From NCBI RefSeq assembly GCF_004114975.1, contig NZ_CP030051.1, positions 868,001 to 932,000 on the forward strand: a DNA stretch of 64,000 nucleotides. The letters are read 5' to 3'. Positions 1 to 64,000 of the stretch are shown here, piece by piece (within the stretch, counting starts at the first letter, position 1; every line of letters starts with the position of its first letter). A program made the translations under genes and the position numbers. Origin of the DNA: Bradyrhizobium guangdongense (GTDB taxonomy: Bacteria; Pseudomonadota; Alphaproteobacteria; Rhizobiales; Xanthobacteraceae). A model generated the notes under the pieces. The model had not been told where the DNA came from. It did not search any database and saw only the letters and a list, made by a program, of their open reading frames with translations.

Positions 1-317
1 AGGAATGTGTCGGGATGCTGCATGATTTGCTCCGTTGTCGACTGTCGATGTTCGACCGGAGCGTTTCCCGAACCTGAGAACCTCACGGACGAACCATGGA
101 TCGCCTCTGCGGCGACCGTTGTTCGTCGTGGGGATCTCCGGCGCGAGGCCAAAGACCAGAGCTTTCGTTACCGAAAGGACTTGGGCTTACCAGACCAAGT
201 CTGCCTTTTCCGACAGGGCCATTTAACGTTGGAGCGTGGCTGCGTCAACCGGCGCGCATGGCGAGCCTCGACGGCTTCCGCTACGATCCCGTCGCACCAT
301 TTGCCGGAGACGCTGGG
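1..317. other. leader region without a recognisable gene
   Basis: No reading frame here resembles a protein. It holds an inverted repeat ACTTGG-N10-CCAAGT at 179-200, which could be an operator or a chance match. The stretch may also carry the end of a gene that begins before the window. The racemase frame stays open back to 96, but the extra N-terminal residues do not look like that family. Confidence 0.4.
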
Positions 318-1007
318 ATGCAAACGATCGGCCTGATCGGCGGTATGAGCTGGGAGAGCACCGCGCTCTACTACAAGCTCATCAACGAACGCGTTCGGGA
401 TCGCATGGGCAAGCTGCATTCGGCCCCGCTGCTGATGTATTCCTACGATTTCCAGGAGATCAAGGAGATGCAATATGCCGGCCGCTGGGCCGAGGCGGGG
501 GCGAGTCTTGCCGAGGTGGCGCAGCGGCTCGAGCGCGCCGGCGCGCGCGCGATCGTGCTGTGCACCAACACGATGCACAAGCTTGCCCCTGACATCCAGG
601 CTAAGCTGACCATTCCCTTCATCGACATCGGCGACGCAACGGCCGAGCGTATCAGGGCGAGGGGCTACCGGCGGGTCGGGCTGCTCGGCACCATCTTCAC
701 GATGGAGCAGAATTTCTACACGGACCGCCTGCGCGCGCACGATCTCGATGTCCTCGTTCCCACGGCCGAGGAGCGGGCCGACGTGAACCGCATCATCTAC
801 GACGAGCTGTGCCTCGGCGTCGTCGCCGCGCCCTCGCGCCGCCGCTATCAGGAGGTGATGGCCGCGCTGGTCGGGCGCGGCGCAGACTGCATCATCCTCG
901 GCTGCACCGAGATCACCATGCTGGTGGGGGCTGCGGACACGACGGTCGAGACGTTCGACACCACTGCCATTCACGCGGAGACAGCGGCCGATTTTGCGAT
1001 GAGGTAA
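318..1007 (+). CDS. aspartate/glutamate racemase family protein
   Basis: This 229-residue protein belongs to the Asp/Glu racemase superfamily, whose members interconvert D- and L-amino acids without a cofactor, using two cysteines. The start is the ATG at 318, because the protein then opens with the family-typical segment IGLIGGMSWESTALYY. The first catalytic cysteine lies in the VLCTNTMH segment and the second in ILGCTEITML near the C terminus, so both half-sites are present. The length is usual for the family. It is followed at once by a convergent TetR gene. The substrate cannot be told from sequence; aspartate or glutamate is only the family default. Confidence 0.88.
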   Translation: MQTIGLIGGMSWESTALYYKLINERVRDRMGKLHSAPLLMYSYDFQEIKEMQYAGRWAEAGASLAEVAQRLERAGARAIVLCTNTMHKLAPDIQAKLTIPFIDIGDATAERIRARGYRRVGLLGTIFTMEQNFYTDRLRAHDLDVLVPTAEERADVNRIIYDELCLGVVAAPSRRRYQEVMAALVGRGADCIILGCTEITMLVGAADTTVETFDTTAIHAETAADFAMR

Positions 1008-1015
1008 CCGCCGGG

Positions 1016-1636
1016 TCACCGGGTGCGCTTGGCGCCGTGGGCGGATCCGGAATCCGCGATCGTCCGCACGACGAATGCGATGCGCTCGTCACGCGCCGCG
1101 GGCCTGATGCGGCCGGAACGTTCGAGCTCGGTGAGCCCGTGAAGCGCGGCCCAGAAGCTTTCGGTCACCACGGCGACGTCGCTGCAAAACGGGGTTACGA
1201 CCGCCGCAAGCGCCTCGAAGGCCGCCTGCAGCTCCGGCCGGCTTCCGGCTTCGGCGAAGCGCAACTCGGTCGGCAGCACGAACATGGCCTGGTAGAGCGC
1301 AGGGCGGCTGAGCCCGAAGGCGAGATAGGCGGTGGCGACGTGCTTGAGGGCATTCCGCCCCGTCGATCCGCTTGCTGCCCGCCGAAGCGCGGCCGCGATC
1401 TCCCTGAAGCCCTCGAGGGCGACCGCTGCAACGATCGCATCCCTGCTCTTGAAATGCGAATACAGCACCGGCTGGCTGTATTCGATTTCGTCGGCGAGAC
1501 GCCGGATCGTCACCGCGTCCCATCCCTCGCGCTCCGCGATCAGGCGTGCCGTCGTCACGATGCGCTGCTCGCGCTCGGCCCGCTCCCTGCCCTTCCGTTC
1601 CGCGATGCCCAAACCTTCGGCCCTCCCGGCGCCCAT
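1016..1636 (-). CDS. TetR/AcrR family transcriptional regulator
   Basis: The 206-residue protein has an N-terminal helix-turn-helix at about residues 43-62, ending in the typical VLYSHFKSRDAIV, then a divergent ligand-binding domain. The frame could begin at a TTG at 1663, but that codon lies inside the first half of the tandem palindrome at 1657-1691. The ATG at 1636 leaves the operator upstream and fits the usual spacing before the HTH, so I chose it. Divergent placement against the DUF4267 gene suggests that it represses itself and that neighbour. The inducer is unknown. Confidence 0.88.
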   Translation of the reverse strand: MGAGRAEGLGIAERKGRERAEREQRIVTTARLIAEREGWDAVTIRRLADEIEYSQPVLYSHFKSRDAIVAAVALEGFREIAAALRRAASGSTGRNALKHVATAYLAFGLSRPALYQAMFVLPTELRFAEAGSRPELQAAFEALAAVVTPFCSDVAVVTESFWAALHGLTELERSGRIRPAARDERIAFVVRTIADSGSAHGAKRTR

Positions 1637-1656
1637 ACTGGACGACGCTTGACGAT

Positions 1657-1691
1657 CTAGCAATGCTAGATTATATGTCTAGCGAGGCTAG
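1657..1691. promoter_or_regulatory. tandem palindromic operator between TetR and DUF4267 genes
   Basis: Two perfect 13-bp palindromes, CTAGC-AAT-GCTAG at 1657-1669 and CTAGC-GAG-GCTAG at 1679-1691, lie 22 bp centre to centre, about two helical turns, in the divergent intergenic region. This is the layout expected for two TetR dimers binding the same DNA face. Binding by the adjacent TetR protein is inferred. Confidence 0.75.
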
Positions 1692-1723
1692 ATAATACAT
1701 CGGCGATAGGATGGGAAATCATC

Positions 1724-2104
1724 ATGCATGTGTTCGCGCTCGGAATTGGCTCGGTCTTGGCCCTCGCGATCATCGCGATCGGTACTCTCTATGTTGCGCG
1801 CCCGTTGACGGCGACGCAGAGCTTCGGCTTGCCGCTTCCCGGGGAAGCGGACAACATCGCGGGGTGGCTGCGTCTCAAGGGGGTGCGCGACATCGCCTCC
1901 GGCTTGACCGTGCTGGCGCTGATGATGTGGGGTACGCCCTCGGCGGTCGGCATCGTGCTCTTGGTCGAAGCGGTCATCCCCCTCGGCGACATGCTGGTCA
2001 TTCTTGCCGCGAAAGGCTCGATCAAGAGCGCGTTGGGCATGCACGGTCTCACGGCGGTGATCATGATCTTGACGGCGGCGGCACTGATCGTCGGCGTAGC
2101 CTGA
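1724..2104 (+). CDS. DUF4267 small integral membrane protein
   Basis: This 126-residue hydrophobic protein has about four predicted membrane segments, at roughly residues 4-25, 55-75, 78-95 and 105-125. The pattern of short loops, with LRLKGVRDIASG between the first and second segments, resembles DUF4267 proteins. These have no assigned biochemical role and often sit beside TetR regulators. Here the gene is read divergently from such a regulator, with a tandem operator in its promoter region, so it is probably the repressor's main target. Start at the ATG at 1724; no strong alternative. Confidence 0.8.
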   Translation: MHVFALGIGSVLALAIIAIGTLYVARPLTATQSFGLPLPGEADNIAGWLRLKGVRDIASGLTVLALMMWGTPSAVGIVLLVEAVIPLGDMLVILAAKGSIKSALGMHGLTAVIMILTAAALIVGVA

Positions 2105-2382
2105 GCGGCATCGACACTAACCCATGACATAGCGGCGGAGCCGAATCACCGGCATGCTCCTGTCCATGCTGATGTCGACCCCGCCGAGCACAAGAGTCAG
2201 GCCGCCTCCCTCCTGCGACGATTGCAGGATGCCGGCGATCTTCAGAGCCGAGATTGCTGATCCGCGATCCGCGCGGGCCGTGCGCGTCCACCAATGCGGC
2301 AACTGCGCCAAGGTCATCTGGGAGGAGTGAGGGGAAGGCTTGCTCGCCGCGTGAACTCAGCACTCGAACGAGATCCATGGTC

Positions 2383-3171
2383 TCAAATTCCACGCTGTTT
2401 CAACCGGCTCACGTAGGGAACGCCTTTGATCCAAAGCCGCAGCGCCTCCCAATGGATCGCGGCGATCACCTTGATGGTAAGAAAGGGCAGACCGAAGAAT
2501 GCCGCCAGGAGACGGGGGCCGGTCAGCCGGCGCCGCCGTCCGAAAAAGGCGGCCGCAAACATGACACCCTGTTCGTTGCTCTGCAGGATCCTGACCCGCA
2601 CATGGCGCGCCGGCGGGGAGATGCTGAAGCGGTAATGCATCTCCATCTCCATGAAAGGCGAGACGTAGAACTGCTTCGCCTGGTTCTGACGTATCGCCCG
2701 TTCACCCGGTGCCTCTTGCACCGGCAGGACGTAGGAATGCATCTCTCCGAAGGTGTTGCGCACCTCGTAGATCAACAACGCGAGCTCGCCGGGCGCGCGA
2801 TAGCAAAAGTAGATCGAGAGCGGGTTGAACACGTAGCCCAGCACCCGCGGATAGCACAGAAGCAGAACCCGGCCTCCGGACAGGTCGATGCCGCGCTCGG
2901 CTGCCAGCTGCCGCACGTAGTGGCTCAGCTTCGCGCCTTTGCGGTCGCCGTGATCGCGCTCGTGGAAGCTGAAGATCGCGACGCGATTGACGGCGAACAA
3001 GCGCGACTGCCGATCCGCCTCGTCCAGTCGGTCCAAATCGATGAGAAGGTTCATCACCTCGTAGCTGAACCTATGCTGCACCGGCCGCCAGCGCGCGTGC
3101 ATCACCTTTCCCCTGTAGAGCACGACCGGAGCGGGTGGATCTCTGTCTCTGGGCGGTCTCGACCCGAACAT
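2383..3171 (-). CDS. DUF1365 domain-containing protein
   Basis: The 262-residue protein matches the DUF1365 family: YRGKVMHARWRPVQHRFSY near the start, then RVLGYVFNPLSIYFCY and the YVSPFMEM region. The frame is open far upstream, but the ATG at 3171, just after the stop of the FAD oxidoreductase gene (TAA at 3177-3179), gives the normal family start. The two genes are therefore tightly coupled. DUF1365 proteins regularly follow such FAD oxidoreductases, often with a cyclopropane-synthase-like methyltransferase, and a role in modifying membrane fatty acids is suspected. The methyltransferase gene is missing here. Confidence 0.88.
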   Translation of the reverse strand: MFGSRPPRDRDPPAPVVLYRGKVMHARWRPVQHRFSYEVMNLLIDLDRLDEADRQSRLFAVNRVAIFSFHERDHGDRKGAKLSHYVRQLAAERGIDLSGGRVLLLCYPRVLGYVFNPLSIYFCYRAPGELALLIYEVRNTFGEMHSYVLPVQEAPGERAIRQNQAKQFYVSPFMEMEMHYRFSISPPARHVRVRILQSNEQGVMFAAAFFGRRRRLTGPRLLAAFFGLPFLTIKVIAAIHWEALRLWIKGVPYVSRLKQRGI

Positions 3172-3176
3172 CGACG

Positions 3177-4490
3177 TTACTCGGCTGCTTGCGCCAGCAC
3201 TGACATGGACTGGCGCCAGGGCGGCTCGCAGCCCATGGCCTCTGCTATCCGGATCCCGGACCGCAGACCGTCTTCGTGGAAGCCGTAGCCCGTCCACGCT
3301 CCACAGAACCACGTTCGACGACGGCCTTGAATCGCAGGCAGCCGTCGTTGGGCTACGAATGCAGCCATATCGTAGAGCGGGTGAGCGAAGCTGAATTTTG
3401 CAAAAGTCAGGTCGGCGGCCGGCTCGCGCGGCGGGTTGAGGCTGACGAACAGCGGCTTGCGATCGTCGATGCCCTGCAGCCGGTTCATCCAATAGGTCAC
3501 GGCGACGTCGTTCTCGACTGGTGTTTGCCGCGGCCATTGCAGGAAGTTCCAGGATGCCCATGCCTGGCGGCGCTTTGGCATCAGACTTGGATCGCGATGC
3601 AGATAGACGGCGTTGGGGCTGTAGCGGATTGCGCCGAGAATGGACTTCTCCGCCGCGTTCGCGTCGGTGAGCGCCGCCAGGGCCTGGTCGCTGTGGCAGG
3701 CCATCACGACCGCATCGTAGCTTTCCACGCCGCCATGACTGTCGCGGATCGTCACGCCATGCTCCGTTCGGGTGACTGAAGTGACGGCACAGCCTAGCCG
3801 GATCACGTCCTTGAACATAGCGGTAAGCTTGTCGACATAGCGCCGGCTGCCACCCTCGACGGTGAGCCAGCGCGGGCGGCCCAGGTGCAGGAGCCTGTGA
3901 TTGTCGAAGAAGGTGACGAAGTTCTCCGCGGGAAACGACAGAATATCCGCCGGCGTGGACGACCAGATGGCGGCCCCCATCGGTCCGAGATATCTGGAGA
4001 ACAGGTGCGCGCCAAACGATTCCTTTTGCAGATATTCGCCGAGCGTCATCTTCTCGAGCCGGCCGGCGCGCAAGTCGGCGACGCTCTGCCTGTTGAATCG
4101 CACGACTTCGGCCAGCATGCGAAAGTGTGACGGCGAGGTGAGGTTGCTCGGTTGGGCGAACAGACCGCGTGCGGTTTGCAAGATGCCTTCGCCGCCCCCG
4201 CGCCATTCGAAGCGGCCGTGATCGGCGGACATCGCAAAGCTCATGCACGTCTCGACGGTCTTCACCCCCAGATGCGTGAAAAGGGATGTCAGCTCGGGGT
4301 AATTCAACTCGTTAAACACGATGAAGCCGACGTCGACGTCGATGGCTTCGCCATCATGGTCGATCCGAACGGTATGACTATGCCCGCCGGGTCGCAGCTC
4401 GCGTTCGTACACCGTCACAGCGTAGCGCTTCGACAGGAGCCAGGCAGCCGCATTGCCCGCAATCCCCGTCCCGATCACTGCCAAGCGCAT
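3177..4490 (-). CDS. FAD/NAD(P)-binding oxidoreductase of the amine-oxidase type
   Basis: This 437-residue protein opens with a dinucleotide-binding motif, VIGTGIAGNAAAWLL, followed by YERELRPGGHSHTV, as in flavin amine oxidases and phytoene-desaturase-like enzymes. A second FAD contact, TWFCGAWTGYGFHEDGL, lies near residue 395. It is the first gene of a leftward pair with DUF1365, and a sigma-E-like promoter lies 120-150 bp upstream. In Rhodobacter sphaeroides, related gene groups belong to the sigma-E/ChrR singlet-oxygen regulon and act on unsaturated membrane fatty acids. That role is an inference here; the reaction is not identifiable from sequence alone. Confidence 0.88.
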   Translation of the reverse strand: MRLAVIGTGIAGNAAAWLLSKRYAVTVYERELRPGGHSHTVRIDHDGEAIDVDVGFIVFNELNYPELTSLFTHLGVKTVETCMSFAMSADHGRFEWRGGGEGILQTARGLFAQPSNLTSPSHFRMLAEVVRFNRQSVADLRAGRLEKMTLGEYLQKESFGAHLFSRYLGPMGAAIWSSTPADILSFPAENFVTFFDNHRLLHLGRPRWLTVEGGSRRYVDKLTAMFKDVIRLGCAVTSVTRTEHGVTIRDSHGGVESYDAVVMACHSDQALAALTDANAAEKSILGAIRYSPNAVYLHRDPSLMPKRRQAWASWNFLQWPRQTPVENDVAVTYWMNRLQGIDDRKPLFVSLNPPREPAADLTFAKFSFAHPLYDMAAFVAQRRLPAIQGRRRTWFCGAWTGYGFHEDGLRSGIRIAEAMGCEPPWRQSMSVLAQAAE

Positions 4491-4610
4491 CTTTCAACTG
4501 CCCCCATTGCAATATTGTCGGCCCAAAGCCGTAAGGAAACGTCCCGGCGTCAAAGCCGTCTGGCGCGGCCCGGGCGTCATCGATCGGCATTCCGTCTGCA
4601 GGCCGTGAAT

Positions 4611-4638
4611 GGAACGCTGGCGGAGGCGGCTTGGATCA
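4611..4638 (-). promoter_or_regulatory. sigma-E-like promoter of the FAD oxidoreductase-DUF1365 unit
   Basis: On the minus strand TGATCC (4638-4633) is followed after 16 bases by CGTTCC (4616-4611). The same element with identical spacing precedes rpoE, the second ECF sigma gene and the DUF2177 gene. The leader to the ATG at 4490 would be about 115 bases. Confidence 0.65.
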
Positions 4639-4670
4639 CCGTGCCCCTCGGGCTGGCTTGGAGCCGACGA

Positions 4671-4698
4671 TGAAACCGGTGCATAGGTTAGACGTATC
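4671..4698 (+). promoter_or_regulatory. weak sigma-E-like promoter candidate before DUF1295
   Basis: TGAAAC (4671-4676), 16 bases, then CGTATC (4693-4698) is an imperfect match to the TGATCC-N16-CGTT element, about 25 bases before the DUF1295 start. Position and spacing fit, but the half-sites carry three mismatches in all, so this is tentative. Confidence 0.3.
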
Positions 4699-4722
4699 AA
4701 CGGAAAACAGCGCCGGTGAAGG

Positions 4723-5529
4723 ATGCTTGTCCCGTACTTTCAGACCGTGGCCGGCATTGCTCTGGCTCTTTCCGCGTTGATGGCGCTGGCCTGGATCGTC
4801 CAACAGCGCACGGGCAATTCCGGCTGGGTGGACGCCATCTGGTCCTATTCGGTCGGCTTGGTCGGCGCCGTTGTCGCCCTATGGCCTCTCGACGATGGGT
4901 CGTCGGCTCGCCGGGTTCTCGTGGCAGGGCTGGTACTGTGCTGGTCGGCAAGACTGGGGACGCACATTGCGCGTCGTTCCGCCGCAGGTCTCGATGATCC
5001 GCGTTATGCCAACTACGCGCGCGAATGGGGCTCCGCAGCGCCACGCCGGATGTTCTTTTTCCTGCAATCCCAGGCGCTGGCTTCGGTCCCGCTGCCGTTT
5101 TCCATTTTTCTCGCCGCGCACGCTCCGGGCCCCGGCCTGGGACTGCAGGACTATGCCGGAGCGCTCATCATGCTGGCAGCGGTCATCGGCGAAGCCATCG
5201 CCGACGAGCAATTGCGTCGCTTCAAGCGCTCGCATCCCGAAGGCGGTCTGATTTGCGATACCGGGGTCTGGCGCTGGTCACGCCATCCGAACTATTTCTT
5301 CGAGTGGCTGGGATGGCTGGCCTACCCTGTCATTGCGCTGTCGCCTCAATACCCCTGGGGGTGGGCCAGCATCGCCGCGCCAGCCATCATGTACTGGATC
5401 CTCGTGAAGGTGACCGGCATCCCGCCGCTCGAGAAACAGATGCTGCGATCGCGAGGCGAGCGCTATCGCGCGTACCAGGCCAGAACCAACGCGTTCTTCC
5501 CGTGGCCGCCCAGACAGCCGCTGCAGTGA
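4723..5529 (+). CDS. DUF1295 protein, steroid 5-alpha-reductase-like membrane protein
   Basis: The 268-residue protein has about six membrane segments and the C-terminal signature of DUF1295/steroid-5-alpha-reductase-like proteins: RWSRHPNYFFEWLGW at about residue 183 and RGERYRAYQARTNAFFPW at the end. Known relatives reduce double bonds using NADPH, but most bacterial members are uncharacterised. It is read divergently from the FAD oxidoreductase unit and is close to other genes of the presumed sigma-E regulon, so lipid modification under oxidative stress is a reasonable guess. The ATG at 4723 follows a short GAAGG, which supports the start. Confidence 0.85.
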   Translation: MLVPYFQTVAGIALALSALMALAWIVQQRTGNSGWVDAIWSYSVGLVGAVVALWPLDDGSSARRVLVAGLVLCWSARLGTHIARRSAAGLDDPRYANYAREWGSAAPRRMFFFLQSQALASVPLPFSIFLAAHAPGPGLGLQDYAGALIMLAAVIGEAIADEQLRRFKRSHPEGGLICDTGVWRWSRHPNYFFEWLGWLAYPVIALSPQYPWGWASIAAPAIMYWILVKVTGIPPLEKQMLRSRGERYRAYQARTNAFFPWPPRQPLQ

Positions 5530-5590
5530 TCGGCGCTCCGAGGCCAGGCGATATGCTGGCGAGCGGCAAGAGCGAATGCGCCGGGTAGGG

Positions 5591-5618
5591 TGATCCGTTT
5601 CGACCTGCGGGCCGTTAA
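5591..5618 (+). promoter_or_regulatory. sigma-E-like promoter of DUF2177-tspO
   Basis: TGATCC (5591-5596), 16 bases, CGTTAA (5613-5618), 45 bases before the DUF2177 ATG at 5663. It matches the element found before rpoE-chrR in both half-sites and spacing, apart from the last two bases. Confidence 0.65.
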
Positions 5619-5662
5619 ACCCTCGTCAGGCTGGCGACTGAGAGCGCGGAAGGGAACGCCGT

Positions 5663-6064
5663 ATGAATTTGGTCTTCACGTATCTCACGATCGCGATCAC
5701 CTTCGTCGGTCTCGACATGATCTGGCTCAGGACCATGGTCGAAAGGCTCTATCGGCCGGTGCTCGGCGACATGTTGCGGTCCGAACCCAATCTGGCCGCT
5801 GCCGCGGTGTTCTATATGGCCTATCCCGCCGGGCTGATCTGGTTCGCGGTGCTGCCCGCGCAGCAGGACGGTGGCGCGCTGCGCGCGTTCGCTTCCGGTG
5901 CGCTGCTGGGCTGCTTCACCTACGCGACCTACGATCTGACCAATCAAGCAACGCTGCGAAGCTGGTCGACCGGCTTGTCGGTGGCGGACATCTGCTGGGG
6001 ATCGGTTCTCGCCGGCGTCAGCGCCTGGACTGGCTTTCTCGTCGTTCAAAGGATGACGTCCTGA
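5663..6064 (+). CDS. DUF2177 family membrane protein
   Basis: This 133-residue protein has four predicted membrane helices and the DUF2177 features LDMIWLR near the N terminus, FYMAYPAGLIWFAV, and CFTYATYDLTNQATL with the acidic TYDLTN in helix three. The family has no proven function and often occurs beside ECF sigma factors, DUF1295 and cyclopropane-synthase-like genes. It is the first gene of a two-gene unit with tspO; its stop ends at 6064 and the next ATG begins at 6067. A sigma-E-like promoter lies directly upstream. Confidence 0.87.
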   Translation: MNLVFTYLTIAITFVGLDMIWLRTMVERLYRPVLGDMLRSEPNLAAAAVFYMAYPAGLIWFAVLPAQQDGGALRAFASGALLGCFTYATYDLTNQATLRSWSTGLSVADICWGSVLAGVSAWTGFLVVQRMTS

Positions 6065-6066
6065 TC

Positions 6067-6561
6067 ATGAGCGCCACAGCCAAGCCGCCGATGGAGCAAG
6101 GCCGCAAAAGCGGGAATTGGTATCACCGCGCCGCGTTTCTCTGTCTCGTTCCCGCCGCGGGGCTTCTGATCGGTGTGCTCAACCGGCCCGGGGCCTGGTA
6201 TGCCGCACTGACCAAACCGCCCTTCAATCCGCCGGATGCCGTCTTCGCCCCGGTTTGGACCATCCTGTTCCTGCTCATTGCCGTCGCGGGATATCGCACT
6301 TTCGAGGCAGGGCCGCGCGGCGCCGCCATGAAGATATGGATCGTTCAGATGATCCTGAACTTCGCCTGGTCGCCGATCTTCTTTTCGCTTCATCGCATGG
6401 ACATCGCACTCGGCGTGATCATTGCGATGTTCGTCGCCATCGTCGCATTCGTCCGGCGGCAGTGGAGCGCAGACCGGCTGGCGGCGTTGCTTTTCCTGCC
6501 CTATGCCGGCTGGGTCGCGTTCGCGATGCTGCTGAATCTCTCGCTTCTTCTGCTCAACTAG
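6067..6561 (+). CDS. tspO: TspO/MBR family tryptophan-rich sensory protein
   Basis: The 164-residue five-helix protein has the TspO/MBR signature: NRPGAWYAALTKPPFNPP, then FAPVWTILFLLIAVAGYR, and NFAWSPIFFSLHRMDIAL. TspO proteins bind porphyrins and can degrade protoporphyrin IX. In Rhodobacter sphaeroides TspO is an outer-membrane regulator of photosynthesis genes that responds to oxygen and light. It follows DUF2177 with a two-base gap, so the two are translated from one message. Co-transcription behind a sigma-E-like promoter fits a role in photo-oxidative stress, since free porphyrins generate singlet oxygen; that link is inferred. Confidence 0.92.
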   Translation: MSATAKPPMEQGRKSGNWYHRAAFLCLVPAAGLLIGVLNRPGAWYAALTKPPFNPPDAVFAPVWTILFLLIAVAGYRTFEAGPRGAAMKIWIVQMILNFAWSPIFFSLHRMDIALGVIIAMFVAIVAFVRRQWSADRLAALLFLPYAGWVAFAMLLNLSLLLLN

Positions 6562-6619
6562 ATGAATCGCGCCATTTGCGAGAAAGCTGGCGTTGGAGGT
6601 GCCTCTCTCTCTCGTGGCT

Positions 6620-7384
6620 TCAACCGGAGGCGAGCCGTCCACCCAGGTTCGCGATGGCAGGCAGAGACATGAACGCTGGCCTCGCGAAGTAGTAGCCCTG
6701 GAAGAGCGTGATCCCCGCAGCCCTTAACACGGTCAGTTCAGCCTCGCTTTCAACGCCCTCCGCAAGTATTGTGATCCCAAGCTGCCGAGCGATCGACGCG
6801 ATACCAGACACGATCACCTGCTTGGACGAACTGAGGTGGATGTCTCTGAGAAGCTCCATGTCAATCTTGATCAGATCGGGTTGTAAGCGCGCAAGAAGGT
6901 TCAGCCCCGCGTAGCCTGCCCCAAAGTCGTCCAGCGCCGTCAAAAATCCGAGCTTCTTGTAACTGGCAACGATGTTTTCCACGTGTGCGGGATCCTTCAT
7001 CCGCTCGTTCTCGGTGAATTCGAACATCAAGTTGTGAGGAGGGAAGTTGGCTCTTTTGGCTGCCTCAAGCGATTTCTGGATGCACGCCCGCGGCTCATAG
7101 ACGGCGTTCGGCATGAAGTTGATGGAAAGCCGTGCCGCCGGGTCGTGAAACAGCTTTCCCGCCGTCTCGATCGCCATCACGCGAGCAGCCTGATCGAACC
7201 GATAAAGTTGATCATCGGTCAGCTGACTCAGAACGCTGTGCGCACTCTCCCCATTCGGACCGCGCACGAGTGCTTCGTAACCCCAAATTCGATCCTGCGC
7301 GACCTCGACGATCGGCTGGAAAGCCATTTTGAAGGCGAACCGTAATTCGGTTCCATTTGCACATCCCAAGCACCTTGCAGCCAT
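6620..7384 (-). CDS. EAL-domain cyclic-di-GMP phosphodiesterase
   Basis: The 254-residue protein is a stand-alone EAL domain. The motifs needed for c-di-GMP hydrolysis are visible: YEALVRG (E37), LSINFMPNAVY, FEFTENE, LDDFGAGYAGL, LIKID and LAEGVE. I chose the ATG at 7384 over a TTG at 7396 because GGGGGAAGG precedes it. The short N terminus has a CxxC (C5, C8), which might bind metal or respond to redox state; no sensor domain is present. An EcfG-type promoter candidate lies about 220 bases upstream. Confidence 0.9.
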   Translation of the reverse strand: MAARCLGCANGTELRFAFKMAFQPIVEVAQDRIWGYEALVRGPNGESAHSVLSQLTDDQLYRFDQAARVMAIETAGKLFHDPAARLSINFMPNAVYEPRACIQKSLEAAKRANFPPHNLMFEFTENERMKDPAHVENIVASYKKLGFLTALDDFGAGYAGLNLLARLQPDLIKIDMELLRDIHLSSSKQVIVSGIASIARQLGITILAEGVESEAELTVLRAAGITLFQGYYFARPAFMSLPAIANLGGRLASG

Positions 7385-7743
7385 GCCTTCCCCCAATGCT
7401 CAATCGAAAGACAATAGGAAGTAGCGGTTAAGGAACGACTTGCGTGGTGACCCGACCCGGCCGTGACGTATGGCGACCGCGTAGCTCGGACAGCTGGGCC
7501 TTCGCGAGTGTTCCAAAGTGAACAGTTGGGGATGCTGAAGGCGTGCGCCGGGGGGTTTCTCAACTGAGAGCTCGTGCCGATGACTCAAGGACTCCTTCGC
7601 CAAACGGTGGCTGAGATCGACGCGTTCCGGTTGAGAGCACCGTGGAACTTGGAACGATATTTGGGCCATCTGATTGGCACGTTGGTCCACCTCAAGCTGA
7701 GGACCGGCAGTTCCTGGAAAGCGCATTGATCAGGGAGGACACA
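7385..7743. other. intergenic region, 359 bases
   Basis: No convincing gene is seen on either strand. It contains the general-stress-type promoter candidate at 7603-7628 (minus strand) and, at its right end, a leader for the small protein at 7744. The frames that are open here lack plausible protein composition or ribosome sites. Confidence 0.5.
7603..7628 (-). promoter_or_regulatory. EcfG-type general stress promoter candidate
   Basis: On the minus strand GGAAC (7628-7624) is followed after 17 bases by CGTT (7606-7603), the consensus known for EcfG sigma factors of the PhyR-NepR general stress response in alphaproteobacteria. The next minus-strand gene is the EAL phosphodiesterase, which would have a leader of about 215 bases. 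Confidence 0.4.
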
Positions 7744-7932
7744 ATGAACGACGAGCGAAAATCATCAAAAGCGGGAGAGCGGGCCGCAGAAGGCTTGCGC
7801 CAAGCAGCTTCCAAGGAAGAAGCAAAAAACGAGAGCAAGATGGGGCACGATCTGGCTAAGGGCGCTGATCGTTTCGAGGAGCGCTCCAAAAGCTCGGATG
7901 GAAAAAGCGCAGGCGAGAAGCAGAAAGACTAA
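7744..7932 (+). CDS. small hydrophilic hypothetical protein
   Basis: This 62-residue protein is almost entirely charged and polar: rich in Lys, Glu, Ser and Ala, with no hydrophobic core and no cysteine. It is probably unfolded or helical in isolation, resembling small hydrophilic stress proteins in composition only. The ATG at 7744 follows AGGGAGGACACA, a good ribosome site, and fits better than the upstream open frame. I recognise no family. Its neighbours include other small stress-type genes, so a role in stress is possible. Confidence 0.6.
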   Translation: MNDERKSSKAGERAAEGLRQAASKEEAKNESKMGHDLAKGADRFEERSKSSDGKSAGEKQKD

Positions 7933-8124
7933 ATCCACAGCGGACCCGTCGCGGCCTCCCGGCACGAGGTTTCCAAAACGACCGCGTGCCTTCACGTACG
8001 AGGCGAAGGCGCGTCTCGTTGCTCGTACCTAAGAGGGGCGGCGAGACACCTCCAGGGACTCCGACCGAGGCCCTGCACCTTTCCTCATTTGATGTCTGCT
8101 TCTGGCCTGCAAGGTAAGCCGCAG

Positions 8125-8214
8125 TCATCCAGAGGTTTTTTGATGCGCGTCTGCGATAGTTTGCCCGATGCGCCACAATACTCCCGTCGGATCAATAACC
8201 ACGAAATCCTGCAT
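8125..8214 (-). CDS. possible 29-residue peptide or remnant of a larger gene
   Basis: The frame begins with ATG at 8214, seven bases after GAGGAGAA (8229-8222), and encodes MQDFVVIDPTGVLWRIGQTI plus nine more residues. The segment VIDPTGVLWRIGQ resembles the last strand of VOC/glyoxalase-fold proteins, where DP-G-x-x-W-x-I is common. No matching N-terminal part is visible upstream, so it may be the leftover end of a decayed gene or a genuine small protein. The ribosome site is the only strong argument for translation. Confidence 0.3.
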   Translation of the reverse strand: MQDFVVIDPTGVLWRIGQTIADAHQKTSG

Positions 8215-8409
8215 TGCCGAATTCTCCTCGTTTCGGGGTCGCCACCGCGTCTGGAGGCTGGCAGCTTCATTGGGTGATTTTTGGTTGGGATGTGCGTTGC
8301 AGCTTGTGCGCGGAAATTGTTAGGCGTCGAGATGCAAGACCGGCTGTGTGTTATTGGCTTTAGGCTACGAGCGAATGACAGCTATCGGGAAGAACTGGCA
8401 AAAACCAGA

Positions 8410-8434
8410 GGAACGACGAAACGCGGATCGGGTT
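8410..8434 (+). promoter_or_regulatory. weak EcfG-type promoter candidate
   Basis: GGAAC (8410-8414), 16 bases, then GGTT (8431-8434): one mismatch to the GGAAC-N16/17-CGTT consensus. It lies 23 bases before the ATG at 8458, a suitable distance for a short leader. Confidence 0.3.
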
Positions 8435-8457
8435 GATCCATCACCGAGGATCGTTCG

Positions 8458-8673
8458 ATGGACAGAGCTTCGATCTATGACGAACTGAGCCGAGTTGAGC
8501 GAGAGGTGGTTGCAGGAGAGCGCCAACTGGCAGAACAGGAGCGGCTGGTTCTCGACTTGAAACGGGAAGGTCAGAATACTTCCGGCCCTGAAAGGGAACT
8601 GGAAAGGCTGCGTGAACGCCAGCGCCTGCGCGATCAAGACCGCCAAAGACTGCTCTCCCTCCTGCAGCCCTGA
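8458..8673 (+). CDS. small coiled-coil hypothetical protein
   Basis: The 71-residue protein is one long amphipathic helix by appearance, with heptad-like spacing of Leu and Val between charged residues from about residue 8 to 68 (VEREVV, ERLVLDLKRE, ELERLRERQRLRDQDRQRLL). It has no signal peptide or membrane segment, so it is probably cytoplasmic and oligomeric. I recognise no named family. The start at 8458 is the only ATG in good position. The gene is alone on its strand between intergenic gaps; a weak general-stress promoter candidate precedes it. Confidence 0.6.
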   Translation: MDRASIYDELSRVEREVVAGERQLAEQERLVLDLKREGQNTSGPERELERLRERQRLRDQDRQRLLSLLQP

Positions 8674-8916
8674 CTCACAGCGAAAGCATTGCCTCGGGTG
8701 AAGGCCGGTGAAGAGGACCGGATCCGGCTTGAGCGGCCTTCGTCAATCGACCGCGCACGCCGTCGAGTGCGGCCTTTGGGTTCGGAAGGCAATCAGAATA
8801 TTCGGCAAATAATCGCCGATCACAGGGTGATGCGGCATTCCGCGTCTCTGCGCACTAGCAACCAATTCGAATCCTGCTTGTTGTCGCCGGCACAATCACT
8901 TGCAGGAGACAAAGAA

Positions 8917-9237
8917 ATGTCACGTATAACTTTGCTGGCCGCAACCCTGTTGCTGCTCGCGTCGGCGCCCGCGGGCGCCCAGTCGCAGCCGGCGCAAAGC
9001 GGGCCTGGCAACAATGCCATCAACAGCTCCGATAAGAACAATGCGAACGCTCCCGTCGCGGGCCGCAACAGCTTCACCGAGGGCCAGGCGAAATCGCGGA
9101 TCGAGGAGGCGGGATATTCCAACGTCTCCGGCCTGCAGAAGGACAACGAAGGCGTCTGGCGCGGCAAGGCCGACAAGGCCGGCACCAAGACAGACGTCAG
9201 CATTGACTTCCAGGGCAAGGTCAATTCCACGAAATAA
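8917..9237 (+). CDS. secreted PepSY-like small protein
   Basis: The 106-residue protein starts at the ATG at 8917, after CAGGAGAC. Residues 1-21 form a signal peptide ending in APAGAQ. A polar Asn/Ser/Gln-rich linker follows, then a PepSY-like fold at about residues 52-104: FTEGQAKSRIEEAGYSNVSG, GVWRGKA, TDVSIDFQGKV. PepSY domains are often protease-inhibitor-like modules in the periplasm. It lies 12 bases before the gene at 9250, so the two are probably one unit that ends at the terminator at 9901. Confidence 0.72.
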   Translation: MSRITLLAATLLLLASAPAGAQSQPAQSGPGNNAINSSDKNNANAPVAGRNSFTEGQAKSRIEEAGYSNVSGLQKDNEGVWRGKADKAGTKTDVSIDFQGKVNSTK

Positions 9238-9249
9238 GGAGCGGATAGC

Positions 9250-9876
9250 ATGACGACCACCATTTCTCGTCTTTACGACAATTATTCCGACGCCGAGCGG
9301 GCCGTCACCCGGCTCGAGAGCGCCGGCGTGCCGCACTCCGACATCAGCATCGTCGCCAACAATTCCGACAATTGGTACGGATCACGGAGCGGTAAAGTCG
9401 ACCGTGACCGCGACGGCGTCGACGATCGTGCTGAAGGCGCCGGTGCGGGTGCCGGCATCGGCGCCGGCATCGGCGGCGCGGCGGGCCTTCTCGCTGGCTT
9501 GGGTCTCCTGGCCATTCCGGGTCTCGGTCCGGTCGTGGCTGCGGGATGGCTCGCCTCCACGGCTGCCGGTGCGGCCGCTGGCGCTGCCACAGGCGGTATC
9601 GTCGGCGCACTCACCCAAGCCGGCGTCTCGAAGGAAGACGCTTCGCGCTACGCGGAAGGCGTTCGCCGCGGTGGCACGCTCGTCACCGCGAAGGTGCCCG
9701 ACAACGATCGCACGCGTCTCGATGCCCTTCTCCATGAGCGGTCCGTTGACCTCCAGCAGCGCAGTTCGGCTTGGCAGAAGTCCGGCTGGACCGACTTCGA
9801 TGCCGCGAGCCCGCCGTTGTCTCCGGAGGATATCGGGCGCGAGCGCGAGCTTTACGGCGCCGGAGCGCGGCGCTAG
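9250..9876 (+). CDS. general stress protein of the glycine-zipper (17M-like) type
   Basis: This 208-residue protein begins with a ferredoxin-like fold, ISRLYDNYSDAERAVTRLESAG and then GVPHSDISIVAN, as in heat-induced stress proteins of the YflT/GSP17M kind. The centre (about residues 62-120) is a Gly/Ala-rich hydrophobic stretch with glycine-zipper repeats that may insert into a membrane. A second half-fold follows: GVSKEDASRYAEGVRRGGTLVTAKV. It is the last gene before a strong terminator. The biochemical role is unknown; association with general stress is family knowledge. Confidence 0.78.
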   Translation: MTTTISRLYDNYSDAERAVTRLESAGVPHSDISIVANNSDNWYGSRSGKVDRDRDGVDDRAEGAGAGAGIGAGIGGAAGLLAGLGLLAIPGLGPVVAAGWLASTAAGAAAGAATGGIVGALTQAGVSKEDASRYAEGVRRGGTLVTAKVPDNDRTRLDALLHERSVDLQQRSSAWQKSGWTDFDAASPPLSPEDIGRERELYGAGARR

Positions 9877-9900
9877 CTCTCCGTCGGTCTCGACAAGACA

Positions 9901-9927
9901 AAGGCCCCGTGCAGCGGGGCCTTTTTT
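9901..9927 (+). terminator. intrinsic terminator after the stress protein gene
   Basis: A 9-bp stem, AAGGCCCCG with CGGGGCCTT around a five-base loop, runs directly into a T-run ending at 9927. It ends the rightward unit of 8917-9876. Confidence 0.9.
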
Positions 9928-9979
9928 CGGGACACTCCCGCTTTCCCACTGCCGTCGGCGGGGGCTGCCGCCGGCGTCG

Positions 9980-10303
9980 TCATGGATGCAGAGGTTTCCC
10001 AAGCTCACCCAATGCCTCCCTGGTTTCCGCGATCTTCTCGCATAGCAACGTGAAGGCCGTCTGCATTCGGCCGTTGGCATCGTGGTCCAGCAATAGCGAT
10101 GACGTCTCGACCAGCCTGTCGCCCAAATGCTCCATCACGGTGAGCAGGTGATGCAAGCCATCCGCAGGCTGCTCGATCGCAATGCGTTCGATCTCTCGCA
10201 CGATCTCCTCGAGCCTGATGACCGCGGACACAAGACTGTCGTCGTGCCTGCGCAGTGGAAATTCGATGATCTCGGCGGTCAAGGCCGGGGTTTCCCTCAG
10301 CAT
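9980..10303 (-). CDS. small protein coupled to an ECF sigma gene
   Basis: The 107-residue protein has no membrane segment, no signal peptide and no cysteine pair for zinc, so it is not a usual anti-sigma factor. It appears all-helical (LVSAVIRLEEIVREIERIAI; LHHLLTVMEHLGDRLVETSSLLLDHD; FTLLCEKIAETREALGEL). Its ATG overlaps the stop of the sigma gene (TGATG at 10301-10305), so it is translated by coupling. This suggests a protein that binds or accompanies the sigma factor, but I recognise no family. Confidence 0.65.
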   Translation of the reverse strand: MLRETPALTAEIIEFPLRRHDDSLVSAVIRLEEIVREIERIAIEQPADGLHHLLTVMEHLGDRLVETSSLLLDHDANGRMQTAFTLLCEKIAETREALGELGKPLHP

Positions 10304-10887
10304 CAGGCGGTGCCGGATGCGGCGAGGCAGTCCTTGCGGACTGTCAGGAGAGCCCGGTGCAGCCAGGTCTTTATCGTCCCCACCGGCACGCCGAAGCGCC
10401 GTGACAGATTGGCTCGGCTCTCGCCTTCGAGATAGGCGAGCGCCACCAGCGCGCGGCGATCTTCCGGCAAACGAGCCAGTGCGCCAAAGGCGATGGGTTC
10501 GGCGCGGGCGTAGTCGAGCTCGTCGCTCGCTGATGGATTCTCGGCGGCCGCAATCGACAGCGCCTCATCGAACGCGTCAGTCGGCAATCTTCTGACGCGC
10601 AGATGATCGATCGCGGTATTGCGCACGATCGCGGAAATCCATGCCATCGCCGGAGCGCGCTCGGCATTGAACCGGGAGGCGTTGCGCCAGATCTTCAGAT
10701 AGCTCTCTTGCAGGACGTCTTCGATATCGTGCGGCGGTACGCCGACGGCGAGCGCGGTCCTGCGCAGTCTGCCGCGCGTTATCATGTGCAGCGCCGAGAA
10801 AGCGCGTGCGTCCCCGCGTGACACACGCGCGAGCAGTTCGGGCAATCCGTCGCTCTGTGGCTGTGTTGCCCGACGTGAGCAGGCCAT
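10303..10887 (-). CDS. ECF-family RNA polymerase sigma factor
   Basis: The 194-residue protein has region 2 at about residues 30-100 (DIEDVLQESYLKIWRNASRF, AMAWISAIVRNTAIDHLR) and region 4 at about 135-185 (LPEDRRALVALAYLEGESR, VPVGTIKTWLHRAL). It resembles SigK-like ECF sigma factors. Its promoter region carries the same TGATCC-N16-CGTT element as rpoE-chrR, with a short leader of about 20 bases to the ATG at 10887. That implies control by the sigma-E next door, a sigma cascade. No membrane anti-sigma gene is attached, only the overlapping 107-residue protein. Confidence 0.9.
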   Translation of the reverse strand: MACSRRATQPQSDGLPELLARVSRGDARAFSALHMITRGRLRRTALAVGVPPHDIEDVLQESYLKIWRNASRFNAERAPAMAWISAIVRNTAIDHLRVRRLPTDAFDEALSIAAAENPSASDELDYARAEPIAFGALARLPEDRRALVALAYLEGESRANLSRRFGVPVGTIKTWLHRALLTVRKDCLAASGTA

Positions 10888-10913
10888 GTCCCGTCTCCCT
10901 TGCGTTCGGCTTT

Positions 10914-10941
10914 GAAACGCTGGGGGATCGCGGTTGGATCA
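10914..10941 (-). promoter_or_regulatory. sigma-E-like promoter of the second ECF sigma gene
   Basis: On the minus strand TGATCC (10941-10936), 16 bases, CGTTTC (10919-10914). The start codon at 10887 lies 27 bases after the -10 element. Confidence 0.68.
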
Positions 10942-10969
10942 CCCCGGGGAAGAAGGACTGAAGAGGGAT

Positions 10970-11617
10970 CTAAAGCCTCACGAACGGCCCGATCAGCCGG
11001 CCAAGCAGACCGTTCATGCGCAGATCACCTGTCATCGCAACCAGGCAGAGGCACGGGCCTTCGTCGCCGACGATCGGGCGATGATCGACCTCGTCGTCGC
11101 CATAGTCGAAATCGCCAGGACCAAAACGGCCGCCCTCGTGGCTGAAGCTGCCTTCCAGCACGAGCGTCAACTCGGTGCCGGTGTGCGTGTGTTCGAGCAT
11201 GCGCGTGCCCGGCGCGGACCTCAGCAGGAAGGCCCGCGCCTTGCCCGCGCCGGACAGCTCGACCGGCCGCATGCTCAGACCTGGCGCAACGCGCCTTGGC
11301 TTACCGACCCTGTAGTTTCGAAGCGCCGGTGGAACGTCTCGCACCATTCCGAACGTCTCGGTCGAGGGCGGCGCAGCTCTCGGTTTGGGCGCGTCGTCGA
11401 TCCGGGCCAGCACGCGCTCGAATGCATCCGATGCCACCGGCACCGGAGCGACCTCCTCGAGTGCCAAGCCCGCAAGCTGCTCCATCGCGCGCACGAACCG
11501 GGCGCACCCTGCGCATTCTGCGACATGCACCCCCACGACCAGATGGTGGGCCTCTTCCAGCCTGCCGGCGGCAAAGTCGGCCAGAAGATCTTCCGGCGGA
11601 TGATGGCTGATGGTCAT
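10970..11617 (-). CDS. chrR: ChrR-type zinc anti-sigma factor with cupin domain
   Basis: The 215-residue protein has the two-domain ChrR layout. The N-terminal zinc anti-sigma domain shows HHPPEDLLADFAAGRL, then VVGVHVAECAGC, giving the His, His, Cys, Cys zinc ligands near residues 6, 31, 35 and 38. The C-terminal cupin (about residues 100-195) has HTHTGTELTLVLEGSF and later DEVDHRP as probable metal ligands. In Rhodobacter sphaeroides ChrR holds sigma-E inactive until singlet oxygen appears. Its ATG overlaps the rpoE stop by ATGA (11614-11617), so the two are made together. Confidence 0.92.
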   Translation of the reverse strand: MTISHHPPEDLLADFAAGRLEEAHHLVVGVHVAECAGCARFVRAMEQLAGLALEEVAPVPVASDAFERVLARIDDAPKPRAAPPSTETFGMVRDVPPALRNYRVGKPRRVAPGLSMRPVELSGAGKARAFLLRSAPGTRMLEHTHTGTELTLVLEGSFSHEGGRFGPGDFDYGDDEVDHRPIVGDEGPCLCLVAMTGDLRMNGLLGRLIGPFVRL

Positions 11618-12270
11618 GCTTCTTCGTCCAATAGCTCTCTCAGGCGGTTCATCGCCAGCCTGATGCGCGACTTCACCGTTCCCAGCGGAATTCCGAGCAG
11701 GGCAGCGATTTCCGGATGCGGCCTTTCCTCGATGAAGGACAGCCTCACCACCCTGGACTGCTCCGCCGACAATAGCTCGATGGCGGACGTGATCCGGGCA
11801 GCATCCTGAACGCGCGAAAGGACCGCATCGACCGGTTCGGCGGGATCGGGCGTATCCGGCAGCTCGGCAACGCCCCGCACGCGGTCTGCCCGCGCCTTGC
11901 TGCGGAACATGTCGATCCGCAAGTTCCGCGCGATCGTGAAGATCCAGGCCGCGGCTCCCGATGTCGACGGATCGAACTGGCTCGCCTTCCGCCACACGGC
12001 GATCAACGTGCTCTGGGCGATCTCCTCGGCCTCGTCGGCGCTGCATCCGGCCTTCAGCATCAATGCCTTGATGCGAGGCGCGAAATGCTCGAATAGGCCT
12101 TTGAATGCCTCCCTGTCGCCGGAAGAGGCGACGCGTCCGATCAAATCAGCCCAGTCCACCTTCGCCTTCGGCCCTTTGCTCGCACTGGTCGACAGCCGCG
12201 CGACAATTCCGCGAGGCACGCCGGCCCTGGCGCGGATTGGCACAGTTAAAGCTCGGATAGCAGCGACCAT
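11614..12270 (-). CDS. rpoE: ECF sigma factor of the RpoE-ChrR group
   Basis: The 218-residue protein has ECF region 2 (FEHFAPRIKALMLKAG, EEIAQSTLIAVWRKASQFDP, AWIFTIARNLRIDMFR) and region 4 (LSAEQSRVVRLSFIEERPH, IPLGTVKSRIRLAMNRLRELL). It is translated ahead of and overlapping with chrR, the standard arrangement for the singlet-oxygen-responsive sigma-E of photosynthetic and related alphaproteobacteria. A TGATCC-N16-CGTT element 30 bases upstream of the ATG at 12270 indicates autoregulation. The same element precedes three other units in this window. Confidence 0.93.
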   Translation of the reverse strand: MVAAIRALTVPIRARAGVPRGIVARLSTSASKGPKAKVDWADLIGRVASSGDREAFKGLFEHFAPRIKALMLKAGCSADEAEEIAQSTLIAVWRKASQFDPSTSGAAAWIFTIARNLRIDMFRSKARADRVRGVAELPDTPDPAEPVDAVLSRVQDAARITSAIELLSAEQSRVVRLSFIEERPHPEIAALLGIPLGTVKSRIRLAMNRLRELLDEEA

Positions 12271-12590
12271 GGTGGCTCGACAAGCAGCTTCTCGCGTTTG
12301 GAACGTATGGCAGGGGGCGATGGATCACTTGCCCCCGAAAGTTCCCGGGCTTGCCGGAAGGCAGCAAGGCGATTGCCTCTCAATAGACCGGCCCCAGGTT
12401 CGAGCCCCCCTGCGGCCACCATTTCAAGGTCCTGCTGATGCTTGTCGGTTTTTGTTTTGACTGATAGCCGCGCGGCGTTAATGCATAAAATGCACGTCCG
12501 GCGAGCGCGGCGGCGTGGAGCAAGAGGACCTGAGGGGTCAGGAGAGTTGGATTGGTTCTCTCCGGACCCCGACCGCAAACCAGACGGCGC
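12271..12590. other. intergenic region with the rpoE promoter
   Basis: The left end carries the rpoE promoter (12300-12327). I see no gene in the rest, to the stop of the coiled-coil gene at 12591, and no strong terminator. Confidence 0.5.
12300..12327 (-). promoter_or_regulatory. autoregulatory sigma-E promoter of rpoE-chrR
   Basis: On the minus strand TGATCC (12327-12322), 16 bases, CGTTCC (12305-12300); the rpoE ATG follows 30 bases after the -10 element. It is the reference copy for the shared motif because ECF sigma genes of this group control themselves. Confidence 0.72.
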
Positions 12591-13199
12591 TCAGCTCTTC
12601 GAACCGGAGCCCTTCAGTGCATTCCAGGCTGCCTGATTGGCTTGATCGAACGCCTTGCGGGATTCCGCGAGCGCTGCGCTCAGCACGGACCAGGACTCGC
12701 TGCCGGCCTGCTTGAGCTTCTGCAGTTGCGCTTCGGCCTGGGACGCATCGGATTTCATCTGCTTGAGGGCGGCTTCCAGGTCGCCCGCATGCGCTGCGGC
12801 GACCCTGCCGGCCGCCTCGCGGAACTTGTCGGCGGCCTCGCGCCAGGCCTTTCCCTGCGCGGCGGCAATGTCCTTGAAGGTCGCTTGCTGCTGTTCGAAC
12901 TGCTTGCCGGCGCTTTCGAAGTAGGTCTTCATCTGCGCTTCAAAGCCGTCCCATTGCTTCTCGAGTTCGGTCCTGCCGCGCGCCCAGGCCGCTTCGCCGG
13001 CCTCGGCTTGCGCCTTGAGCTGAACCTGGAATTCGTCCCGGCGCTTCTTCAAGTCGGCGATGATCTGCTCGGCCTTGACTTTGGATTCGGCCTTGGCCTC
13101 GCCCGCCTTGACTTCAAACGAGGCGAGTGCGGCATCCATCTCGTCGATGCGTTCCTTGGCCCAATTCAGGTAGAAATGCACGCTGCTTTGCTCCGACAT
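12591..13199 (-). CDS. long coiled-coil hypothetical protein
   Basis: The 202-residue protein is helical throughout, with Lys/Glu/Ala-rich heptads from about residue 12 to 190 and repeated aromatic-acidic spacing (FEAQMKTYFESAGKQFEQQQATFKD). Composition recalls apolipoprotein-like or phasin-like amphipathic helices, so it could coat a lipid or polymer surface, but no family is certain. No signal peptide is present. It lies downstream of, and on the same strand as, the row of small envelope genes at 13441-14991; a 241-base gap separates it from the nearest of them. Confidence 0.65.
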   Translation of the reverse strand: MSEQSSVHFYLNWAKERIDEMDAALASFEVKAGEAKAESKVKAEQIIADLKKRRDEFQVQLKAQAEAGEAAWARGRTELEKQWDGFEAQMKTYFESAGKQFEQQQATFKDIAAAQGKAWREAADKFREAAGRVAAAHAGDLEAALKQMKSDASQAEAQLQKLKQAGSESWSVLSAALAESRKAFDQANQAAWNALKGSGSKS

Positions 13200-13440
13200 G
13201 ACGGTCTCCTTTGACTATTCGAACTGGATGATCCCCGAGCGCGGCCTCGCTCGCGTTGACTTGGCTCAACCTTTCCTTGTCGTCCGATGTCGCATCCTTC
13301 AGGCCGGCAGATGGGGAAAGGTCCTTGCCCTATCATCACCGCTCGTTTGCCTCGACATTTCGGCACCCGCCATGCGGTTGAGAGCACTGATCGAGGCTGA
13401 AAGTTCACGGTGAGATCGCGCACTGGTCTTGATCCTCGTG

Positions 13441-14040
13441 CTAGGGACGAGCCGAGTTTTGCTTGCCGACTTTCGGCGGTTCGAGCATCACTTCCTTCAG
13501 ATGATCCCCGGCGGCGACGACGATGACGAAATTGAGCTTGCCGTCCTGTCGCATCAAACCGCCGGCCAGCGCGCTGCCCGCCGCCGCCCTCTCGGCGACC
13601 TGCACGGCATCCGCCAATTCCTGCTTGATCCATTTCAGGGCAAGGATGTTGGCGAGGTCCTCCCGATCGAGCTCCTTCAGCGACGAGGTTATCTCCTTGC
13701 CCGTGATGCTTCCGGTATTTGCGTCGATGGTGTTCTCCCACACGCGCTCATTCCGGATCGTGCGAACGCGGTAAATGGGCGGGCCGTCGATCTCGAAGCT
13801 GATGTCGGCGGTCTTCGAGCCGTCGTGCAGGCGTTCGGCGATCGCCATGGCCCGGCTGAGCGGGATGCGTGTGGTGCGGAATTCCGCGAGAACGCGGCGG
13901 ATAGCGGCCTCTTCTGCTTCACTTTGCGTAGTGGCGGTTCGGGTGCCCACATCCGCGGGAGCTTGGACATCGGCAACGGCTGCGGTCGCGGCGAGCGTCG
14001 CGGACCACATGATCAGGGCAAACAGATGGTGCTTCGACAT
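13441..14040 (-). CDS. secreted PepSY-domain-like protein
   Basis: The 199-residue protein has a signal peptide (residues 1-23, ending ATAAVADV). A PepSY-like unit follows at about residues 55-118: IPLSRAMAIAERLHDG, ADISFEIDGPPIYRVRTIRNERVWENTIDANTGSITGKE, the typical strand-turn pattern ending in D-NTG. The C-terminal part is specific to this protein. It should be periplasmic. The gene follows the membrane protein gene at 14062 after 21 bases, so they are probably co-transcribed. Confidence 0.75.
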   Translation of the reverse strand: MSKHHLFALIMWSATLAATAAVADVQAPADVGTRTATTQSEAEEAAIRRVLAEFRTTRIPLSRAMAIAERLHDGSKTADISFEIDGPPIYRVRTIRNERVWENTIDANTGSITGKEITSSLKELDREDLANILALKWIKQELADAVQVAERAAAGSALAGGLMRQDGKLNFVIVVAAGDHLKEVMLEPPKVGKQNSARP

Positions 14041-14061
14041 CGGATCTCTCGGTCTGGTTGG

Positions 14062-14361
14062 TCAATCGCTTGCGATGGGCGCGTGAGCGACGACGATCTC
14101 CTTGTCGGAGAGCGCAGGCGGCGACTGATGGGTATCGATCACGACGCGCTCCGGCAGCCTCACGTCGGAGTGGATGCGGATCTGAGGCCGCGCGGGATCT
14201 GGCTCGGAAGACTGACCCGGCAGTTGCGCCGGCAGGACCCAGTTCGCCACCCAAAGCAAACAGACCAGCACGCCACCCACCCAAAGGAAGTAGCCGCGCA
14301 AGGGGAGGGCGCTATCGAGCGGCTGCCTCGCCCGCATGAACATCGCGGATCGCCGACTCAT
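14062..14361 (-). CDS. small single-pass membrane protein
   Basis: The 99-residue protein has one strong membrane segment at about residues 24-44 (GYFLWVGGVLVCLLWVANWVL) after a basic N terminus, then a Pro-rich periplasmic-type tail. I recognise no family. It lies between small genes on the same strand: 40 bases after the gene at 14402-14620 and 21 bases before the PepSY gene. Confidence 0.6.
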   Translation of the reverse strand: MSRRSAMFMRARQPLDSALPLRGYFLWVGGVLVCLLWVANWVLPAQLPGQSSEPDPARPQIRIHSDVRLPERVVIDTHQSPPALSDKEIVVAHAPIASD

Positions 14362-14401
14362 AGCGCCTCGCTCCCGGCAACGATGGGACTCCGCCTCATC
14401 G

Positions 14402-14620
14402 TCAGATACTCCAGGGGCGCGGGTGCCGGCGCGCGAGCTTGGCGTCGAGATAGCCGCCCTTGTCGAGCCACTCCGCCGGACAATAGGCGCCGGCTTTCGG
14501 ATGGATCATGAAGCCGTCGCGCTCCAGCGCCGCCCTTGTTCCGGTGACGCCGGTCCACACGGTCTCTCCGCTGGATGGATTCACCTCCATTACGTCAAAG
14601 ACTTCGACGAAGTTCAGCAT
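14402..14620 (-). CDS. hypothetical protein of 72 residues
   Basis: The protein is soluble in appearance, starting MLNFVEVFDVMEVNPSSGET and ending in a basic tail. The central GTRAALERDGFMIHPKAGAYCPAEWL is the most distinctive part. I recognise no family. It starts 18 bases after the stop of the gene at 14639, in the row of small genes behind the TetR-type operator at 15012. A shorter overlapping frame (14358-14558) was considered and looks like noise. Confidence 0.5.
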   Translation of the reverse strand: MLNFVEVFDVMEVNPSSGETVWTGVTGTRAALERDGFMIHPKAGAYCPAEWLDKGGYLDAKLARRHPRPWSI

Positions 14621-14638
14621 GTCAGGATGCTCGCCGTC

Positions 14639-14794
14639 TCACGCCGCCTGCGACAGGCGGTCGAAATCCTCAGGCGCAACGCCTCTGCGGGCGAGCTCGG
14701 TCTCGATCGCGTCGAACACGCATTCGACCGGCGCGATCCAGACGTTGATCCAGTAGATGATGCAGCCGCGGGCAATCAGCAGAACCGGCGTCAT
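14639..14794 (-). CDS. small protein overlapping a membrane-protein gene
   Basis: The 51-residue protein begins with a hydrophobic stretch (MTPVLLIARGCIIYWINVWI) that could be a membrane anchor, then an acidic-basic tail, CVFDAIETELARRGVAPEDF. Its ATG (14794) overlaps the stop of the preceding gene by ATGA, so translation is coupled. The frame runs on upstream, but the overlap makes the internal ATG the better start. No family recognised. Confidence 0.55.
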   Translation of the reverse strand: MTPVLLIARGCIIYWINVWIAPVECVFDAIETELARRGVAPEDFDRLSQAA

Positions 14795-14991
14795 GCGACC
14801 GTCCTCCGCTGCAGTCGAACCGGGGCGGGCTCGCGCGTGGCGAGGGAATGTGCCCACGCGATCATCGCGATCGTGATGCCAAGCAGCAGGCTCAGTGCCA
14901 CGAGGCACAACGCGACAATCACGTTCAGCGATGCAGCGGCGAGGCCGGGCAACGGATTTTCGCGCATCAATGCAAACAGCAGTGTTGACAT
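14791..14991 (-). CDS. small membrane protein, first gene of a leftward row
   Basis: The 66-residue protein has one or two membrane segments (about residues 20-50, ASLNVIVALCLVALSLLLGI). A TTAAGGAG sequence directly before the ATG gives a good ribosome site. A TetR-type palindrome lies at 15012-15022, about 20 bases upstream, so this gene and those behind it are probably controlled by the TetR protein at 15939. No family recognised. Confidence 0.55.
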   Translation of the reverse strand: MSTLLFALMRENPLPGLAAASLNVIVALCLVALSLLLGITIAMIAWAHSLATREPAPVRLQRRTVA

Positions 14992-15011
14992 TCCGCGTCT
15001 CCTTAATAAAA

Positions 15012-15022
15012 TACACCGTATA
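15012..15022. promoter_or_regulatory. operator-like palindrome, site 1 of the second TetR regulator
   Basis: TACACCGTATA reads TATACGGTGTA on the minus strand; it differs by one base from the perfect palindrome at 16674. On the minus strand the similarity extends into TTTATTAA, shared by both sites. It lies between the small-gene row (leftward) and the gene at 15137. Confidence 0.6.
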
Positions 15023-15136
15023 GTTCATATAAATCACGCGCCCTGGCCGGAGTCAAGACCAGTGCGTCACAAGCGCGTGTGCGGGATCAAGACTGCGAGG
15101 CTCCGCCTCGGCCAACCGAAAGAGAAAGGATCTGAC

Positions 15137-15391
15137 ATGAGGAAGTGGACGCAGGTGCTGTTCGCAGCGGTCGTGGTCGCGCTCGGGAGCGCGGCAGCAT
15201 CAGCCCAGGAGAACCGGGGCACAGCGGAGCAGCGGGCGGCCTGTACGCCCGACGCTTTTCGTCTTTGCAGTGCCTACATTCCCGACCCCGCGGGAGTGGA
15301 GGTCTGTTTGCGGCAGAGGAAATCGGATCTGAGCGAGGCGTGCAAAGCGGTGTTCGATCATGCCGCCACCGGCTCGGCCAGGGGCAGATAA
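15137..15391 (+). CDS. small secreted cysteine-containing protein
   Basis: The 84-residue protein starts at the ATG at 15137 after AGAAAGGA. Residues 1-24 are a signal peptide ending ASAQ. The mature part has four cysteines: ACTPDAFRLC, VCLRQRK and EACKAVF. The spacing is repeated in many rhizobial small secreted proteins, probably with two disulfides in the periplasm. No function is known. It is read divergently from the small-gene row and shares its operator region. Confidence 0.7.
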   Translation: MRKWTQVLFAAVVVALGSAAASAQENRGTAEQRAACTPDAFRLCSAYIPDPAGVEVCLRQRKSDLSEACKAVFDHAATGSARGR

Positions 15392-15470
15392 GGAGCGATG
15401 TTGCGGCGTGATGTGACGAGGCGCTGCCTTGAGCCACAATCGCACTGCGACAGGAGACAGGAGCGATCTT

Positions 15471-15908
15471 ATGACCACGGTGTATATACCGGCCCTGGCT
15501 GCGTTCGGCGGCTCTGCGTTCGGCGCGCTCTCGACCATCGTCAGTGGATGGTTCAGCGGACGCCGAAGGCGTCGCGAGCTTCATCATGCCCGCTCGTTCT
15601 CAAGGCGCGAACAATTGTACCATAGCTTCATCGAGGAGGCATCACGGCTCTATGCCGAGGCCCTGGTCAACGATCAGGCCGAAATCCCGCAACTGGTCAG
15701 CCTCTATACGCTGGTCGGACGCATGCGGATCTTGTCGAGCACCGAGGTCGTCCAGGCCGCCGAGCGAGCCGGGCACCTGATCATCGAAACATATCTGTCG
15801 CCAAATCGCACCTTCGTAGATCTCCCCAAATTCATCGAGGAGATGGATCCGTTGCGCGATTTCGGCGAGGCCTGCCGCCGCGAGCTGATGAACATTCCGG
15901 CGCAGTGA
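15471..15908 (+). CDS. membrane-anchored hypothetical protein
   Basis: The 145-residue protein has one N-terminal membrane segment (about residues 4-24, VYIPALAAFGGSAFGALSTI) followed by an Arg-rich stretch (SGRRRRRELHHARSFSRRE) and a helical cytoplasmic domain of about 90 residues. The ATG at 15471 is preceded by CAGGAGACAGGAG, a strong ribosome site. I recognise no domain. It stands between the small secreted protein and the convergent TetR gene. Confidence 0.65.
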   Translation: MTTVYIPALAAFGGSAFGALSTIVSGWFSGRRRRRELHHARSFSRREQLYHSFIEEASRLYAEALVNDQAEIPQLVSLYTLVGRMRILSSTEVVQAAERAGHLIIETYLSPNRTFVDLPKFIEEMDPLRDFGEACRRELMNIPAQ

Positions 15909-15938
15909 AAGGTCAGCCAACGACTCTCAGCCGTAGCG

Positions 15939-16592
15939 CTAGTGCGGCCAGTCGGTCTCGCAGGCTGCCAGGAAAAAGCCGACGCGTTCGCGTACGAAGC
16001 CCGGAAGCTCCTTCTTCAGGTCTTTCGGGGTTTCACCGACGAGCGAGCGAAACAGCATCGGCAGCAGGATCAGGTCCAGGAAGATCTGAGCTGTCGCCCG
16101 GCTTCGCTTCGCGCTGAAGGGCCCCCTCGGGGTGCGAGTGAGCTTCTGCGTGGCATCGTCCAAAAGCTGGGACACCGCGGCCAGGGAGCGATCGCGCGCG
16201 GCGTCGTGAACGTTGCGGCTAAGTTGAGGGAATCGCTGCGACTCGGCGATGGTGGCGCGCACCATGCCCAAGGATTCCTCGACCACTCTCTCGACGATGG
16301 CGGTGCCGAGGCTCATCAACTTATCCTCGATGGTGCGGCCCTCGGGCGAGAAGCCCTCGAAGTCCGTCAATCCATCGATGGTGCGGGCCACCACCGCCGC
16401 GAACAGCGCTTCCTTGCCGGGGAAATGCGCGTAGATCGTCGGCTTGCTCGCAGGGGCGAGCTCGGAAATGTCGTCGATGCTGGCGCTGCGGTAGCCCTTC
16501 TCCAGAAACAGCTGTTGGGCCGCATCGAGAATGCGCGCCTGTGCGTCGCCAGCGAGATCCTTGGGCGGTCTGCCTCGCTTCGTCTTCTTCAT
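15939..16592 (-). CDS. TetR/AcrR family regulator of the efflux region
   Basis: The 217-residue protein starts with MKKTKRGRPPKD, an AT-hook-like basic arm, then a TetR HTH at about residues 32-54 (ASIDDISELAPASKPTIYAHF). The C-terminal domain ends in a TetR_C-type helical bundle. It is divergent from the degenerate-kinase/RND unit, and a perfect palindrome at 16674 lies between them. This is the usual layout of an efflux-pump repressor released by a pump substrate. A second similar palindrome at 15012 suggests that it also controls the small-gene row. Confidence 0.9.
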   Translation of the reverse strand: MKKTKRGRPPKDLAGDAQARILDAAQQLFLEKGYRSASIDDISELAPASKPTIYAHFPGKEALFAAVVARTIDGLTDFEGFSPEGRTIEDKLMSLGTAIVERVVEESLGMVRATIAESQRFPQLSRNVHDAARDRSLAAVSQLLDDATQKLTRTPRGPFSAKRSRATAQIFLDLILLPMLFRSLVGETPKDLKKELPGFVRERVGFFLAACETDWPH

Positions 16593-16673
16593 TTTTGATC
16601 TCCGAAATCACGAGTCTGTGCGCTTCGCTTTCCCACTTGACATGCTCAGAGAAGAAAGGCAAGAAAAAGAAAA

Positions 16674-16684
16674 TATACGGTATA
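16674..16684. promoter_or_regulatory. operator-like palindrome, site 2, between TetR and the efflux unit
   Basis: TATAC-G-GTATA is a perfect 11-bp palindrome in an AT-rich tract, followed by TTTATTAA. It lies 82 bases before the TetR start and about 104 before the first gene of the efflux unit, so it can control both. Confidence 0.65.
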
Positions 16685-16787
16685 GTTTATTAATTTGCGG
16701 ATTTTGCTTTTCGCGAGCTTCGCGGGCGCTCCGGTCCGGGAGCGCACACGTTTTGGGTCGATCCCGATCGGAATGAGGAGAATGTCA

Positions 16788-17567
16788 ATGACTGCCTTAA
16801 GTCCAACCCCGACCGCCTTGCAGGAAGGCGTGCTGCTCCGAGAGCTGAACCGCAGGGTTACCAACGGTGTTGCCTTCGCCATCGATCTTGTCTCCGCCGC
16901 GGCCATCCGGGTCGAGGGGACGGAAGCCAAGTGTGCGCTCCGCGATGTCGTCGAGCTGCTGCATGGCTATGCCGATGTGCATCGTGCGTTGGCCATGCCG
17001 GCGGGTGAAACGCTGATCCAAGCCGCGAGCTACATTCGCAAACTGGGCTGTGGCATGCGCCGCGCGGTTCTGGACCGGATGAACATTCCTCTGGCCCTCG
17101 CGACCCAATCCCTCGCGCTTCAGCCGGAGCGCTGCTGGCACCTGGGGTTGATCGTTCATGAGCTCGTGATGCACGCGGCAAGACACGCCTGCTTCGACGC
17201 CCGCGCCGGGCAGATCAGGATCAAGCTGACGCGCAACGGCGCGCTGGTGAACTGCGTGATCCTGGACAACGGCTGGCGTCCCGCGCGGGAGACTTCGGAC
17301 CGCGAATTGCGAATCGTGAGGGATATCGCGCGGGCGCTCGGCGGCCGGATCGAGCAGGGTTTCGGCGCCGAATTCACCTCGATTGTCCTCTCGTTCCCGC
17401 TGACGGAACGCGAACGGGGGGCGAACTGGTCAATCGCAACGCGCCAGATGAGGGCTCCGCGCCGCACGAGAGCCGCCGGTTCAAATGCCGCGGCCCTCCG
17501 TTCCCTGCGCTCCCCAGATGCGCTTGGCGCCCTGTTGTCGCTTTCTCATCCAATGGACGCGTCATGA
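16788..17567 (+). CDS. degenerate histidine-kinase-like protein (HisKA_2/HATPase)
   Basis: The 259-residue protein resembles stand-alone HWE/HisKA_2 kinases: LLRELNRRVTN at about residue 16, HELVMHAARHA at 124, and a DNG motif at about 163. Two key residues are changed. The phospho-accepting His of the usual NHR motif is Arg22, and the Asn of the N box is His129. It is therefore probably a pseudokinase. The ATG at 16788 is placed seven bases after GAGGAG; the frame is open upstream. Its stop overlaps the first adaptor gene (ATGA at 17564). Confidence 0.75.
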   Translation: MTALSPTPTALQEGVLLRELNRRVTNGVAFAIDLVSAAAIRVEGTEAKCALRDVVELLHGYADVHRALAMPAGETLIQAASYIRKLGCGMRRAVLDRMNIPLALATQSLALQPERCWHLGLIVHELVMHAARHACFDARAGQIRIKLTRNGALVNCVILDNGWRPARETSDRELRIVRDIARALGGRIEQGFGAEFTSIVLSFPLTERERGANWSIATRQMRAPRRTRAAGSNAAALRSLRSPDALGALLSLSHPMDAS

Positions 17568-18679
17568 CAAATCAGTGGTCCAATCCGATCCGTCAAAGGC
17601 GATGTGCGAAGGCGCTGGTCCTGGCTACCGCACTCGTCGGCCTTGCCCTGAACGGCTGCAACGATCACGCGGCGCCGACCGCCATGCGCGCCGCGCTGGT
17701 CCGGACCATGATCGTGCAGCCGCGCGACCGGCAAGCCGCCATCACCTTGACGGGCGAGGTTCAGGCGCGCTTCCACGCCGATCTTTCGTTCCGCGTCAGC
17801 GGACGCGTGATTGCCCGCGCCGTGGACGTTGGTGCTCACGTCAACAGGGGCGACGTCCTGGCCCGGCTCGATCCAGCCGAGCAACAGGCCGATGTCGATG
17901 CTGCGACCGCGGCGGTGGCTTCAGCCCAAGCCCAGCTGCGCGTGGCGAGAGCTACGTTCGAGCGGCAGAAAGGGCTGATCGCAAGCGGCTTCACCACCCG
18001 GACCGTTTACGACCAGGCCGAGGAGGGACTACGAACGACGGAGGGCGTGCTGGAAGCGGCCAAGGCGCAGCTCGGCACCGCGCGCGATGCGTTGGGCTAT
18101 ACCGTCCTGCGCGCCGAGGCCGATGGCGTCATCACAGCGCGAAGTCTCGAGGTCGGTCAGGTCGTTCCTGCCGCCCAACCCGTGTTTTCGCTTGCACAGG
18201 ATGGGGAGCGGGATGCCGTCTTCGAGGTCTACGAGTCTGTCTTCCTCGGCCAGGCCGACGGCCGGCGCGTCACGCTGGCGCTGCTCTCGGATCCCGACGT
18301 GGCAGCGACGGGCGAGGTGAGAGAGATTTCACCCGTCATCGACCCGAAGAGCTCCACGATCCGCGTCAAGGTGTCGATCGAGAACCCGCCGGCTCAGATG
18401 ACGCTGGGCAGCGCCGTCGCGGGGACGGTCAAGGCGAAAGCGCAGAACGAGATTGCCTTGCCATGGAGCGCGCTGATGGCGGCAGGCAGGAAGCCTGCGG
18501 TCTGGACCGTCGATCCGAAAACGCAGACCGCGTCGCTGAAGCCCGTCACGGTCGGCGCTTATGAAGCCGGCCAGGTGCTGATCAAGGCCGGCCTCGACCC
18601 CGGCGAGCGCGTCGTCGTCGACGGCGGCAAGCTTTTGAGCCTCGGCCAGTCCGTCACTGAAGAGGGAGGCCGGTCATGA
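17564..18679 (+). CDS. RND efflux periplasmic adaptor, lipoprotein (first copy)
   Basis: The 371-residue membrane-fusion protein begins with a signal ending in the lipobox LALNGC (Cys32), so it is anchored in the inner membrane. A lipoyl-like half-motif follows (GRVIARAVDVGAHVNRGDVLARLD), then a coiled-coil hairpin of about 70 residues, the second lipoyl half (VLRAEADGVITARSLEVGQVV) and a beta-barrel. It links an RND pump to an outer-membrane channel. The ATG overlaps the gene before it, and its stop overlaps the next adaptor (ATGA at 18676). No outer-membrane channel gene is nearby. Confidence 0.93.
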   Translation: MTNQWSNPIRQRRCAKALVLATALVGLALNGCNDHAAPTAMRAALVRTMIVQPRDRQAAITLTGEVQARFHADLSFRVSGRVIARAVDVGAHVNRGDVLARLDPAEQQADVDAATAAVASAQAQLRVARATFERQKGLIASGFTTRTVYDQAEEGLRTTEGVLEAAKAQLGTARDALGYTVLRAEADGVITARSLEVGQVVPAAQPVFSLAQDGERDAVFEVYESVFLGQADGRRVTLALLSDPDVAATGEVREISPVIDPKSSTIRVKVSIENPPAQMTLGSAVAGTVKAKAQNEIALPWSALMAAGRKPAVWTVDPKTQTASLKPVTVGAYEAGQVLIKAGLDPGERVVVDGGKLLSLGQSVTEEGGRS

Positions 18680-19752
18680 AGCGCCAAGTCATCGCGATCG
18701 CCGGCACCCTCGCGACGGCCACGTTGCTCACCGGCTGTCAGCAGGACACGAACGCGCCGGAGCCCGTGCGCCCCGTGCTCTCGATGGTGGCGGAGCCGAA
18801 CAATGCTCCCAGTTCGGTTGCCGTCGGCGTGATCGAGCCGCGCTACAAGACCAACCTTGGTTTTCGTGTGCTCGGACGGTTGACGTCGCGTCCTGTCTAC
18901 GTTGGCGACATCGTCAGCGAAGGACAAATCATCGGGTCGATCGATCCTACCGCGCTCGATCTCGCCGTTCGTGCGGCGAGGGCACAGCTGGCGAAGGCCG
19001 AGGCGAAGCTTGCGACGGCCAAGGCCACCGAGGAGCGGCAACGCACGCTGATCACCAGCGATGCGACCACCAAGCAGACGCTCGACAATGCCGAGCAGGC
19101 GCGCGCGGGCGCGGAAGCCAACGTCGCGCAGGAACAGGCGAGCCTGACCAAGGCGATCGAGCAGCTCGGCTATGCCCGGATCAAGGCCGACTTCGGCGGC
19201 GTCGTCACCGCCGTTGGTGCGGAAGTCGGTCAGGTGGTCTCGCCCGGTCAAACCGTGTTGACGGTTGCGCGCCCGGACGTCAGGGAGGCGGTCGTCGATA
19301 TCGGGGAAGACCTCACCGCGCCGCTCGAGGTTGGTCTTCCGTTCACCGTCAGCCTGCAGCTTCTTCCTGCTGTTCAGGTCGAGGGCAGGATCCGCGAGAT
19401 TGCGCCGCAAGCCGATGCCGTGACGCGGCTGCGACGGGTCCGGATCGCGCTCGATGATCCGCCCGAAAGCTTCCGTCTTGGCGCGACTGTCACGGCAAAG
19501 CCCGGCAAGGACCAGAGCAAGGTCTTGCGACTGCCCGCATCGGCCGTGCTCACCAGGGACGGCGGCGATTTCGTCTGGGTGGTCGATCCGCCCGCCGGCA
19601 CCGTGTCGCTGCAGAAGATCGACGGTGTCGCCGAACCGGCGGGCATCCGCGTCACAGGCGGGCTTGCCGCGGGCACCCGCGTCGTCACCGCCGGAGTTCA
19701 CAGCCTCAAGCCCGGACAGCACGTCCGCATTCAACAGGACCAGGAGCCATGA
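18676..19752 (+). CDS. RND efflux periplasmic adaptor, lipoprotein (second copy)
   Basis: The 358-residue protein is a second membrane-fusion protein with lipobox LLTGC (Cys21). Its lipoyl halves (GRLTSRPVYVGDIVSEGQIIG and IKADFGGVVTAVGAEVGQVV) flank a coiled-coil hairpin of about 70 residues. It is only distantly similar to the first adaptor, so this is not a recent duplication. Two different adaptors ahead of one permease suggest a hetero-oligomeric adaptor ring. Its stop overlaps the permease start (ATGA at 19749). Confidence 0.93.
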   Translation: MKRQVIAIAGTLATATLLTGCQQDTNAPEPVRPVLSMVAEPNNAPSSVAVGVIEPRYKTNLGFRVLGRLTSRPVYVGDIVSEGQIIGSIDPTALDLAVRAARAQLAKAEAKLATAKATEERQRTLITSDATTKQTLDNAEQARAGAEANVAQEQASLTKAIEQLGYARIKADFGGVVTAVGAEVGQVVSPGQTVLTVARPDVREAVVDIGEDLTAPLEVGLPFTVSLQLLPAVQVEGRIREIAPQADAVTRLRRVRIALDDPPESFRLGATVTAKPGKDQSKVLRLPASAVLTRDGGDFVWVVDPPAGTVSLQKIDGVAEPAGIRVTGGLAAGTRVVTAGVHSLKPGQHVRIQQDQEP

Positions 19753-22700
19753 AGTCGTTCAACCTCTCCGACTGGGCGCTCGGCCATCGCTCGCTCATCT
19801 GGTATTTCATGATCGCCTTCATGGCGGCCGGCCTGTTTGCCTATCTCCAGCTGGGACGGCAGGAAGATCCTGACTTCACCATCAAGACCATGGTGATCCA
19901 GGCGCAATGGCCGGGCGCCTCGCCGGAGGAGATGACCCGCCAGGTCACCGACCGGATCGAGAAGAAGCTGGAGGAGCTCGAATCGCTCGACTACACCAAG
20001 AGCGTGACGGTCGCGGGCCAGACCACCGTCTTCGTCTACTTGCGCGATTCGACCAAGGCGGCGGACGTGAAGCCGACCTGGGTCCGCGTCCGCAACATGA
20101 TCGCGGACATCAAGGGCGATTTCCCGCAAGGCGTGATCGGACCCGGCTTCAACGACCGCTTCGGCGACGTCTTCGGCAATGTCTATGCTTTCACCAGCGA
20201 CGGCCTCAGTCAGCGGCAGCTTCGCGATCAGGTCGAGGATATCAGGGCCAAGGTGCTGACCGTGCCCGATGTCGGCAAGGTCGATATTCTCGGTGCGCAG
20301 GATGAGGTCATCTACCTCGAATTCTCCACCCGCAAGATCGCCGCCCTCGGCCTCGACGTCCACGCCATCATGAATTCGCTGCAGGGCCAGAACGCGGTGG
20401 CGCCCTCCGGCGTGTTCCAGGAAGGGCCGGAGCGGATCAGCGTCCGTGTGAATGGCCAGTTCACGTCGGAGGCGAGCCTGAAGGCGGTCAATTTGCGCAT
20501 CAACGACCGCTTCTTCCCGCTGACCGATGTTGCGACCGTCACGCGCGGCTACGCAGATCCGTCGTCTACGCTGTTTCGATACAACGGTGAGCCCGCCATC
20601 GCGCTCGCGATCGGTATGAAGTCCGGAGCCAACCTGCTCCAGTTCGGCGAAGCGCTGAAGCAGGAGATGACGAAGATCATCGCCGACCTGCCGATCGGCG
20701 TCGGCGTCCACCTCGTGGCCGATCAGCCCGTCGTGGTCGAGCATGCGGTTTCTGGCTTCACGGAAGCACTGTTCGAGGCCGTGATCATCGTGCTCGGCAT
20801 AAGCTTCCTGAGCCTCGGCTTGCGGGCCGGCCTCGTCGTGGCGATTGCCATCCCGCTCGTGCTCGCGATCACTTTCGTCGTGATGGCCTATTGCGGCATC
20901 TCGCTGCAACGCATTTCGCTGGGAGCCCTGATCATCGCGCTCGGCCTCCTGGTCGACGACGCGATGATCGCGGTCGAAATGATGGTGGCGCGGCTCGAGA
21001 TCGGGGATCCCCTCGAAAAGGCGGCAACCCACGTCTATACGTCCACCGCGTTCCCGATGCTGACGGGGACGCTGGTCACCGTCGCCGGATTCATCCCGAT
21101 CGGGCTCAACAGCAGCAACGCCGGCGAGTTCACCTTCACCCTGTTCGTGGTGATCGCGGTCTCGCTGATCGTCTCGTGGCTCGTGGCCGTGTTGTTTACC
21201 CCGCTGCTCGGCGTCACCATCCTTCCTGCGAAGCTGAAGGGACATCACGAGCAGAAGGGCCGCGTGGGGCAGCTATTCGCGCGCCTGCTGCTGTTCTGCA
21301 TGCATCATCGCTGGAGCACCATCGCGATGACGGCCGGCGCCTTCGGGCTCGCCTTGTTCGGCTTGCAGTTCGTGCAGCAGCAGTTCTTCCCGTCCTCGGA
21401 CCGCGCCGAGCTCGTGATTGATTGGAACCTGCCGCAGAACGCTTCGATTAGTGAGACCAACACGCAGATGGCGCGCTTCGAACGCGAGCAGCTGCAGGAC
21501 AACGATTCGGTCGAGCATTGGTCGACCTATGTCGGCACCGGTGCGCCGCGATTCGTGCTGTCGTTCGATCTGCAGACCGCCAACGCCTGGTTCGGCCAGC
21601 AGGTGATCGTGACCAAGGGCGGAATCGCTGCACGCGACCGTCTTAAGGCGCAGTTCGAGGATTACTTGAGGAAGACCTTCCCGGGCACCGACACCTACGT
21701 CAAGCTGCTCGAGGTCGGCCCGCCCGTGGGACGTCCGGTGCAATACCGCCTGAGCGGCCCCGACATCGCCGAGGTCCGCAATCTCTCGCAGAAGCTCGCC
21801 GGCGTCATCAGCAGCAGTCCTGACCTCGGCAATGTGGTGTTCGACTGGATGGAGCCGGCGCGCGTCGTCAAGGTCGATGTGCTCCAGGACAAGGCGCGCC
21901 AGCTCGGCGTCACCTCGCAAGACATCGCCACCACGCTGAACTCCGTGCTCCAAGGCTCGCCGGTCACGCAGGTGCGCGACAGCATCTATCTCGTCAACGT
22001 CACGGGACGCGCGACCGCGCCGGAGCGCGCCTCGATCGACACGTTGCGCGACCTGCAGATGACCGGGCTCGGCGGCCAATCCGTGCCGCTCGGGGCCGTC
22101 GCCAATCTGCGCTACGAGCTGGAGCAGCCCACCATCTGGCGTCGCGCGCGAATCCCGACGATCACGCTGAAGGCCGCCGTGGTCAGCAACGTTCAGCCGA
22201 AGACGGTCGTCGACCAGCTCGCGCCGAAGGTGGCGGAATTTGCCAAGCAGCTGCCCGCGGGCTACCCGATCAAGATTGGCGGCTCAGTCGAGGAAAGCGC
22301 CAAGAGCCAGGGGCCGATCATCGCGGTCGTGCCCCTGATGCTGTTCGTCATGGCCACGGTGCTGATGGTGCAGCTGCAAAGCTTCTCACGCCTGTTCCTG
22401 GTGTTCGCGGTCGCGCCGCTTGCATTGATCGGCGTCGTCATGGCCATGCTGCCGAGCGGCGCGCCGCTTGGCTTCGTCGCCATCCTCGGCGTGCTCGCCC
22501 TCATCGGCATCCTGGTCCGAAACTCCGTGATCCTGATCGTGCAGATCGAGGATCTGAAGAAAGAGGGCAGGCCCGCCTGGGATGCGGTGGTGGAAGCAAC
22601 CGAGCATCGCATGCGGCCGATCCTGCTCACTGCCGCCGCGGCAAGTCTCGCGCTCATTCCGATCGCGCGCGAGATTTTCTGGGGCCCGATGGCCTATGCC

Positions 22701-22904
22701 ATGATGGGCGGCATCATCGTCGGCACGCTGCTGACGCTACTGTTCCTGCCGGCGCTGTATGTCGCGTGGTTCAGGATTCATCCAGAGTTCAGCGATGAAG
22801 CATCGACTCCGGAAATCATGGAAGGAGCGTGCGGTGCTGCTTCGCCGAAGCCTTTTGCCGGGCATGGCGCGCCAGCCCCTGTTCCGGAACCGGCTGACGG
22901 TTGA
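19749..22904 (+). CDS. RND-family efflux permease
   Basis: This 1051-residue inner-membrane pump has 12 membrane segments in two repeats, with large periplasmic loops. The proton-relay motif is seen in helix 4 (GLLVDDAMIAVEMM, two adjacent Asp). The length is normal for AcrB-type or heavy-metal-type pumps. The substrate is unclear: the protein sits closer to the small-molecule branch than to CusA-like metal pumps. It is the last gene of a unit with a degenerate kinase and two lipoprotein adaptors. About 160 bases separate it from the convergent lepA. Confidence 0.94.
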   Translation: MKSFNLSDWALGHRSLIWYFMIAFMAAGLFAYLQLGRQEDPDFTIKTMVIQAQWPGASPEEMTRQVTDRIEKKLEELESLDYTKSVTVAGQTTVFVYLRDSTKAADVKPTWVRVRNMIADIKGDFPQGVIGPGFNDRFGDVFGNVYAFTSDGLSQRQLRDQVEDIRAKVLTVPDVGKVDILGAQDEVIYLEFSTRKIAALGLDVHAIMNSLQGQNAVAPSGVFQEGPERISVRVNGQFTSEASLKAVNLRINDRFFPLTDVATVTRGYADPSSTLFRYNGEPAIALAIGMKSGANLLQFGEALKQEMTKIIADLPIGVGVHLVADQPVVVEHAVSGFTEALFEAVIIVLGISFLSLGLRAGLVVAIAIPLVLAITFVVMAYCGISLQRISLGALIIALGLLVDDAMIAVEMMVARLEIGDPLEKAATHVYTSTAFPMLTGTLVTVAGFIPIGLNSSNAGEFTFTLFVVIAVSLIVSWLVAVLFTPLLGVTILPAKLKGHHEQKGRVGQLFARLLLFCMHHRWSTIAMTAGAFGLALFGLQFVQQQFFPSSDRAELVIDWNLPQNASISETNTQMARFEREQLQDNDSVEHWSTYVGTGAPRFVLSFDLQTANAWFGQQVIVTKGGIAARDRLKAQFEDYLRKTFPGTDTYVKLLEVGPPVGRPVQYRLSGPDIAEVRNLSQKLAGVISSSPDLGNVVFDWMEPARVVKVDVLQDKARQLGVTSQDIATTLNSVLQGSPVTQVRDSIYLVNVTGRATAPERASIDTLRDLQMTGLGGQSVPLGAVANLRYELEQPTIWRRARIPTITLKAAVVSNVQPKTVVDQLAPKVAEFAKQLPAGYPIKIGGSVEESAKSQGPIIAVVPLMLFVMATVLMVQLQSFSRLFLVFAVAPLALIGVVMAMLPSGAPLGFVAILGVLALIGILVRNSVILIVQIEDLKKEGRPAWDAVVEATEHRMRPILLTAAAASLALIPIAREIFWGPMAYAMMGGIIVGTLLTLLFLPALYVAWFRIHPEFSDEASTPEIMEGACGAASPKPFAGHGAPAPVPEPADG

Positions 22905-23068
22905 CCATCAGCGGCTCCGATTCTCCTATTATGCGCCTGTTTTGCCCGACGGAGCAAGTCTATTTCTTAAAAACAGAAAAATACCAGCTGCCGACCAGGG
23001 GTCGCTACTGTGCATGGGGTTGTTTTCGACATTTGTCGTCGGGCGGCGAGTCGGGTCCTCGACCGGCC

Positions 23069-24880
23069 TCAGCTATCCACCTTCAGCGCGGCGATGAAGG
23101 CTTCCTGCGGGATGTCGACCTTGCCGAACTGCCGCATCTTCTTCTTGCCTTCCTTCTGCTTCTCCAGAAGCTTGCGCTTGCGCGTGATGTCGCCGCCGTA
23201 GCATTTCGCGGTGACGTCCTTGCGCAGCGCGCGCACCGTCTCGCGCGCGATCACCTTGCCGCCGATCGCCGCCTGGATCGGAATCTGGAACATGTGCGGC
23301 GGGATCAGCTCCTTCATCTTCTCGACCATGGCGCGGCCGCGCCCTTCGGCGCGGGTGCGGTGGACCAGCATCGAGAGCGCATCGACCGGCTCGGCGTTGA
23401 CCAGGATCTGCATCTTGACGAGATCGGCCGGCTTGTAGTCGGTGAGATGATAGTCGAACGAGGCGTAGCCCTTGGAGACCGACTTGAGGCGATCGTAGAA
23501 GTCGAACACGACTTCGTTGAGCGGCAGGTCGTATTTCACCATGGCGCGGGCGCCGACGTAGGTCAGCTCCTTCTGCGAGCCGCGGCGGTCCTGGCACAGC
23601 TTCAGCACGCTGCCGAGATATTCGTCGGGCGTGAGGATCGTCGCCTCGATCCAGGGCTCCTGGATCTCCTCGATCTTCACCACGTCGGGCATGTCGACCG
23701 GGTTGTGGATCTCGAGCTCGGTGCCGTCGGTGAGCTTCATCTTGTAGATGACGCTCGGCGCCGTCGCGATCAGGTTGAGATCGAATTCGCGCGACAGCCG
23801 CTCCTGGATGATCTCGAGGTGGAGCAGGCCGAGGAAGCCGCAGCGGAAGCCGAAGCCGAGCGCGGCGGAGGTTTCCATCTCGAAGGAGAAGCTGGCGTCG
23901 TTCAGCCGCAGCTTGCCCATCGCGGCGCGCAGCGTTTCGAAATCGTCGGCATCGACCGGGAACAGGCCGCAGAACACCACGGGGATCGCCGGCTTGAAGC
24001 CGGGCAGCATTTCCGTCACCGGCTTCCTGTCGTCGGTGATGGTGTCACCGACACGGGTGTCGGCGACTTCCTTGATCGCGGCGGTGATGAAGCCGATCTC
24101 GCCGGGGCCGAGCTCGTCGACCTGCTGCATCTTTGGTGTGAAGAAGCCGACGCGCTCGACGTCATAGGCTGCGCCCGTGCCCATCATGCGCACGCGCTGG
24201 CCCTTCTTCATGGTGCCGTCGACGATGCGCACCAGCACGACGACGCCGAGATAGACGTCGTACCAGCTGTCGACCAGCAGCGCCTTCAAGGTCGCGTCGC
24301 GATCGCCCTTCGGCGGCGGCAGGCGGGTGACGACGGCTTCCAGCACGTCGGGAATGCCGAGGCCGGTCTTGGCCGAGATCATCACCGCGTCGGAGGCGTC
24401 GATGCCGATGACGTCCTCGATCTGTTGCTTGACCTTCTCCGGCTCGGCAGCCGGCAGGTCGACCTTGTTCAGGACGGGGACGATCTCGTGGTTGTTGTCG
24501 AGCGCCTGGTAGACGTTGGCGAGCGTCTGCGCCTCGACGCCCTGGCTGGCGTCGACCACGAGCAGGGAACCTTCACACGCCGCGAGCGACCGCGAGACTT
24601 CGTAGGCGAAGTCGACATGGCCCGGCGTGTCCATCAGGTTGAACACGTAATCCTTGCCGTCCTTGGCGCGGTACTGCAGGCGCACCGTCTGCGCCTTGAT
24701 GGTGATGCCGCGCTCGCGCTCGATGTCCATGGAATCGAGCACCTGCTCCTTGCCCGCCATTTCGCGGTCGGAGAGGCCGCCGGTCATCTGGATCAGGCGG
24801 TCGGCCAGCGTCGATTTGCCATGGTCGATATGGGCGACGATGGAGAAATTGCGGATGTTGGAAATGGGGACGGTCGTCAT
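23069..24880 (-). CDS. lepA: elongation factor 4, back-translocating GTPase
   Basis: The 603-residue protein is EF4/LepA, a ribosome-dependent GTPase. The G1 motif is [10 protein letters not shown]3 is DTPGHVDF and G4 is NKVD. The EF4-specific C-terminal domain ([37 protein letters not shown]) is complete. The start is the ATG at 24880, which gives [20 protein letters not shown]; the frame is open to 24919 without a good reason for it. A 113-base gap separates it from the divergent glycosyltransferase gene. Confidence 0.97.
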
Positions 24881-24993
24881 GGGCGCGGGATACCACTCAC
24901 ATCCCCGTGCGGCAACCATATTGCTGTAATTTCAGGGCCTTTCTTCACGCCAAGCTGATTCCACCGGGCCCTAAAACGCGCTACGCAACGCCG

Positions 24994-26619
24994 ATGTCAA
25001 CGACCTCGATCTCTTCCGCCCGAACGCGGGTAAAACCCCGGGTGAGCTTCGACCGCTTCCGGGCCTGGCTGGTCGCCTACGCGACCGCCCCCTCGGCACG
25101 GCTCTGGCTGGTGATCCAGCTCGCCATCCTGCATGCGGTGATCTGGACCTTCATCCTGATCAATCTGAAGGCAGCCCAGGACGTTCACATGGACGTCGCA
25201 GAGGCCTATGGCTGGGGCCAGAAATTCCTGTGGGGCTACGGCAAGCATCCGCCACTGTCGGGCTGGATCGCGGGGCTGTGGTTCAGGGTCTTCCCGGCGG
25301 CGGACTGGGCGACCTATGCGCTCGCGATGGCGACGGTCAGCACCGGCATGGTGATCTGCTGGCTGGTGGCGATGCGCGTGGTGGATGCGCGGCGCGCGTT
25401 CCTGGTCGTGGTGATGGTCGCGCTCTACCCGATCTTCAATTTCAAGGGCTTCAAGTACAACCCCGATCTGCTTCAGCTGGTCACGCTGCCGCTCGTCGTA
25501 CTCGCTTATCTCAACGCCTTCGAGAAGCGGAGCTGGCAGTCGGGCATCTGGCTCGGGCTTGCCGGCGCGCTGGCGCTGATGACGAAGTATTGGGTGCTGA
25601 CGATGATCGGCGCCGTCGGCCTTGCTGCGCTGATCCATCCTGAGCGGACGAAATTCCTGTTGTCGCCGGCGCCCTGGGTCGCGATCGCGACGATGGTGCT
25701 GGCGATGATTCCGCACATCGTCTGGCTTGCGGACGCGCATTTCGTGCCGCTGACCTATGCCGGCGATACCTACAGCCTCGAGGATGCCAGTGAGGTGCGG
25801 CAGTTGGTGTTCGGCTATGTGCTGCACAATGCCGCTTTGCTCGCGCTGCCGGTGGCGCTCGCCGCGCTCGCGATGGCGTGGGTGCCGCCGTGGCTGACGC
25901 TGCTCATGCGCGCCCCCTCGCGCATCGTTACGCGAGCCTGGGCGCGCGGTGTCAATCCGGGCGTCGATGTTTCGCAGGCGCGCAACATCTGGATCATCCA
26001 GCTCATCGTTGCAGTCGGACCGCCGCTCGGCGCGCTCGCCTTCAGCATCTACATGAAAACCGATTGGGGCATCTCGCTGTTCTTCCTGGTGCCGCTCGCG
26101 CTGGTCGCGATCCCGGCGTTGCGGGTGCAGAGCGCGGTGTTGTTCAACATCACCGCGATCTGGTTCGTGCTCAGCGTCGCGACGCTTGCGGCTTCACCCT
26201 GGATCGCCGCGCGCGAGATGGCAGCGAACACCGGCAATACCGCGACCTATGGCGCGCGCTCGGAGCTGGCGCGCGAGCTGACCCAGGCCTGGCACACGCG
26301 CTTCGCCTCGCGCTGGGCGATCGTCGCCGGCACCATGGAATCGATCCAGCCGATGGTGTTCTACAGCCCCGACCATCCGGCCGCGTTCACGCCGAACGAA
26401 GCTTGGTCCTCCGGGCTGACGTCACTCGATGACGTCAAGACGTACGGCTTCATCGGCGTGTTCGATCCGACCGACGGCCGATTGCCGGCGTTCGAAAAAT
26501 GGGTGTCTGAGATCGCGCCGAACGCCGAGCGCATGGTGATGACGACGCGCCGCTTCACCCACGGCAAGGCCGGCCCGTCAATGACATGGAACATCTACAT
26601 CGCCCCGCCGGCGAAGTGA
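24994..26619 (+). CDS. GT39-type membrane glycosyltransferase
   Basis: The 541-residue protein has about ten membrane segments and an ArnT-like layout. The acidic catalytic motif HMDVAEAYGWGQKFLWGYGKHPPLSGW follows the first helix, at about residue 70, and the rest of the hydrophobic core and a C-terminal periplasmic domain are present. It probably transfers a sugar from a polyprenyl-phosphate donor to a lipid or protein on the periplasmic side. I chose the ATG at 24994 over the upstream frame because the region before it has no ribosome site. The acceptor is unknown. Confidence 0.82.
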   Translation: MSTTSISSARTRVKPRVSFDRFRAWLVAYATAPSARLWLVIQLAILHAVIWTFILINLKAAQDVHMDVAEAYGWGQKFLWGYGKHPPLSGWIAGLWFRVFPAADWATYALAMATVSTGMVICWLVAMRVVDARRAFLVVVMVALYPIFNFKGFKYNPDLLQLVTLPLVVLAYLNAFEKRSWQSGIWLGLAGALALMTKYWVLTMIGAVGLAALIHPERTKFLLSPAPWVAIATMVLAMIPHIVWLADAHFVPLTYAGDTYSLEDASEVRQLVFGYVLHNAALLALPVALAALAMAWVPPWLTLLMRAPSRIVTRAWARGVNPGVDVSQARNIWIIQLIVAVGPPLGALAFSIYMKTDWGISLFFLVPLALVAIPALRVQSAVLFNITAIWFVLSVATLAASPWIAAREMAANTGNTATYGARSELARELTQAWHTRFASRWAIVAGTMESIQPMVFYSPDHPAAFTPNEAWSSGLTSLDDVKTYGFIGVFDPTDGRLPAFEKWVSEIAPNAERMVMTTRRFTHGKAGPSMTWNIYIAPPAK

Positions 26620-26628
26620 TCGAGGGAC

Positions 26629-26946
26629 CTAAACGCCTTCCTCGTTGAATTTGCTTTCAACGAGCTCGGTGATCGCCGCGAGCGCGGCTTCCGCATCTGC
26701 GCCGGCGGCGGCGACGGTGATCGTCGTGCCGGGTCCTGCAGCCAACATCATCAGGCCCATGATCGAGGTGCCGCCGACGGTTTCGCCGCCGCGCGTCACC
26801 CACACCTGCGCCTCGAAGCGCTCGACCGCCTGGACGAATTTCGCCGAGGCGCGCGCATGCAGGCCGCGCTTGTTGATGATCAGGAGCTCCTTGGAGATCG
26901 CGCCCGCGGGCACGCCAGTCCCCGCTTGTGGCGCGTCGTCGCTCAT
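26629..26946 (-). CDS. ptsH: HPr phosphocarrier protein
   Basis: The 105-residue HPr carries a 16-residue N-terminal extension. The phosphohistidine site is KRGLHARASAKF (His30) and the regulatory serine is in GGTSIMGLMM (Ser61), 31 residues apart as in classical His15/Ser46. Both PTS-Ntr phosphorylation and HprK-dependent serine phosphorylation are thus possible. Its start overlaps the stop of the EIIA gene by ATGA. No sugar permease is nearby, so it is a regulatory HPr. Confidence 0.95.
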   Translation of the reverse strand: MSDDAPQAGTGVPAGAISKELLIINKRGLHARASAKFVQAVERFEAQVWVTRGGETVGGTSIMGLMMLAAGPGTTITVAAAGADAEAALAAITELVESKFNEEGV

Positions 26947-27344
26947 TTGCCAGCGAGCACGCGGCTGGCGATGGTGACGTATTTGCGGCCGGCCTCCTGC
27001 GCCATCGCGATCGCGTCGGGCAGCGGACGCTCCTCGCGCACCTTGGCGAGCTTCACCAGCATGGGCAGGTTGATCCCCGCGAGCACCTCGACCTTGGGTC
27101 GGCTCATGCAGGAAATTGCGAGGTTGGACGGCGTGCCGCCGAACATGTCGGTGAGGATCGCAACGCCGTCGCCGGAATCGACGCGGTTAACCGCCTCGAT
27201 GATGTCGCTTCGGCAGAGATCGGAATCGTCTTCGGCACCGATCGTTATCGCTTCGATTTGCTTTTGTGGGCCCATGACATGTTCAAGCGCTGCCTTGAAT
27301 TCGTCGGCAAGGCGCCCGTGGGTCACAAGTACTAGACCAATCAT
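26943..27344 (-). CDS. EIIA-Man-type PTS regulatory protein
   Basis: The 133-residue protein is a mannose-family EIIA. The phosphorylatable His9 lies in VLVTHGRLADEF, and the fold is completed by ILTDMFGGTPSNLA. I chose the ATG at 27344, giving MIGLVLVTHG; the frame extends to 27380 without support. In alphaproteobacteria this protein is a phospho-acceptor in the PTS-Ntr pathway with HPr, and no EIIB/C/D genes are present. The gene overlaps HPr and follows hprK after 207 bases. Confidence 0.94.
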   Translation of the reverse strand: MIGLVLVTHGRLADEFKAALEHVMGPQKQIEAITIGAEDDSDLCRSDIIEAVNRVDSGDGVAILTDMFGGTPSNLAISCMSRPKVEVLAGINLPMLVKLAKVREERPLPDAIAMAQEAGRKYVTIASRVLAGK

Positions 27345-27551
27345 CGGAAAACTCCCGCGGGCGCTTTTGGTGCACCGCACGAACGCGCCACTTTGACCAT
27401 CCAGAGCCCCCGCGCAAGAGGGGATGTTGCGTATCTCCCTGAATCTAGACGGATGGATGAGGGGAGCTGCGCCGGTCTACTCGGTCGCGAGTGTGGGGTT
27501 CATATGGTTACCATTTCCCTTCAAACAATCGGCGGAAGGGTTAGTGGGAGG

Positions 27552-28016
27552 TTAACTCTTGGTAGTGGTCAAGGCGGCGACAACCAACGGGAGCGGTAAA
27601 TAGTCGCGGCTGACAGGGATTCGCGGTATTTCGACACCAAAAATGGCTGTTTTCAGCGATTCCGGCGGCGGCAGGCGTTCGGCGTCGCCGGCAACCAGAT
27701 CAACCACCAGGCCGACCGTCGCATGCTCCACAAAGTCGCAGCGGCGGATTCCGAGCCCCCGAATCTCGATCAGCCCGGCCAGGCGCGGGATGGGACGAAC
27801 CACAATTTCATCGCCGACTGTCGCCAGATGGACACGGTCGTCGCCGACCAGGATGGCGCTTCCGATCACGCCGGATCGGCCCGCCATGATCAAATCGAAG
27901 GCAAGACGCGACTTGCCGGAGCCCGAAGGCCCGCGGATCAGCACCGCCAGGGGCCCGACCTTGACTGCGGAGGCGTGAACGCTCGGGCCGCCGTCCTTCG
28001 AATTGCCGTCGCTCAT
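27552..28016 (-). CDS. hprK: HPr kinase/phosphorylase, short alphaproteobacterial form
   Basis: The 154-residue protein keeps only the C-terminal kinase domain. Walker A is GPSGSGKS at residues 29-36; the conserved CDFVEHATVGLVVDL follows. The N-terminal domain of Bacillus HprK (about 130 residues) is absent, as is typical of alphaproteobacteria. Its substrate would be Ser61 of the HPr encoded two genes away. Its start overlaps the stop of chvG (28013-28016), so kinase and sensor are translationally coupled. Confidence 0.95.
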   Translation of the reverse strand: MSDGNSKDGGPSVHASAVKVGPLAVLIRGPSGSGKSRLAFDLIMAGRSGVIGSAILVGDDRVHLATVGDEIVVRPIPRLAGLIEIRGLGIRRCDFVEHATVGLVVDLVAGDAERLPPPESLKTAIFGVEIPRIPVSRDYLPLPLVVAALTTTKS

Positions 28017-29803
28017 AGCGCCGGCAGCCTCACCACGAAACGCGCGCCAGCGACCGTCGGCGCGCCGTCTTCGTCTGCGGGGCCAGCGCGATTCTCGGCC
28101 CAGATGCGTCCGCCATGAGCGTCGACGATCTGCTTCGAAATCGAGAGCCCGAGGCCGGAATTCTGGCCAAAGCCCTGATGCGGCCGGTCGGTGTAGAAGC
28201 GCTCGAAGATGCGCTCCAGCGCGTCGTCGCGAATGCCGGGGCCGTCATCGTCGACCACGATCTCGATCTCGCCGCGGACTCGGCGGCAGGTGAGGCGCAC
28301 CTTGCTGCCGGCTTCCGAAAACGACTGCGCGTTGGAGAGCAGGTTGGAGACCACCTGCCCAAGCCGCGAATCATGGCCGCTGACGGCGAACGTGTCGGTC
28401 GGGCTCCGGCCCTCGAAGCGCGCCTCGACGGCGACGTCGTGGCCGAGCTTCGTTTCGTTGGCGACCGCAACCAGCGTGCCGAGGAGCCGCCTGAGATCGA
28501 CCGGGATCGCATCCTGCCGCTGCAATTCGGCGTCGAGCCGGCTCGCATCCGAAATGTCCGAGATCAGCCGGTCGAGCCGCTTGACGTCATGCTCGATCAC
28601 TTCGAGCAGGCGCGCGCGGCTGTTCTCGTTGCGCGCCAGCGGCATCGTCTCGACCGCGGAGCGCAGCGAGGTCAACGGGTTCTTCAGTTCGTGGGCGACG
28701 TCGGCGGCGAACATCTCGATCGCTTCGATTCGCTTGTAGAGCGCGCTGGTCATGTCACGCAGCGCGCCCGAGAGATGGCCGATCTCGTCGCGGCGACGCG
28801 TGAAGTCCGGAATTTCGACACGGCTCTTGATGCGCCGGCGAACACGTTCGGCGCTGTCTGCAAGCCGGCGCACGGGCCCTGCGATCGTGCTCGCAAGCAG
28901 CAGCGACAGCATGATCATGACGGCGGCAGCGACGCCGCCGACTTTCAGAATCGCGAGGCGCTCGGCCGTGACCATCTGATCGATCTCGTCGCCTTGGGTC
29001 GACAGCATCAGCGCACCGTGGATGGCGCGCGCCCGCTGCACCGGAACCGCGACGGAGACGATCACCTCGCCGCGCGAATTGACGCGCACCATCGAGCGCT
29101 TCTGGCCCTGGAGCGCATCGGCTACTTCGACATAGCCCTTGCCGTTCTCGCGGCCGAGTTCGCGATAGAGCGGCAGATCGCCGCGATTGAGCCAGGTCCG
29201 CACCGGGACCATGATGCGTTCGGCCAGCCCCGGCTTTTCCGACAGCGGCGGCAGCGGAAAGCCCCGAACACTGTCGAGATCACGGCTGTCGAGCAGCACG
29301 CTGCCGTTGGGATCGAAAATCCGCGCGCGGGTCTTGGTCGGCGAGATCAGCGTGCTCAACACCGGCGCAACGCGCTCGGGATTGATCGGGAAATCCAGCG
29401 AATCATCCATTCCGCCGTAGCTCTCGCCCAGCTTCAGGTCGAGCAGCTTCTCGGGGTCGACGGTGATCGCATTGGTCTGGACCGTCGCCGAGGCGCCGAT
29501 CGCGCCGGCGATGATCTCGGCCTGCACCAAAAGGCTCTGCGCGCGCGCGTCGATCAGGCCGGCGCGGAACTGCGACAGATACAGGATGCTCGCAACGAGG
29601 GCGACAAGGCCGGCGAGGTTGAGCGAGACGATGCGGCGGGTTAGGCTGGAGAAGGACAGCGCGAAGAAGAACTGCCCGGCGCGCTTGAGCCAGTTCAGCG
29701 GTCCCCAGCCCTTCGCAACAGGCTTCTCCCCATGATCCAGGGCGCCGTGGGATGCGGTCTCCTCGGCGTTCGAACTCGGATCAGGCTGCGTTCGGTCAAG
29801 CAA
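28013..29803 (-). CDS. chvG: ChvG sensor histidine kinase
   Basis: The 596-residue kinase has two membrane segments (about residues 50-75 and 295-315) bounding a periplasmic sensor of about 220 residues, then a HAMP segment, the phospho-accepting His371 in DVAHELKNPLTSLR and a HATPase with GDGLG-type boxes (DDDGPGIRDD, GLGLSISKQIV). With ChvI it responds to acid and envelope stress and controls exopolysaccharide and symbiosis genes in rhizobia. It is separated from chvI by 195 bases of palindromic repeats and overlaps hprK downstream. Confidence 0.95.
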   Translation of the reverse strand: MLDRTQPDPSSNAEETASHGALDHGEKPVAKGWGPLNWLKRAGQFFFALSFSSLTRRIVSLNLAGLVALVASILYLSQFRAGLIDARAQSLLVQAEIIAGAIGASATVQTNAITVDPEKLLDLKLGESYGGMDDSLDFPINPERVAPVLSTLISPTKTRARIFDPNGSVLLDSRDLDSVRGFPLPPLSEKPGLAERIMVPVRTWLNRGDLPLYRELGRENGKGYVEVADALQGQKRSMVRVNSRGEVIVSVAVPVQRARAIHGALMLSTQGDEIDQMVTAERLAILKVGGVAAAVMIMLSLLLASTIAGPVRRLADSAERVRRRIKSRVEIPDFTRRRDEIGHLSGALRDMTSALYKRIEAIEMFAADVAHELKNPLTSLRSAVETMPLARNENSRARLLEVIEHDVKRLDRLISDISDASRLDAELQRQDAIPVDLRRLLGTLVAVANETKLGHDVAVEARFEGRSPTDTFAVSGHDSRLGQVVSNLLSNAQSFSEAGSKVRLTCRRVRGEIEIVVDDDGPGIRDDALERIFERFYTDRPHQGFGQNSGLGLSISKQIVDAHGGRIWAENRAGPADEDGAPTVAGARFVVRLPAL

Positions 29804-29851
29804 TGCTTACGCCCGCGTTAGGACGGCTCGTGCGACGGTCACTGTATCCTA

Positions 29852-29962
29852 GAGCATGATCCGGAAAAGTGTGCAGCGGTTTTCCGAAAGATCATGCTCA
29901 ACAATAAACTGAAGCACGCCTGCGCTTCAGAGCATGTCCGGTTCTGATGGAATCAGAACCGG
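29852..29962. repeat. palindromic repeat block between chvI and chvG
   Basis: The first element (29852-29899) has arms GAGCATGATC and GATCATGCTC with inner arms GGAAAA and TTTTCC. A second hairpin (29938-29962) has 11-bp arms CCGGTTCTGAT and ATCAGAACCGG around three bases, without a T-run. Elements like the first occur scattered through rhizobial genomes. Confidence 0.8.
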
Positions 29963-29998
29963 CGCAAACCCTCATCTGCTGTGAAGGCGCGTTGCGCC

Positions 29999-30700
29999 TC
30001 AGGCTTCCTTGAAGCGGTAGCCGACACCGTAGAGCGTCTCGATCATTTCGAACTCGTTGTCGACCACCTTGAACTTCTTGCGCAGCCGCTTGATGTGGCT
30101 GTCGATGGTGCGGTCGTCGACATAGACCTGGTCGTCATAGGCGGCGTCCATCAGCGCGTTGCGGCTCTTGACCACGCCGGGCCGGGTCGCCAACGCCTGA
30201 AGGATCAGGAATTCGGTGACCGTCAGCGTCACCGGCTCGTTCTTCCAGGTGCAGGTATGCCGTTCCGGATCCATGCGCAGCAGGCCGCGGTCGAGCGCCT
30301 TGGCGTCGTTCTCCTTCGGAGCGACAGTCGGATCCTTCGGCGCCGAGCGGCGCAGCACCGCCTTGACGCGTTCGACGAGGAGGCGCTGCGAGAACGGTTT
30401 GCGGATGAAATCATCCGCGCCCATCTTGAGACCGAACAGCTCGTCGATCTCTTCGTCCTTGGAGGTCAGGAAGATGACCGGCAGGTCGGACTTTTGGCGC
30501 AGCCGGCGCAGCGTCTCCATGCCGTCCATGCGCGGCATCTTGATGTCGAGGATGGCAAGATCGGGCTGGGTAGTACGAAAACCGTCAAGCGCGGAGGCGC
30601 CGTCGGTGTAGGTCATGATGCGGTAGCCTTCGGCTTCCAGCGCGATCGAGACGGATGTGAGAATGTTGCGGTCGTCGTCGACCAAAGCGATTGTGGGCAT
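29999..30700 (-). CDS. chvI: ChvI response regulator
   Basis: The 233-residue OmpR-family regulator has a receiver domain with the acidic pocket DDD (residues 8-10), phospho-acceptor Asp52 in [13 protein letters not shown] and Lys in FLTSKDEE. The winged-helix DNA-binding domain (about 130-230) ends with [10 protein letters not shown]. It is the first gene of the leftward cluster chvI-chvG-hprK-EIIA-HPr. In Rhizobium and Agrobacterium ChvI activates pckA and acid-response genes, and pckA lies 4 kb away here on the other strand. Confidence 0.96.
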
Positions 30701-30940
30701 GAGCCTCTGCTTTCTGCTTTCCGTTTGGGTCGTGGCTTAAACGGCGAGCAATCCAGTGATGCGCCGCATACATGGGTGCCGAATTTGGCGTTCGAACCTT
30801 GTCACCGAGCAATGCAAGCTGGGCTGAAGTGTGACCAAGTTCCACGAAACACGGCGGATTCGCCGCATATCGACCCATAACCGGGCTCGGGTTTACCCGA
30901 AAAAAGGCCCGCTTTGCAACCACCTGAGCCGAGAAAGCCG

Positions 30941-31684
30941 ATGCAACCGACCCCCGATTTCAACCCCGCAAAGCTCGCCAAGTCGCTGCTGAGGCGGTCA
31001 CGGCAGGGGGCACTCGCAACCCTCATGCCCGGCAGCGGTGACCCCTATTGTTCCCTGGTCAATCTGGCGAGCCACCCTGACGGCTCGCCGATCCTGCTGA
31101 TCTCGCGGTTGGCCGTCCATACCAGGAACATCCTCAGCGATAACAGGGTTTCCCTGATGCTGGACGAGCGCGCCGCCGGCGATCCGCTGGAGGGCGCCCG
31201 GATCATGCTGTCGGGCCGGGCCGAGCAGGACGATAAAGAGAAGGAGCTGCTGCAGCGGCGGTATCTTAATGCCCATCCCTCGGCCGAAGCCTTTGTCTCA
31301 TTTGGGGATTTCTCGTTTTTTCGGATCCGCCCCACGGGAACCCATCTGGTCGCCGGTTTCGGCCGAATCGTCGACCTCAAACCGGAGCAGTTCCTCACTG
31401 ACCTCACCGGGGCCGGGGACCTGCTGGCGGCGGAGGAGGGCGCGGTCGAGCACATGAATGCCGATCATCGCGATGCCATGGGCCTTTACGCAACCGGACT
31501 GCTCGGCGCGGCCGCGGGCGACTGGCGCTGCACCGGCTGCGACCCGGAAGGTCTCGACATGCAGGATGGCCAGACCGCACTGCGGCTGGATTTTCCGGAG
31601 CGGGTGACTGATGGCGCGGCGTTGCGCAAGATGCTGGTCCGCCTGGCCGGCGAAGCGCGCGCCACGATCGACCCGACGCCCTGA
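30941..31684 (+). CDS. HugZ-like pyridoxamine-phosphate-oxidase-fold protein
   Basis: The 247-residue protein joins a flavin-type split-barrel domain (about residues 15-150: SRQGALATLMPGSGDPYCSLV, ARIMLSGRAEQ) to a DUF2470 domain (about 160-245: EEGAVEHMNADHRDAMGLYA). This two-domain layout is that of HugZ and related proteins, some of which bind and degrade heme; others have no known activity. I chose the ATG at 30941; a TTG at 30914 is possible. Divergent from chvI, with 240 bases between. Confidence 0.87.
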   Translation: MQPTPDFNPAKLAKSLLRRSRQGALATLMPGSGDPYCSLVNLASHPDGSPILLISRLAVHTRNILSDNRVSLMLDERAAGDPLEGARIMLSGRAEQDDKEKELLQRRYLNAHPSAEAFVSFGDFSFFRIRPTGTHLVAGFGRIVDLKPEQFLTDLTGAGDLLAAEEGAVEHMNADHRDAMGLYATGLLGAAAGDWRCTGCDPEGLDMQDGQTALRLDFPERVTDGAALRKMLVRLAGEARATIDPTP

Positions 31685-31763
31685 CTGACTGCGACAAATT
31701 GAACGTCGCCTTCCATCGCTGCGACCCAAGATCGTGATCGGTCCGAGGTAGCAGCGAGGGTTC

Positions 31764-34355
31764 ATGACACATCGTTTGGCATTGGCTGCAAGCCTGGCGC
31801 TCGCGATCGCCGCGTCGCCTGCCACGCCAAGTCTCGCCCAGAAGGGCGATCTCTCCGGGCAGAGCGCGCGGATCAATGCGCTTAGAACGGCCGGGAAATA
31901 TGCCGAAGCGCTCCCATTGGCGCAGGCCATGGTGGCCTCGCTCGAGAAGACCAGCAACAACCGTGATCTTGCCGCGGCGCTCAACAACCTCGCCCAGATC
32001 CAAGCCGACCAGGGACACGACGATCAGGCCGAGCCGATTTACAAGCGCGCGATCGCACTGATGGAGAAGGGCATCGGCCTCGACAGCGTCGAGATCGCGC
32101 CGGTACTGAACAATCTCGCTGCGCTCGATCAGCGGCAGGGCCGCTTCAGCGATGCCGAGCCGCTGTTCAAGCGCGCGCTTGCGATTCGCGAAAAGGCGCT
32201 GCCGCGCGAGCATCCCGATGTCGGTCAGTCCCTGAATAATCTGGCCACACTCTATGTGAAGCAGGAGCACTTTTCGGAGGCCGAGCCGCTGTTTCAGCGC
32301 GCGCTAGCGATCTTTCAGAAGGTCGGCGGTCCCGAACATCCCGCGGTCGCGACACTCCTGAACAATCTCGGTCAGCTTGATCGCGATCTCGGCCGCGATG
32401 CTGATGCCGAAGCGCCGATCAAGCGCTCGCTCGCGATTCGCGAGAAGGTGTTAGGACCGGACCATCCCGACGTCGCGCGATCCCTCAACAATCTCGCCGG
32501 TCTCTACGAGCACCAGCAGCGCTATGCCGATGCCGAGCCGCTGTATCGCCGCGCGCTTGCCATCCGCGAGCGTGCGCTGGGTCCGGATCATCCCGATGTC
32601 ACGACATCGACCAGTAATCTTGCTCATTTCCTCCACGTGTCCGGGCGAACCGCGGACGCGTTGCCGCTCGCGGAAAAGACGCTGGCGAATGATCGCGCGC
32701 AATTGCGTGTCGTGCTGCCGGTCCTGTTCGCCGCCCGCCAGCAATCCCTGTTGCCTGGGGACAAGGCTCTGGACGAGGCGCTCGCGGCGATCCAGCGCGG
32801 CACGCAATCCTCCGCCGCAACGGCCGTGAACAAGCTCGCAGTGCGGCTTGCGGCCGGCAGCGACCGGCTCGCCGAGTTGGTGCGCAAGGATCAGGACATT
32901 GCGGCTGAATCCGAGGCGCTCGACAAGGCGATCATCACGGCTGTGTCGAAACCGCCGGCGCAACGCGATGCCATCTCCGAGCAGCGCAGCCGCTCGCGGA
33001 TCGCGGCGATTGCAAGCGAGCGCACCGGCTTGCAGAAGACGCTCGCGGTCGAGTTCCCCGACTACGCCTCGCTCTCCAACCCGCTGCCGCTGGCGGTGAA
33101 GGATGTGCAGTCGCTGCTGTCGGCTGACGAAGCCATGGTGCTCTATTCCGTCGTCGACAAGCGCAGCTATGTGATCGCCATCACGCGCGACGGCGCCGAC
33201 TGGAAGGAGATCCCGCTTGGCGCGGACGCGATGGCGCAGAAGGTCAGTTCGTTTCGCCGAGGTCTCGATGTCGGCAAGGCGCGCGAGGGCTCCGGCAGAT
33301 CAGGTCTGTTTGATCTCGCGCTCGCCAACGAGCTCTACGTAGCGCTGCTCGGCCCGGTCGAGGCGCTGGTCAAGGACAAGCGCAGCCTGCTCGCGGTGCC
33401 GTCGGGCGCGCTGACGGCGTTGCCGTTTCATCTGCTCGTCACGGAGCCCCCGCAAGCTGCAATCCCCGATACGCTCGAGGGCTATCGCAGCGCCGCCTGG
33501 CTGCTGCGGCGTCAAGCAGTCTCCGTGCTGCCGTCGGTGGTCAGCCTGAAATCGCTGCGCGCCTTTGCGCGGAAGGACGAGGGCGTCAAGCCGATGACCG
33601 GCTTTGGCGATCCCGTGTTCAACCCCGCTCAGGAGGGCCCGGCTGATCGTCGCGCTACGAGCGGCAAGGTCGCCGCGCGAAACATTGCGACATCGGCCTA
33701 TACGGATTTCTGGCGCGGCGCGGGCGTCGATCGCGCACGGCTTGCGCAGGCGCTGCCGCAACTCCCGGATACCGCGGACGAGCTGAATGCCGTGGCGAAG
33801 GACGTCGGTGCTGGAGATGCCGACATCCATCTCGGCCGCGATGCCAGCGAAGCGACGCTCAAGCGTGCAGCCCTTGCTCAATACAGCATCATCTACTTTG
33901 CAACGCACGGCCTCGTCGCCGGCGATATCAAGGGGGTGGGCGAGCCGTCGCTCGCGCTCTCCATTCCCGAACAGCCTTCCGAACTGGATGATGGTTTGCT
34001 CACCGCGAGCGAAGTTGCGCAGCTCAAGCTCAATGCAGATTGGGTCGTGCTGTCGGCTTGCAACACGATCGCCGGCGACAAGCCCGGCGCCGAGGCCTTG
34101 TCGGGACTTGCCCGCGCCTTCTTCTATGCCGGCGCGCGTGCGCTCCTGGTCTCGCATTGGGCCGTGGATTCGGAAGCTGCTACGCGCTTGACCACGTCGA
34201 CTTTCGATCTGCTCAAAAGCGAACCAGAAATCGGCAGAGCCGAAGCCCTGCGGCGCGCGATGTTAACGTATGTTGATGACGCATCGTCGCCCCGCAATGC
34301 CTACCCCGCGATGTGGGGAGCGTTCGCGCTCGTTGGCGAAGGTGCGATACGATGA
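31764..34355 (+). CDS. exported TPR-CHAT domain protein
   Basis: The 863-residue protein has a signal peptide (residues 1-26, ending PSLAQ). At least five tetratricopeptide repeats of the kinesin-light-chain type follow, at about 28-310 (AALNNLAQIQADQGHDDQAE and similar, each about 42 residues). A C-terminal CHAT domain occupies about 530-860 with the caspase-type dyad His715 (YFATHGL) and Cys766 (LSACNT). CHAT domains are caspase-like proteases, best known in the cytoplasm (e.g. separase-like or TPR-CHAT of CRISPR effector systems). An export signal is unusual and suggests action in the periplasm; the target is unknown. Confidence 0.92.
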   Translation: MTHRLALAASLALAIAASPATPSLAQKGDLSGQSARINALRTAGKYAEALPLAQAMVASLEKTSNNRDLAAALNNLAQIQADQGHDDQAEPIYKRAIALMEKGIGLDSVEIAPVLNNLAALDQRQGRFSDAEPLFKRALAIREKALPREHPDVGQSLNNLATLYVKQEHFSEAEPLFQRALAIFQKVGGPEHPAVATLLNNLGQLDRDLGRDADAEAPIKRSLAIREKVLGPDHPDVARSLNNLAGLYEHQQRYADAEPLYRRALAIRERALGPDHPDVTTSTSNLAHFLHVSGRTADALPLAEKTLANDRAQLRVVLPVLFAARQQSLLPGDKALDEALAAIQRGTQSSAATAVNKLAVRLAAGSDRLAELVRKDQDIAAESEALDKAIITAVSKPPAQRDAISEQRSRSRIAAIASERTGLQKTLAVEFPDYASLSNPLPLAVKDVQSLLSADEAMVLYSVVDKRSYVIAITRDGADWKEIPLGADAMAQKVSSFRRGLDVGKAREGSGRSGLFDLALANELYVALLGPVEALVKDKRSLLAVPSGALTALPFHLLVTEPPQAAIPDTLEGYRSAAWLLRRQAVSVLPSVVSLKSLRAFARKDEGVKPMTGFGDPVFNPAQEGPADRRATSGKVAARNIATSAYTDFWRGAGVDRARLAQALPQLPDTADELNAVAKDVGAGDADIHLGRDASEATLKRAALAQYSIIYFATHGLVAGDIKGVGEPSLALSIPEQPSELDDGLLTASEVAQLKLNADWVVLSACNTIAGDKPGAEALSGLARAFFYAGARALLVSHWAVDSEAATRLTTSTFDLLKSEPEIGRAEALRRAMLTYVDDASSPRNAYPAMWGAFALVGEGAIR

Positions 34356-34636
34356 AGCGGCGCAGCATTGTGCGTCGCAAAACATGTGATAACGCCGAAA
34401 CCGCCGTTTGGTTGCGCGATCATGGGTGATTTTTGCATAAGCCTGATCGACGCTGATATGCGCGACGTTTGGCGCGGTCCTTGAATAAACCAATTCCTGC
34501 GGGATCAGCTTGGCAACGCCAGCGTTCACCATTATTAGGTCGTCCAGCCGAGGCCGGACGGCCTATAATTCACGGTGACCGCGAAGGCGCCAGAGCTTGA
34601 TTGCGCTTGATGTCGCGGGTTCTAGGAGGATATTTC

Positions 34637-36253
34637 GTGCAAGAGACGGGCGTGCGCAACGGTGCCTTCGGCGCCGACAAATTCGGCTTAAAGAATCTCA
34701 AACGGGTTCACTGGAATCTCGGCGCGCCGCAGCTCTACCAATATTCGCTCGCTGCGGGCGAGGCGGTGCTATCCGCTGATGGCGCACTCTGTGCCGACAC
34801 CGGCGAATTCACGGGCCGCAGCCCGAAGGACAAGTTCACGGTGCGCGATGCCACCACCGACAAGAAGATGTGGTGGGCCGGCAACCAATCGATCACCGCA
34901 GAGCAGTTCGAGACGCTCTATCAGGACTTCCTCAAGCACGCCGAGGGCAAGAGCCTGTTCGCGCAGGATCTCTACGGCGGCGCCGATCCGGCCTACCGGA
35001 TTAAGACGCGTGTCTTCACCGAGCTCGCCTGGCACTCGCTGTTCATTCGCACGCTGCTCATTCGTCCCGAGGCGATCGAGCTGTCGACCTTCGTGCCGGA
35101 GCTCACGATCATCGACATGCCGAGCTTCCGTGCCGATCCCAAACGTCACGGCTGCCGTTCGGAGAACGTCGTTGCGATCGATTTCGCCCGCAAGATCGTC
35201 CTGATCGGCGGGTCTTATTATGCCGGCGAGATGAAGAAGTCGGTCTTCACCACGTTGAACTACTATCTGCCCGAGCGCGGCGTGATGCCGATGCACTGCT
35301 CGGCCAATGTCGGCGCCAAGGGCGACACCGCGATCTTCTTCGGGCTCTCCGGCACCGGCAAGACCACGCTGTCGGCCGATCCGAACCGCACCCTGATCGG
35401 TGATGACGAGCACGGCTGGGGCCCGAACGGCGTGTTCAATTTCGAAGGCGGCTGCTACGCCAAGTGCATCAAGCTCTCGCAGGAAGCCGAGCCGCAGATC
35501 TATGCGGCGTCGACGCGGTTCGGTGCGGTGCTCGAGAACTGCGTGCTCGACGAAGACACCCGCGTGGTCGATTTCGACGACGGCTCAAAGACCGAGAACA
35601 CCCGGTCGGCCTATCCGCTCGACTTTATTCCGAATGCTTCGCGCACCGGCCGGGCGCCGCAGCCGAAGAACGTGGTGATGCTCGCCGCCGATGCCTTCGG
35701 CGTGCTGCCGCCGATCGCCAAGCTGTCGCCGGCGCAGGCGATGTATCACTTCCTCTCCGGCTACACCGCGAAGGTCGCCGGCACCGAGCGCGGCCTCGGC
35801 AACGAGCCGCAGCCGGAGTTCTCGACCTGCTTCGGCTCGCCCTTCCTGCCGCTCGACCCATCCGTCTACGGCAACATGCTGCGCGACCTCATCGCCCAGC
35901 ACAATGTCGATTGCTGGCTTGTCAATACCGGTTGGACCGGCGGCAAGTACGGCGTCGGCAGCCGCATGCCGATCAAGGTGACCCGCGCGCTGCTCACCGC
36001 CGCCCTCGACGGCTCGCTTCGCAACGTCGAATTCCGCACCGACAAGTATTTCGGCTTCGCAGTTCCGACCGCGCTGCCGGGCGTGCCGAGCGAAATCCTC
36101 AACCCGGTCAACACCTGGAAGGACAAGGACGAGTTCGACAAGACCGCCCGCGCGCTGGTCGGCATGTTCCAGAAGAACTTTGCCAAGTTCGAAGCCCAGG
36201 TCGATGCCGAAGTTCGCGCCGCCGCGCCCGACGTGAAGCTGGCGGCGGAGTGA
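34637..36253 (+). CDS. pckA: phosphoenolpyruvate carboxykinase (ATP)
   Basis: The 538-residue enzyme converts oxaloacetate and ATP to phosphoenolpyruvate in gluconeogenesis. The kinase loop GLSGTGKTT is at about residue 235, followed by IGDDEHGWG with the metal-binding acidic residues, and [10 protein letters not shown] near residue 52. The start is a GTG at 34637, six bases after a full AGGAGGA, rather than the ATG at 34601; it gives the family-typical N terminus [12 protein letters not shown] hairpin terminator follows at 36277. In rhizobia, ChvGI activates this gene. Confidence 0.97.
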
Positions 36254-36276
36254 GGGCGCGGATCGGTTCGAATGCA

Positions 36277-36302
36277 AAAGGGCGGCCGCGAGGCCGCCCT
36301 TT
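36277..36302 (+). terminator. terminator after pckA
   Basis: An 11-bp perfect stem, AAAGGGCGGCC with GGCCGCCCTTT around a four-base loop, 23 bases after the pckA stop. The T-run is short, but the stem is very stable. Confidence 0.8.
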
Positions 36303-36319
36303 CCTGTTTGTGGCTGCCT

Positions 36320-36460
36320 CCTTCTCCCCTTGTGGGAGAAGGTGGCGCGAAGCGCCGGATGAGGGGTTCTCTCTGCGAACTCGACGAAGTTTATCGCGCG
36401 GAGAACCCCTCATCCGTCTCGTCGCTTCGCGACGAGCCACCCTCTTCCGCAAGGGAAGAC
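36320..36460. repeat. mosaic palindromic repeat between pckA and the thioesterase gene
   Basis: It contains a hairpin CTTCTCCCC with GGGAGAAG (36320-36341) and distant arms GATGAGGGGTTCTC (36358-36371) and GAGAACCCCTCATC (36400-36414). It fills the convergent gap between pckA and the gene at 36471. Confidence 0.75.
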
Positions 36461-36470
36461 TGGAAGAAAG

Positions 36471-37286
36471 CTACGCCTTGTAATACGCGATCTGCGTGCT
36501 CGTCGCGAGCAGCCTGCCGTTCGGCGACCACAGCTCGGCGTTCTGGTCGGCGTAGCTCTTGTGCATGATCTTCGAGTCCGCCGTCGCCAGTACGCGCGTG
36601 ATGTTTTCGCTGGCGAGCTCTTCACTGTCGGTGTGGAAATACGTCGTCAGTGACACCGTGCCGAACGGCACCAGTTCGCGCCGTGCGTGAAAGATGCGGC
36701 CGAAGAAAGCGTCCGACATCGACATCAGCGACAGCATGTCCAGCTTGCGCGGCTCACGATCGCTGATCCAGATCTTCGAATAGGTGCTGGCGGGTTCGGC
36801 ATGCGGCGGGCCGATCCGCATCTCGCCCTCGACGAAGCGGAATTCATACTGGTTGGCCCAGGAGGCCGCGATCTTCGGGAACGGCAGCGTCGCTTCGAAC
36901 GGCTTTGCGCCGGGATATTGCGCGACCCTGTGTTCCCAGGACGGCCGCCGCTCGGCGAATACGGCGGTGGCGAGCGTCGCGACTTCGCCGCCGCCCTGCG
37001 ACAGTTCGACGCTCCAGTGCTGGCTGGAGCGGTTGCCCTTCACCAGCCGGACGTCGAGATCGAATGCGCCCTTGGCGATCGGCGCACAGTAATTGACGGT
37101 CAGCGCCAGCGGATCGCCGGCGCGTTCCGGATGGTCGATCAGCGCGCGCAAAATGGTCGCGGCGGTGGCGCCGCCGAACGGGCCGACAAAGGCCCAGTAA
37201 TCGTCGCTGGTGTGCCCCTGCCAACTGCTGTCACCCGCGGTGATGCGCGTGGCGTCGTCGAAGGGGTGCGGGAGCTTGGCGTGCAT
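36471..37286 (-). CDS. TesB-like acyl-CoA thioesterase
   Basis: The 271-residue protein is a double-hotdog thioesterase. The first half has YWAFVGPFGGATAATILRAL and LTVNYCAPIAKGAFDLDV; the second has MSDAFFGRIFHARRELVPFGTVSLTTYFH and ends in ATSTQIAYYKA, typical of the family. It would hydrolyse acyl-CoA to free acid and CoA. I chose the ATG at 37286; the frame is open to 37334. It is convergent with pckA. The chain length of the substrate cannot be told. Confidence 0.87.
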   Translation of the reverse strand: MHAKLPHPFDDATRITAGDSSWQGHTSDDYWAFVGPFGGATAATILRALIDHPERAGDPLALTVNYCAPIAKGAFDLDVRLVKGNRSSQHWSVELSQGGGEVATLATAVFAERRPSWEHRVAQYPGAKPFEATLPFPKIAASWANQYEFRFVEGEMRIGPPHAEPASTYSKIWISDREPRKLDMLSLMSMSDAFFGRIFHARRELVPFGTVSLTTYFHTDSEELASENITRVLATADSKIMHKSYADQNAELWSPNGRLLATSTQIAYYKA

Positions 37287-37398
37287 TGTCGTCCTCGGCG
37301 TCACCGACGCCGCTTTGGGGATGATGAAGATCATATCATCATTCCTGGCGCCTGACGCAATAACGTCGCAGGTAACGCCGCTTCCACTCCGCGGAAAA

Positions 37399-39924
37399 TC
37401 AGCCCGCGGCGTCGCGCAAATTCGGCAGCAGCGGCGTGCTCGGATTCACCGGTACGTTCCAGATCTCCTCGGCGTATTCGCGGATGGTGCGGTCGGACGA
37501 GAACCACGCCATGCGCGCGACGTTGAGAATGGAGGCGCGTGTCCAGGCCGGGGCCACCTGCCAACGCGCGTCAACCGCACGCTGCGCCTCGTAATAGGAA
37601 TCGAAATCGGCGCTGACCATGTAATGGTCGAGATAGCGCAGCGCATGCGCGATGGATTCGAAGCGGCCGGGATCGCCTGGCGAGAACTCGCCGGCACCGA
37701 TCGCGTTGATGGCGCGCTGCAGCTTCGGCGAATTGCGGATCACGTCGGAGGCATCCAGCCCCTGCTTGCGCCGGATCATCACGTCGCCGGCCTCCATGCC
37801 GAAGATCGCGATGTTCTCGACGCCGACCTGGTCGCGGATCTCGATATTGGCGCCGTCGAGCGTGCCGATGGTGATGGCGCCGTTGAGCGCCAGCTTCATG
37901 TTGCCGGTGCCGGAGGCTTCCATGCCGGCGGTCGAGATCTGTTCGGACAGGTCGGCCGCCGGAATGATCACTTCCGCGAGACTGACATTGTAGTCGGGAA
38001 GGAACACGACCTTGAGCTTGCCGCCGATCGAGGGATCGTTGTTGACGATTTCGGCGACGTCGTTGATCAGCTTGATGATCAGTTTTGCGTACTTGTAGCT
38101 CGCCGCCGCCTTGCCGGCGAAGATCTTCACCCGCGGCACCCAGTTGCCGTTGGGATCGTCCTTGATCGACTGATACAGTGCGACCGTCTCGATGATGTTG
38201 AGGAGCTGGCGCTTGTATTCGTGGATGCGCTTGATCTGCACGTCGAACAAAGCGGTCGGATCGACCTTGATCCCGAGCCGTTCGCCGATCAGGCGCGCCA
38301 GCGCCGTCTTGTTGTGAAGCTTGACGCTACGGAATTTCTTCTGGAACTCGACGTCGCTGGCGCGGGACTCGATCTGCGAGAGCTGCGTCGGATCGTCGAG
38401 CACGGCATCGCCGCAGACCTCGCGTAACAGGTCTGTGAGCCTCGGATTCGCCAGCATCAGCCAGCGGCGGAAGGTGATGCCGTTGGTCTTGTTGGTGATA
38501 CGCCCGGGATAGAGATGATTGAGATCGTGGAACACGGTCTCGCGCATCAGGTCCGAATGCATCGCCGAGACGCCGTTGATGCGGTGCGAGCCGACGAAGG
38601 CGAGCTGGCCCATGCGGACGCGGCGTCCGCTCTTCTCGTCAATCAGCGAAACCGAGGCGCGGAAATCGATGTCGCCGGGCGCGCGCGCTTCGGCGAGCGC
38701 AAGGTGCTGGACGTTGATGCGGTAGATGATCTCGAGATGACGCGGCAACAGCCGCTCGAACAGCTCGACTGGCCAGGTCTCCAGCGCCTCGGGAAGCAGG
38801 GTGTGGTTGGTATAAGAGAGGGTGGCGACCGTGATCTTCCAGGCCTCGTCCCAGCGGAAATTGTGGAGATCGACGAGGATGCGCATCAGCTCGGTGACGG
38901 CGAGGCTCGGATGGGTGTCGTTGAGCTGCACCGCGACCTTGGACGACAGGCTGCGCAGCTGGCCGTCGGAGGCGAGGTGCCGCTTGACCAGATCCTGGAG
39001 CGAGGCCGAGACGAAGAAATATTCCTGGCGCAAGCGCAGCTCGCGTCCCGCCGGGCTCTCGTCGTTCGGATAGAGGAATTTGCAGATGGCTTCGGCGCGC
39101 GACTGCTCGGCGCTGGCGCTGACATAGTCGCCCATGTTGAAGGCGTCGAGCTTCAAGGGATCGGGCGAGCGCGCCGACCATAGCCGCAGCGCGTTGACGT
39201 GCTGGCCACGCCAGCCGACGATCGGCGTGTCATAGGCGATCGCCTGCACGGTCTCGGCCGGATGCCAGATCGCGCGGTCGCGGCCCTTGTCGTCGATATG
39301 CTCGACGCCGCCGCCGAAATTGACGTCGTAGATGACTTCCGGCCGCTGCAATTCCCAGGGGTTGCCGAAGCCGAGCCATTCGTCGGGATATTCCTGCTGC
39401 CAGCCCTGATTGATGATCTGCCGGAACAGGCCATAATCGTAGCGGATGCCGTAGCCGATCGCGGGGATCGACAGCGTCGCCATGCTCTCCATGAAGCAGG
39501 CGGCGAGACGGCCGAGGCCGCCATTGCCGAGCGCGGCATCCGGCTCGCATTTGCGCAACTCGGGCAGCGACACGCCGAGATCGCCGAGCGCGACCTCGAA
39601 GATCTTGAGCAGCCCCATATTGTTCAGCGCGTCGGTGAAGAGGCGGCCGATCAGGAATTCGAGCGAGAGATAATAGACGCGCTTGCGGCCGGCGTCGTAG
39701 CTGTGCTTCTCGACCGTGAGCCAGCGGTGCACGATCCGGTCGCGCAGCGCGAGCGCTGCGGCCTGGTACCAATCGTGCTTGGTCGCCATGCCCGCATCCT
39801 TGCCGATAGCAAGGCGCAGCTTCGCCAGGATCGTGCCCTTGATCTCAGCCAGCGCGAGTTCGTCGATGGGCTGGCCGGCCGCGGGCGAATTTGGCTGGAA
39901 CGATTGATCTTGCAAGGCCGTCAC
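37399..39924 (-). CDS. glgP: glycogen/starch phosphorylase
   Basis: The enzyme of about 841 residues releases glucose 1-phosphate from glycogen. The pyridoxal-phosphate lysine lies in EASGTGNMKLALNGA near the C terminus and the glycogen-binding and phosphate-site segments are intact (YGIRYDYGLFRQ, NKTNGITFRRW, KRIHEYKRQLLN). The exact start is uncertain: GTG at 39924 and TTG at 39915 (after AGGAAG) are both possible, giving 841 or 838 residues. No other glg gene is in the window. Confidence 0.93.
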   Translation of the reverse strand: MTALQDQSFQPNSPAAGQPIDELALAEIKGTILAKLRLAIGKDAGMATKHDWYQAAALALRDRIVHRWLTVEKHSYDAGRKRVYYLSLEFLIGRLFTDALNNMGLLKIFEVALGDLGVSLPELRKCEPDAALGNGGLGRLAACFMESMATLSIPAIGYGIRYDYGLFRQIINQGWQQEYPDEWLGFGNPWELQRPEVIYDVNFGGGVEHIDDKGRDRAIWHPAETVQAIAYDTPIVGWRGQHVNALRLWSARSPDPLKLDAFNMGDYVSASAEQSRAEAICKFLYPNDESPAGRELRLRQEYFFVSASLQDLVKRHLASDGQLRSLSSKVAVQLNDTHPSLAVTELMRILVDLHNFRWDEAWKITVATLSYTNHTLLPEALETWPVELFERLLPRHLEIIYRINVQHLALAEARAPGDIDFRASVSLIDEKSGRRVRMGQLAFVGSHRINGVSAMHSDLMRETVFHDLNHLYPGRITNKTNGITFRRWLMLANPRLTDLLREVCGDAVLDDPTQLSQIESRASDVEFQKKFRSVKLHNKTALARLIGERLGIKVDPTALFDVQIKRIHEYKRQLLNIIETVALYQSIKDDPNGNWVPRVKIFAGKAAASYKYAKLIIKLINDVAEIVNNDPSIGGKLKVVFLPDYNVSLAEVIIPAADLSEQISTAGMEASGTGNMKLALNGAITIGTLDGANIEIRDQVGVENIAIFGMEAGDVMIRRKQGLDASDVIRNSPKLQRAINAIGAGEFSPGDPGRFESIAHALRYLDHYMVSADFDSYYEAQRAVDARWQVAPAWTRASILNVARMAWFSSDRTIREYAEEIWNVPVNPSTPLLPNLRDAAG

Positions 39925-40125
39925 TTCCTGGTCGACAGAAACACCACTGAACCTACGCGTCTTGCCCCTGCACCGGAACCATCGCTGGCGCGGCCATGCA
40001 CAACTGCGCTGGCGCAAAATTATGCAAGGAACGGGCCGCTTTGGAAACCCGGAGCAGCACGGAGGAACGCCGATTTGGTGCTAGAATGAGCACAGATTCA
40101 GCCATCACTGTGGAGGAAACGCCCC

Positions 40126-40371
40126 ATGAAACCGCTGCTGCGACTGCTGATCGAAATCACCACGGCTGCGCTGCTGGTCGTCTGTATCACCGCCTCCAGC
40201 GCCGCCTTTGCCGCCGGCAAGATGGGGCGCAGTGCCGACGGCCTCAGCTGCGCCGTCTCTCTCCCGCAAAATGCAACACCCGCGCAGCGCTGCGCCGCCA
40301 TCAAGCGACAATGCGGCGGCAAGTTCTATGCGAGCGCGTGCGGGGACAAGCTGATGTCGGCAGTGAACTGA
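40126..40371 (+). CDS. small secreted protein with four cysteines
   Basis: The 81-residue protein has a signal peptide (residues 1-30, ending AAFAA) and a mature domain of 51 residues with four Cys (SCAVSL, RCAAIKRQC, SACGDK). Two disulfides would make it a compact periplasmic protein. I recognise no family. The start follows GTGGAGGAAACGCCCC, a good ribosome site. Confidence 0.65.
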   Translation: MKPLLRLLIEITTAALLVVCITASSAAFAAGKMGRSADGLSCAVSLPQNATPAQRCAAIKRQCGGKFYASACGDKLMSAVN

Positions 40372-40393
40372 GGGAGTTGGCGCACCATGACTA

Positions 40394-40423
40394 ATGTCAT
40401 CCCGGCCGTGGCGGGACGACATT
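40394..40423. repeat. short palindromic repeat
   Basis: TGTCATCCCGGCC and GGCGGGACGACA form an imperfect hairpin with three loop bases, located after the gene at 40126. The sequence belongs to the same style of intergenic repeats seen at 43-55 kb. Confidence 0.6.
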
Positions 40424-40535
40424 GTGGACTCTCCAGAACAAATTAAGAACACTTTAGCAAGTCTTTGATATATCATTGTGATTCGGCGCATTGCCGACAC
40501 AACATCTAGGGTCTGACGTCAGTCGCGAGGACTAC

Positions 40536-40967
40536 ATGTCCACCATTGCCTTCGATCAATTTGCCCTCACCCGGATCGCCGATTTCGCGCGGTCGCTGTC
40601 GCGGCTGCATCAGGCGGCGCGACGCCATGCTGTCGATGACGACCAATTCGACCGCGAGTTCAACGCGGTGTGCCAGTCGATCTGGGGCTACACCATCGAC
40701 GACATCAGCGACGATCTGTTCGCGCCCGAGGATCATCACTTTCTTGACACGCTGGACGAGGCGCATGCGCGAATCTTCGCGGCCGAGCAGGGTTATGACC
40801 TCGTTGGCGATCAGGGCATGCTGACCGACTGGTGGGGGTTCTGCTGGATGATCCTCGCCGAGAAGCGCGGTCTGCTGACGCCGGAGAACCGCGCCGCCGC
40901 GCGCGCGGCCATCGAGGAGAAATATCTGGCGGCGCCGAACGTGATTGGGGTGATTATCGGGCCGTGA
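40536..40967 (+). CDS. conserved-looking hypothetical protein, 143 residues
   Basis: The protein is soluble and acidic with a helical N terminus (IADFARSLSRLHQAARRHAVDDDQFDREFNAVCQS) and a C-terminal WWGFCWMILAEKRGLLTPE segment. The ATG at 40536, after GCGAGG, is better than the upstream frame. I recognise no family; an ORFan or lineage-specific protein is likely. It ends next to a repeat element. Confidence 0.6.
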   Translation: MSTIAFDQFALTRIADFARSLSRLHQAARRHAVDDDQFDREFNAVCQSIWGYTIDDISDDLFAPEDHHFLDTLDEAHARIFAAEQGYDLVGDQGMLTDWWGFCWMILAEKRGLLTPENRAAARAAIEEKYLAAPNVIGVIIGP

Positions 40968-40982
40968 GGCTCTCTTCTCCGG

Positions 40983-41063
40983 CATTGCGAGCGTAGCGAA
41001 GCAATCCAGAATCTTTCCGTGAAGGGATCCTGGATTGCTTCGTCGTAAGGGCTCCTCGCAATG
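40983..41063. repeat. palindromic repeat of the CATTGCGAG type
   Basis: Long arms CATTGCGAG-CGAAGCAATCCAG at the left and CTGGATTGCTTCG-CTCGCAATG at the right. A second copy, in reverse orientation, lies at 62971-63056. Confidence 0.85.
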
Positions 41064-41087
41064 ACAGCTTGGCCCAGGGCCAGGGCC

Positions 41088-41906
41088 TTAATCCAGTTCC
41101 GCCCGCTTCGCCGGTTTCGCCTGTGGCTTCGGCGGCGTCACATCGGGCAGCCTCTCCCGCACGATCTCGGCGGGCGGCGCATCGGCCGCGACCGTTTCCG
41201 CCCGCACCGGCGCGACCTTCATTTCGCCGAGCCGGGTGCGGACCTGTGCGGTGAGGCCGGGATAGGAGGCCACAGGAGTGAATTCAGCGGTCTGCTCCTG
41301 GCCGAGGCGGACGCCGGTATAGGCGACGAGGCCGTCGGTGGTGGCGATGACGTCGCCGGCCTTCAGCGAGGAGTCGAGCGCCAGGTCGACAGGAGCGAGC
41401 CCGGCCGGCTCGCGGCCGTTGCAGGTGCAGTCGGCGCGCAGCGCCTTGCGATAGGCGAACGCGTTCTCGCTGTCGGCGTAGCGCTCGCCGGTCTGGCTAT
41501 AAGCGCCGTCGATCGAAGAGCCGAAAAACACCTTGGTGGCGCTTGCAGGACAGAAGGCCTGACACATCTGTGCCGGCGAGGCGAGGCCGCGCATCAACGG
41601 AAAATATTTGCCGTCGCAGCTGCGCACGCAGAAGGCGGGTCCGGAGCCGCCGGCCGCTGCCGAGCGGGTCGGCGGCACATATTGCGGCTGAACGGCCGGG
41701 TTCTGCTGGCCGCTGAAGGGATCGGCGTAGGAATTCGCCTGCTGCGGCACGTCACGCTGCGGCCGCTGCTGCATTCCGCCGAAAAAGAAGTCGAACAGGC
41801 CTTCGGCCGAAACGGGGGCCGGAGCTGCGAGCAGCGTGCTTGCGAAAGTGGCGGCCACAAGCATCGCGCGACGCCGCCGGCGGGCATGGGACATGATCGT
41901 ACGCAA
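41088..41906 (-). CDS. DUF2865 secreted protein
   Basis: The 272-residue protein has a signal peptide (about residues 1-34, ending APVSA). The DUF2865 signature is AFCVRSCDGKYFPLMRG, then MCQAFCPASATKVFFGSSID and ADCTCN, giving six conserved cysteines. The family is periplasmic, common in Bradyrhizobium and of unknown function. The C-terminal 60 residues are Pro/Ala-rich. A start at 41894 is equally possible. Confidence 0.85.
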   Translation of the reverse strand: MRTIMSHARRRRRAMLVAATFASTLLAAPAPVSAEGLFDFFFGGMQQRPQRDVPQQANSYADPFSGQQNPAVQPQYVPPTRSAAAGGSGPAFCVRSCDGKYFPLMRGLASPAQMCQAFCPASATKVFFGSSIDGAYSQTGERYADSENAFAYRKALRADCTCNGREPAGLAPVDLALDSSLKAGDVIATTDGLVAYTGVRLGQEQTAEFTPVASYPGLTAQVRTRLGEMKVAPVRAETVAADAPPAEIVRERLPDVTPPKPQAKPAKRAELD

Positions 41907-42042
41907 CGCTTACTCCACCCAACGCTACCGAACCGGCTGGGGCCCTCACGGGTCTCAGCACATGATTCACCATAAAGCCGGATGGTAAATGAGGCGTTGA
42001 GGATGGCTCGAATGCTGCGCAGCGCACCCGCAGCGAAAGGCT

Positions 42043-42606
42043 TTAATCCTTCAAAAATTCCGACGCCTTGTACAGCGAGCGGAACGGCAGACCCGCCGCG
42101 CCGAAGGTGTCGGTGGCGCCTTCCTCGCGGTCGACCATGGTCAGCACCAGCACGACTTCAGCGCCGGTCTCGCGCACGGATTCCACCGCCTTCATCGCCG
42201 AGCCGCCTGTCGTGGTGACGTCCTCGACGATCACGACGCGCTTGCCGGCCAGCGTCTCGCCCTTCGGCAGTCCCTCGATCGCGAGCCTGGCGCCATGCTC
42301 TTTCGGCTTCTTGCGCACGAAGAAGGCCGCGATCGGATGACCCTTGATCCAGGAGATCTGCGCCAGCGCGCCGGCCAGCGGCACCGCGCCCATTTCCAGC
42401 CCGCCGATGAAATCGAGATTGTCGTCCTTCAGCGCCTCGTAGGTCAGCTCGGCAAGCAGCGTCGCGCCCTCGGGGTCCAGCATGGTCGGCTTCAGGTTGA
42501 AGTAGAAATCACTCTTGCGGCCCGACGCCAGCGTCACCTCGCCTCGCCCGAAGGAGCGGCGGCGGATGATTTCGAACAGGCGGGCGCGGGAGGCAGATTT
42601 CGACAC
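42043..42606 (-). CDS. pyrE: orotate phosphoribosyltransferase
   Basis: The 187-residue enzyme makes orotidine 5'-phosphate from orotate and PRPP in pyrimidine synthesis. The PRPP-binding motif is [13 protein letters not shown], and the flexible catalytic loop with [11 protein letters not shown] precedes it. The length is slightly below the 200-220 usual in other bacteria but normal for this lineage. The gene is alone on its strand here, opposite the glutathione transferase gene. Confidence 0.95.
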
Positions 42607-42779
42607 GGTGGTCCCTCAGGGGCGTTCTTGGGAGGTGGCGGAATTTATCCGCGACGGCCGCGACATTCCAGAGGGGGCGTCCCCCGTCAACAGGGATCGG
42701 CCATCCCGGTCGGGCGGTTGTGGGGCCGCAACTTTCCGGAGTAGGTGGATGCCCGCTACCTCGGGGAAGGAAACAGGAA

Positions 42780-43406
42780 ATGACCATCGAGCTGTACACC
42801 TGGAACACACCGAACGGCCGCAAAATCTCGGTCGCGTTGGAGGAAATGGGCCTGCCCTACAAGGTGGTCCCGGTGAACATCACCAAGGGCGAGCAGATGG
42901 ACCCTCGGTTCCTCGAGCTCTCCCCCAACAACAAGATTCCCGCGATCCTCGATCCCGAGGGCCCGGACGGCAAGCCCGTCAGCATCTTCGAATCCGGGGC
43001 CATCCTGCTTTATCTCGGCGAAAAGACAGGCAAATTCCTGCCGAAATCGCTTGGCGCGCGCATCCCCGTCTACGAATGGCTGATGTGGCAGATGGGCGGT
43101 TTCGGCCCGATCCCCGGCCAGGTGCATCATTTCATTGCGCTCGAAAACGAGCAGGACCGCGCCTACGGCCTGAAGCGCTTCATGGCCGAGACCCGCCGGC
43201 TCTACGGCGTGCTGGACCGCCGCCTCGAGGGCCGCGACTTCGTCGCCGGCGATCTCTCGGTCGCCGATTTCGCCATCCTGGGCTGGGCCTGGCGCCATCC
43301 CCGCCACAAGGTCGATCTGGCCGACTTCCCCAACGTCAAGCGCTGGTACGACGCCCTGATGGCCCGCCCGGCGGTGAGAAGGGGCATGGAGGCGAAGCTG
43401 GATTGA
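42780..43406 (+). CDS. glutathione S-transferase, disulfide-bond oxidoreductase type
   Basis: The 208-residue protein is a Nu-class GST like YfcG/YghU. The N-terminal thioredoxin-like domain has YTWNTPNGRKIS (Thr/Asn-Gly motif that contacts glutathione), NNKIPAILDP and FESGAILLYL. The C-terminal helical domain is complete. Such proteins reduce disulfides with glutathione. I chose the ATG at 42780, preceded by AAACAGGAA. A repeat element follows its stop. Confidence 0.92.
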   Translation: MTIELYTWNTPNGRKISVALEEMGLPYKVVPVNITKGEQMDPRFLELSPNNKIPAILDPEGPDGKPVSIFESGAILLYLGEKTGKFLPKSLGARIPVYEWLMWQMGGFGPIPGQVHHFIALENEQDRAYGLKRFMAETRRLYGVLDRRLEGRDFVAGDLSVADFAILGWAWRHPRHKVDLADFPNVKRWYDALMARPAVRRGMEAKLD

Positions 43407-43414
43407 GGTGACGG

Positions 43415-43516
43415 TGTCGTCGCCCGGCTTGACCGGGCGACCCAGTACGCCGCGGCGGCTCGATTCAGCCGCGCTGTCTCGGAGTACTGGATGCCCCGCT
43501 TTCGCGGAGCATGACA
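43415..43516. repeat. palindromic repeat, type shared with 47482 and 55166
   Basis: The left half reads TGTCGTCGCCCGGCTTGACC and CCCAGTAC; the right half reads GTACTGGATGCCCCGC and CATGACAG. The inner arms CCAGTAC and GTACTGG pair. It lies between convergent genes (GST and LysE). Confidence 0.85.
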
Positions 43517-43526
43517 GTGTGCCCCT

Positions 43527-44162
43527 TCACACCTTCCGCGCTTCCACGGCCATCCGCACGGCAAGACCGGCCAGCACTGTGCCCATCAGCCAGCGTTGCA
43601 CCAGCATCCAGCTTGGCCGGTTCGCGAGAAACAGGGCGATCGAGCCGGCGGCGAGCGCGATCATCGCGTTGACGCTGACGCTGATCGCGATCTGGATGGC
43701 GCCCAGCGCGACCGACTGGGTCAGCACGCTGCCGGCGGTGGGGTCGATGAACTGGGGCAGCAGCGCCAGATACAGCATCGCAATCTTCGGATTGAGCAGG
43801 TTGGTGACGAACCCCATCGTGAACAATTTCCGCGGGCTGTCGATCGCGAGCTGCTTCACCTGAAACGGCGAGCGCCCACCCGGCTTCATCGCCTGCCAGG
43901 CCAGCCACAGCATGTAGCCGGCGCCGGCAAAGCGCAGCGCGTCATATGCAAAGGGAATGGCGAGCAGCAGCGCGGTGATGCCGAATGCCGCGCATAGCAT
44001 GTAGAACACGAAGCCGAGCGCGACGCCGCCGAGCGAGACGATCCCCGCCGCCGGCCCCTGCGTGATCGAGCGCGAGATCAGATAGATCATGTTGGGCCCG
44101 GGCGTGAGCACGAGGCCGAGACAGACGAGGGCGAAGCCGAGTAGGGCGGAGGTGTGGGGCAT
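43527..44162 (-). CDS. LysE/RhtB family amino-acid exporter
   Basis: The 211-residue protein has six membrane segments and the LysE signature: LVLTPGPNMIYLISRSITQG in the first loop, then FGITALLLAIPFAYDALRFAGAGYMLWLAWQA and NLLNPKIAMLYLALLPQF. The family exports lysine, threonine, homoserine or related compounds; the substrate here is unknown. It is alone on its strand. Confidence 0.92.
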   Translation of the reverse strand: MPHTSALLGFALVCLGLVLTPGPNMIYLISRSITQGPAAGIVSLGGVALGFVFYMLCAAFGITALLLAIPFAYDALRFAGAGYMLWLAWQAMKPGGRSPFQVKQLAIDSPRKLFTMGFVTNLLNPKIAMLYLALLPQFIDPTAGSVLTQSVALGAIQIAISVSVNAMIALAAGSIALFLANRPSWMLVQRWLMGTVLAGLAVRMAVEARKV

Positions 44163-44322
44163 GGATGAACCGGTGCGGGAGACGCGTCGATTCTAATATG
44201 CGCGGCGCTGAGGGGCCATCACGCAATTGCACGGAGGACAATTGAGTAGACGTTATCTCACCTCAGTGTCGTCCCGGCGTTCGCCGCCGCCTGATCGAGT
44301 GCAGGCGGAGGCAAGAGCAGCC

Positions 44323-47300
44323 TCAATGCGCCTCGTCCCAGTTCGTGGCCGCGCGGACGTCGACGTGCAGCGGCACCGACAGCAGTACGGCCGGGAACGG
44401 CGCGTCCTGCATGACGTGCTGCACGACGGGAAGCGTCTTTTCGACCTCCGCGTCCGGGACCTCGAAGATCAATTCGTCATGCACCTGGAGCAGCATCTGT
44501 GCCGAAAGCTTCTTCTCGGCCAGCGCGTCCTCGACCCGCGTCATGGCGCGGCGGATAATGTCGGCTGCGGTACCTTGAAGTCGCGCGTTGATCGCCGCGC
44601 GCTCGTTGAAGGCGCGCACCGAGGCGTTGGAGGCCTTGATGTCGGGATAGTGGCACTTGCGGCCGAACAGCGTGGTGACGTAGCCGTGCTGTCGGCAGAA
44701 ATCGCGCGTCTCGTCCATATAGGCGCGGATGCCGGGGAAGCGCTCGAAATACTTCTTGATGTAGGCCGACGCCTCTTCACGGGCGATGCCGAGCTGGTTG
44801 GCGAGGCCGAACGCTGAGATGCCGTAGATGATGCCGAAATTGATCGCCTTGGCGCGGCGGCGGATCTCGCTCGGCATGCCCTTGATCGCCACGCCGAACA
44901 TTTCCGATGCCGTCATCGCGTGAATATCGAGACCGTCGCGGAACGCCTGCTTCAGCACCGGAATGTCGGCGATCTCGGCCAGCAGCCGCAGCTCGATCTG
45001 CGAATAGTCGGCCGAGACGAGCTTGTGCCCCGGCGTTGCGATGAAGGCGCGTCGGATTTTTCGGCCGTCATCGGTACGGACAGGAATGTTCTGCAGGTTC
45101 GGCTCGTTCGAGGACAGGCGGCCCGTCGTGGTTGCGGCCAGCGCGTAAGTGGTGTGCACGCGGTGGGTCTGCGGATTGACATAGGTCGGCAGCGCGTCCG
45201 TGTAGGTCGATTTCAGTTTCGAGACCTGGCGCCATTCCAGGATTTTCCGCGGAAAATCGTGGCCCTGCTCGGCGAGCTCGTCGAGCACCTGCGCGGTGGT
45301 TGACCACGCGCCTGTCTTGGTCTTGGTGCCGCCAGGCAACCCCATCTTGCCGAAGAGGATGTCGCCGATCTGCTTCGGGCTGCCGACGTTGACCGGCTCG
45401 CCGGCGATCTCCTGGATCTCGGCCTCGACGCGCGCCGCCGTCTGGGCGAAGTCGCCTGATAGCCGCGACAGCACCTGGCGGTCGATCGAGATGCCACGAC
45501 GCTCCATGCGCGCGAGCACCGCGACCAACGGCCGCTCCAGCGTCTCGTAGACGGTGTTCATGTGCTCGGCGACGAGGCGCGGCTTCAGCACGCGCCAGAC
45601 CCGCAAGGCGATGTCGGCGCCTTCGGCGGACAGCGGCGCGGCCTTGTCGATCGGCACCTGGTCGAAGGTGATCTTGCCCTTGCCGCTGCCGAGCAGCTCG
45701 CTCTCCTTCAGCATGGCATGGCCGAACCAGCGCTCGGACAATGATTCCAGCGCATGCGAGCCGCGGCCGGCATCGAGCACGTAGGAGATCAGCTGCGCAT
45801 CGTCTGTGTTGCGCAACGTGATGCCGTGCTGCGCCAGCATCACGGCGGTGAACTTGACGTCGAAGCCGATCTTGAGAATGCCCGATGATTCCAGCACCGG
45901 CCGCAGCGCATGAAGCGCGTCTTCGTGCCTGACCTGATCGGGCGCGAGGCCCGCGTCGAACAAGCCGCCGTCGCCGCCGGATTGCTTGTGCGCCAGCGGC
46001 ACATAACAGGCCTCGTTCGGGCCCAGCGCCAGCGCGATGCCGCAGAGATCGGCCTGCATCGGATCAATCGAGTTTCCGCGCAGTTCGACCGCGACATGGC
46101 CGGTGTCATGGATCCGTGCGATGAAGGCGTTGAGCTCTTTCAGCGTCTTGATGGCTTGATACTTGCCTCGGTCGACCGGCAGCTTGCGCAGCGCCTCCTC
46201 GCGCGCCGCGGCAAGTGAGACCGGCGCACCCTTCGGGCTCGCGGCCTTGTCCTCCTTGCCCGCCGATTTGTTGGGCTCGCCCGGCCGGGCTTGCGTCGGG
46301 CTACCGGATCCCGGTGCTGGCACGACGTCCGAAGGCGGCAGCGGCGTGAATACGCTCGCGCCTTTCGCGTAGCCGGGATCGGCATCCACATTGGCCGGAT
46401 CGATCTGCGAATATTCGGCGACGCGCCGTGTCAGCGTTGTGAACTCCATCGCCTTCAGGAAGGCAATCAGCTTGCGCGGATCGGGCTCGTGGACGGCCAG
46501 ATCGTCCAGCGGCACCTCCAGTTCGACCTTGTCGTCGAGCAGTACCAGCTGCCGCGAGATCCGCGCCTTCTCGGCGTTCTCGATCAGCGCCTCGCGGCGC
46601 TTGGGCTGCTTGATCTCGGTCGCGCGGAAGAGGAGCTGCTCGAGATCGCCATATTCGACGATCAGTTGGGCAGCGGTCTTGATGCCGATGCCGGGGACGC
46701 CCGGCACGTTGTCGGTGGAATCGCCGGCGAGTGCCTGCACCTCGACCACTTTCTCCGGCGGCACGCCGAATTTCTCGATCACCTCCGGGATGCCGATACG
46801 ACGATCCTTCATGGTGTCGTACATGGTGACGCAATCGGTGACGAGCTGCATCAGGTCCTTGTCGGAGGACACGATGGTCGCGCTGGCGCCGCGCTCGCAG
46901 GCCTGCCGCACATAGGTCGCGATGAGATCGTCGGCCTCGAAGCCGACTTGCTCCAGGCAGGGCAGATCGAAGGCGCGCACTGCCTCACGGATCAAAGCGA
47001 ATTGCGGGATCAGATCGTCAGGCGCCGGCGGCCGGTGCGCCTTGTAGTCTGGATAGATCTTGTTGCGGAAGGTGATTTCCGACTTGTCGAAGATGATGGC
47101 CAGATGCGTCGGCCGGTTGTCCTCGGGCATATCGCGCAGCAGCTTCCACAACATGTTGCAGAAGCCGAGCACGGCATTGACCTGCAAGCCGTCGGACTTG
47201 CGGTTCAGCGGCGGCAGCGCGTGATAGGCGCGGAAAATGTAGGAGGAACCGTCGACCAGGAAGACGTGGTCGCCCTTGCCGGCCGCTTTGGCGGCAACCG

Positions 47301-47403
47301 GTCTGGCAGCAGCTTTGGCAGCAGTGGCCTTGGTCTCGGCGGGCTTTGGCGCAGCAGCCTTGGTGTCAGCTTTGGCGGTGGTCTTCGGGGATGTTTTGGG
47401 CAT
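44323..47403 (-). CDS. polA: DNA polymerase I with degenerate proofreading site
   Basis: The 1026-residue polymerase has an Ala/Lys-rich N-terminal extension of about 45 residues, an intact 5'-3' exonuclease (VDGSSYIFRAYHALPP, FEADDLIAT, SSDKDLMQLV, GVPGIGIKTA), a 3'-5' exonuclease region and an intact polymerase (DYSQIELRLLAE, KAINFGIIYG, QVHDELIFEV). In the 3'-5' domain the Asp-x-Glu of motif I is Glu440-Leu-Arg442, the motif II Asp is Thr519 and the motif III Tyr/Asp are Leu and Gly595. Proofreading is therefore probably lost. Confidence 0.95.
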   Translation of the reverse strand: MPKTSPKTTAKADTKAAAPKPAETKATAAKAAARPVAAKAAGKGDHVFLVDGSSYIFRAYHALPPLNRKSDGLQVNAVLGFCNMLWKLLRDMPEDNRPTHLAIIFDKSEITFRNKIYPDYKAHRPPAPDDLIPQFALIREAVRAFDLPCLEQVGFEADDLIATYVRQACERGASATIVSSDKDLMQLVTDCVTMYDTMKDRRIGIPEVIEKFGVPPEKVVEVQALAGDSTDNVPGVPGIGIKTAAQLIVEYGDLEQLLFRATEIKQPKRREALIENAEKARISRQLVLLDDKVELEVPLDDLAVHEPDPRKLIAFLKAMEFTTLTRRVAEYSQIDPANVDADPGYAKGASVFTPLPPSDVVPAPGSGSPTQARPGEPNKSAGKEDKAASPKGAPVSLAAAREEALRKLPVDRGKYQAIKTLKELNAFIARIHDTGHVAVELRGNSIDPMQADLCGIALALGPNEACYVPLAHKQSGGDGGLFDAGLAPDQVRHEDALHALRPVLESSGILKIGFDVKFTAVMLAQHGITLRNTDDAQLISYVLDAGRGSHALESLSERWFGHAMLKESELLGSGKGKITFDQVPIDKAAPLSAEGADIALRVWRVLKPRLVAEHMNTVYETLERPLVAVLARMERRGISIDRQVLSRLSGDFAQTAARVEAEIQEIAGEPVNVGSPKQIGDILFGKMGLPGGTKTKTGAWSTTAQVLDELAEQGHDFPRKILEWRQVSKLKSTYTDALPTYVNPQTHRVHTTYALAATTTGRLSSNEPNLQNIPVRTDDGRKIRRAFIATPGHKLVSADYSQIELRLLAEIADIPVLKQAFRDGLDIHAMTASEMFGVAIKGMPSEIRRRAKAINFGIIYGISAFGLANQLGIAREEASAYIKKYFERFPGIRAYMDETRDFCRQHGYVTTLFGRKCHYPDIKASNASVRAFNERAAINARLQGTAADIIRRAMTRVEDALAEKKLSAQMLLQVHDELIFEVPDAEVEKTLPVVQHVMQDAPFPAVLLSVPLHVDVRAATNWDEAH

Positions 47404-47481
47404 GGCCGCAATGTATGAACTTTTGCGACCTTTGACAGCCTTGGGAGGCGGATTTTTGGGCTGGTAGCGCGGCTATCCCCC

Positions 47482-47587
47482 GCTGTCATTCCCCGCGAAA
47501 GCGGAGGAATCCAGTACGCCGCGGCTTCTCGGTTCAATCGCTGGCGCCTCGGCGTACTGGGTCGCCCGGTCTAGCCGGGCGACGACA
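47482..47587. repeat. palindromic repeat, second copy of the 43415 type
   Basis: Left half CTGTCATTCCCCGCGAAAGC with CCAGTAC, right half GTACTGGGTCGCCCGG with GGGCGACGACA. It is in reverse orientation to the copy at 43415 and lies between polA and the acyltransferase gene. Confidence 0.85.
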
Positions 47588-47599
47588 CCGAGAACTCTG

Positions 47600-48670
47600 C
47601 TACTCCGCCGCCTGCAAGGCCGGCCCGGTCTTCCTCGGCGCGATCCAGAATGCATCTGGCCGCTCGAACAGGAAGTGTGCATTGAGCCGCAGCGCGGCGT
47701 GCCAGATGGCGAGCGATCCGAGTACGCCAACGATGGTGACGATCAGGGAAACCATGCCGATGTCGGGAATGATGCCCGTCTGCAGCAGCACTGTCCGGGT
47801 CGTCGCCATCGGCAGGAAGAAGGCCAGATAGATCACGATCGAATTCTCGCCGCAGAAGCGCAGGCCATTGAGCCAATGCGCGCGCGCGAGCAACGTGCCG
47901 GTCGTGATGATCGCGCAGGCGCCGGCGAAGCCGAGCAGCAGTGACACGATCTTCCACTCGCTTGCGCCTGATGCAACGAGGCCGGCATCGACCAGCGCCC
48001 AGGTCGCTAGCGCGGCGAGTGCAAGCGCGGGATGGTTTCGCGCGCGATCCGACAGTGCGAATACGTAGGGCGCGAACAAATAGCCCGAGTAGAAATAGAC
48101 GAAGCGTGCGCAGAACTCGTCGATCACGGTCCAGCCGGTCGCGATGCGCGCGGTATCCAGCGCGGCGGCGGCGAACCAGATCGCGAGCGGCGGGAATCGG
48201 CGTGTCAGTTTTGTGACGACAAAGAAGATCGGCAGCAGGTAGATGAACCAGAGCGTGCCGAACGGCTCGATGAAGGATTCGAGATACAGCAGGCCCACGT
48301 CACGCCAGCCGATTTCAGCGGCAAAGGCGGGGGCCTTGAAGCCGAACTGGATTGTCACCCAGACGACATAAAAATAGGCGAAATGCACCACCTTGCGGTC
48401 GAGATAGGTTCGCCAGTCGCGATCGATCACCAAAGGCAGGAACAGGCCCGAAATCAGGAAGAAGTCAGGCATCCGGAACGGTTTTGCGAAGGCCACCACG
48501 ACATGCATAAAACCGGTTTTTCCGGCCGCGAGCTCGACCCCCAGCACCGAATGCATCATCACGACCATGATGATGCAGATGCCCTTGGCATAATCGACCC
48601 AGTCGACACGCGCGGCCGCGGAGGCTTTGGGAAGCCCGCTGTCCGCTGCTGATGTGCCTGATCGTGCCAT
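47600..48670 (-). CDS. acyltransferase family 3 membrane protein
   Basis: The 356-residue protein has ten or more membrane segments and the acyltransferase-3 features: DYAKGICIIMVVMMHSVLG with the essential His, and RMPDFFLISGLFL. Such enzymes add acetyl or other acyl groups to surface polysaccharides. It is divergent from ugd, whose product makes UDP-glucuronate for polysaccharides, so a role in modifying exopolysaccharide or capsule is likely but not proven. Confidence 0.87.
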   Translation of the reverse strand: MARSGTSAADSGLPKASAAARVDWVDYAKGICIIMVVMMHSVLGVELAAGKTGFMHVVVAFAKPFRMPDFFLISGLFLPLVIDRDWRTYLDRKVVHFAYFYVVWVTIQFGFKAPAFAAEIGWRDVGLLYLESFIEPFGTLWFIYLLPIFFVVTKLTRRFPPLAIWFAAAALDTARIATGWTVIDEFCARFVYFYSGYLFAPYVFALSDRARNHPALALAALATWALVDAGLVASGASEWKIVSLLLGFAGACAIITTGTLLARAHWLNGLRFCGENSIVIYLAFFLPMATTRTVLLQTGIIPDIGMVSLIVTIVGVLGSLAIWHAALRLNAHFLFERPDAFWIAPRKTGPALQAAE

Positions 48671-48861
48671 GTGTCCCTTTTCGAGGCGGGTTCCGCCCGA
48701 TCCTGTACGGGCGTGGCGCAGTGTGGCGCCCAGTGGTTTCCGACTTCTTTACCGGTACAAATCGCGTGCCGGTTTCCGGGCGCGGGCTCTTCCTTCCCGA
48801 CGGGAAAATGCTAAACCGCCCCGAGTTGGGGCTTCGTTAACCAAGCCAAACAGGGATTTTC

Positions 48862-50175
48862 ATGCGAATCGCGATGATCGGAACGGGCTATGTCGGACTG
48901 GTGTCCGGAGCCTGCTTTGCGGATTTCGGTCACGACGTCACCTGCGTCGACAAGGACGAGAAGAAGATCGCTGCGCTCCATCGCGGCGAGATTCCGATCT
49001 ACGAGCCGGGCCTCGACGAGCTGGTCGCCACCAACGTCAAGGCGAAGCGGCTCGACTTCACCACCGATGTCTCCAAGCCGGTCGCTGACGCCGACGCGGT
49101 GTTCATCGCCGTCGGCACGCCCTCGCGCCGCGGCGACGGCCATGCCGATCTCTCCTATGTCTACGCCGCCGCGAAGGAGATCGCGCAGTCGCTGACCGGC
49201 TTCACCGTCGTGGTGACGAAGTCGACCGTGCCTGTCGGCACCGGCGACGAGGTCGAGCGCATCATCCGCGAGACCAACCCCAAGGCGGACGTCGTCGTCG
49301 CCTCGAATCCCGAGTTCCTGCGCGAGGGCGCCGCGATCCGCGATTTCAAGTTCCCCGACCGCGTCGTGGTCGGCACCTCCGACGAGCGCGGCCGCAAGGT
49401 GATGGGCGACATCTACCGCCCGCTGTCGCTGAACCAGGCGCCGCTGATGTTCACCGCGCGCCGCACCGCCGAGATGATCAAATACGCCGCCAACGCCTTC
49501 CTCGCGACCAAGATCACCTTCATCAACGAGATCGCCGACCTGTCGGAAAAGGTCGGTGCCAACGTTCAGGAGGTCGCGCGCGGCATTGGCCTGGACAACC
49601 GCATCGGCACCAAGTTCCTGCACGCCGGTCCGGGCTTCGGCGGCTCCTGCTTCCCGAAGGACACCAAGGCGCTGATCAAGATCGCGCAGGACTACGACGT
49701 GAATCTGCGCATCGTCGAATCCGTGCTGGCGGTCAACGAGAACCGCAAGCGCGCGATGGCGCGGAAAGTGAGCCAGGCGCTCGGCGGCTCCTTGCGCGGC
49801 AAGACCATCGCCGTGCTCGGCCTCACCTTCAAGCCCGACACCGACGACATGCGCGATGCGCCCTCGATTCCGCTGGTGACGGGCTTGCTCGACATGGGCG
49901 CCAAGGTGAAGGCGTTCGATCCCGTCGGCATGGAGCAGGCCAAGGGCGAGTTGCCCAACATCACCTATTGCGAAGATGCCTATTCCTGCGCGCAAGGCGC
50001 CGATGCGCTGGTCATCGTGACCGAATGGGTCCAGTTCCGCGCGCTCGATCTCGACCGGCTGAAGACCACCATGGCGCAGCCCATCATCGTCGACCTGCGC
50101 AACATCTACCGCCCCGAAGACATGGCTGCCGCCGGCTTCACCTATGAGAGCGTGGGGCGGTCGCCCCAAGCCTGA
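48862..50175 (+). CDS. ugd: UDP-glucose 6-dehydrogenase
   Basis: The 437-residue enzyme oxidises UDP-glucose to UDP-glucuronate with two NAD. The NAD-binding motif is GTGYVGLVSGACFADFGHDV and the catalytic cysteine is Cys263 in GPGFGGSCFPKD. The C-terminal UDP-binding domain is present. In rhizobia this gene (rkpK in Sinorhizobium) is needed for exopolysaccharide and lipopolysaccharide. Preceded by a 190-base gap shared with the divergent acyltransferase. Confidence 0.96.
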   Translation: MRIAMIGTGYVGLVSGACFADFGHDVTCVDKDEKKIAALHRGEIPIYEPGLDELVATNVKAKRLDFTTDVSKPVADADAVFIAVGTPSRRGDGHADLSYVYAAAKEIAQSLTGFTVVVTKSTVPVGTGDEVERIIRETNPKADVVVASNPEFLREGAAIRDFKFPDRVVVGTSDERGRKVMGDIYRPLSLNQAPLMFTARRTAEMIKYAANAFLATKITFINEIADLSEKVGANVQEVARGIGLDNRIGTKFLHAGPGFGGSCFPKDTKALIKIAQDYDVNLRIVESVLAVNENRKRAMARKVSQALGGSLRGKTIAVLGLTFKPDTDDMRDAPSIPLVTGLLDMGAKVKAFDPVGMEQAKGELPNITYCEDAYSCAQGADALVIVTEWVQFRALDLDRLKTTMAQPIIVDLRNIYRPEDMAAAGFTYESVGRSPQA

Positions 50176-50196
50176 TCCACCACCGCACGTAATTCC

Positions 50197-50342
50197 GTCA
50201 TGGCCGGGCTTGCCGTCTTCGCTTAGGCTTCGCCGGCCCGATTCTGTAGCCCGGCGATGCGTTCGCGGAGCCGGCTCCCCGCCATCCACGTCTGTTTTCT
50301 AGTCGAAGACGTGGATGCCCGGCACAAGGCTGGGCATGACGA
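50197..50342. repeat. composite palindromic repeat before hrpB
   Basis: Outer arms CGTCATGGCCGGGCTTG and CTGGGCATGACG; inner hairpin CATCCACGTCT with AGACGTGGATG around about 13 bases. It fills the gap between ugd and hrpB. Confidence 0.8.
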
Positions 50343-50353
50343 GTGGATAGACC

Positions 50354-52828
50354 TTGCCCCGTAGCTTCGACACGCCCCTCCCGATCGATGCCGTGCTCGA
50401 CGACCTCTCGCGCACGCTGGAGGCGCACAATGCGGCCGTGCTGGTCGCCCCTCCGGGCGCCGGCAAGACCACACGCGTGCCGCTGGCGCTGCTCGATGCG
50501 CCCTGGGCCAAGGGCAAGAAGATCATCGTGCTCGAGCCGCGCCGTATCGCCGCGCGCGCCAGCGCCGATCGCATGGCCAAGTCGCTTGGCGAGCGCACGG
50601 GGGAGACCGTCGGTTATCGTGTCCGGTTCGGTTCGAAGATCTCGCGCGCCACGCGCATCGAGGTGGTGACCGAGGGGATCTTCACCCGCCAGATCCTCGA
50701 CGATCCCGAGCTCTCCGGCGTTGCGGCAATCTTGTTCGACGAATTCCACGAGCGCTCGCTCGATGCCGACATGGGCCTCGCGCTGGCGCGGGATGCGCAA
50801 ACCGGTCTGCGCGAGGGCCTACGAATCCTGGTGATGTCGGCCACGCTCGACGGTGCGCGCGTGGCCAAGCTGCTGGGCGATGCTCCCGTCGTCGAAAGCG
50901 CGGGCCGCGCCTTTCCGGTCGAGACGCGCTATCTGGGCCGCAAGGCGGATGCGCCGATCGAGCGGCAGATGGCGGATGCGATTGCCTCGGCCCTGCGCGC
51001 CGACAGCGGCTCGGTGCTCGCCTTCCTGCCGGGGGCGGCCGAAATCCGCCGCACTCAGAATTTCCTCAGCGAGCGCGTGCAGGACGCCAGCACCGAAATT
51101 GTGCCGCTGTTCGGCGCGCTCGATGCCGCCGTGCAGGACCGCGCCATCTCGCCTGCGCCAAAGGGCATGCGCAAGGTGGTGCTGGCGACCTCGATCGCCG
51201 AGACCTCGCTGACGATCGAAGGCGTGCGTATCGTCGTCGATTCGGGGCTCGCCCGCGTGCCGCGCTATGAGCCCGACATCGGCCTGACGCGGCTCGAAAC
51301 CGTGCGTGCGTCGCGTGCTGCAGTCGATCAGCGCCGCGGCCGCGCCGGCCGCACCGAGCCAGGCGTCTGCTACCGGCTCTGGGACGAGCCGCAGACCGCC
51401 TCGCTGGCGCTCTATACGCAACCCGAAATCCTGAGTGCCGACCTGTCCTCGCTGGTGCTCGACCTCGCGCAATGGGGCATTGCCGATCCCTCCGCGTTGT
51501 CCTTCCTCGATCCACCGCCGCAGCCGGCCTGGAAGGAGGCCAAGAGCTTGCTCTCCGAGCTTAATGCGCTCGATGGCGATGGCCGCATTACGGCGGAAGG
51601 CAAGAGCCTGCGCGCGCTGGCGCTGCCGCCGCGGCTGGCCCGCATGATCGTGGATTCGCATCGTGCAGGCTGCGGCGAAGAGGCGGCCGAGATCGCCGCC
51701 ATCATCACCGAGCGCGGGCTCGGCGGCGACAGCGTCGATCTCGAGCACCGGCGTGACCAGTTCCGCCGCGACCGCTCGCCGCGGGCGGCGAGTGCGCGCG
51801 ATCTCGCGCGACGCTGGGCCTCGCAGGTCGCAGCGTCCGAGAAGCCGGGACCGCAGGAGGATCTCTCCACCGGCCTGATGCTGGCCTATGCCTTCCCGGA
51901 CCGCGTCGCCCGCAACCGCGGCAACGGTAGTTTCGTGCTCGCCAACGGCCGGGGCGCCGCGGTGGAGCAGAGCTCTTCGCTCGCGCGAGCGCCTTACATC
52001 GCGATCGGCGAGATGACCGGCACGGCTGCGAGCGGCCGCATCCTGCTCGCGGCGCAAATCGCCGAGGACGATATCGAGCGGCATTTCGCCGAGCATATCG
52101 AGAGCGCCGACGAGATCTCGTTCGACCGCGGCGCGATGGCACTGCGCGCCCGCCGCAAGCGCATGCTGCACGCGATCACGCTGTCCGACGCGACGCTTCC
52201 TGTATCGCCATCGGAGGATACTGCGCGCATCTTCGCAGATGGTCTCATCGCCGCCGGCCTCGACCGGCTGCCATGGTCGAAGGCCGCAAAACAATGGCGC
52301 GATCGCGTGATGTTCTTGCGCAAGGCCGAGGGCGAGAGCTGGCCCGATCTCTCCGATAGCGAGCTGATCGCGCGGCGTGACGATTGGCTGGTGCCTGTTC
52401 TCTACGACAAGATCGCGCTGAAGGACATTTCCGCGGGCGACCTCTCCGATGCGTTGATGGCGCTGTTGCCGTGGGAGATGCGCGCGCGGCTCGACCGCGA
52501 GGCGCCGACCCATTTCGAGGCGCCCACGGGAAGCGTGCTCGCGATCGACTACGAGGCCGAGCAGGGACCGACTATCGCGGTGCGGCTGCAGGAACTGTTC
52601 GGCCTCAACACCCATCCCTCGATCGCCGCCGGCAAGGTGCCGCTAGTGCTCGAATTGCTGTCGCCGGCGCAACGCCCCGTGCAGGTGACGCGCGATCTCC
52701 CCGGCTTCTGGCGCGGCAGCTATGCGGCGGTCCGTTCCGACCTGCGCGGCCGCTATCCGCGCCATCCCTGGCCGGATGATCCGGCCGGCGCGATGCCGAC
52801 CCGGCGCGCAAAGCCGCGCGGCACCTGA
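50354..52828 (+). CDS. hrpB: ATP-dependent helicase HrpB
   Basis: The 824-residue DExH helicase has Walker A APPGAGKTTRVPL, motif II DEFHERSLDADMGLAL, SAT (MSATLDG), and motif VI QRRGRAGRTEPGVCYRLW. The C-terminal HrpB-specific domain runs to the end. The start appears to be a TTG at 50354; no ATG lies nearby before the Walker motif. HrpB has an unclear cellular role in RNA metabolism. Confidence 0.93.
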   Translation: MPRSFDTPLPIDAVLDDLSRTLEAHNAAVLVAPPGAGKTTRVPLALLDAPWAKGKKIIVLEPRRIAARASADRMAKSLGERTGETVGYRVRFGSKISRATRIEVVTEGIFTRQILDDPELSGVAAILFDEFHERSLDADMGLALARDAQTGLREGLRILVMSATLDGARVAKLLGDAPVVESAGRAFPVETRYLGRKADAPIERQMADAIASALRADSGSVLAFLPGAAEIRRTQNFLSERVQDASTEIVPLFGALDAAVQDRAISPAPKGMRKVVLATSIAETSLTIEGVRIVVDSGLARVPRYEPDIGLTRLETVRASRAAVDQRRGRAGRTEPGVCYRLWDEPQTASLALYTQPEILSADLSSLVLDLAQWGIADPSALSFLDPPPQPAWKEAKSLLSELNALDGDGRITAEGKSLRALALPPRLARMIVDSHRAGCGEEAAEIAAIITERGLGGDSVDLEHRRDQFRRDRSPRAASARDLARRWASQVAASEKPGPQEDLSTGLMLAYAFPDRVARNRGNGSFVLANGRGAAVEQSSSLARAPYIAIGEMTGTAASGRILLAAQIAEDDIERHFAEHIESADEISFDRGAMALRARRKRMLHAITLSDATLPVSPSEDTARIFADGLIAAGLDRLPWSKAAKQWRDRVMFLRKAEGESWPDLSDSELIARRDDWLVPVLYDKIALKDISAGDLSDALMALLPWEMRARLDREAPTHFEAPTGSVLAIDYEAEQGPTIAVRLQELFGLNTHPSIAAGKVPLVLELLSPAQRPVQVTRDLPGFWRGSYAAVRSDLRGRYPRHPWPDDPAGAMPTRRAKPRGT

Positions 52829-52945
52829 AGCCATTAACCGTCCGCTCATCCTTTTCGTCAAAATAGCGCCGGCTCCGCCGGGCGTTCGCTCGCGGGCGGG
52901 CGTGCCGCGTGGTGAAATCGAGCTCTCCGGCTCGGAAGTGGTGTG

Positions 52946-53458
52946 ATGCGTAACATTATGATCTTCGCGGCCATCATGATCGGCCTCGGCACCTTCATGG
53001 CGCAGATGGCGGACAGGGTGAGCTCCGCGTCCGCCACCTCAGTGCCACGCACGACCGTTGCGGTCGCGGCGACCGCGCCAGCTGGCGGCCGCAGCCTCAA
53101 CATCCCCCGCGACATTCGCGGCCACTTCCAGGCCGAAGGCCGCATCGACGGTCAGCGCATCGGCTTCATGGTCGACACCGGCGCCTCCGCTGTGGCGCTG
53201 AACGAGACCTCGGCCGCGCGCTTCGGCCTACGTCCCTCGCGCAGCGAATACAACGCCACGGTCACCACCGCGAACGGCACCATCAAGGCCGCGCGCACCC
53301 GCATCGCGATGCTTGATGTCGGCGGCCTCATCGTGCGCGACGTCGATGCCATGGTGCTCCCCGACGCGGCGCTGTCGGAGAACCTGCTGGGCCTCTCCTT
53401 CCTGTCGCGTCTCAGGCGTTTTGAATACGCCAACGGCCAGATGGTGCTGGAGCAGTAG
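52946..53458 (+). CDS. TIGR02281-type retropepsin-like aspartic protease
   Basis: The 170-residue protein has an N-terminal membrane anchor (about residues 4-22) and a retropepsin-like domain. The catalytic aspartate is Asp77 in FMVDTGAS, and LLGLSFLSRLRRFEYANGQMVLEQ is the characteristic C terminus of the family. It would be membrane-anchored with its protease domain in the periplasm. A GTG three bases upstream is an equal alternative start. The substrate is unknown. Confidence 0.9.
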   Translation: MRNIMIFAAIMIGLGTFMAQMADRVSSASATSVPRTTVAVAATAPAGGRSLNIPRDIRGHFQAEGRIDGQRIGFMVDTGASAVALNETSAARFGLRPSRSEYNATVTTANGTIKAARTRIAMLDVGGLIVRDVDAMVLPDAALSENLLGLSFLSRLRRFEYANGQMVLEQ

Positions 53459-53631
53459 GGTCGGGCAGTAGCGCCCGGATAGTTTGGTCTTGCGCTGACC
53501 ATCCGCGGGCCCCGCTTTTCGTTGCCAAACTGCCGCAATTGTCAGCCATAAGCCTTTATTCCTGCCTTCCGCTGCGGCCCGGCATTCGCTAAGGCTGCAC
53601 CAATTCAAGCCCCTTTCACGAGACCGTCTCC

Positions 53632-55131
53632 ATGTTTCCCAAGCCGAAATCCGTGCTTTTGCCCAACACCTACGCCTTCGAATCCGAACCGATGGTGAAG
53701 CCGACCGGTTTTCGCGAATACGACGCGCGCTGGCTGTTCCAGAAGGAAATCAACCTGATGGGGATCCAGGCGCTCGGCATGGGGTTGGGCGCGCTGATCG
53801 CCGAGCTCGGCGTCAAGCCGGAGATCGTCACAGGCCATGATTTCCGCGGCTATTCGGCCTCAATCAAATATGCGCTGATCTCCGGCCTGATGGCCGCGGG
53901 CTGCAAGGTGCACGACATCGGGCTTGCGGTGACGCCAATGGCGTATTTCGCGCAGTTCGACCTCGACGTGCCCGCGGTCGCCATGGTGACCGCCTCGCAT
54001 AACGACAATGGCTGGACCGGCGTGAAGATGGGCGCCAACCGTCCGTTGACCTTCGGCCCCGACGAAATGACGCGGTTGAAGGAAATCGTGCTCAACGCCG
54101 CGTTCAAGAACAAGGCGGGCGGCTCCTACCAGTTCCACGAGAATTATCCGGCGCGCTACATCGCCGATCTCACCAATCGTCCGAAGCTCAAACGCAAGCT
54201 CAAGGTCGTTGCGGCTTGCGGCAACGGCACTGCCGGCGCGTTCGCGCCGCAGGTGCTGGAGGCGATCGGCTGCGAGGTGATCCCGCTCGACACCGAGCTC
54301 GACCACACCTTCCCGAAATACAATCCGAACCCCGAAGACATGGAGATGCTGCACGCGATCCGCGATGCGGTGCTGCATCACAAGGCCGATGTCGGCCTCG
54401 GCTTCGATGGTGACGGCGATCGCTGCGGCGTCGTCGACAACACCGGCGAGGAGATCTTTGCCGACAAGGTCGGCGTGATGCTGGCGCGCGACATGTCGGC
54501 GATCCACAAGGACGCGCAGTTCATCGTCGATGTGAAGTCGACCGGCCTGTTCATCACCGATCCGGTGCTGCAGAAGCAGGGCGCCAAAACCGCCTATTGG
54601 AAGACCGGCCATTCCTACATGAAGCGCCGCACCAACGAGACGGGCGCGCTCGCGGGATTCGAGAAGTCCGGCCACTTCTTCTTCAACAAGCCCTACGGCC
54701 GTGGCTATGACGACGGCCTGGTTTCGGCGATCGCGATCTGCGACATGCTCGACCGCGCGCCCGGCAAGTCGATGGCGGACCTGAAGAACGCGCTGCCAAA
54801 GACCTGGTCATCGCCCACGATGTCACCGCACTGCGCCGACGAGGTGAAGTACAGCGTCATCGACAAGGTCGTGAAGCACTTCGAAAGCCTGCAGGCCAAG
54901 GGCGCCAAGATCGGCGGGCAATCGATCCGCGATCTCGTCACGGTGAACGGCGTGCGCGTCACTGTCGAGGACGGCAGCTGGGGGCTGGTGCGTGCCTCCT
55001 CCAACAAGCCCGAACTGGTGGTCGTGGTCGAGAGCCCCGTCTCCGAGCAGCGCATGCACGACATGTTCGAGATGGTGAACAGCGTGCTGCGCACCCATCC
55101 CGAAGTCGGCGAGTACAATCAGAAGATTTGA
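53632..55131 (+). CDS. phosphomannomutase/phosphoglucomutase
   Basis: The 499-residue enzyme belongs to the alpha-D-phosphohexomutase family. The phosphoserine is Ser122 in VTASHNDNGWTG, the metal loop is GFDGDGDRCG and the sugar-binding loop is GFEKSGHFFF. It interconverts the 1- and 6-phosphates of glucose and/or mannose, feeding UDP-glucose or GDP-mannose synthesis. Together with ugd and the acyltransferase it fits a polysaccharide neighbourhood. Confidence 0.94.
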   Translation: MFPKPKSVLLPNTYAFESEPMVKPTGFREYDARWLFQKEINLMGIQALGMGLGALIAELGVKPEIVTGHDFRGYSASIKYALISGLMAAGCKVHDIGLAVTPMAYFAQFDLDVPAVAMVTASHNDNGWTGVKMGANRPLTFGPDEMTRLKEIVLNAAFKNKAGGSYQFHENYPARYIADLTNRPKLKRKLKVVAACGNGTAGAFAPQVLEAIGCEVIPLDTELDHTFPKYNPNPEDMEMLHAIRDAVLHHKADVGLGFDGDGDRCGVVDNTGEEIFADKVGVMLARDMSAIHKDAQFIVDVKSTGLFITDPVLQKQGAKTAYWKTGHSYMKRRTNETGALAGFEKSGHFFFNKPYGRGYDDGLVSAIAICDMLDRAPGKSMADLKNALPKTWSSPTMSPHCADEVKYSVIDKVVKHFESLQAKGAKIGGQSIRDLVTVNGVRVTVEDGSWGLVRASSNKPELVVVVESPVSEQRMHDMFEMVNSVLRTHPEVGEYNQKI

Positions 55132-55165
55132 GGTGAGGGAGGCGTGATGCAGGCCTCTCACACCG

Positions 55166-55272
55166 CTGTCATGCTCCGGCTTCACCGGGGCATCCAGTAC
55201 GCTGCGGCTTCTCCGTATCCCCGCACTGTCTCTGGAAGACCGGATCGTCCGGTCTTCGCCGGGCGATGACAG
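55166..55272. repeat. palindromic repeat, third copy of the 43415 type
   Basis: Left half CTGTCATGCTCCGGCTTCAC with CATCCAGTAC, right half GGTCTTCGCCGGGCGATGACAG, with an extra internal arm pair around GACCGGATCGTCCGGTC. It lies between convergent genes. Confidence 0.82.
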
Positions 55273-55289
55273 CATCTGTATGGTGCGCC

Positions 55290-55799
55290 TTACGCCGCCA
55301 CCACGGCAGGGATCGGCAGCGTCGTCACCGACTTGATCTTCTCCATCGCGAAGCGCGAGGTGACGTTCTTCAGCGGCACGGCGGCGATCAGCTTCTTGTA
55401 GAAGACGTCGTAGGCCTGCATGTCCGCGACCACGACGCGCAGCATGTAATCGACGTCGCCGGCCATGCGATAGAACTCCATCACCTCGGGCATCGCGCTG
55501 ACCGCCTCGGCGAATCTCTTGAGCCAGGCGTCGGAATGATCGGAGCTCTCCACCGACACGAACACGGAGATACCCAGCCCGATCTTGTTCTGATCGACCA
55601 GCGCGACCCGTTTCAGGATCACGCCGTCCGCCTCCAGGCGCTGGATGCGCTTCCAGCATGGGGTCGAGGACAGGCCAACACGGTCGCCGATTTCGGCTAC
55701 CGACAGGGAGGCATCCTCCTGGAGTACCATCAGGATCTTGCGGTCGATGGCATCGAGGCGGCGGCTGGTCTCAGGGATCTGGACGGCGGCATCGGTCAT
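55290..55799 (-). CDS. Lrp/AsnC family transcriptional regulator
   Basis: The 169-residue protein has an N-terminal winged HTH (about residues 16-75: IDRKILMVLQEDASLSVAEIGDRVGLSSTPCWKRIQRL) and a RAM ligand-binding domain (about 80-160: VALVDQNKIGLGISVFVSVES, MAGDVDYMLRVVVADMQAYDVFYKKL). Such regulators respond to amino acids. The length and sequence are close to those that control a neighbouring amino-acid gene, but none is adjacent here. Confidence 0.94.
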   Translation of the reverse strand: MTDAAVQIPETSRRLDAIDRKILMVLQEDASLSVAEIGDRVGLSSTPCWKRIQRLEADGVILKRVALVDQNKIGLGISVFVSVESSDHSDAWLKRFAEAVSAMPEVMEFYRMAGDVDYMLRVVVADMQAYDVFYKKLIAAVPLKNVTSRFAMEKIKSVTTLPIPAVVAA

Positions 55800-55896
55800 T
55801 TGAAGAACTTTGTTCCAATATGATGGCTGATTTCCGTCATATAGAGGAAAATCTTCTATCGCAAGCCCATAATCTCAGCGCGCCCCTGCAAAGGCT

Positions 55897-56820
55897 CTAA
55901 CGGCGATCACATAAAAACTGTTCAACTTCAATGCGTTGGGGCGCGGCGGTGCCGCCGCCATGCCGGGTGCATTTCAGAGCTGCGGCGGCCGCGGCGAATC
56001 GCAGCGCGTCCGGCACCCCGGCGCCCTCGGCGAGCCGAAGCGTGAAAGCGCCGTGGAAGACGTCGCCGGCCCCGAGCGTATCGACCGCCTCGACCGGAAA
56101 GGCCGGCGTCTCCTCCAGCGTGCCCGTCTCGTTCAGCCAGATCGTGCCGCGTGGGCCGCGGGTGGCGGCGAGGAAGGCTGGCGTCAGCTTGGCCAAGCGC
56201 TTCAAGGCTTCGGCGTCGCCGGCGACGCCGGCGGTTTCCTGCGCCTGCTCGCTGGCGAACAGCAGATGCGAGGCGGCCTTCAGCAGGACGTCGGTCAGCG
56301 CCATCGCCCGGTCGACACCGACGATCACGGGAATGCCGCGCCGGTGCGCCTCGGTGCAAATATCGTTGCAAAAGGCGCCGCAGCGGCTCTCGACCAGGAC
56401 GGCCTGGCAATCCGCGAGGAGTTCGGCTGCATCTGCTAGCTTCACGGTCCACAGCGCGGGATCGCGATAGATCGTCAGCGTTCGTTCGCCTGATGCGTCG
56501 ATGATGATCGCGGAGACGGGTGTCGCCGCGCGCGGTATGCGCACGATATGTGCGGTGTCGATGCCCTCAGTCGCCATCTGGTCGAGAATGAAGTCGCTCG
56601 ACGTTTCCCGCGCGTCGCCCATCGGTCCGGCAAACGCGACGCGCCCGCCGAGCCGCGCGATGGCGATCGCAGCATTGAGCGCGTTGCCACCGCAGATCTC
56701 GGTCATATGCGTCGCATTTGCCTTGCTGCCGCGCGCCGGCACGACCTCCACACGAAAGGTGAGGTCGCGCACGGGCATGCCCACGCAGAGGATGCGCGGC
56801 GCGATCTCGGATGGCGCCAT
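55897..56820 (-). CDS. PfkB-family sugar kinase
   Basis: The 307-residue kinase has the PfkB signatures: GGNALNAAIAIARLGGRVAFAGPMG near residue 43 and DTLGAGDVFHGAF with the catalytic Asp near residue 250. It phosphorylates a sugar or nucleoside; the substrate is not clear. It follows nudC on the same strand with six bases between, the last gene of the HIT-nudC-PfkB row. Confidence 0.92.
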   Translation of the reverse strand: MAPSEIAPRILCVGMPVRDLTFRVEVVPARGSKANATHMTEICGGNALNAAIAIARLGGRVAFAGPMGDARETSSDFILDQMATEGIDTAHIVRIPRAATPVSAIIIDASGERTLTIYRDPALWTVKLADAAELLADCQAVLVESRCGAFCNDICTEAHRRGIPVIVGVDRAMALTDVLLKAASHLLFASEQAQETAGVAGDAEALKRLAKLTPAFLAATRGPRGTIWLNETGTLEETPAFPVEAVDTLGAGDVFHGAFTLRLAEGAGVPDALRFAAAAAALKCTRHGGGTAAPQRIEVEQFLCDRR

Positions 56821-56826
56821 CGCCGG

Positions 56827-57765
56827 TCAGCTCTTGTCGTGCACCCAGCGGCCGAGCAGGTGATGGGCGATGGCAAACGGATGCGGGCCGGCGAGCCCGT
56901 CCGGGTGCGTCCGCTTCAGCATCAGGGCCGCTTCCTCGCGCGAGAACCAGCGCGCATCTTCCAGCTCCATGCGATCAACGACGATGTCCTCGCTCACCGC
57001 CCGCGCGCTGCAGCCGATCATCAGGGATGACGGATACGGCCAGGGCTGCGTCATGTAGTACTGCACGTCGGTGCAGCGAATGCCCGACTCTTCGAAGATC
57101 TCGCGGCGAACCGCGTCTTCGATGGTTTCGGCGGCCTCGACGAAGCCGGCGAGGCAGGAATACATGCCCGGCGGAAACTGCTTCTGTCGGCCGAGCAGGC
57201 ATTTTTCGCCTGATGCCACGAGCATGATCACGACCGGATCGGTGCGCGGAAAATGCTCGGCCTTGCAGGCGGGGCAGTCGCGTTTCCAGCCACCTTCCTT
57301 CATCGCGGTACGCGTGCCGCAATTGGCGCAATAGCCGTGGCGCTGATGCCAGCTGACCATCGACTTCGCCATTGCGATCGCCGAGAGCTCGTCAGGCGGG
57401 ATCGCACCCTGCATCGCCATGCCGCGCAGTTCAGTGACGGTGTAGTCCTCGCGGCCGAGCAGCTTCTCGGCGGCGGCCTGGGCGAGACCCATGCCGAATA
57501 TCGCCGCGCCATCGCGCAGGCCGAGGAAGATCGTGCCGGGATTGGCGCCGCATTTCAGCGCTTCGTCGATCGAGAGCAGCGCGCGCACCTTGTCGCTCTC
57601 GCGCTTCACCACGAGCGAGTCGCGGTAGACGACGTAGGCACGCGACGAGGATTTCTGCTCCATCGCGAAGAGTTTTTCGTCGTCGCGGCGCAGATGCGCG
57701 GCGCGATCGAGGATGTTGGTAACGAAGGCTGGTTGCCCCAGCGGAAACGCGTCGAATGCTGACAT
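56827..57765 (-). CDS. nudC: NAD(+) diphosphatase
   Basis: The 312-residue Nudix enzyme hydrolyses NADH to NMNH and AMP and can remove NAD caps from RNA. A four-Cys zinc site (YCANCGTR and DCPACKA) precedes the Nudix box GFVEAAETIEDAVRREIFEE, and TQPWPYPSSLM is the NudC-specific motif. I chose the ATG at 57765 over a TTG at 57780. It sits between the HIT gene (11-base gap) and the PfkB gene. Confidence 0.95.
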   Translation of the reverse strand: MSAFDAFPLGQPAFVTNILDRAAHLRRDDEKLFAMEQKSSSRAYVVYRDSLVVKRESDKVRALLSIDEALKCGANPGTIFLGLRDGAAIFGMGLAQAAAEKLLGREDYTVTELRGMAMQGAIPPDELSAIAMAKSMVSWHQRHGYCANCGTRTAMKEGGWKRDCPACKAEHFPRTDPVVIMLVASGEKCLLGRQKQFPPGMYSCLAGFVEAAETIEDAVRREIFEESGIRCTDVQYYMTQPWPYPSSLMIGCSARAVSEDIVVDRMELEDARWFSREEAALMLKRTHPDGLAGPHPFAIAHHLLGRWVHDKS

Positions 57766-57776
57766 TTCTTGTTCTT

Positions 57777-58193
57777 TCAACCCAACCAGATTTTTCGGCG
57801 AAGCGCGCTGATGAAATTCTGAACCTCTGCGGCATCATGGGCCAGCGGCGGCATCACGCCCCAGACCGGCCGCGGCCAGGCGGCATCGCTGGTGCGGCGC
57901 GCGATGATGTGGACGTGAAGCTGCGGCACGAGGTTGCCGAGCGCTGCGACATTGAGCTTGTCGCATTTGGTGATCTCCTTCAGCGCGCGCGAGACGCGGG
58001 AGATCTCCGTCATCAATTGCGCCTGCTGCACTTCGTCGAGATCGATGATCTCGACTGCATCCACCCGCGGCACCAGCAGCAGCCAGGGATAGTGCGCGTC
58101 CTTGATGACCAGCACCTTCGACAGCGGCAGATCGCCGATGTCGATGGTGTCCTCTTTCAGGCGGGAGTGCAGCGACCAGGTGGGTTCGGACAT
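57777..58193 (-). CDS. HIT-family hydrolase
   Basis: The 138-residue protein has the histidine triad in QLHVHIIAR and is of the HIT-family size. HIT proteins hydrolyse nucleotide-phosphoramidates or dinucleoside polyphosphates. The gene directly precedes nudC, so the unit may deal with nucleotide turnover. The ATG at 58193 is the natural start. Confidence 0.93.
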   Translation of the reverse strand: MSEPTWSLHSRLKEDTIDIGDLPLSKVLVIKDAHYPWLLLVPRVDAVEIIDLDEVQQAQLMTEISRVSRALKEITKCDKLNVAALGNLVPQLHVHIIARRTSDAAWPRPVWGVMPPLAHDAAEVQNFISALRRKIWLG

Positions 58194-58438
58194 GGATGCT
58201 TCCGGATGGCCCGATGGGAGCGGGCGTGTTCGGCTCCGACCATACGATACCGATTCCCTGAGGGGAAGGATCGTGCCCCGCTGTCACCGCATACACGGTC
58301 GTCGTACCGGACAAGCGCGCCTCGAGCGCGCGCGGAATTGTTTCCGAATCGCTTCGAGATGTCGAGCAATGCCATGTCGGCCGATCGCGCCGCCGCTCGA
58401 CGTCAGCTCCAGCAACACGCGCTAGACGATTGCTTCGG

Positions 58439-59194
58439 TCATGTCAGGCCTCCGTTGACGTGCCAGACCTGCCCGGTGACGTAGGATGCTTTTGCAGATG
58501 CCAGGAAGGCGACGACCGCGGCGACCTCCTCCGGCCGTCCTCGGCGGCGCATCGGGATCAGCGCCTCTGTCGCCGCGATCTGATCCGGCGATAGCCGGCT
58601 CTCGCTGGGCTTGTCCTTGACGATGAGGCCAGGCGAAACCGCGTTGACGGTTATGCCGTCCTTCGCGAGCTCCATGGCGGTGAGTCTCACCAGTGCTTCC
58701 AGCGCGGAGCGGCTTGCCGCGGTTGCCGCGAACGGCGCGAATTCGGGCCGGATCGCATGCGCCACGAAGGACGACACCGCCACGATGCGCCGGTCTTGTC
58801 CGGCACGCAGCAACGGAAGTGCAGCCTCGACCATGCGCGTGAAGGCCAGCGCGGATTCGTCCATCGCCTGGCGGAACTGATTCGCCGGCATGCCGATGGC
58901 GCTGCCGCGGCGGGCGTGGCCGCCGACCAGGATCAATCCGTCGAGGCGGCTGAACGCGACTTGCGCGGCGGCGATGGCATTGATGACGGCTGCTTCCTCT
59001 GCGAGATCGCCGAGGCACTTTGCAACGACCGCACCCTTCGCTTCGGCCTCAGCCGCGGTGGCATCGAGACCTTCCGCGTTCGCGCGCGTGTGCAACAGAA
59101 GCGCGATGCCGGGTGCGGCAAGTAGCTTTGCGGTGGCGCGGCCGATTCCGCTGGCGGCGCCGGTGACGAGATAGACGCGGGTGATGTCTGACAT
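58439..59194 (-). CDS. SDR-family protein with altered catalytic residues
   Basis: The 251-residue protein is a short-chain dehydrogenase by fold. The NADP-binding motif VTGAASGIGRATAK is normal, but the active-site Tyr-x3-Lys is replaced: the segment aligning with FAAYAASKAAL reads FAATAASRSAL, giving Thr158 and Arg162. The usual NNAG is VGGH. The serine of the triad (SS at 141-142) is retained. It may bind NADP(H) without normal catalysis. The C terminus (VTGQVWHVNGGLT) is standard. Confidence 0.85.
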   Translation of the reverse strand: MSDITRVYLVTGAASGIGRATAKLLAAPGIALLLHTRANAEGLDATAAEAEAKGAVVAKCLGDLAEEAAVINAIAAAQVAFSRLDGLILVGGHARRGSAIGMPANQFRQAMDESALAFTRMVEAALPLLRAGQDRRIVAVSSFVAHAIRPEFAPFAATAASRSALEALVRLTAMELAKDGITVNAVSPGLIVKDKPSESRLSPDQIAATEALIPMRRRGRPEEVAAVVAFLASAKASYVTGQVWHVNGGLT

Positions 59195-59444
59195 CAGGAT
59201 GCTGTGATAGCCGGCGGCAGGGCGCCGGTGCGGTGGAAATGGCTGAGGAAGGTGCGCCTCGCCGACTCCTGCGGATTACGCTCGGATGGAGTTCCGGCGG
59301 CCGTTCTTAGCAAGGTGGTCCGACCAGCGAAAGCGTAAGCCTATCGGCTGGGCAGGTCAGGAAATGCCCGGATGCTGGGCAAACTCAACCTGTTCAAGCC
59401 GATACCCGCTTGCTTTCCGCGTCCTTTGGCCCCAAATAGGGACC

Positions 59445-59551
59445 GGGAGATTGGCGGTGGACGAGCCACTCGCCAACCGGGTCAGGTCCGGAAGGAAGCA
59501 GCCCTAACGAGGTCCGGATCGGGTCGCTCGTCAGTCTCCTACCTGTTTTTT
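59445..59551 (+). ncRNA. ffs: signal recognition particle RNA (4.5S type)
   Basis: The conserved SRP core GGTCAGGTCCGGAAGGAAGC lies at 59480-59499, flanked by helices that pair GACGAG (59460-59465) with CTCGTC (59527-59532) and, further out, GGAGA with TCTCC. A T-run at 59545-59551 ends it. The ends are estimated from the helix; the core is certain. It lies 87 bases before dnaX, its usual neighbour in alphaproteobacteria. Confidence 0.94.
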
Positions 59552-59637
59552 CGAGCGAACCAGCGCCGGCGGGCCTCCCGCCAGCGCGCTCCTTTCCGCA
59601 AAAGCCGGCCGAGAGAGATTTCATTGCGGATCGACCG

Positions 59638-61473
59638 ATGACCGACGCTGGCGCCCCTCAAAATCCCGACAGCGCCGGCCCCGCCGGCAACGCACCCTAC
59701 CGGGTGCTGGCGCGCAAATACCGCCCCTCAAGCTTCGACGATCTGATCGGCCAGGAGGCCGTGGTCCGCACCGTCTCCAATGCGTTCGAGACCGGGCGGA
59801 TTCCGCAGGCCTGGATCCTCACCGGCGTCCGCGGCGTGGGCAAGACCACCACCGCGCGCATTCTGGCCCGCGCGCTCAACTACGAGATGCCGGACGGCTC
59901 GGTGAAGGGCCCGACTATCCACATGCCGACGCTGGGCGTGCACTGCCAGGCGATCATGGAAAGCCGGCACATGGACGTGCTGGAGATGGACGCGGCCTCG
60001 CATACCGGCGTCGACGACGTCCGCCAGATCAATGACAGCGTGCGCTATGCGCCGGCCAGCGCCCGCTACAAGGTCTACATCATCGACGAAGTCCACATGC
60101 TGTCGACGGCGGCGTTCAACGCCTTCCTGAAGACGCTGGAGGAGCCGCCGGAGCACGCCAAATTCGTGTTCGCGACGACCGAGATCCGCAAGGTTCCGGT
60201 CACCGTGCTGTCGCGCTGCCAGCGTTTCGATCTGCGCCGCGTCGAGGCCGATGTGCTGATGAAGCACCTTGCCAACATCGCGGCCAAGGAAAACGTCGAG
60301 ATCGAGCCGGAAGCGCTCGGCATCATCGCGCGCGCCGCGGAAGGCTCGGTGCGCGATTCGCTGTCGCTACTCGATCAGGCGATCGCGCATGCGGCGGGGC
60401 AGGTGAAGGCCGATGCAGTCAGGCAGATGCTGGGCCTCGCCGACCGCACCCGCGTCATCGACCTGTTCGAGTCGCTGGCGCGCGGCGATATCGCCGCGGC
60501 CTTCAAGGAATTCCGCGATCAATACGACGTCGGCGCCGATCCCATCGTTGTGCTCTCGGACCTTGCCGAGTTCGTCAATTTCGTCACCCGCGTGAAGATC
60601 GTGCCTGCTACGGCCGACAACGTCGCCTATGGCGAGACCGAGCGTGTGCGCGCCAAGGAATTTGCCGCGAAGATCTCGATGCGGGTGCTCTCGCGGATGT
60701 GGCAGATGCTGCTCAAGGGCATCACCGAGGTCCAGGGTGCGACGCGCCCCGCCGCGGCCGCCGAGATGGTGCTGGTGCGCATCGCCTATGTCGCCGACCT
60801 GCCGGCGCCTGACGAAGCGATCCGGATGCTGGAACAGAACGGCGGTGGCTCGCCGGTCGTGAGCGGAGGCGGTGCGGCACGCAGTAACGCGCCGTCTGCG
60901 CCGATGGCCTCAGCTGCATCCGTTACGTCAGCTGCGCCAGTTCGCATGCCGACGTCATCGCCCTCAGCGTTCGGCGGTGCCGCGCGGCCGCAAATGGCGG
61001 CGCCCGCGCCGGATCCGCAAGGTGCGGCTCCCCAGCTGCGCATCACGAGCTTCACCCAGCTCGTCGCGCTTGCCAGTCAGAAGCGCGACGTCATGACCAA
61101 GGCCGCGCTGGAAGGCGACATGCGCCTCGTCCGTTTTGAGGAGGGCCGGCTCGAAATCGCGCTCGAGCCGAACGCCTCGAAGGCCATGGTCACCGAGCTT
61201 GCGCGGAAATTCGAGACGTGGACCGGCCGGCGCTGGACCATCATCGTATCCAACGAGCAGGGCCAGCCGACGCTGCGCTCGGTAAACCAGGCGGCGAAGC
61301 AGGAACATGCGCGCACGGCAGAGGCCGACCCGCGCGTGCAGGAGGTGCTGTCGCGCTTCCCCGGTGCAAAGGTCGTCGAGGTCCGCAAGCTTGCCCCCGA
61401 GACGCCGGAATCCAATATTAACGCGGACTATGGCAGCGACGATCCGATCGACGGTTCCGACGACGATCTCTGA
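59638..61473 (+). CDS. dnaX: DNA polymerase III tau/gamma subunit
   Basis: The 611-residue clamp-loader ATPase has Walker A GVRGVGKTTTAR near residue 62, Walker B in YIIDEVHML and the sensor SRC motif (LSRCQRF). The zinc module of other DnaX proteins has lost three of four cysteines; only Cys103 in LGVHCQAI remains. The tail (residues 400-460) is a Gly/Ala/Ser/Pro-rich linker, followed by a tau-type C-terminal domain. It is the first gene of dnaX-ybaB-recR. Confidence 0.96.
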   Translation: MTDAGAPQNPDSAGPAGNAPYRVLARKYRPSSFDDLIGQEAVVRTVSNAFETGRIPQAWILTGVRGVGKTTTARILARALNYEMPDGSVKGPTIHMPTLGVHCQAIMESRHMDVLEMDAASHTGVDDVRQINDSVRYAPASARYKVYIIDEVHMLSTAAFNAFLKTLEEPPEHAKFVFATTEIRKVPVTVLSRCQRFDLRRVEADVLMKHLANIAAKENVEIEPEALGIIARAAEGSVRDSLSLLDQAIAHAAGQVKADAVRQMLGLADRTRVIDLFESLARGDIAAAFKEFRDQYDVGADPIVVLSDLAEFVNFVTRVKIVPATADNVAYGETERVRAKEFAAKISMRVLSRMWQMLLKGITEVQGATRPAAAAEMVLVRIAYVADLPAPDEAIRMLEQNGGGSPVVSGGGAARSNAPSAPMASAASVTSAAPVRMPTSSPSAFGGAARPQMAAPAPDPQGAAPQLRITSFTQLVALASQKRDVMTKAALEGDMRLVRFEEGRLEIALEPNASKAMVTELARKFETWTGRRWTIIVSNEQGQPTLRSVNQAAKQEHARTAEADPRVQEVLSRFPGAKVVEVRKLAPETPESNINADYGSDDPIDGSDDDL

Positions 61474-61499
61474 GCCACTCTTTCCAAGGACGAATACCC

Positions 61500-61820
61500 A
61501 TGGCTGATTTTCTCGGCATGATGAAGCAGGCGGCGCAGCTGCAATCCAAGATGCAGGAGATGCAGGAATCTCTCGCCAATGTGGAGGTCGAAGGCATCTC
61601 GGGCGGCGGCCTGGTCTCCGTGCGCATGACCGCGAAGATGGACGTCAAGGGCATCAAGATCGATCCCTCGCTGATGAAGGCCGAAGAGCGCGAGGTTCTG
61701 GAAGATCTGCTCGTCACGGCGCTCGGTGATGCCCGCCGCAAGGCCGAGACCGCGATGCAGGAGAAGATGCAGTCGCTCACCGGCGGGCTCGGCCTGCCGC
61801 CGGGGCTGTTCGGCCAGTAA
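61500..61820 (+). CDS. ybaB: YbaB/EbfC nucleoid-associated protein
   Basis: The 106-residue protein has the YbaB fold: [21 protein letters not shown], then [24 protein letters not shown]. It binds DNA as a dimer and is associated with RecR/DnaX in most bacteria. It begins 26 bases after dnaX and ends one base before the recR ATG. Confidence 0.95.
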
Positions 61821-61821
61821 C

Positions 61822-62424
61822 ATGGGCGCGGTTGCAGGTCCTGAGATCGAGCGGCTGGTTCAGCTTCTCGCACGGCTGCCGGGCCTGGGTCCGCGCTCCG
61901 CGCGGCGCGCGGCGCTGCATCTGATCAAGAAGCGCGAAGCGCTGATGATGCCGCTGTCCTCCGCCTTGCAGGTCGCGCTCGACAAGGTCCAGGTCTGCAA
62001 GACCTGCGGCAACATCGACACGCAAAATCCCTGCACGGTCTGCACGGATCCGAAGCGCGACCCGGCGATCATCGTCGTCGTCGCCGACGTTGCCGATCTC
62101 TGGGCGCTGGAGCGAGCCAATGCGACGCAAGGGCGCTACCACGTGCTGGGAGCGACGCTGTCGCCGCTCGACGGCGTCGGTCCGCAGGACCTGACCATCG
62201 ACGCGCTGGTCGCGCGTGCGCATGCAGCCGAGGTGCACGAGATCATCCTGGCGCTGAATGCGACCGTCGACGGCCAAACCACCGCGCATTACATCACCGA
62301 CCTTCTTCAGGACGCCAACGTCAAAATAACCCGGCTCGCGCACGGTGTACCTGTCGGTGGCGAGCTTGATTATCTCGATGAGGGCACCCTATCGGCAGCG
62401 ATGCGGCAGCGGACCCTGTTCTAG
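61822..62424 (+). CDS. recR: recombination protein RecR
   Basis: The 200-residue RecR joins in RecFOR gap repair. The helix-hairpin-helix is [20 protein letters not shown], the C4 zinc finger is [17 protein letters not shown], and the Toprim domain is [15 protein letters not shown] and later. It follows ybaB with one base between. The frame is open upstream in ybaB, but the ATG at 61822 gives the standard start. Confidence 0.96.
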
Positions 62425-62477
62425 AGCGTTTTCGAGCGAAGTGGATCCCGGTTCGCGTGAAGAAAACGCGTCAAAAC
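62422..62477. repeat. rhizobial GCGTTTTC-type palindromic repeat
   Basis: AGAGCGTTTTCGAGCGAAGT is followed by GGTTCGCGTGAAGAAAACGC; the arms GCGTTTTC and GAAAACGC pair. It begins at the recR stop and ends before the next gene. Copies of this element are common in rhizobial genomes. Confidence 0.85.
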
Positions 62478-62511
62478 GAGAATCTCCATCCAGACTTACG
62501 GAACGGACGAC

Positions 62512-62946
62512 ATGACGAAACTTTTCGCCACACGCTTTGCTTTGGTCGCGACGATGCTGCTGCTGGTGACCCCGGCGATCGCCGCGCAGCAGGAGGACGA
62601 GGCGCCGCCGCCCCCGAAGCCCGGCAAGCCGATCAGCGCCGGCGAGGTGCTCTCGGGCGAGCTGAACGCCATGAAGATTCGCGACGTCAAGAACGCCGGC
62701 AAGCGGATAGCGATGTACCAGATCACCTCCGAGCCGCGCCGCCTGCCGGCGCCGAACGGGCTGTGCGATCTCGAGACCGGGCCCGAGACGTTCCAGCTCG
62801 TCACCTCCAGCGACGCGCAGGCCTCGCAGCTGAAATCGTTCGTGGGCAAGGAGATCTCGGTCAAGGTGGACGAGATCACCTGCGCCAGCGATCCCGGCCA
62901 GATGAGCGAGGCCGTGGTGACGAAGTGGAGCTTGGTGAAGAAGTAG
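62512..62946 (+). CDS. secreted hypothetical protein
   Basis: The 144-residue protein has a signal peptide (residues 1-24, ending PAIAA), a Pro/Glu-rich linker and a domain of about 100 residues with two cysteines (GLCDLETGP and EITCASDPG), probably one disulfide. The second half, ETFQLVTSSDAQASQLKSFVGKEISVKVDEITC, suggests a small beta-rich fold. No family recognised. Confidence 0.72.
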   Translation: MTKLFATRFALVATMLLLVTPAIAAQQEDEAPPPPKPGKPISAGEVLSGELNAMKIRDVKNAGKRIAMYQITSEPRRLPAPNGLCDLETGPETFQLVTSSDAQASQLKSFVGKEISVKVDEITCASDPGQMSEAVVTKWSLVKK

Positions 62947-62970
62947 TAGGGAGCGAACCGCTCTCTCCCT

Positions 62971-63056
62971 GTCATTGCGAGGAGCCCTTGCGACGAAGCA
63001 ATCCAGAGTCTTTCCGCGGATGCATTTCTGGATTGCTTCGCTTCGCTCGCAATGAC
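62971..63056. repeat. palindromic repeat, reverse copy of the 40983 element
   Basis: GTCATTGCGAGGAGCCCTTG at the left, and TGGATTGCTTCGCTTCGCTC at the right with AATGAC. It is the reverse complement of the copy at 40983 in order of parts, and lies between convergent genes. Confidence 0.85.
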
Positions 63057-63072
63057 AAGGGAGAGCGCCGCG

Positions 63073-64000
63073 TCACACCCTCACTGGCCCCAGCGCCTCG
63101 AAGTGCCCGCGCTTCTGCAGCCAGGCCAGCAGCACCAGGCTCGGGATCGCCACCAGCACGCAGATCACGAAGAACAATGGCCAGCCGGTTGCGCTGGCGA
63201 CGAAGCCGGCGCCCGACGAGAGATAGGTCCGTCCCACCGCCGCAAGTGCGGTGAGCAGCGCATATTGCGTCGCGGTGTGCAGCGGGTTCTGACACAGGGC
63301 GGAGAGATAGGCGACGAAGATCACGGTGCCGACTGCGCTGGTGAAGTTCTCGGCGCAGATCGCGAGCGCCAGCGCCCATTGATTGGTGCCGACCACCGCG
63401 AGCCAGGAGAAGGTGAGGTTGGCCAGCGCCTGCACCACGCCGCCCAGCCAGAGCGAGGTCGCCAGCGAATAGCGCCGCGCGACGAAGCCGCCGGCAAAAC
63501 CACCGATCAGGGTGGCGGCGAGACCGACGCCCTTCACGATCGCCGCGTAATCGTTGCGGGTGAAGCCGAGGTCGATCACGAATGGCGCCGTCATGGTGCC
63601 GGAGAACGCGTCGGTGAACTTGAACAGCACCACGAAAGCGAGCGCGGCGAGCGCATCCTTGCGCGACAGGAATTCCGAGAAGGCGCCGATTGCCGCGTGC
63701 AGCACGCGCGTGAACGCGGTCTCGTCGTGCGTCGCCGCTTCCGCCTGCACGGATTGCTCAGGCTCGGTCGCGACCAGCGCCGTGACCGTTCCGATCAGCA
63801 CCATCGCCGCCATCACCACATAGCCCCACATCCAGGCTGACGGACGTGGAATGCCGCTGCTCTCGAAGCCCGAGACGATGAACAGCGCACCCGCAGTCGA
63901 GACCAGCATGCCGATGCGATACGCCGCGACGTAAGACGCCATGCCGGCCGCCTGCTCGCTCTCCGGCAGGCTCTCGACGCGGAAGGCATCGACCACGATG
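63073..64000 (-). CDS. AmpG-like MFS permease, 5' end beyond the window
   Basis: The visible 309 residues are the C-terminal part of a permease with eight or more membrane segments. The segment IVVDAFRVESLPESEQAAGMASYVAAYRIGML matches AmpG muropeptide permeases, which recover peptidoglycan fragments. The N-terminal part lies beyond 64000, so the start and total length are unknown. The gene ends next to a repeat element. Confidence 0.85.
   Translation of the reverse strand, partial: IVVDAFRVESLPESEQAAGMASYVAAYRIGMLVSTAGALFIVSGFESSGIPRPSAWMWGYVVMAAMVLIGTVTALVATEPEQSVQAEAATHDETAFTRVLHAAIGAFSEFLSRKDALAALAFVVLFKFTDAFSGTMTAPFVIDLGFTRNDYAAIVKGVGLAATLIGGFAGGFVARRYSLATSLWLGGVVQALANLTFSWLAVVGTNQWALALAICAENFTSAVGTVIFVAYLSALCQNPLHTATQYALLTALAAVGRTYLSSGAGFVASATGWPLFFVICVLVAIPSLVLLAWLQKRGHFEALGPVRV

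Follow-up and report, generated by a model that had tools for sequence, protein, structure and literature searches.

The locus considered here can be set against several described sigma factor systems. In Rhodobacter sphaeroides, the sigma-E/ChrR (ECF11) pair has a further sigma factor, RpoHII, among its targets, and the available text on furan fatty acids in this organism describes UfaD (RSP1091) as a methyl-acyl desaturase and UfaO, which contains DUF1365, as acting in the furan ring-forming step (PMC7380195). For a comparable sigma of Pseudomonas syringae, PSPTO_1043, the published consensus is TGATCC-N16-CGTA, and promoters of the TGATCC/CGTATT type have been mapped in Shewanella, represented by RpoE2-ChrR of S. 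oneidensis; the available portions of these accounts do not mention a second ECF sigma (PMC5507510, PMC4336711). SigK of Mycobacterium tuberculosis, paired with RskA, is reported to control mpt70 and mpt83 (PMC7509140), and the accessible account of Rhodobacter capsulatus notes a SigK/RskA-like pair in the role of rpoE-chrR in photo-oxidative stress, in replacement of sigma-E/ChrR (PMC7074977).

The present locus lies within a 64 kb stretch of the Bradyrhizobium guangdongense genome (the window; Table 1). Unlike in R. sphaeroides, a search of this genome found no photosynthetic reaction centre gene; the reaction centre is absent from 14 of the 18 genomes of the genus that were searched, i.e., these are mostly bacteria without photosynthesis. 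We consider it probable that the locus holds the Bradyrhizobium form of the ECF11 (sigma-E/ChrR) regulon, extended by a second tier of regulation, which would act through a second ECF sigma (ECF2) and GAAAC promoters.

Table 1. Features of the locus, with positions in the window
Feature	Position	Strand	Basis
ufaO homologue, DUF1365	2383..3171	-	Pfam DUF1365, E 6e-83
ufaD homologue, FAD-dependent enzyme	3177..4490	-	Pfam Amino_oxidase/NAD_binding_8
Predicted sigma-E type promoter of ufaD-ufaO	4613..4638	-	Pattern scan and conservation
GAAAC-N16-CGTA before DUF1295, predicted SigK-like promoter	4672..4696	+	Conserved in aligned loci
DUF1295 membrane protein, predicted second-tier target	4723..5529	+	Pfam PF06966, E 2e-62
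Predicted sigma-E type promoter of DUF2177-tspO	5591..5616	+	Pattern scan and conservation
DUF2177 membrane protein	5663..6064	+	Pfam PF09945, E 1e-41
tspO (TspO/MBR)	6067..6561	+	Pfam PF03073, E 3e-39
Small ORF overlapping the ECF2 end	9980..10303	-	108 homologues
ECF2, second ECF sigma, SigK-like, 194 aa	10303..10887	-	Tree group; solved match 4nqw
Predicted sigma-E type promoter of the ECF2 gene	10916..10941	-	Pattern scan and conservation
chrR, zinc anti-sigma with cupin domain, 215 aa	10970..11617	-	Pfam Cupin_7; TIGR02451; 2z2s
rpoE, ECF11 sigma factor, 218 aa	11614..12270	-	Pfam Sigma70_r2/r4_2; best solved match 2q1z
Predicted sigma-E type promoter of rpoE-chrR, TGATCC-N16-CGTT	12302..12327	-	Pattern scan and conservation

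The sigma-E/ChrR pair and its promoter element

The sigma and anti-sigma encoded here match the solved R. sphaeroides pair, in keeping with the identity proposed in an earlier, sequence-only reading of this DNA. Among solved chains RpoE is closest to R. sphaeroides SigE (2q1z, E 5e-38; next best 4nqw, 5e-20), while ChrR matches ChrR 2z2s (E 7e-29), scores 169.6 bits on TIGR02451, above the cut-off of 124.5, and contains an HxxxCxxC motif, as read in the sequence. The two genes are co-directional, the chrR start overlapping the rpoE stop.

The same reading had placed one element, with one 16-base spacing, before four transcription units. A pattern scan recovers exactly four TGATCC-N16-CGTT sites in the window, where 0.16 are expected by chance from 100 dinucleotide shuffles of the window, the largest shuffle count being 2 and no shuffle reaching 4; the four cluster elements are hence real. 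All of them fall within 7.7 kb, a length in which about 0.02 would be expected. Their positions were as first given, except that the original intervals ran two bases beyond the CGTT. The distance between the end of CGTT and the start codon adopted is 31 bases for rpoE, 28 for the second sigma, 122 for ufaD and 46 for DUF2177. The spacing is likewise constrained: TGATCC/CGTT pairs in the window cluster number four at N16 and one at N12, and across 15 related loci (L086-L099 and L103; 292,515 bases, with L089 and L090 nearly alike) N16 has 51, and none of the other 18 spacer lengths between 8 and 26 has more than three (range 0 to 3).

Aligned upstream regions of Bradyrhizobium relatives keep the cluster elements while their spacers diverge. 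The rpoE element is kept in 19 such regions, three with TGATCT, and was not found in one locus of the same genus (L123); the L104 region is truncated. The ufaD element is present in 10 of the 10 regions read (one TGATCT), the DUF2177 element is exact in 12 regions and was not found in L123, and the ECF2 element is exact in all 16 regions aligned.

The assignment of TGATCC as a -35 of the sigma-E/ChrR type also stands, since TGATCC and the 16-base spacing are identical to those of the available P. syringae consensus and Shewanella promoters (PMC5507510, PMC4336711) and the element is conserved in relatives. The difference lies in the -10: set against the TGATCC-N16-CGTA expectation, the rpoE promoter agrees in TGATCC and N16, but its fourth -10 base is T. 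All 19 Bradyrhizobium sites read before rpoE carry CGTT, as opposed to the CGTA in 10 of 12 rpoE sites of other families; inspection of the sigma alignment by eye yielded no clear candidate residues for this difference. Judged by these sequence features, the locus is an ECF11 (sigma-E/ChrR) regulon with a -10 CGTT in place of CGTA.

The genome-wide scan proposed in the sequence-only reading returned 36 matches in 8.44 Mb, comprising 10 copies of one repeated sequence, the four cluster sites and 22 elsewhere. Scaling from the window shuffles gives an expectation of about 21, and therefore the pattern alone defines no regulon outside such clusters. Genome-wide matches were accordingly rejected as regulon members, the exception to near-chance counts being one small island at 3.44 Mb (L126). 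Nor is hemH (L027/L127) claimed as a remote target, since its site falls within divergent coding sequence and its identity across species may be coding conservation.

Predicted sigma-E targets besides rpoE-chrR

The predicted regulon shares with R. sphaeroides its ufaD-ufaO homologues (PMC7380195 and PMC6852236, in their available text), the name ufaD being given here by family and by position before the DUF1365 gene rather than by direct comparison. As for a ufaM partner, the genome has four CMAS matches over the cut-off, and none of the three that were scanned carries the element. DUF2177 and tspO, in contrast to the R. sphaeroides system, are predicted targets here. In loci where tspO lies apart from DUF2177, a TGATCC-N16-CGTT of its own faces tspO in six of six (L094-L099); members of the TspO family bind porphyrins. 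Together with ECF2 and the small ORF behind it, the regulon is predicted to comprise eight genes. The sequence-only reading had proposed one regulon of at least seven; the arrangement is better read as two tiers because ECF2 groups with SigK-like sigmas, has no recognised anti-sigma and the DUF1295 element differs.

A SigK-like sigma behind chrR

As in R. sphaeroides, a downstream sigma is a predicted target, but it is a SigK-like ECF sigma and not a heat-shock sigma. Phylogenetic analysis separates nine SigE rows from 35 SigK-like and ECF2 rows with 100/100 support, and the 10 ECF2 rows form one clade inside the SigK-like group, in a tree that holds no mycobacterial SigK. In the alignment of the -35 helix, ECF2 rows read T-I-K-T-W and a SigK-like paralogue T-V-K-T-W, as against T-V-K-S-R in RpoE. 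Among solved chains, SigK (4nqw) narrowly ranks first for ECF2 (1e-15, versus 4e-14 for mycobacterial SigE and 1e-13 for R. sphaeroides SigE), and among NCBIfam models the best-scoring one is not SigK, whose own model falls below its cut-off. By sequence, then, ECF2 groups with the SigK-like sigmas and not with ECF11, the SigK name resting on the small solved-chain margin.

In all 40 loci taken from named records, ECF2 lies directly behind chrR with the element before it (38 exact). In Bradyrhizobium sp. BTAi1, for instance, ECF2 and chrR are found side by side (L221). Further, a search of 120 genomes gave 15 ECF2 matches of at least 49% identity outside its own genome, every one adjoining a chrR match, one of them truncated. 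Two RskA-type queries (E 1e-4) found no RskA-like anti-sigma beside ECF2 in the 40 loci, although the sequence of one, L212, stops 175 bases past the match; an RskA-like gene adjoins 34 of 40 more distant ECF2 homologues. The arrangement thus departs both from SigK-RskA of M. tuberculosis, with no RskA recognised beside ECF2, and from the available description of R. capsulatus, where the SigK-like pair replaces sigma-E/ChrR (PMC7074977), whereas here a SigK-like sigma with no recognised partner stands behind it. The small ORF, which has no Pfam or NCBIfam match and 108 homologues whose organism names, where shown, are Bradyrhizobium, could be an unrecognised anti-sigma.

GAAAC elements, DUF1295 and the fasciclin genes

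The DUF1295 gene of the cluster carries GAAAC-N16-CGTA, found in eight of eight aligned loci and in all 19 loci whose ECF2 cluster includes DUF1295. Fasciclin genes have GAAAC-N16/17-CGTA before them as well, in 29 of 30 loci; the remaining one has no readable frame. The products of mpt70 and mpt83 are likewise fasciclin proteins, although to our knowledge the mycobacterial SigK box is not GAAAC-CGTA. Near SigK-like loci, many of which are from related Thalassospira, the same motif occurs outside the sigma gene at 28 sites in 23 of 40 loci, with 0 to 4 for any other spacer and after exclusion of 27 sites that match within the coding sequence of the sigma.

Fifteen of 22 DUF1295 loci returned were read, seven weak or partial matches being left out. 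GAAAC is present in 10, five of them in genomes lacking an ECF2 orthologue, and on this ground we no longer take GAAAC before DUF1295 as specific to ECF2; two of the five (G023 and G006) have an ECF2 homologue of 40-46% identity. In two genomes with ECF2 (G008 and G026), DUF1295 has TGATCC-N16-CGTA instead of GAAAC. A sigma 34-38% identical to ECF2, the SigK-like paralogue, is encoded in all 72 same-genus genomes searched, including this one, where an RskA_C protein is encoded behind it; no conserved GAAAC was found before the paralogue's own gene in seven aligned loci. Because fasciclin and DUF1295 elements also occur in genomes without ECF2, this paralogue suffices for the GAAAC elements. 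The helix pattern of ECF2 agrees with its reading GAAAC-N16/17-CGTA, yet the paralogue could read the same sites; in the scheme proposed below, ECF2 would most likely read such promoters.

Proposed regulation and alternative readings

In the proposed scheme, ChrR would keep sigma-E inactive until photo-oxidative or peroxide stress, a signal suggested by the family, frees it; by analogy, the locus may respond to singlet oxygen. Free sigma-E would then transcribe the four TGATCC-N16-CGTT units, namely rpoE-chrR, in autoregulation, ufaD-ufaO, for furan fatty acid formation, DUF2177-tspO, and the ECF2 gene together with the small ORF. Because no anti-sigma is recognised beside ECF2, its activity would depend on sigma-E-driven transcription, and it would in turn act on GAAAC-N16/17-CGTA promoters, those of DUF1295 in the cluster and of fasciclin genes elsewhere, thereby placing a SigK-type regulon under the signal of sigma-E. 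In evolutionary terms, we see about an even chance that a SigK-type ECF sigma lost RskA and was drawn into the sigma-E/ChrR locus, giving an ECF-to-ECF cascade that brings the GAAAC promoters of DUF1295 and the fasciclin genes into the sigma-E response.

That the elements are a G+C-rich motif arising by chance or kept through coding constraint is scarcely credible: the count of exact matches elsewhere in the genome agrees with it, but the sites cluster, hold a strict spacer and are conserved between species upstream of genes, and this footprint argues against it for the four cluster sites. Very improbable, too, if a little less so, is a reading by the general stress sigma EcfG. Its -10, CGTT, is identical to that of the cluster elements, and the available text gives Sinorhizobium EcfG-type (RpoE2) promoters as GGAAC-N16/17-CGTT-like, one being GAAAC-N16-CGTT (PMC6180224); however, the cluster elements have the -35 box of ECF11, TGATCC, with TGATCT in its place in a few relatives, one element stands before rpoE itself, and where GAAAC precedes DUF1295 or fasciclin genes the element ends in CGTA, not CGTT. 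ECF2 might also serve as an amplifier that reads the same TGATCC-N16-CGTT as sigma-E within one regulon, as its own control by this element and the presence of both sigmas in one locus would allow. We regard this as improbable: the -35 helix differs between the two sigmas, ECF2 following the SigK-like pattern, RpoE and ECF2 fall in separate clades, and the element accompanies rpoE-chrR also where no ECF2 was found nearby (e.g., L100-L103).

A single-tier sigma-E/ChrR regulon is a serious contender, to which we give somewhat less than an even chance. ECF2 would then be a sigma-E target with different targets of its own, GAAAC would belong solely to the paralogue, which is paired with an RskA-type anti-sigma, and DUF1295 would be a bystander; the GAAAC elements in genomes without ECF2 and the presence of the paralogue in every same-genus genome searched fit this. 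Against it stand the -35 helix pattern and tree group common to ECF2 and the paralogue, and the location of DUF1295 and its GAAAC site within the ECF2 cluster in every locus of that arrangement.

Implications

The open literature searched yielded no description of a second ECF sigma controlled by sigma-E/ChrR in Bradyrhizobium, although the Dufour 2008 comparison may list part. What appears new is that this sigma belongs with the SigK-like group rather than with ECF11 and lies behind chrR with no RskA-like anti-sigma detected. The two-tier reading would make the locus a compact case of regulatory rewiring, in which a sigma-E box is fixed before a sigma with no recognised adjoining anti-sigma throughout the 40 relatives. 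It predicts that the sigma-E response extends to SigK-type genes, where the two systems are, in the available account, alternatives in two Rhodobacter species (PMC7074977), and that tspO is a sigma-E target in non-phototrophs. Additionally, GAAAC-N16/17-CGTA is a candidate promoter motif of alphaproteobacterial SigK/RskA-like systems. If the model is true, a SigK-type sigma formerly held by an anti-sigma would now be controlled at the level of its transcription, by another ECF sigma.

A conserved, predicted sigma-E-type promoter element

Exactly four copies of TGATCC-N16-CGTT, a predicted sigma-E-type promoter, occur in the window, as against 0.16 expected from dinucleotide shuffles (n=100, maximum 2). 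Allowing one mismatch gives 12 sites in total versus 4.85 expected; in the first 14 kb, a search for a -35 with one mismatch followed by N16-CGTT or N16-CGTA yielded no additional site. Across 15 related loci (fetched stretches L086-L099 and L103; 292,515 bases), TGATCC-Nk-CGTT was counted 51 times at k=16 and 0 to 3 times at each of 18 other k (8 to 26). The element and its regulon, as proposed in the sequence-only reading, are correct as sequence predictions; the stress signal of the sigma-E regulon is one that we infer.

Location of the predicted promoter elements and of the second island
Feature	Location	Strand	Remark
TGATCC-N16-CGTT	4613-4638	-	exact match, pattern scan of window
TGATCC-N16-CGTT	5591-5616	+	exact match, pattern scan of window
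TGATCC-N16-CGTT	10916-10941	-	exact match, pattern scan of window
TGATCC-N16-CGTT	12302-12327	-	exact match, pattern scan of window
GAAAC-N16-CGTA	4672-4696	+	upstream of DUF1295
Second sigma-E island	L126:4867-7395		own genome, 3.44 Mb

By Pfam and NCBIfam, the cluster encodes an FAD oxidoreductase, DUF1365, DUF1295, DUF2177 and TspO proteins, two ECF sigmas and ChrR; RpoE and ChrR match the solved R. sphaeroides SigE and the solved ChrR. Going by family, the FAD enzyme and the DUF1365 protein correspond to UfaD and UfaO, whose part in furan fatty acid synthesis has been demonstrated in R. sphaeroides and R. palustris (available portion of PMC7380195). A photosynthetic reaction centre gene was not found on searching the B. 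guangdongense genome and is present in 4 of 18 genus genomes searched. Adjoining tspO is an EAL-domain gene (6620-7396), with no TGATCC-N16-CGTT/A found upstream in the window; a 70% identical copy lies about 3 kb from chrR in loci L100 and L101.

With E up to 1e-3 allowed, 61 of 120 genomes gave a ChrR hit, some of them through the cupin part alone, and conservation was read in the window and 40 stretches fetched around the better ChrR hits. In Bradyrhizobium the element precedes rpoE in 19 upstream regions, three with TGATCT (the L104 region is truncated); L123, of the same genus by its handle, has none upstream of rpoE or DUF2177. It further precedes the second sigma in 16/16 cases, ufaD in 10/10 (one with TGATCT) and DUF2177 in 12 regions, and where tspO is separate from DUF2177 (L094-L099) an element of its own faces it in 6/6. 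For rpoE of other families a site precedes the gene in 12 of 13 cases, ten times ending in CGTA and twice in CGTT, a count leaving out seven loci whose sigma escaped the query; the published consensus is TGATCC-N16-CGTA (PMC5507510; also PMC4336711; both as far as the accessible text goes). In L100 and L101 (genomes G036 and G061) rpoE-chrR is present a second time; ECF2 does not lie near this copy, and TGATCC-N16-CGTT precedes rpoE and DUF2177.

Genome-wide matches and a second island

The whole-genome scan suggested in the sequence-only reading (8.44 Mb, two contigs) found the exact pattern 36 times, 10 of these in copies of a single repeat, four in the window and 22 elsewhere; the last 22 approximate the roughly 21 predicted by scaling the window shuffles. 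The repeat (e.g. locus L002) is probably a mobile element, and inflates pattern counts because every one of its 10 copies contains TGATCC-N16-CGTT. Changing the -10 to CGTA gives 12 matches.

Among all these CGTT and CGTA matches, the 3.44 Mb cluster (L126) is an outlier. Here TGATCC-N16-CGTA precedes a gene for an MHYT-GGDEF-EAL protein, and TGATCC-N16-CGTT a conserved 110-residue ORF whose frame gave no Pfam match. This ORF and its element align without gaps in L094, L095 and L097, except for two bases before the start, and in these loci the stretch and an EAL-domain gene adjoin rpoE. In L126 the ORF is followed by a fasciclin gene with GAAAC-N17-CGTA.

A SigK-like sigma at the chrR locus

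Against solved chains the second sigma, ECF2, matches SigK (4nqw, 1e-15) first by a small margin, ahead of mycobacterial SigE (4e-14) and R. sphaeroides SigE (1e-13); in the NCBIfam listing the SigK model ranks second without reaching its cut-off, and the general ECF superfamily model alone passes its own. A tree of 44 rows separates nine SigE rows from the remaining 35 at 100/100; the ten ECF2 rows come out as a single clade (also 100/100), nested in a group in which most members have an RskA-type partner. The -35 helix reads T-I-K-T-W in ECF2, T-V-K-T-W in the SigK-like paralogue and T-V-K-S-R in RpoE.

A contig scan for ECF2 homologues kept 80 of 164 loci, split into 40 with at least 48% identity and 40 others; some named records duplicate genomes of our searched set, so that these counts and those from fetched stretches are not independent. 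Of the named records returned for ECF2 the closest are Bradyrhizobium, and of the first 40 loci 38 are so titled, one is titled Frankia sp. RB7 and there is one other. In all 40, chrR lies directly upstream of ECF2 and a TGATCC element precedes it (38 exact, one TGATCT, one CGTA), and two RskA-type queries found an RskA-like gene in 0/40, L212 ending 175 bases behind the match and L217 being truncated. Among the 40 others, 34 have an adjoining RskA-like gene, three a cupin-type anti-sigma on the opposite strand, one a ChrR-like gene and two no anti-sigma that was found; 2/40 carry TGATCC-N16-CGTA.

The Frankia-titled record (L214) has the Bradyrhizobium-type chrR-ECF2 arrangement, and its title may be wrong. 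L123 and L223 show a different order: after RpoE, ChrR and DUF2177 (as read in L123) comes a SigK-like sigma that shares about 40% identity with ECF2; both sigmas fall outside the ECF2 clade, and no TGATCC element lies upstream of that of L223. L136, L137 and L138 hold divergent SigK-like sigma pairs with GAAAC-N15 and GAAAC-N17-CGTA in between, one of them having an anti-sigma with a cupin of the ChrR type (L136 being the one locus checked by Pfam).

The GAAAC element and a possible second tier

GAAAC-N16-CGTA before DUF1295 is exact in 8/8 aligned loci and in 19/19 loci of the window-type arrangement. Of 40 SigK-like loci, many of them related Thalassospira, 23 have GAAAC-N16/17-CGTA nearby but outside the sigma gene, with 28 sites in all against 0 to 4 at any other spacer; this makes it a promising candidate motif of the SigK/RskA type. 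It precedes the fasciclin gene in 29 of 30 loci, the remaining one lacking a readable frame. A fasciclin protein is reportedly involved in photo-oxidative stress in Azospirillum, going by a study's title. In R. sphaeroides the RpoE regulon members induced by singlet oxygen include a fasciclin gene (PMC7074977, in the part available).

ECF2 need not be the reader of this element: because DUF1295 can carry it also in genomes without an ECF2 orthologue, the SigK-like paralogue may read it. Thirteen of the 29 fasciclin loci belong to genomes without ECF2, and the paralogue was found in each of the 72 same-genus genomes searched and is followed in B. guangdongense by an RskA_C protein; no conserved GAAAC precedes the paralogue's own gene. 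At L038:1095-1330 of this genome DUF1295 is absent between the CMAS methylase and the divergent gene that flank it in relatives, with the GAAAC half left and CATA instead of CGTA; a DUF1295 gene with an intact element sits in the sigma-E cluster instead.

Sigma-E cascades to other sigmas, e.g. RpoHII (PMC6852236), and ECF sigmas under transcriptional control alone (PMC8999054) are described in the accessible parts of these papers, and the R. capsulatus sigma and anti-sigma that fill the role of rpoE-chrR resemble SigK/RskA (PMC7074977, same portion). The literature searched, in its available portions, yielded no report of a SigK-like sigma without a recognised anti-sigma captured by a ChrR locus. 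The new part is the second tier, in which ECF2 would be under sigma-E control and, as a proposed and predicted final step, would read GAAAC-N16/17-CGTA.
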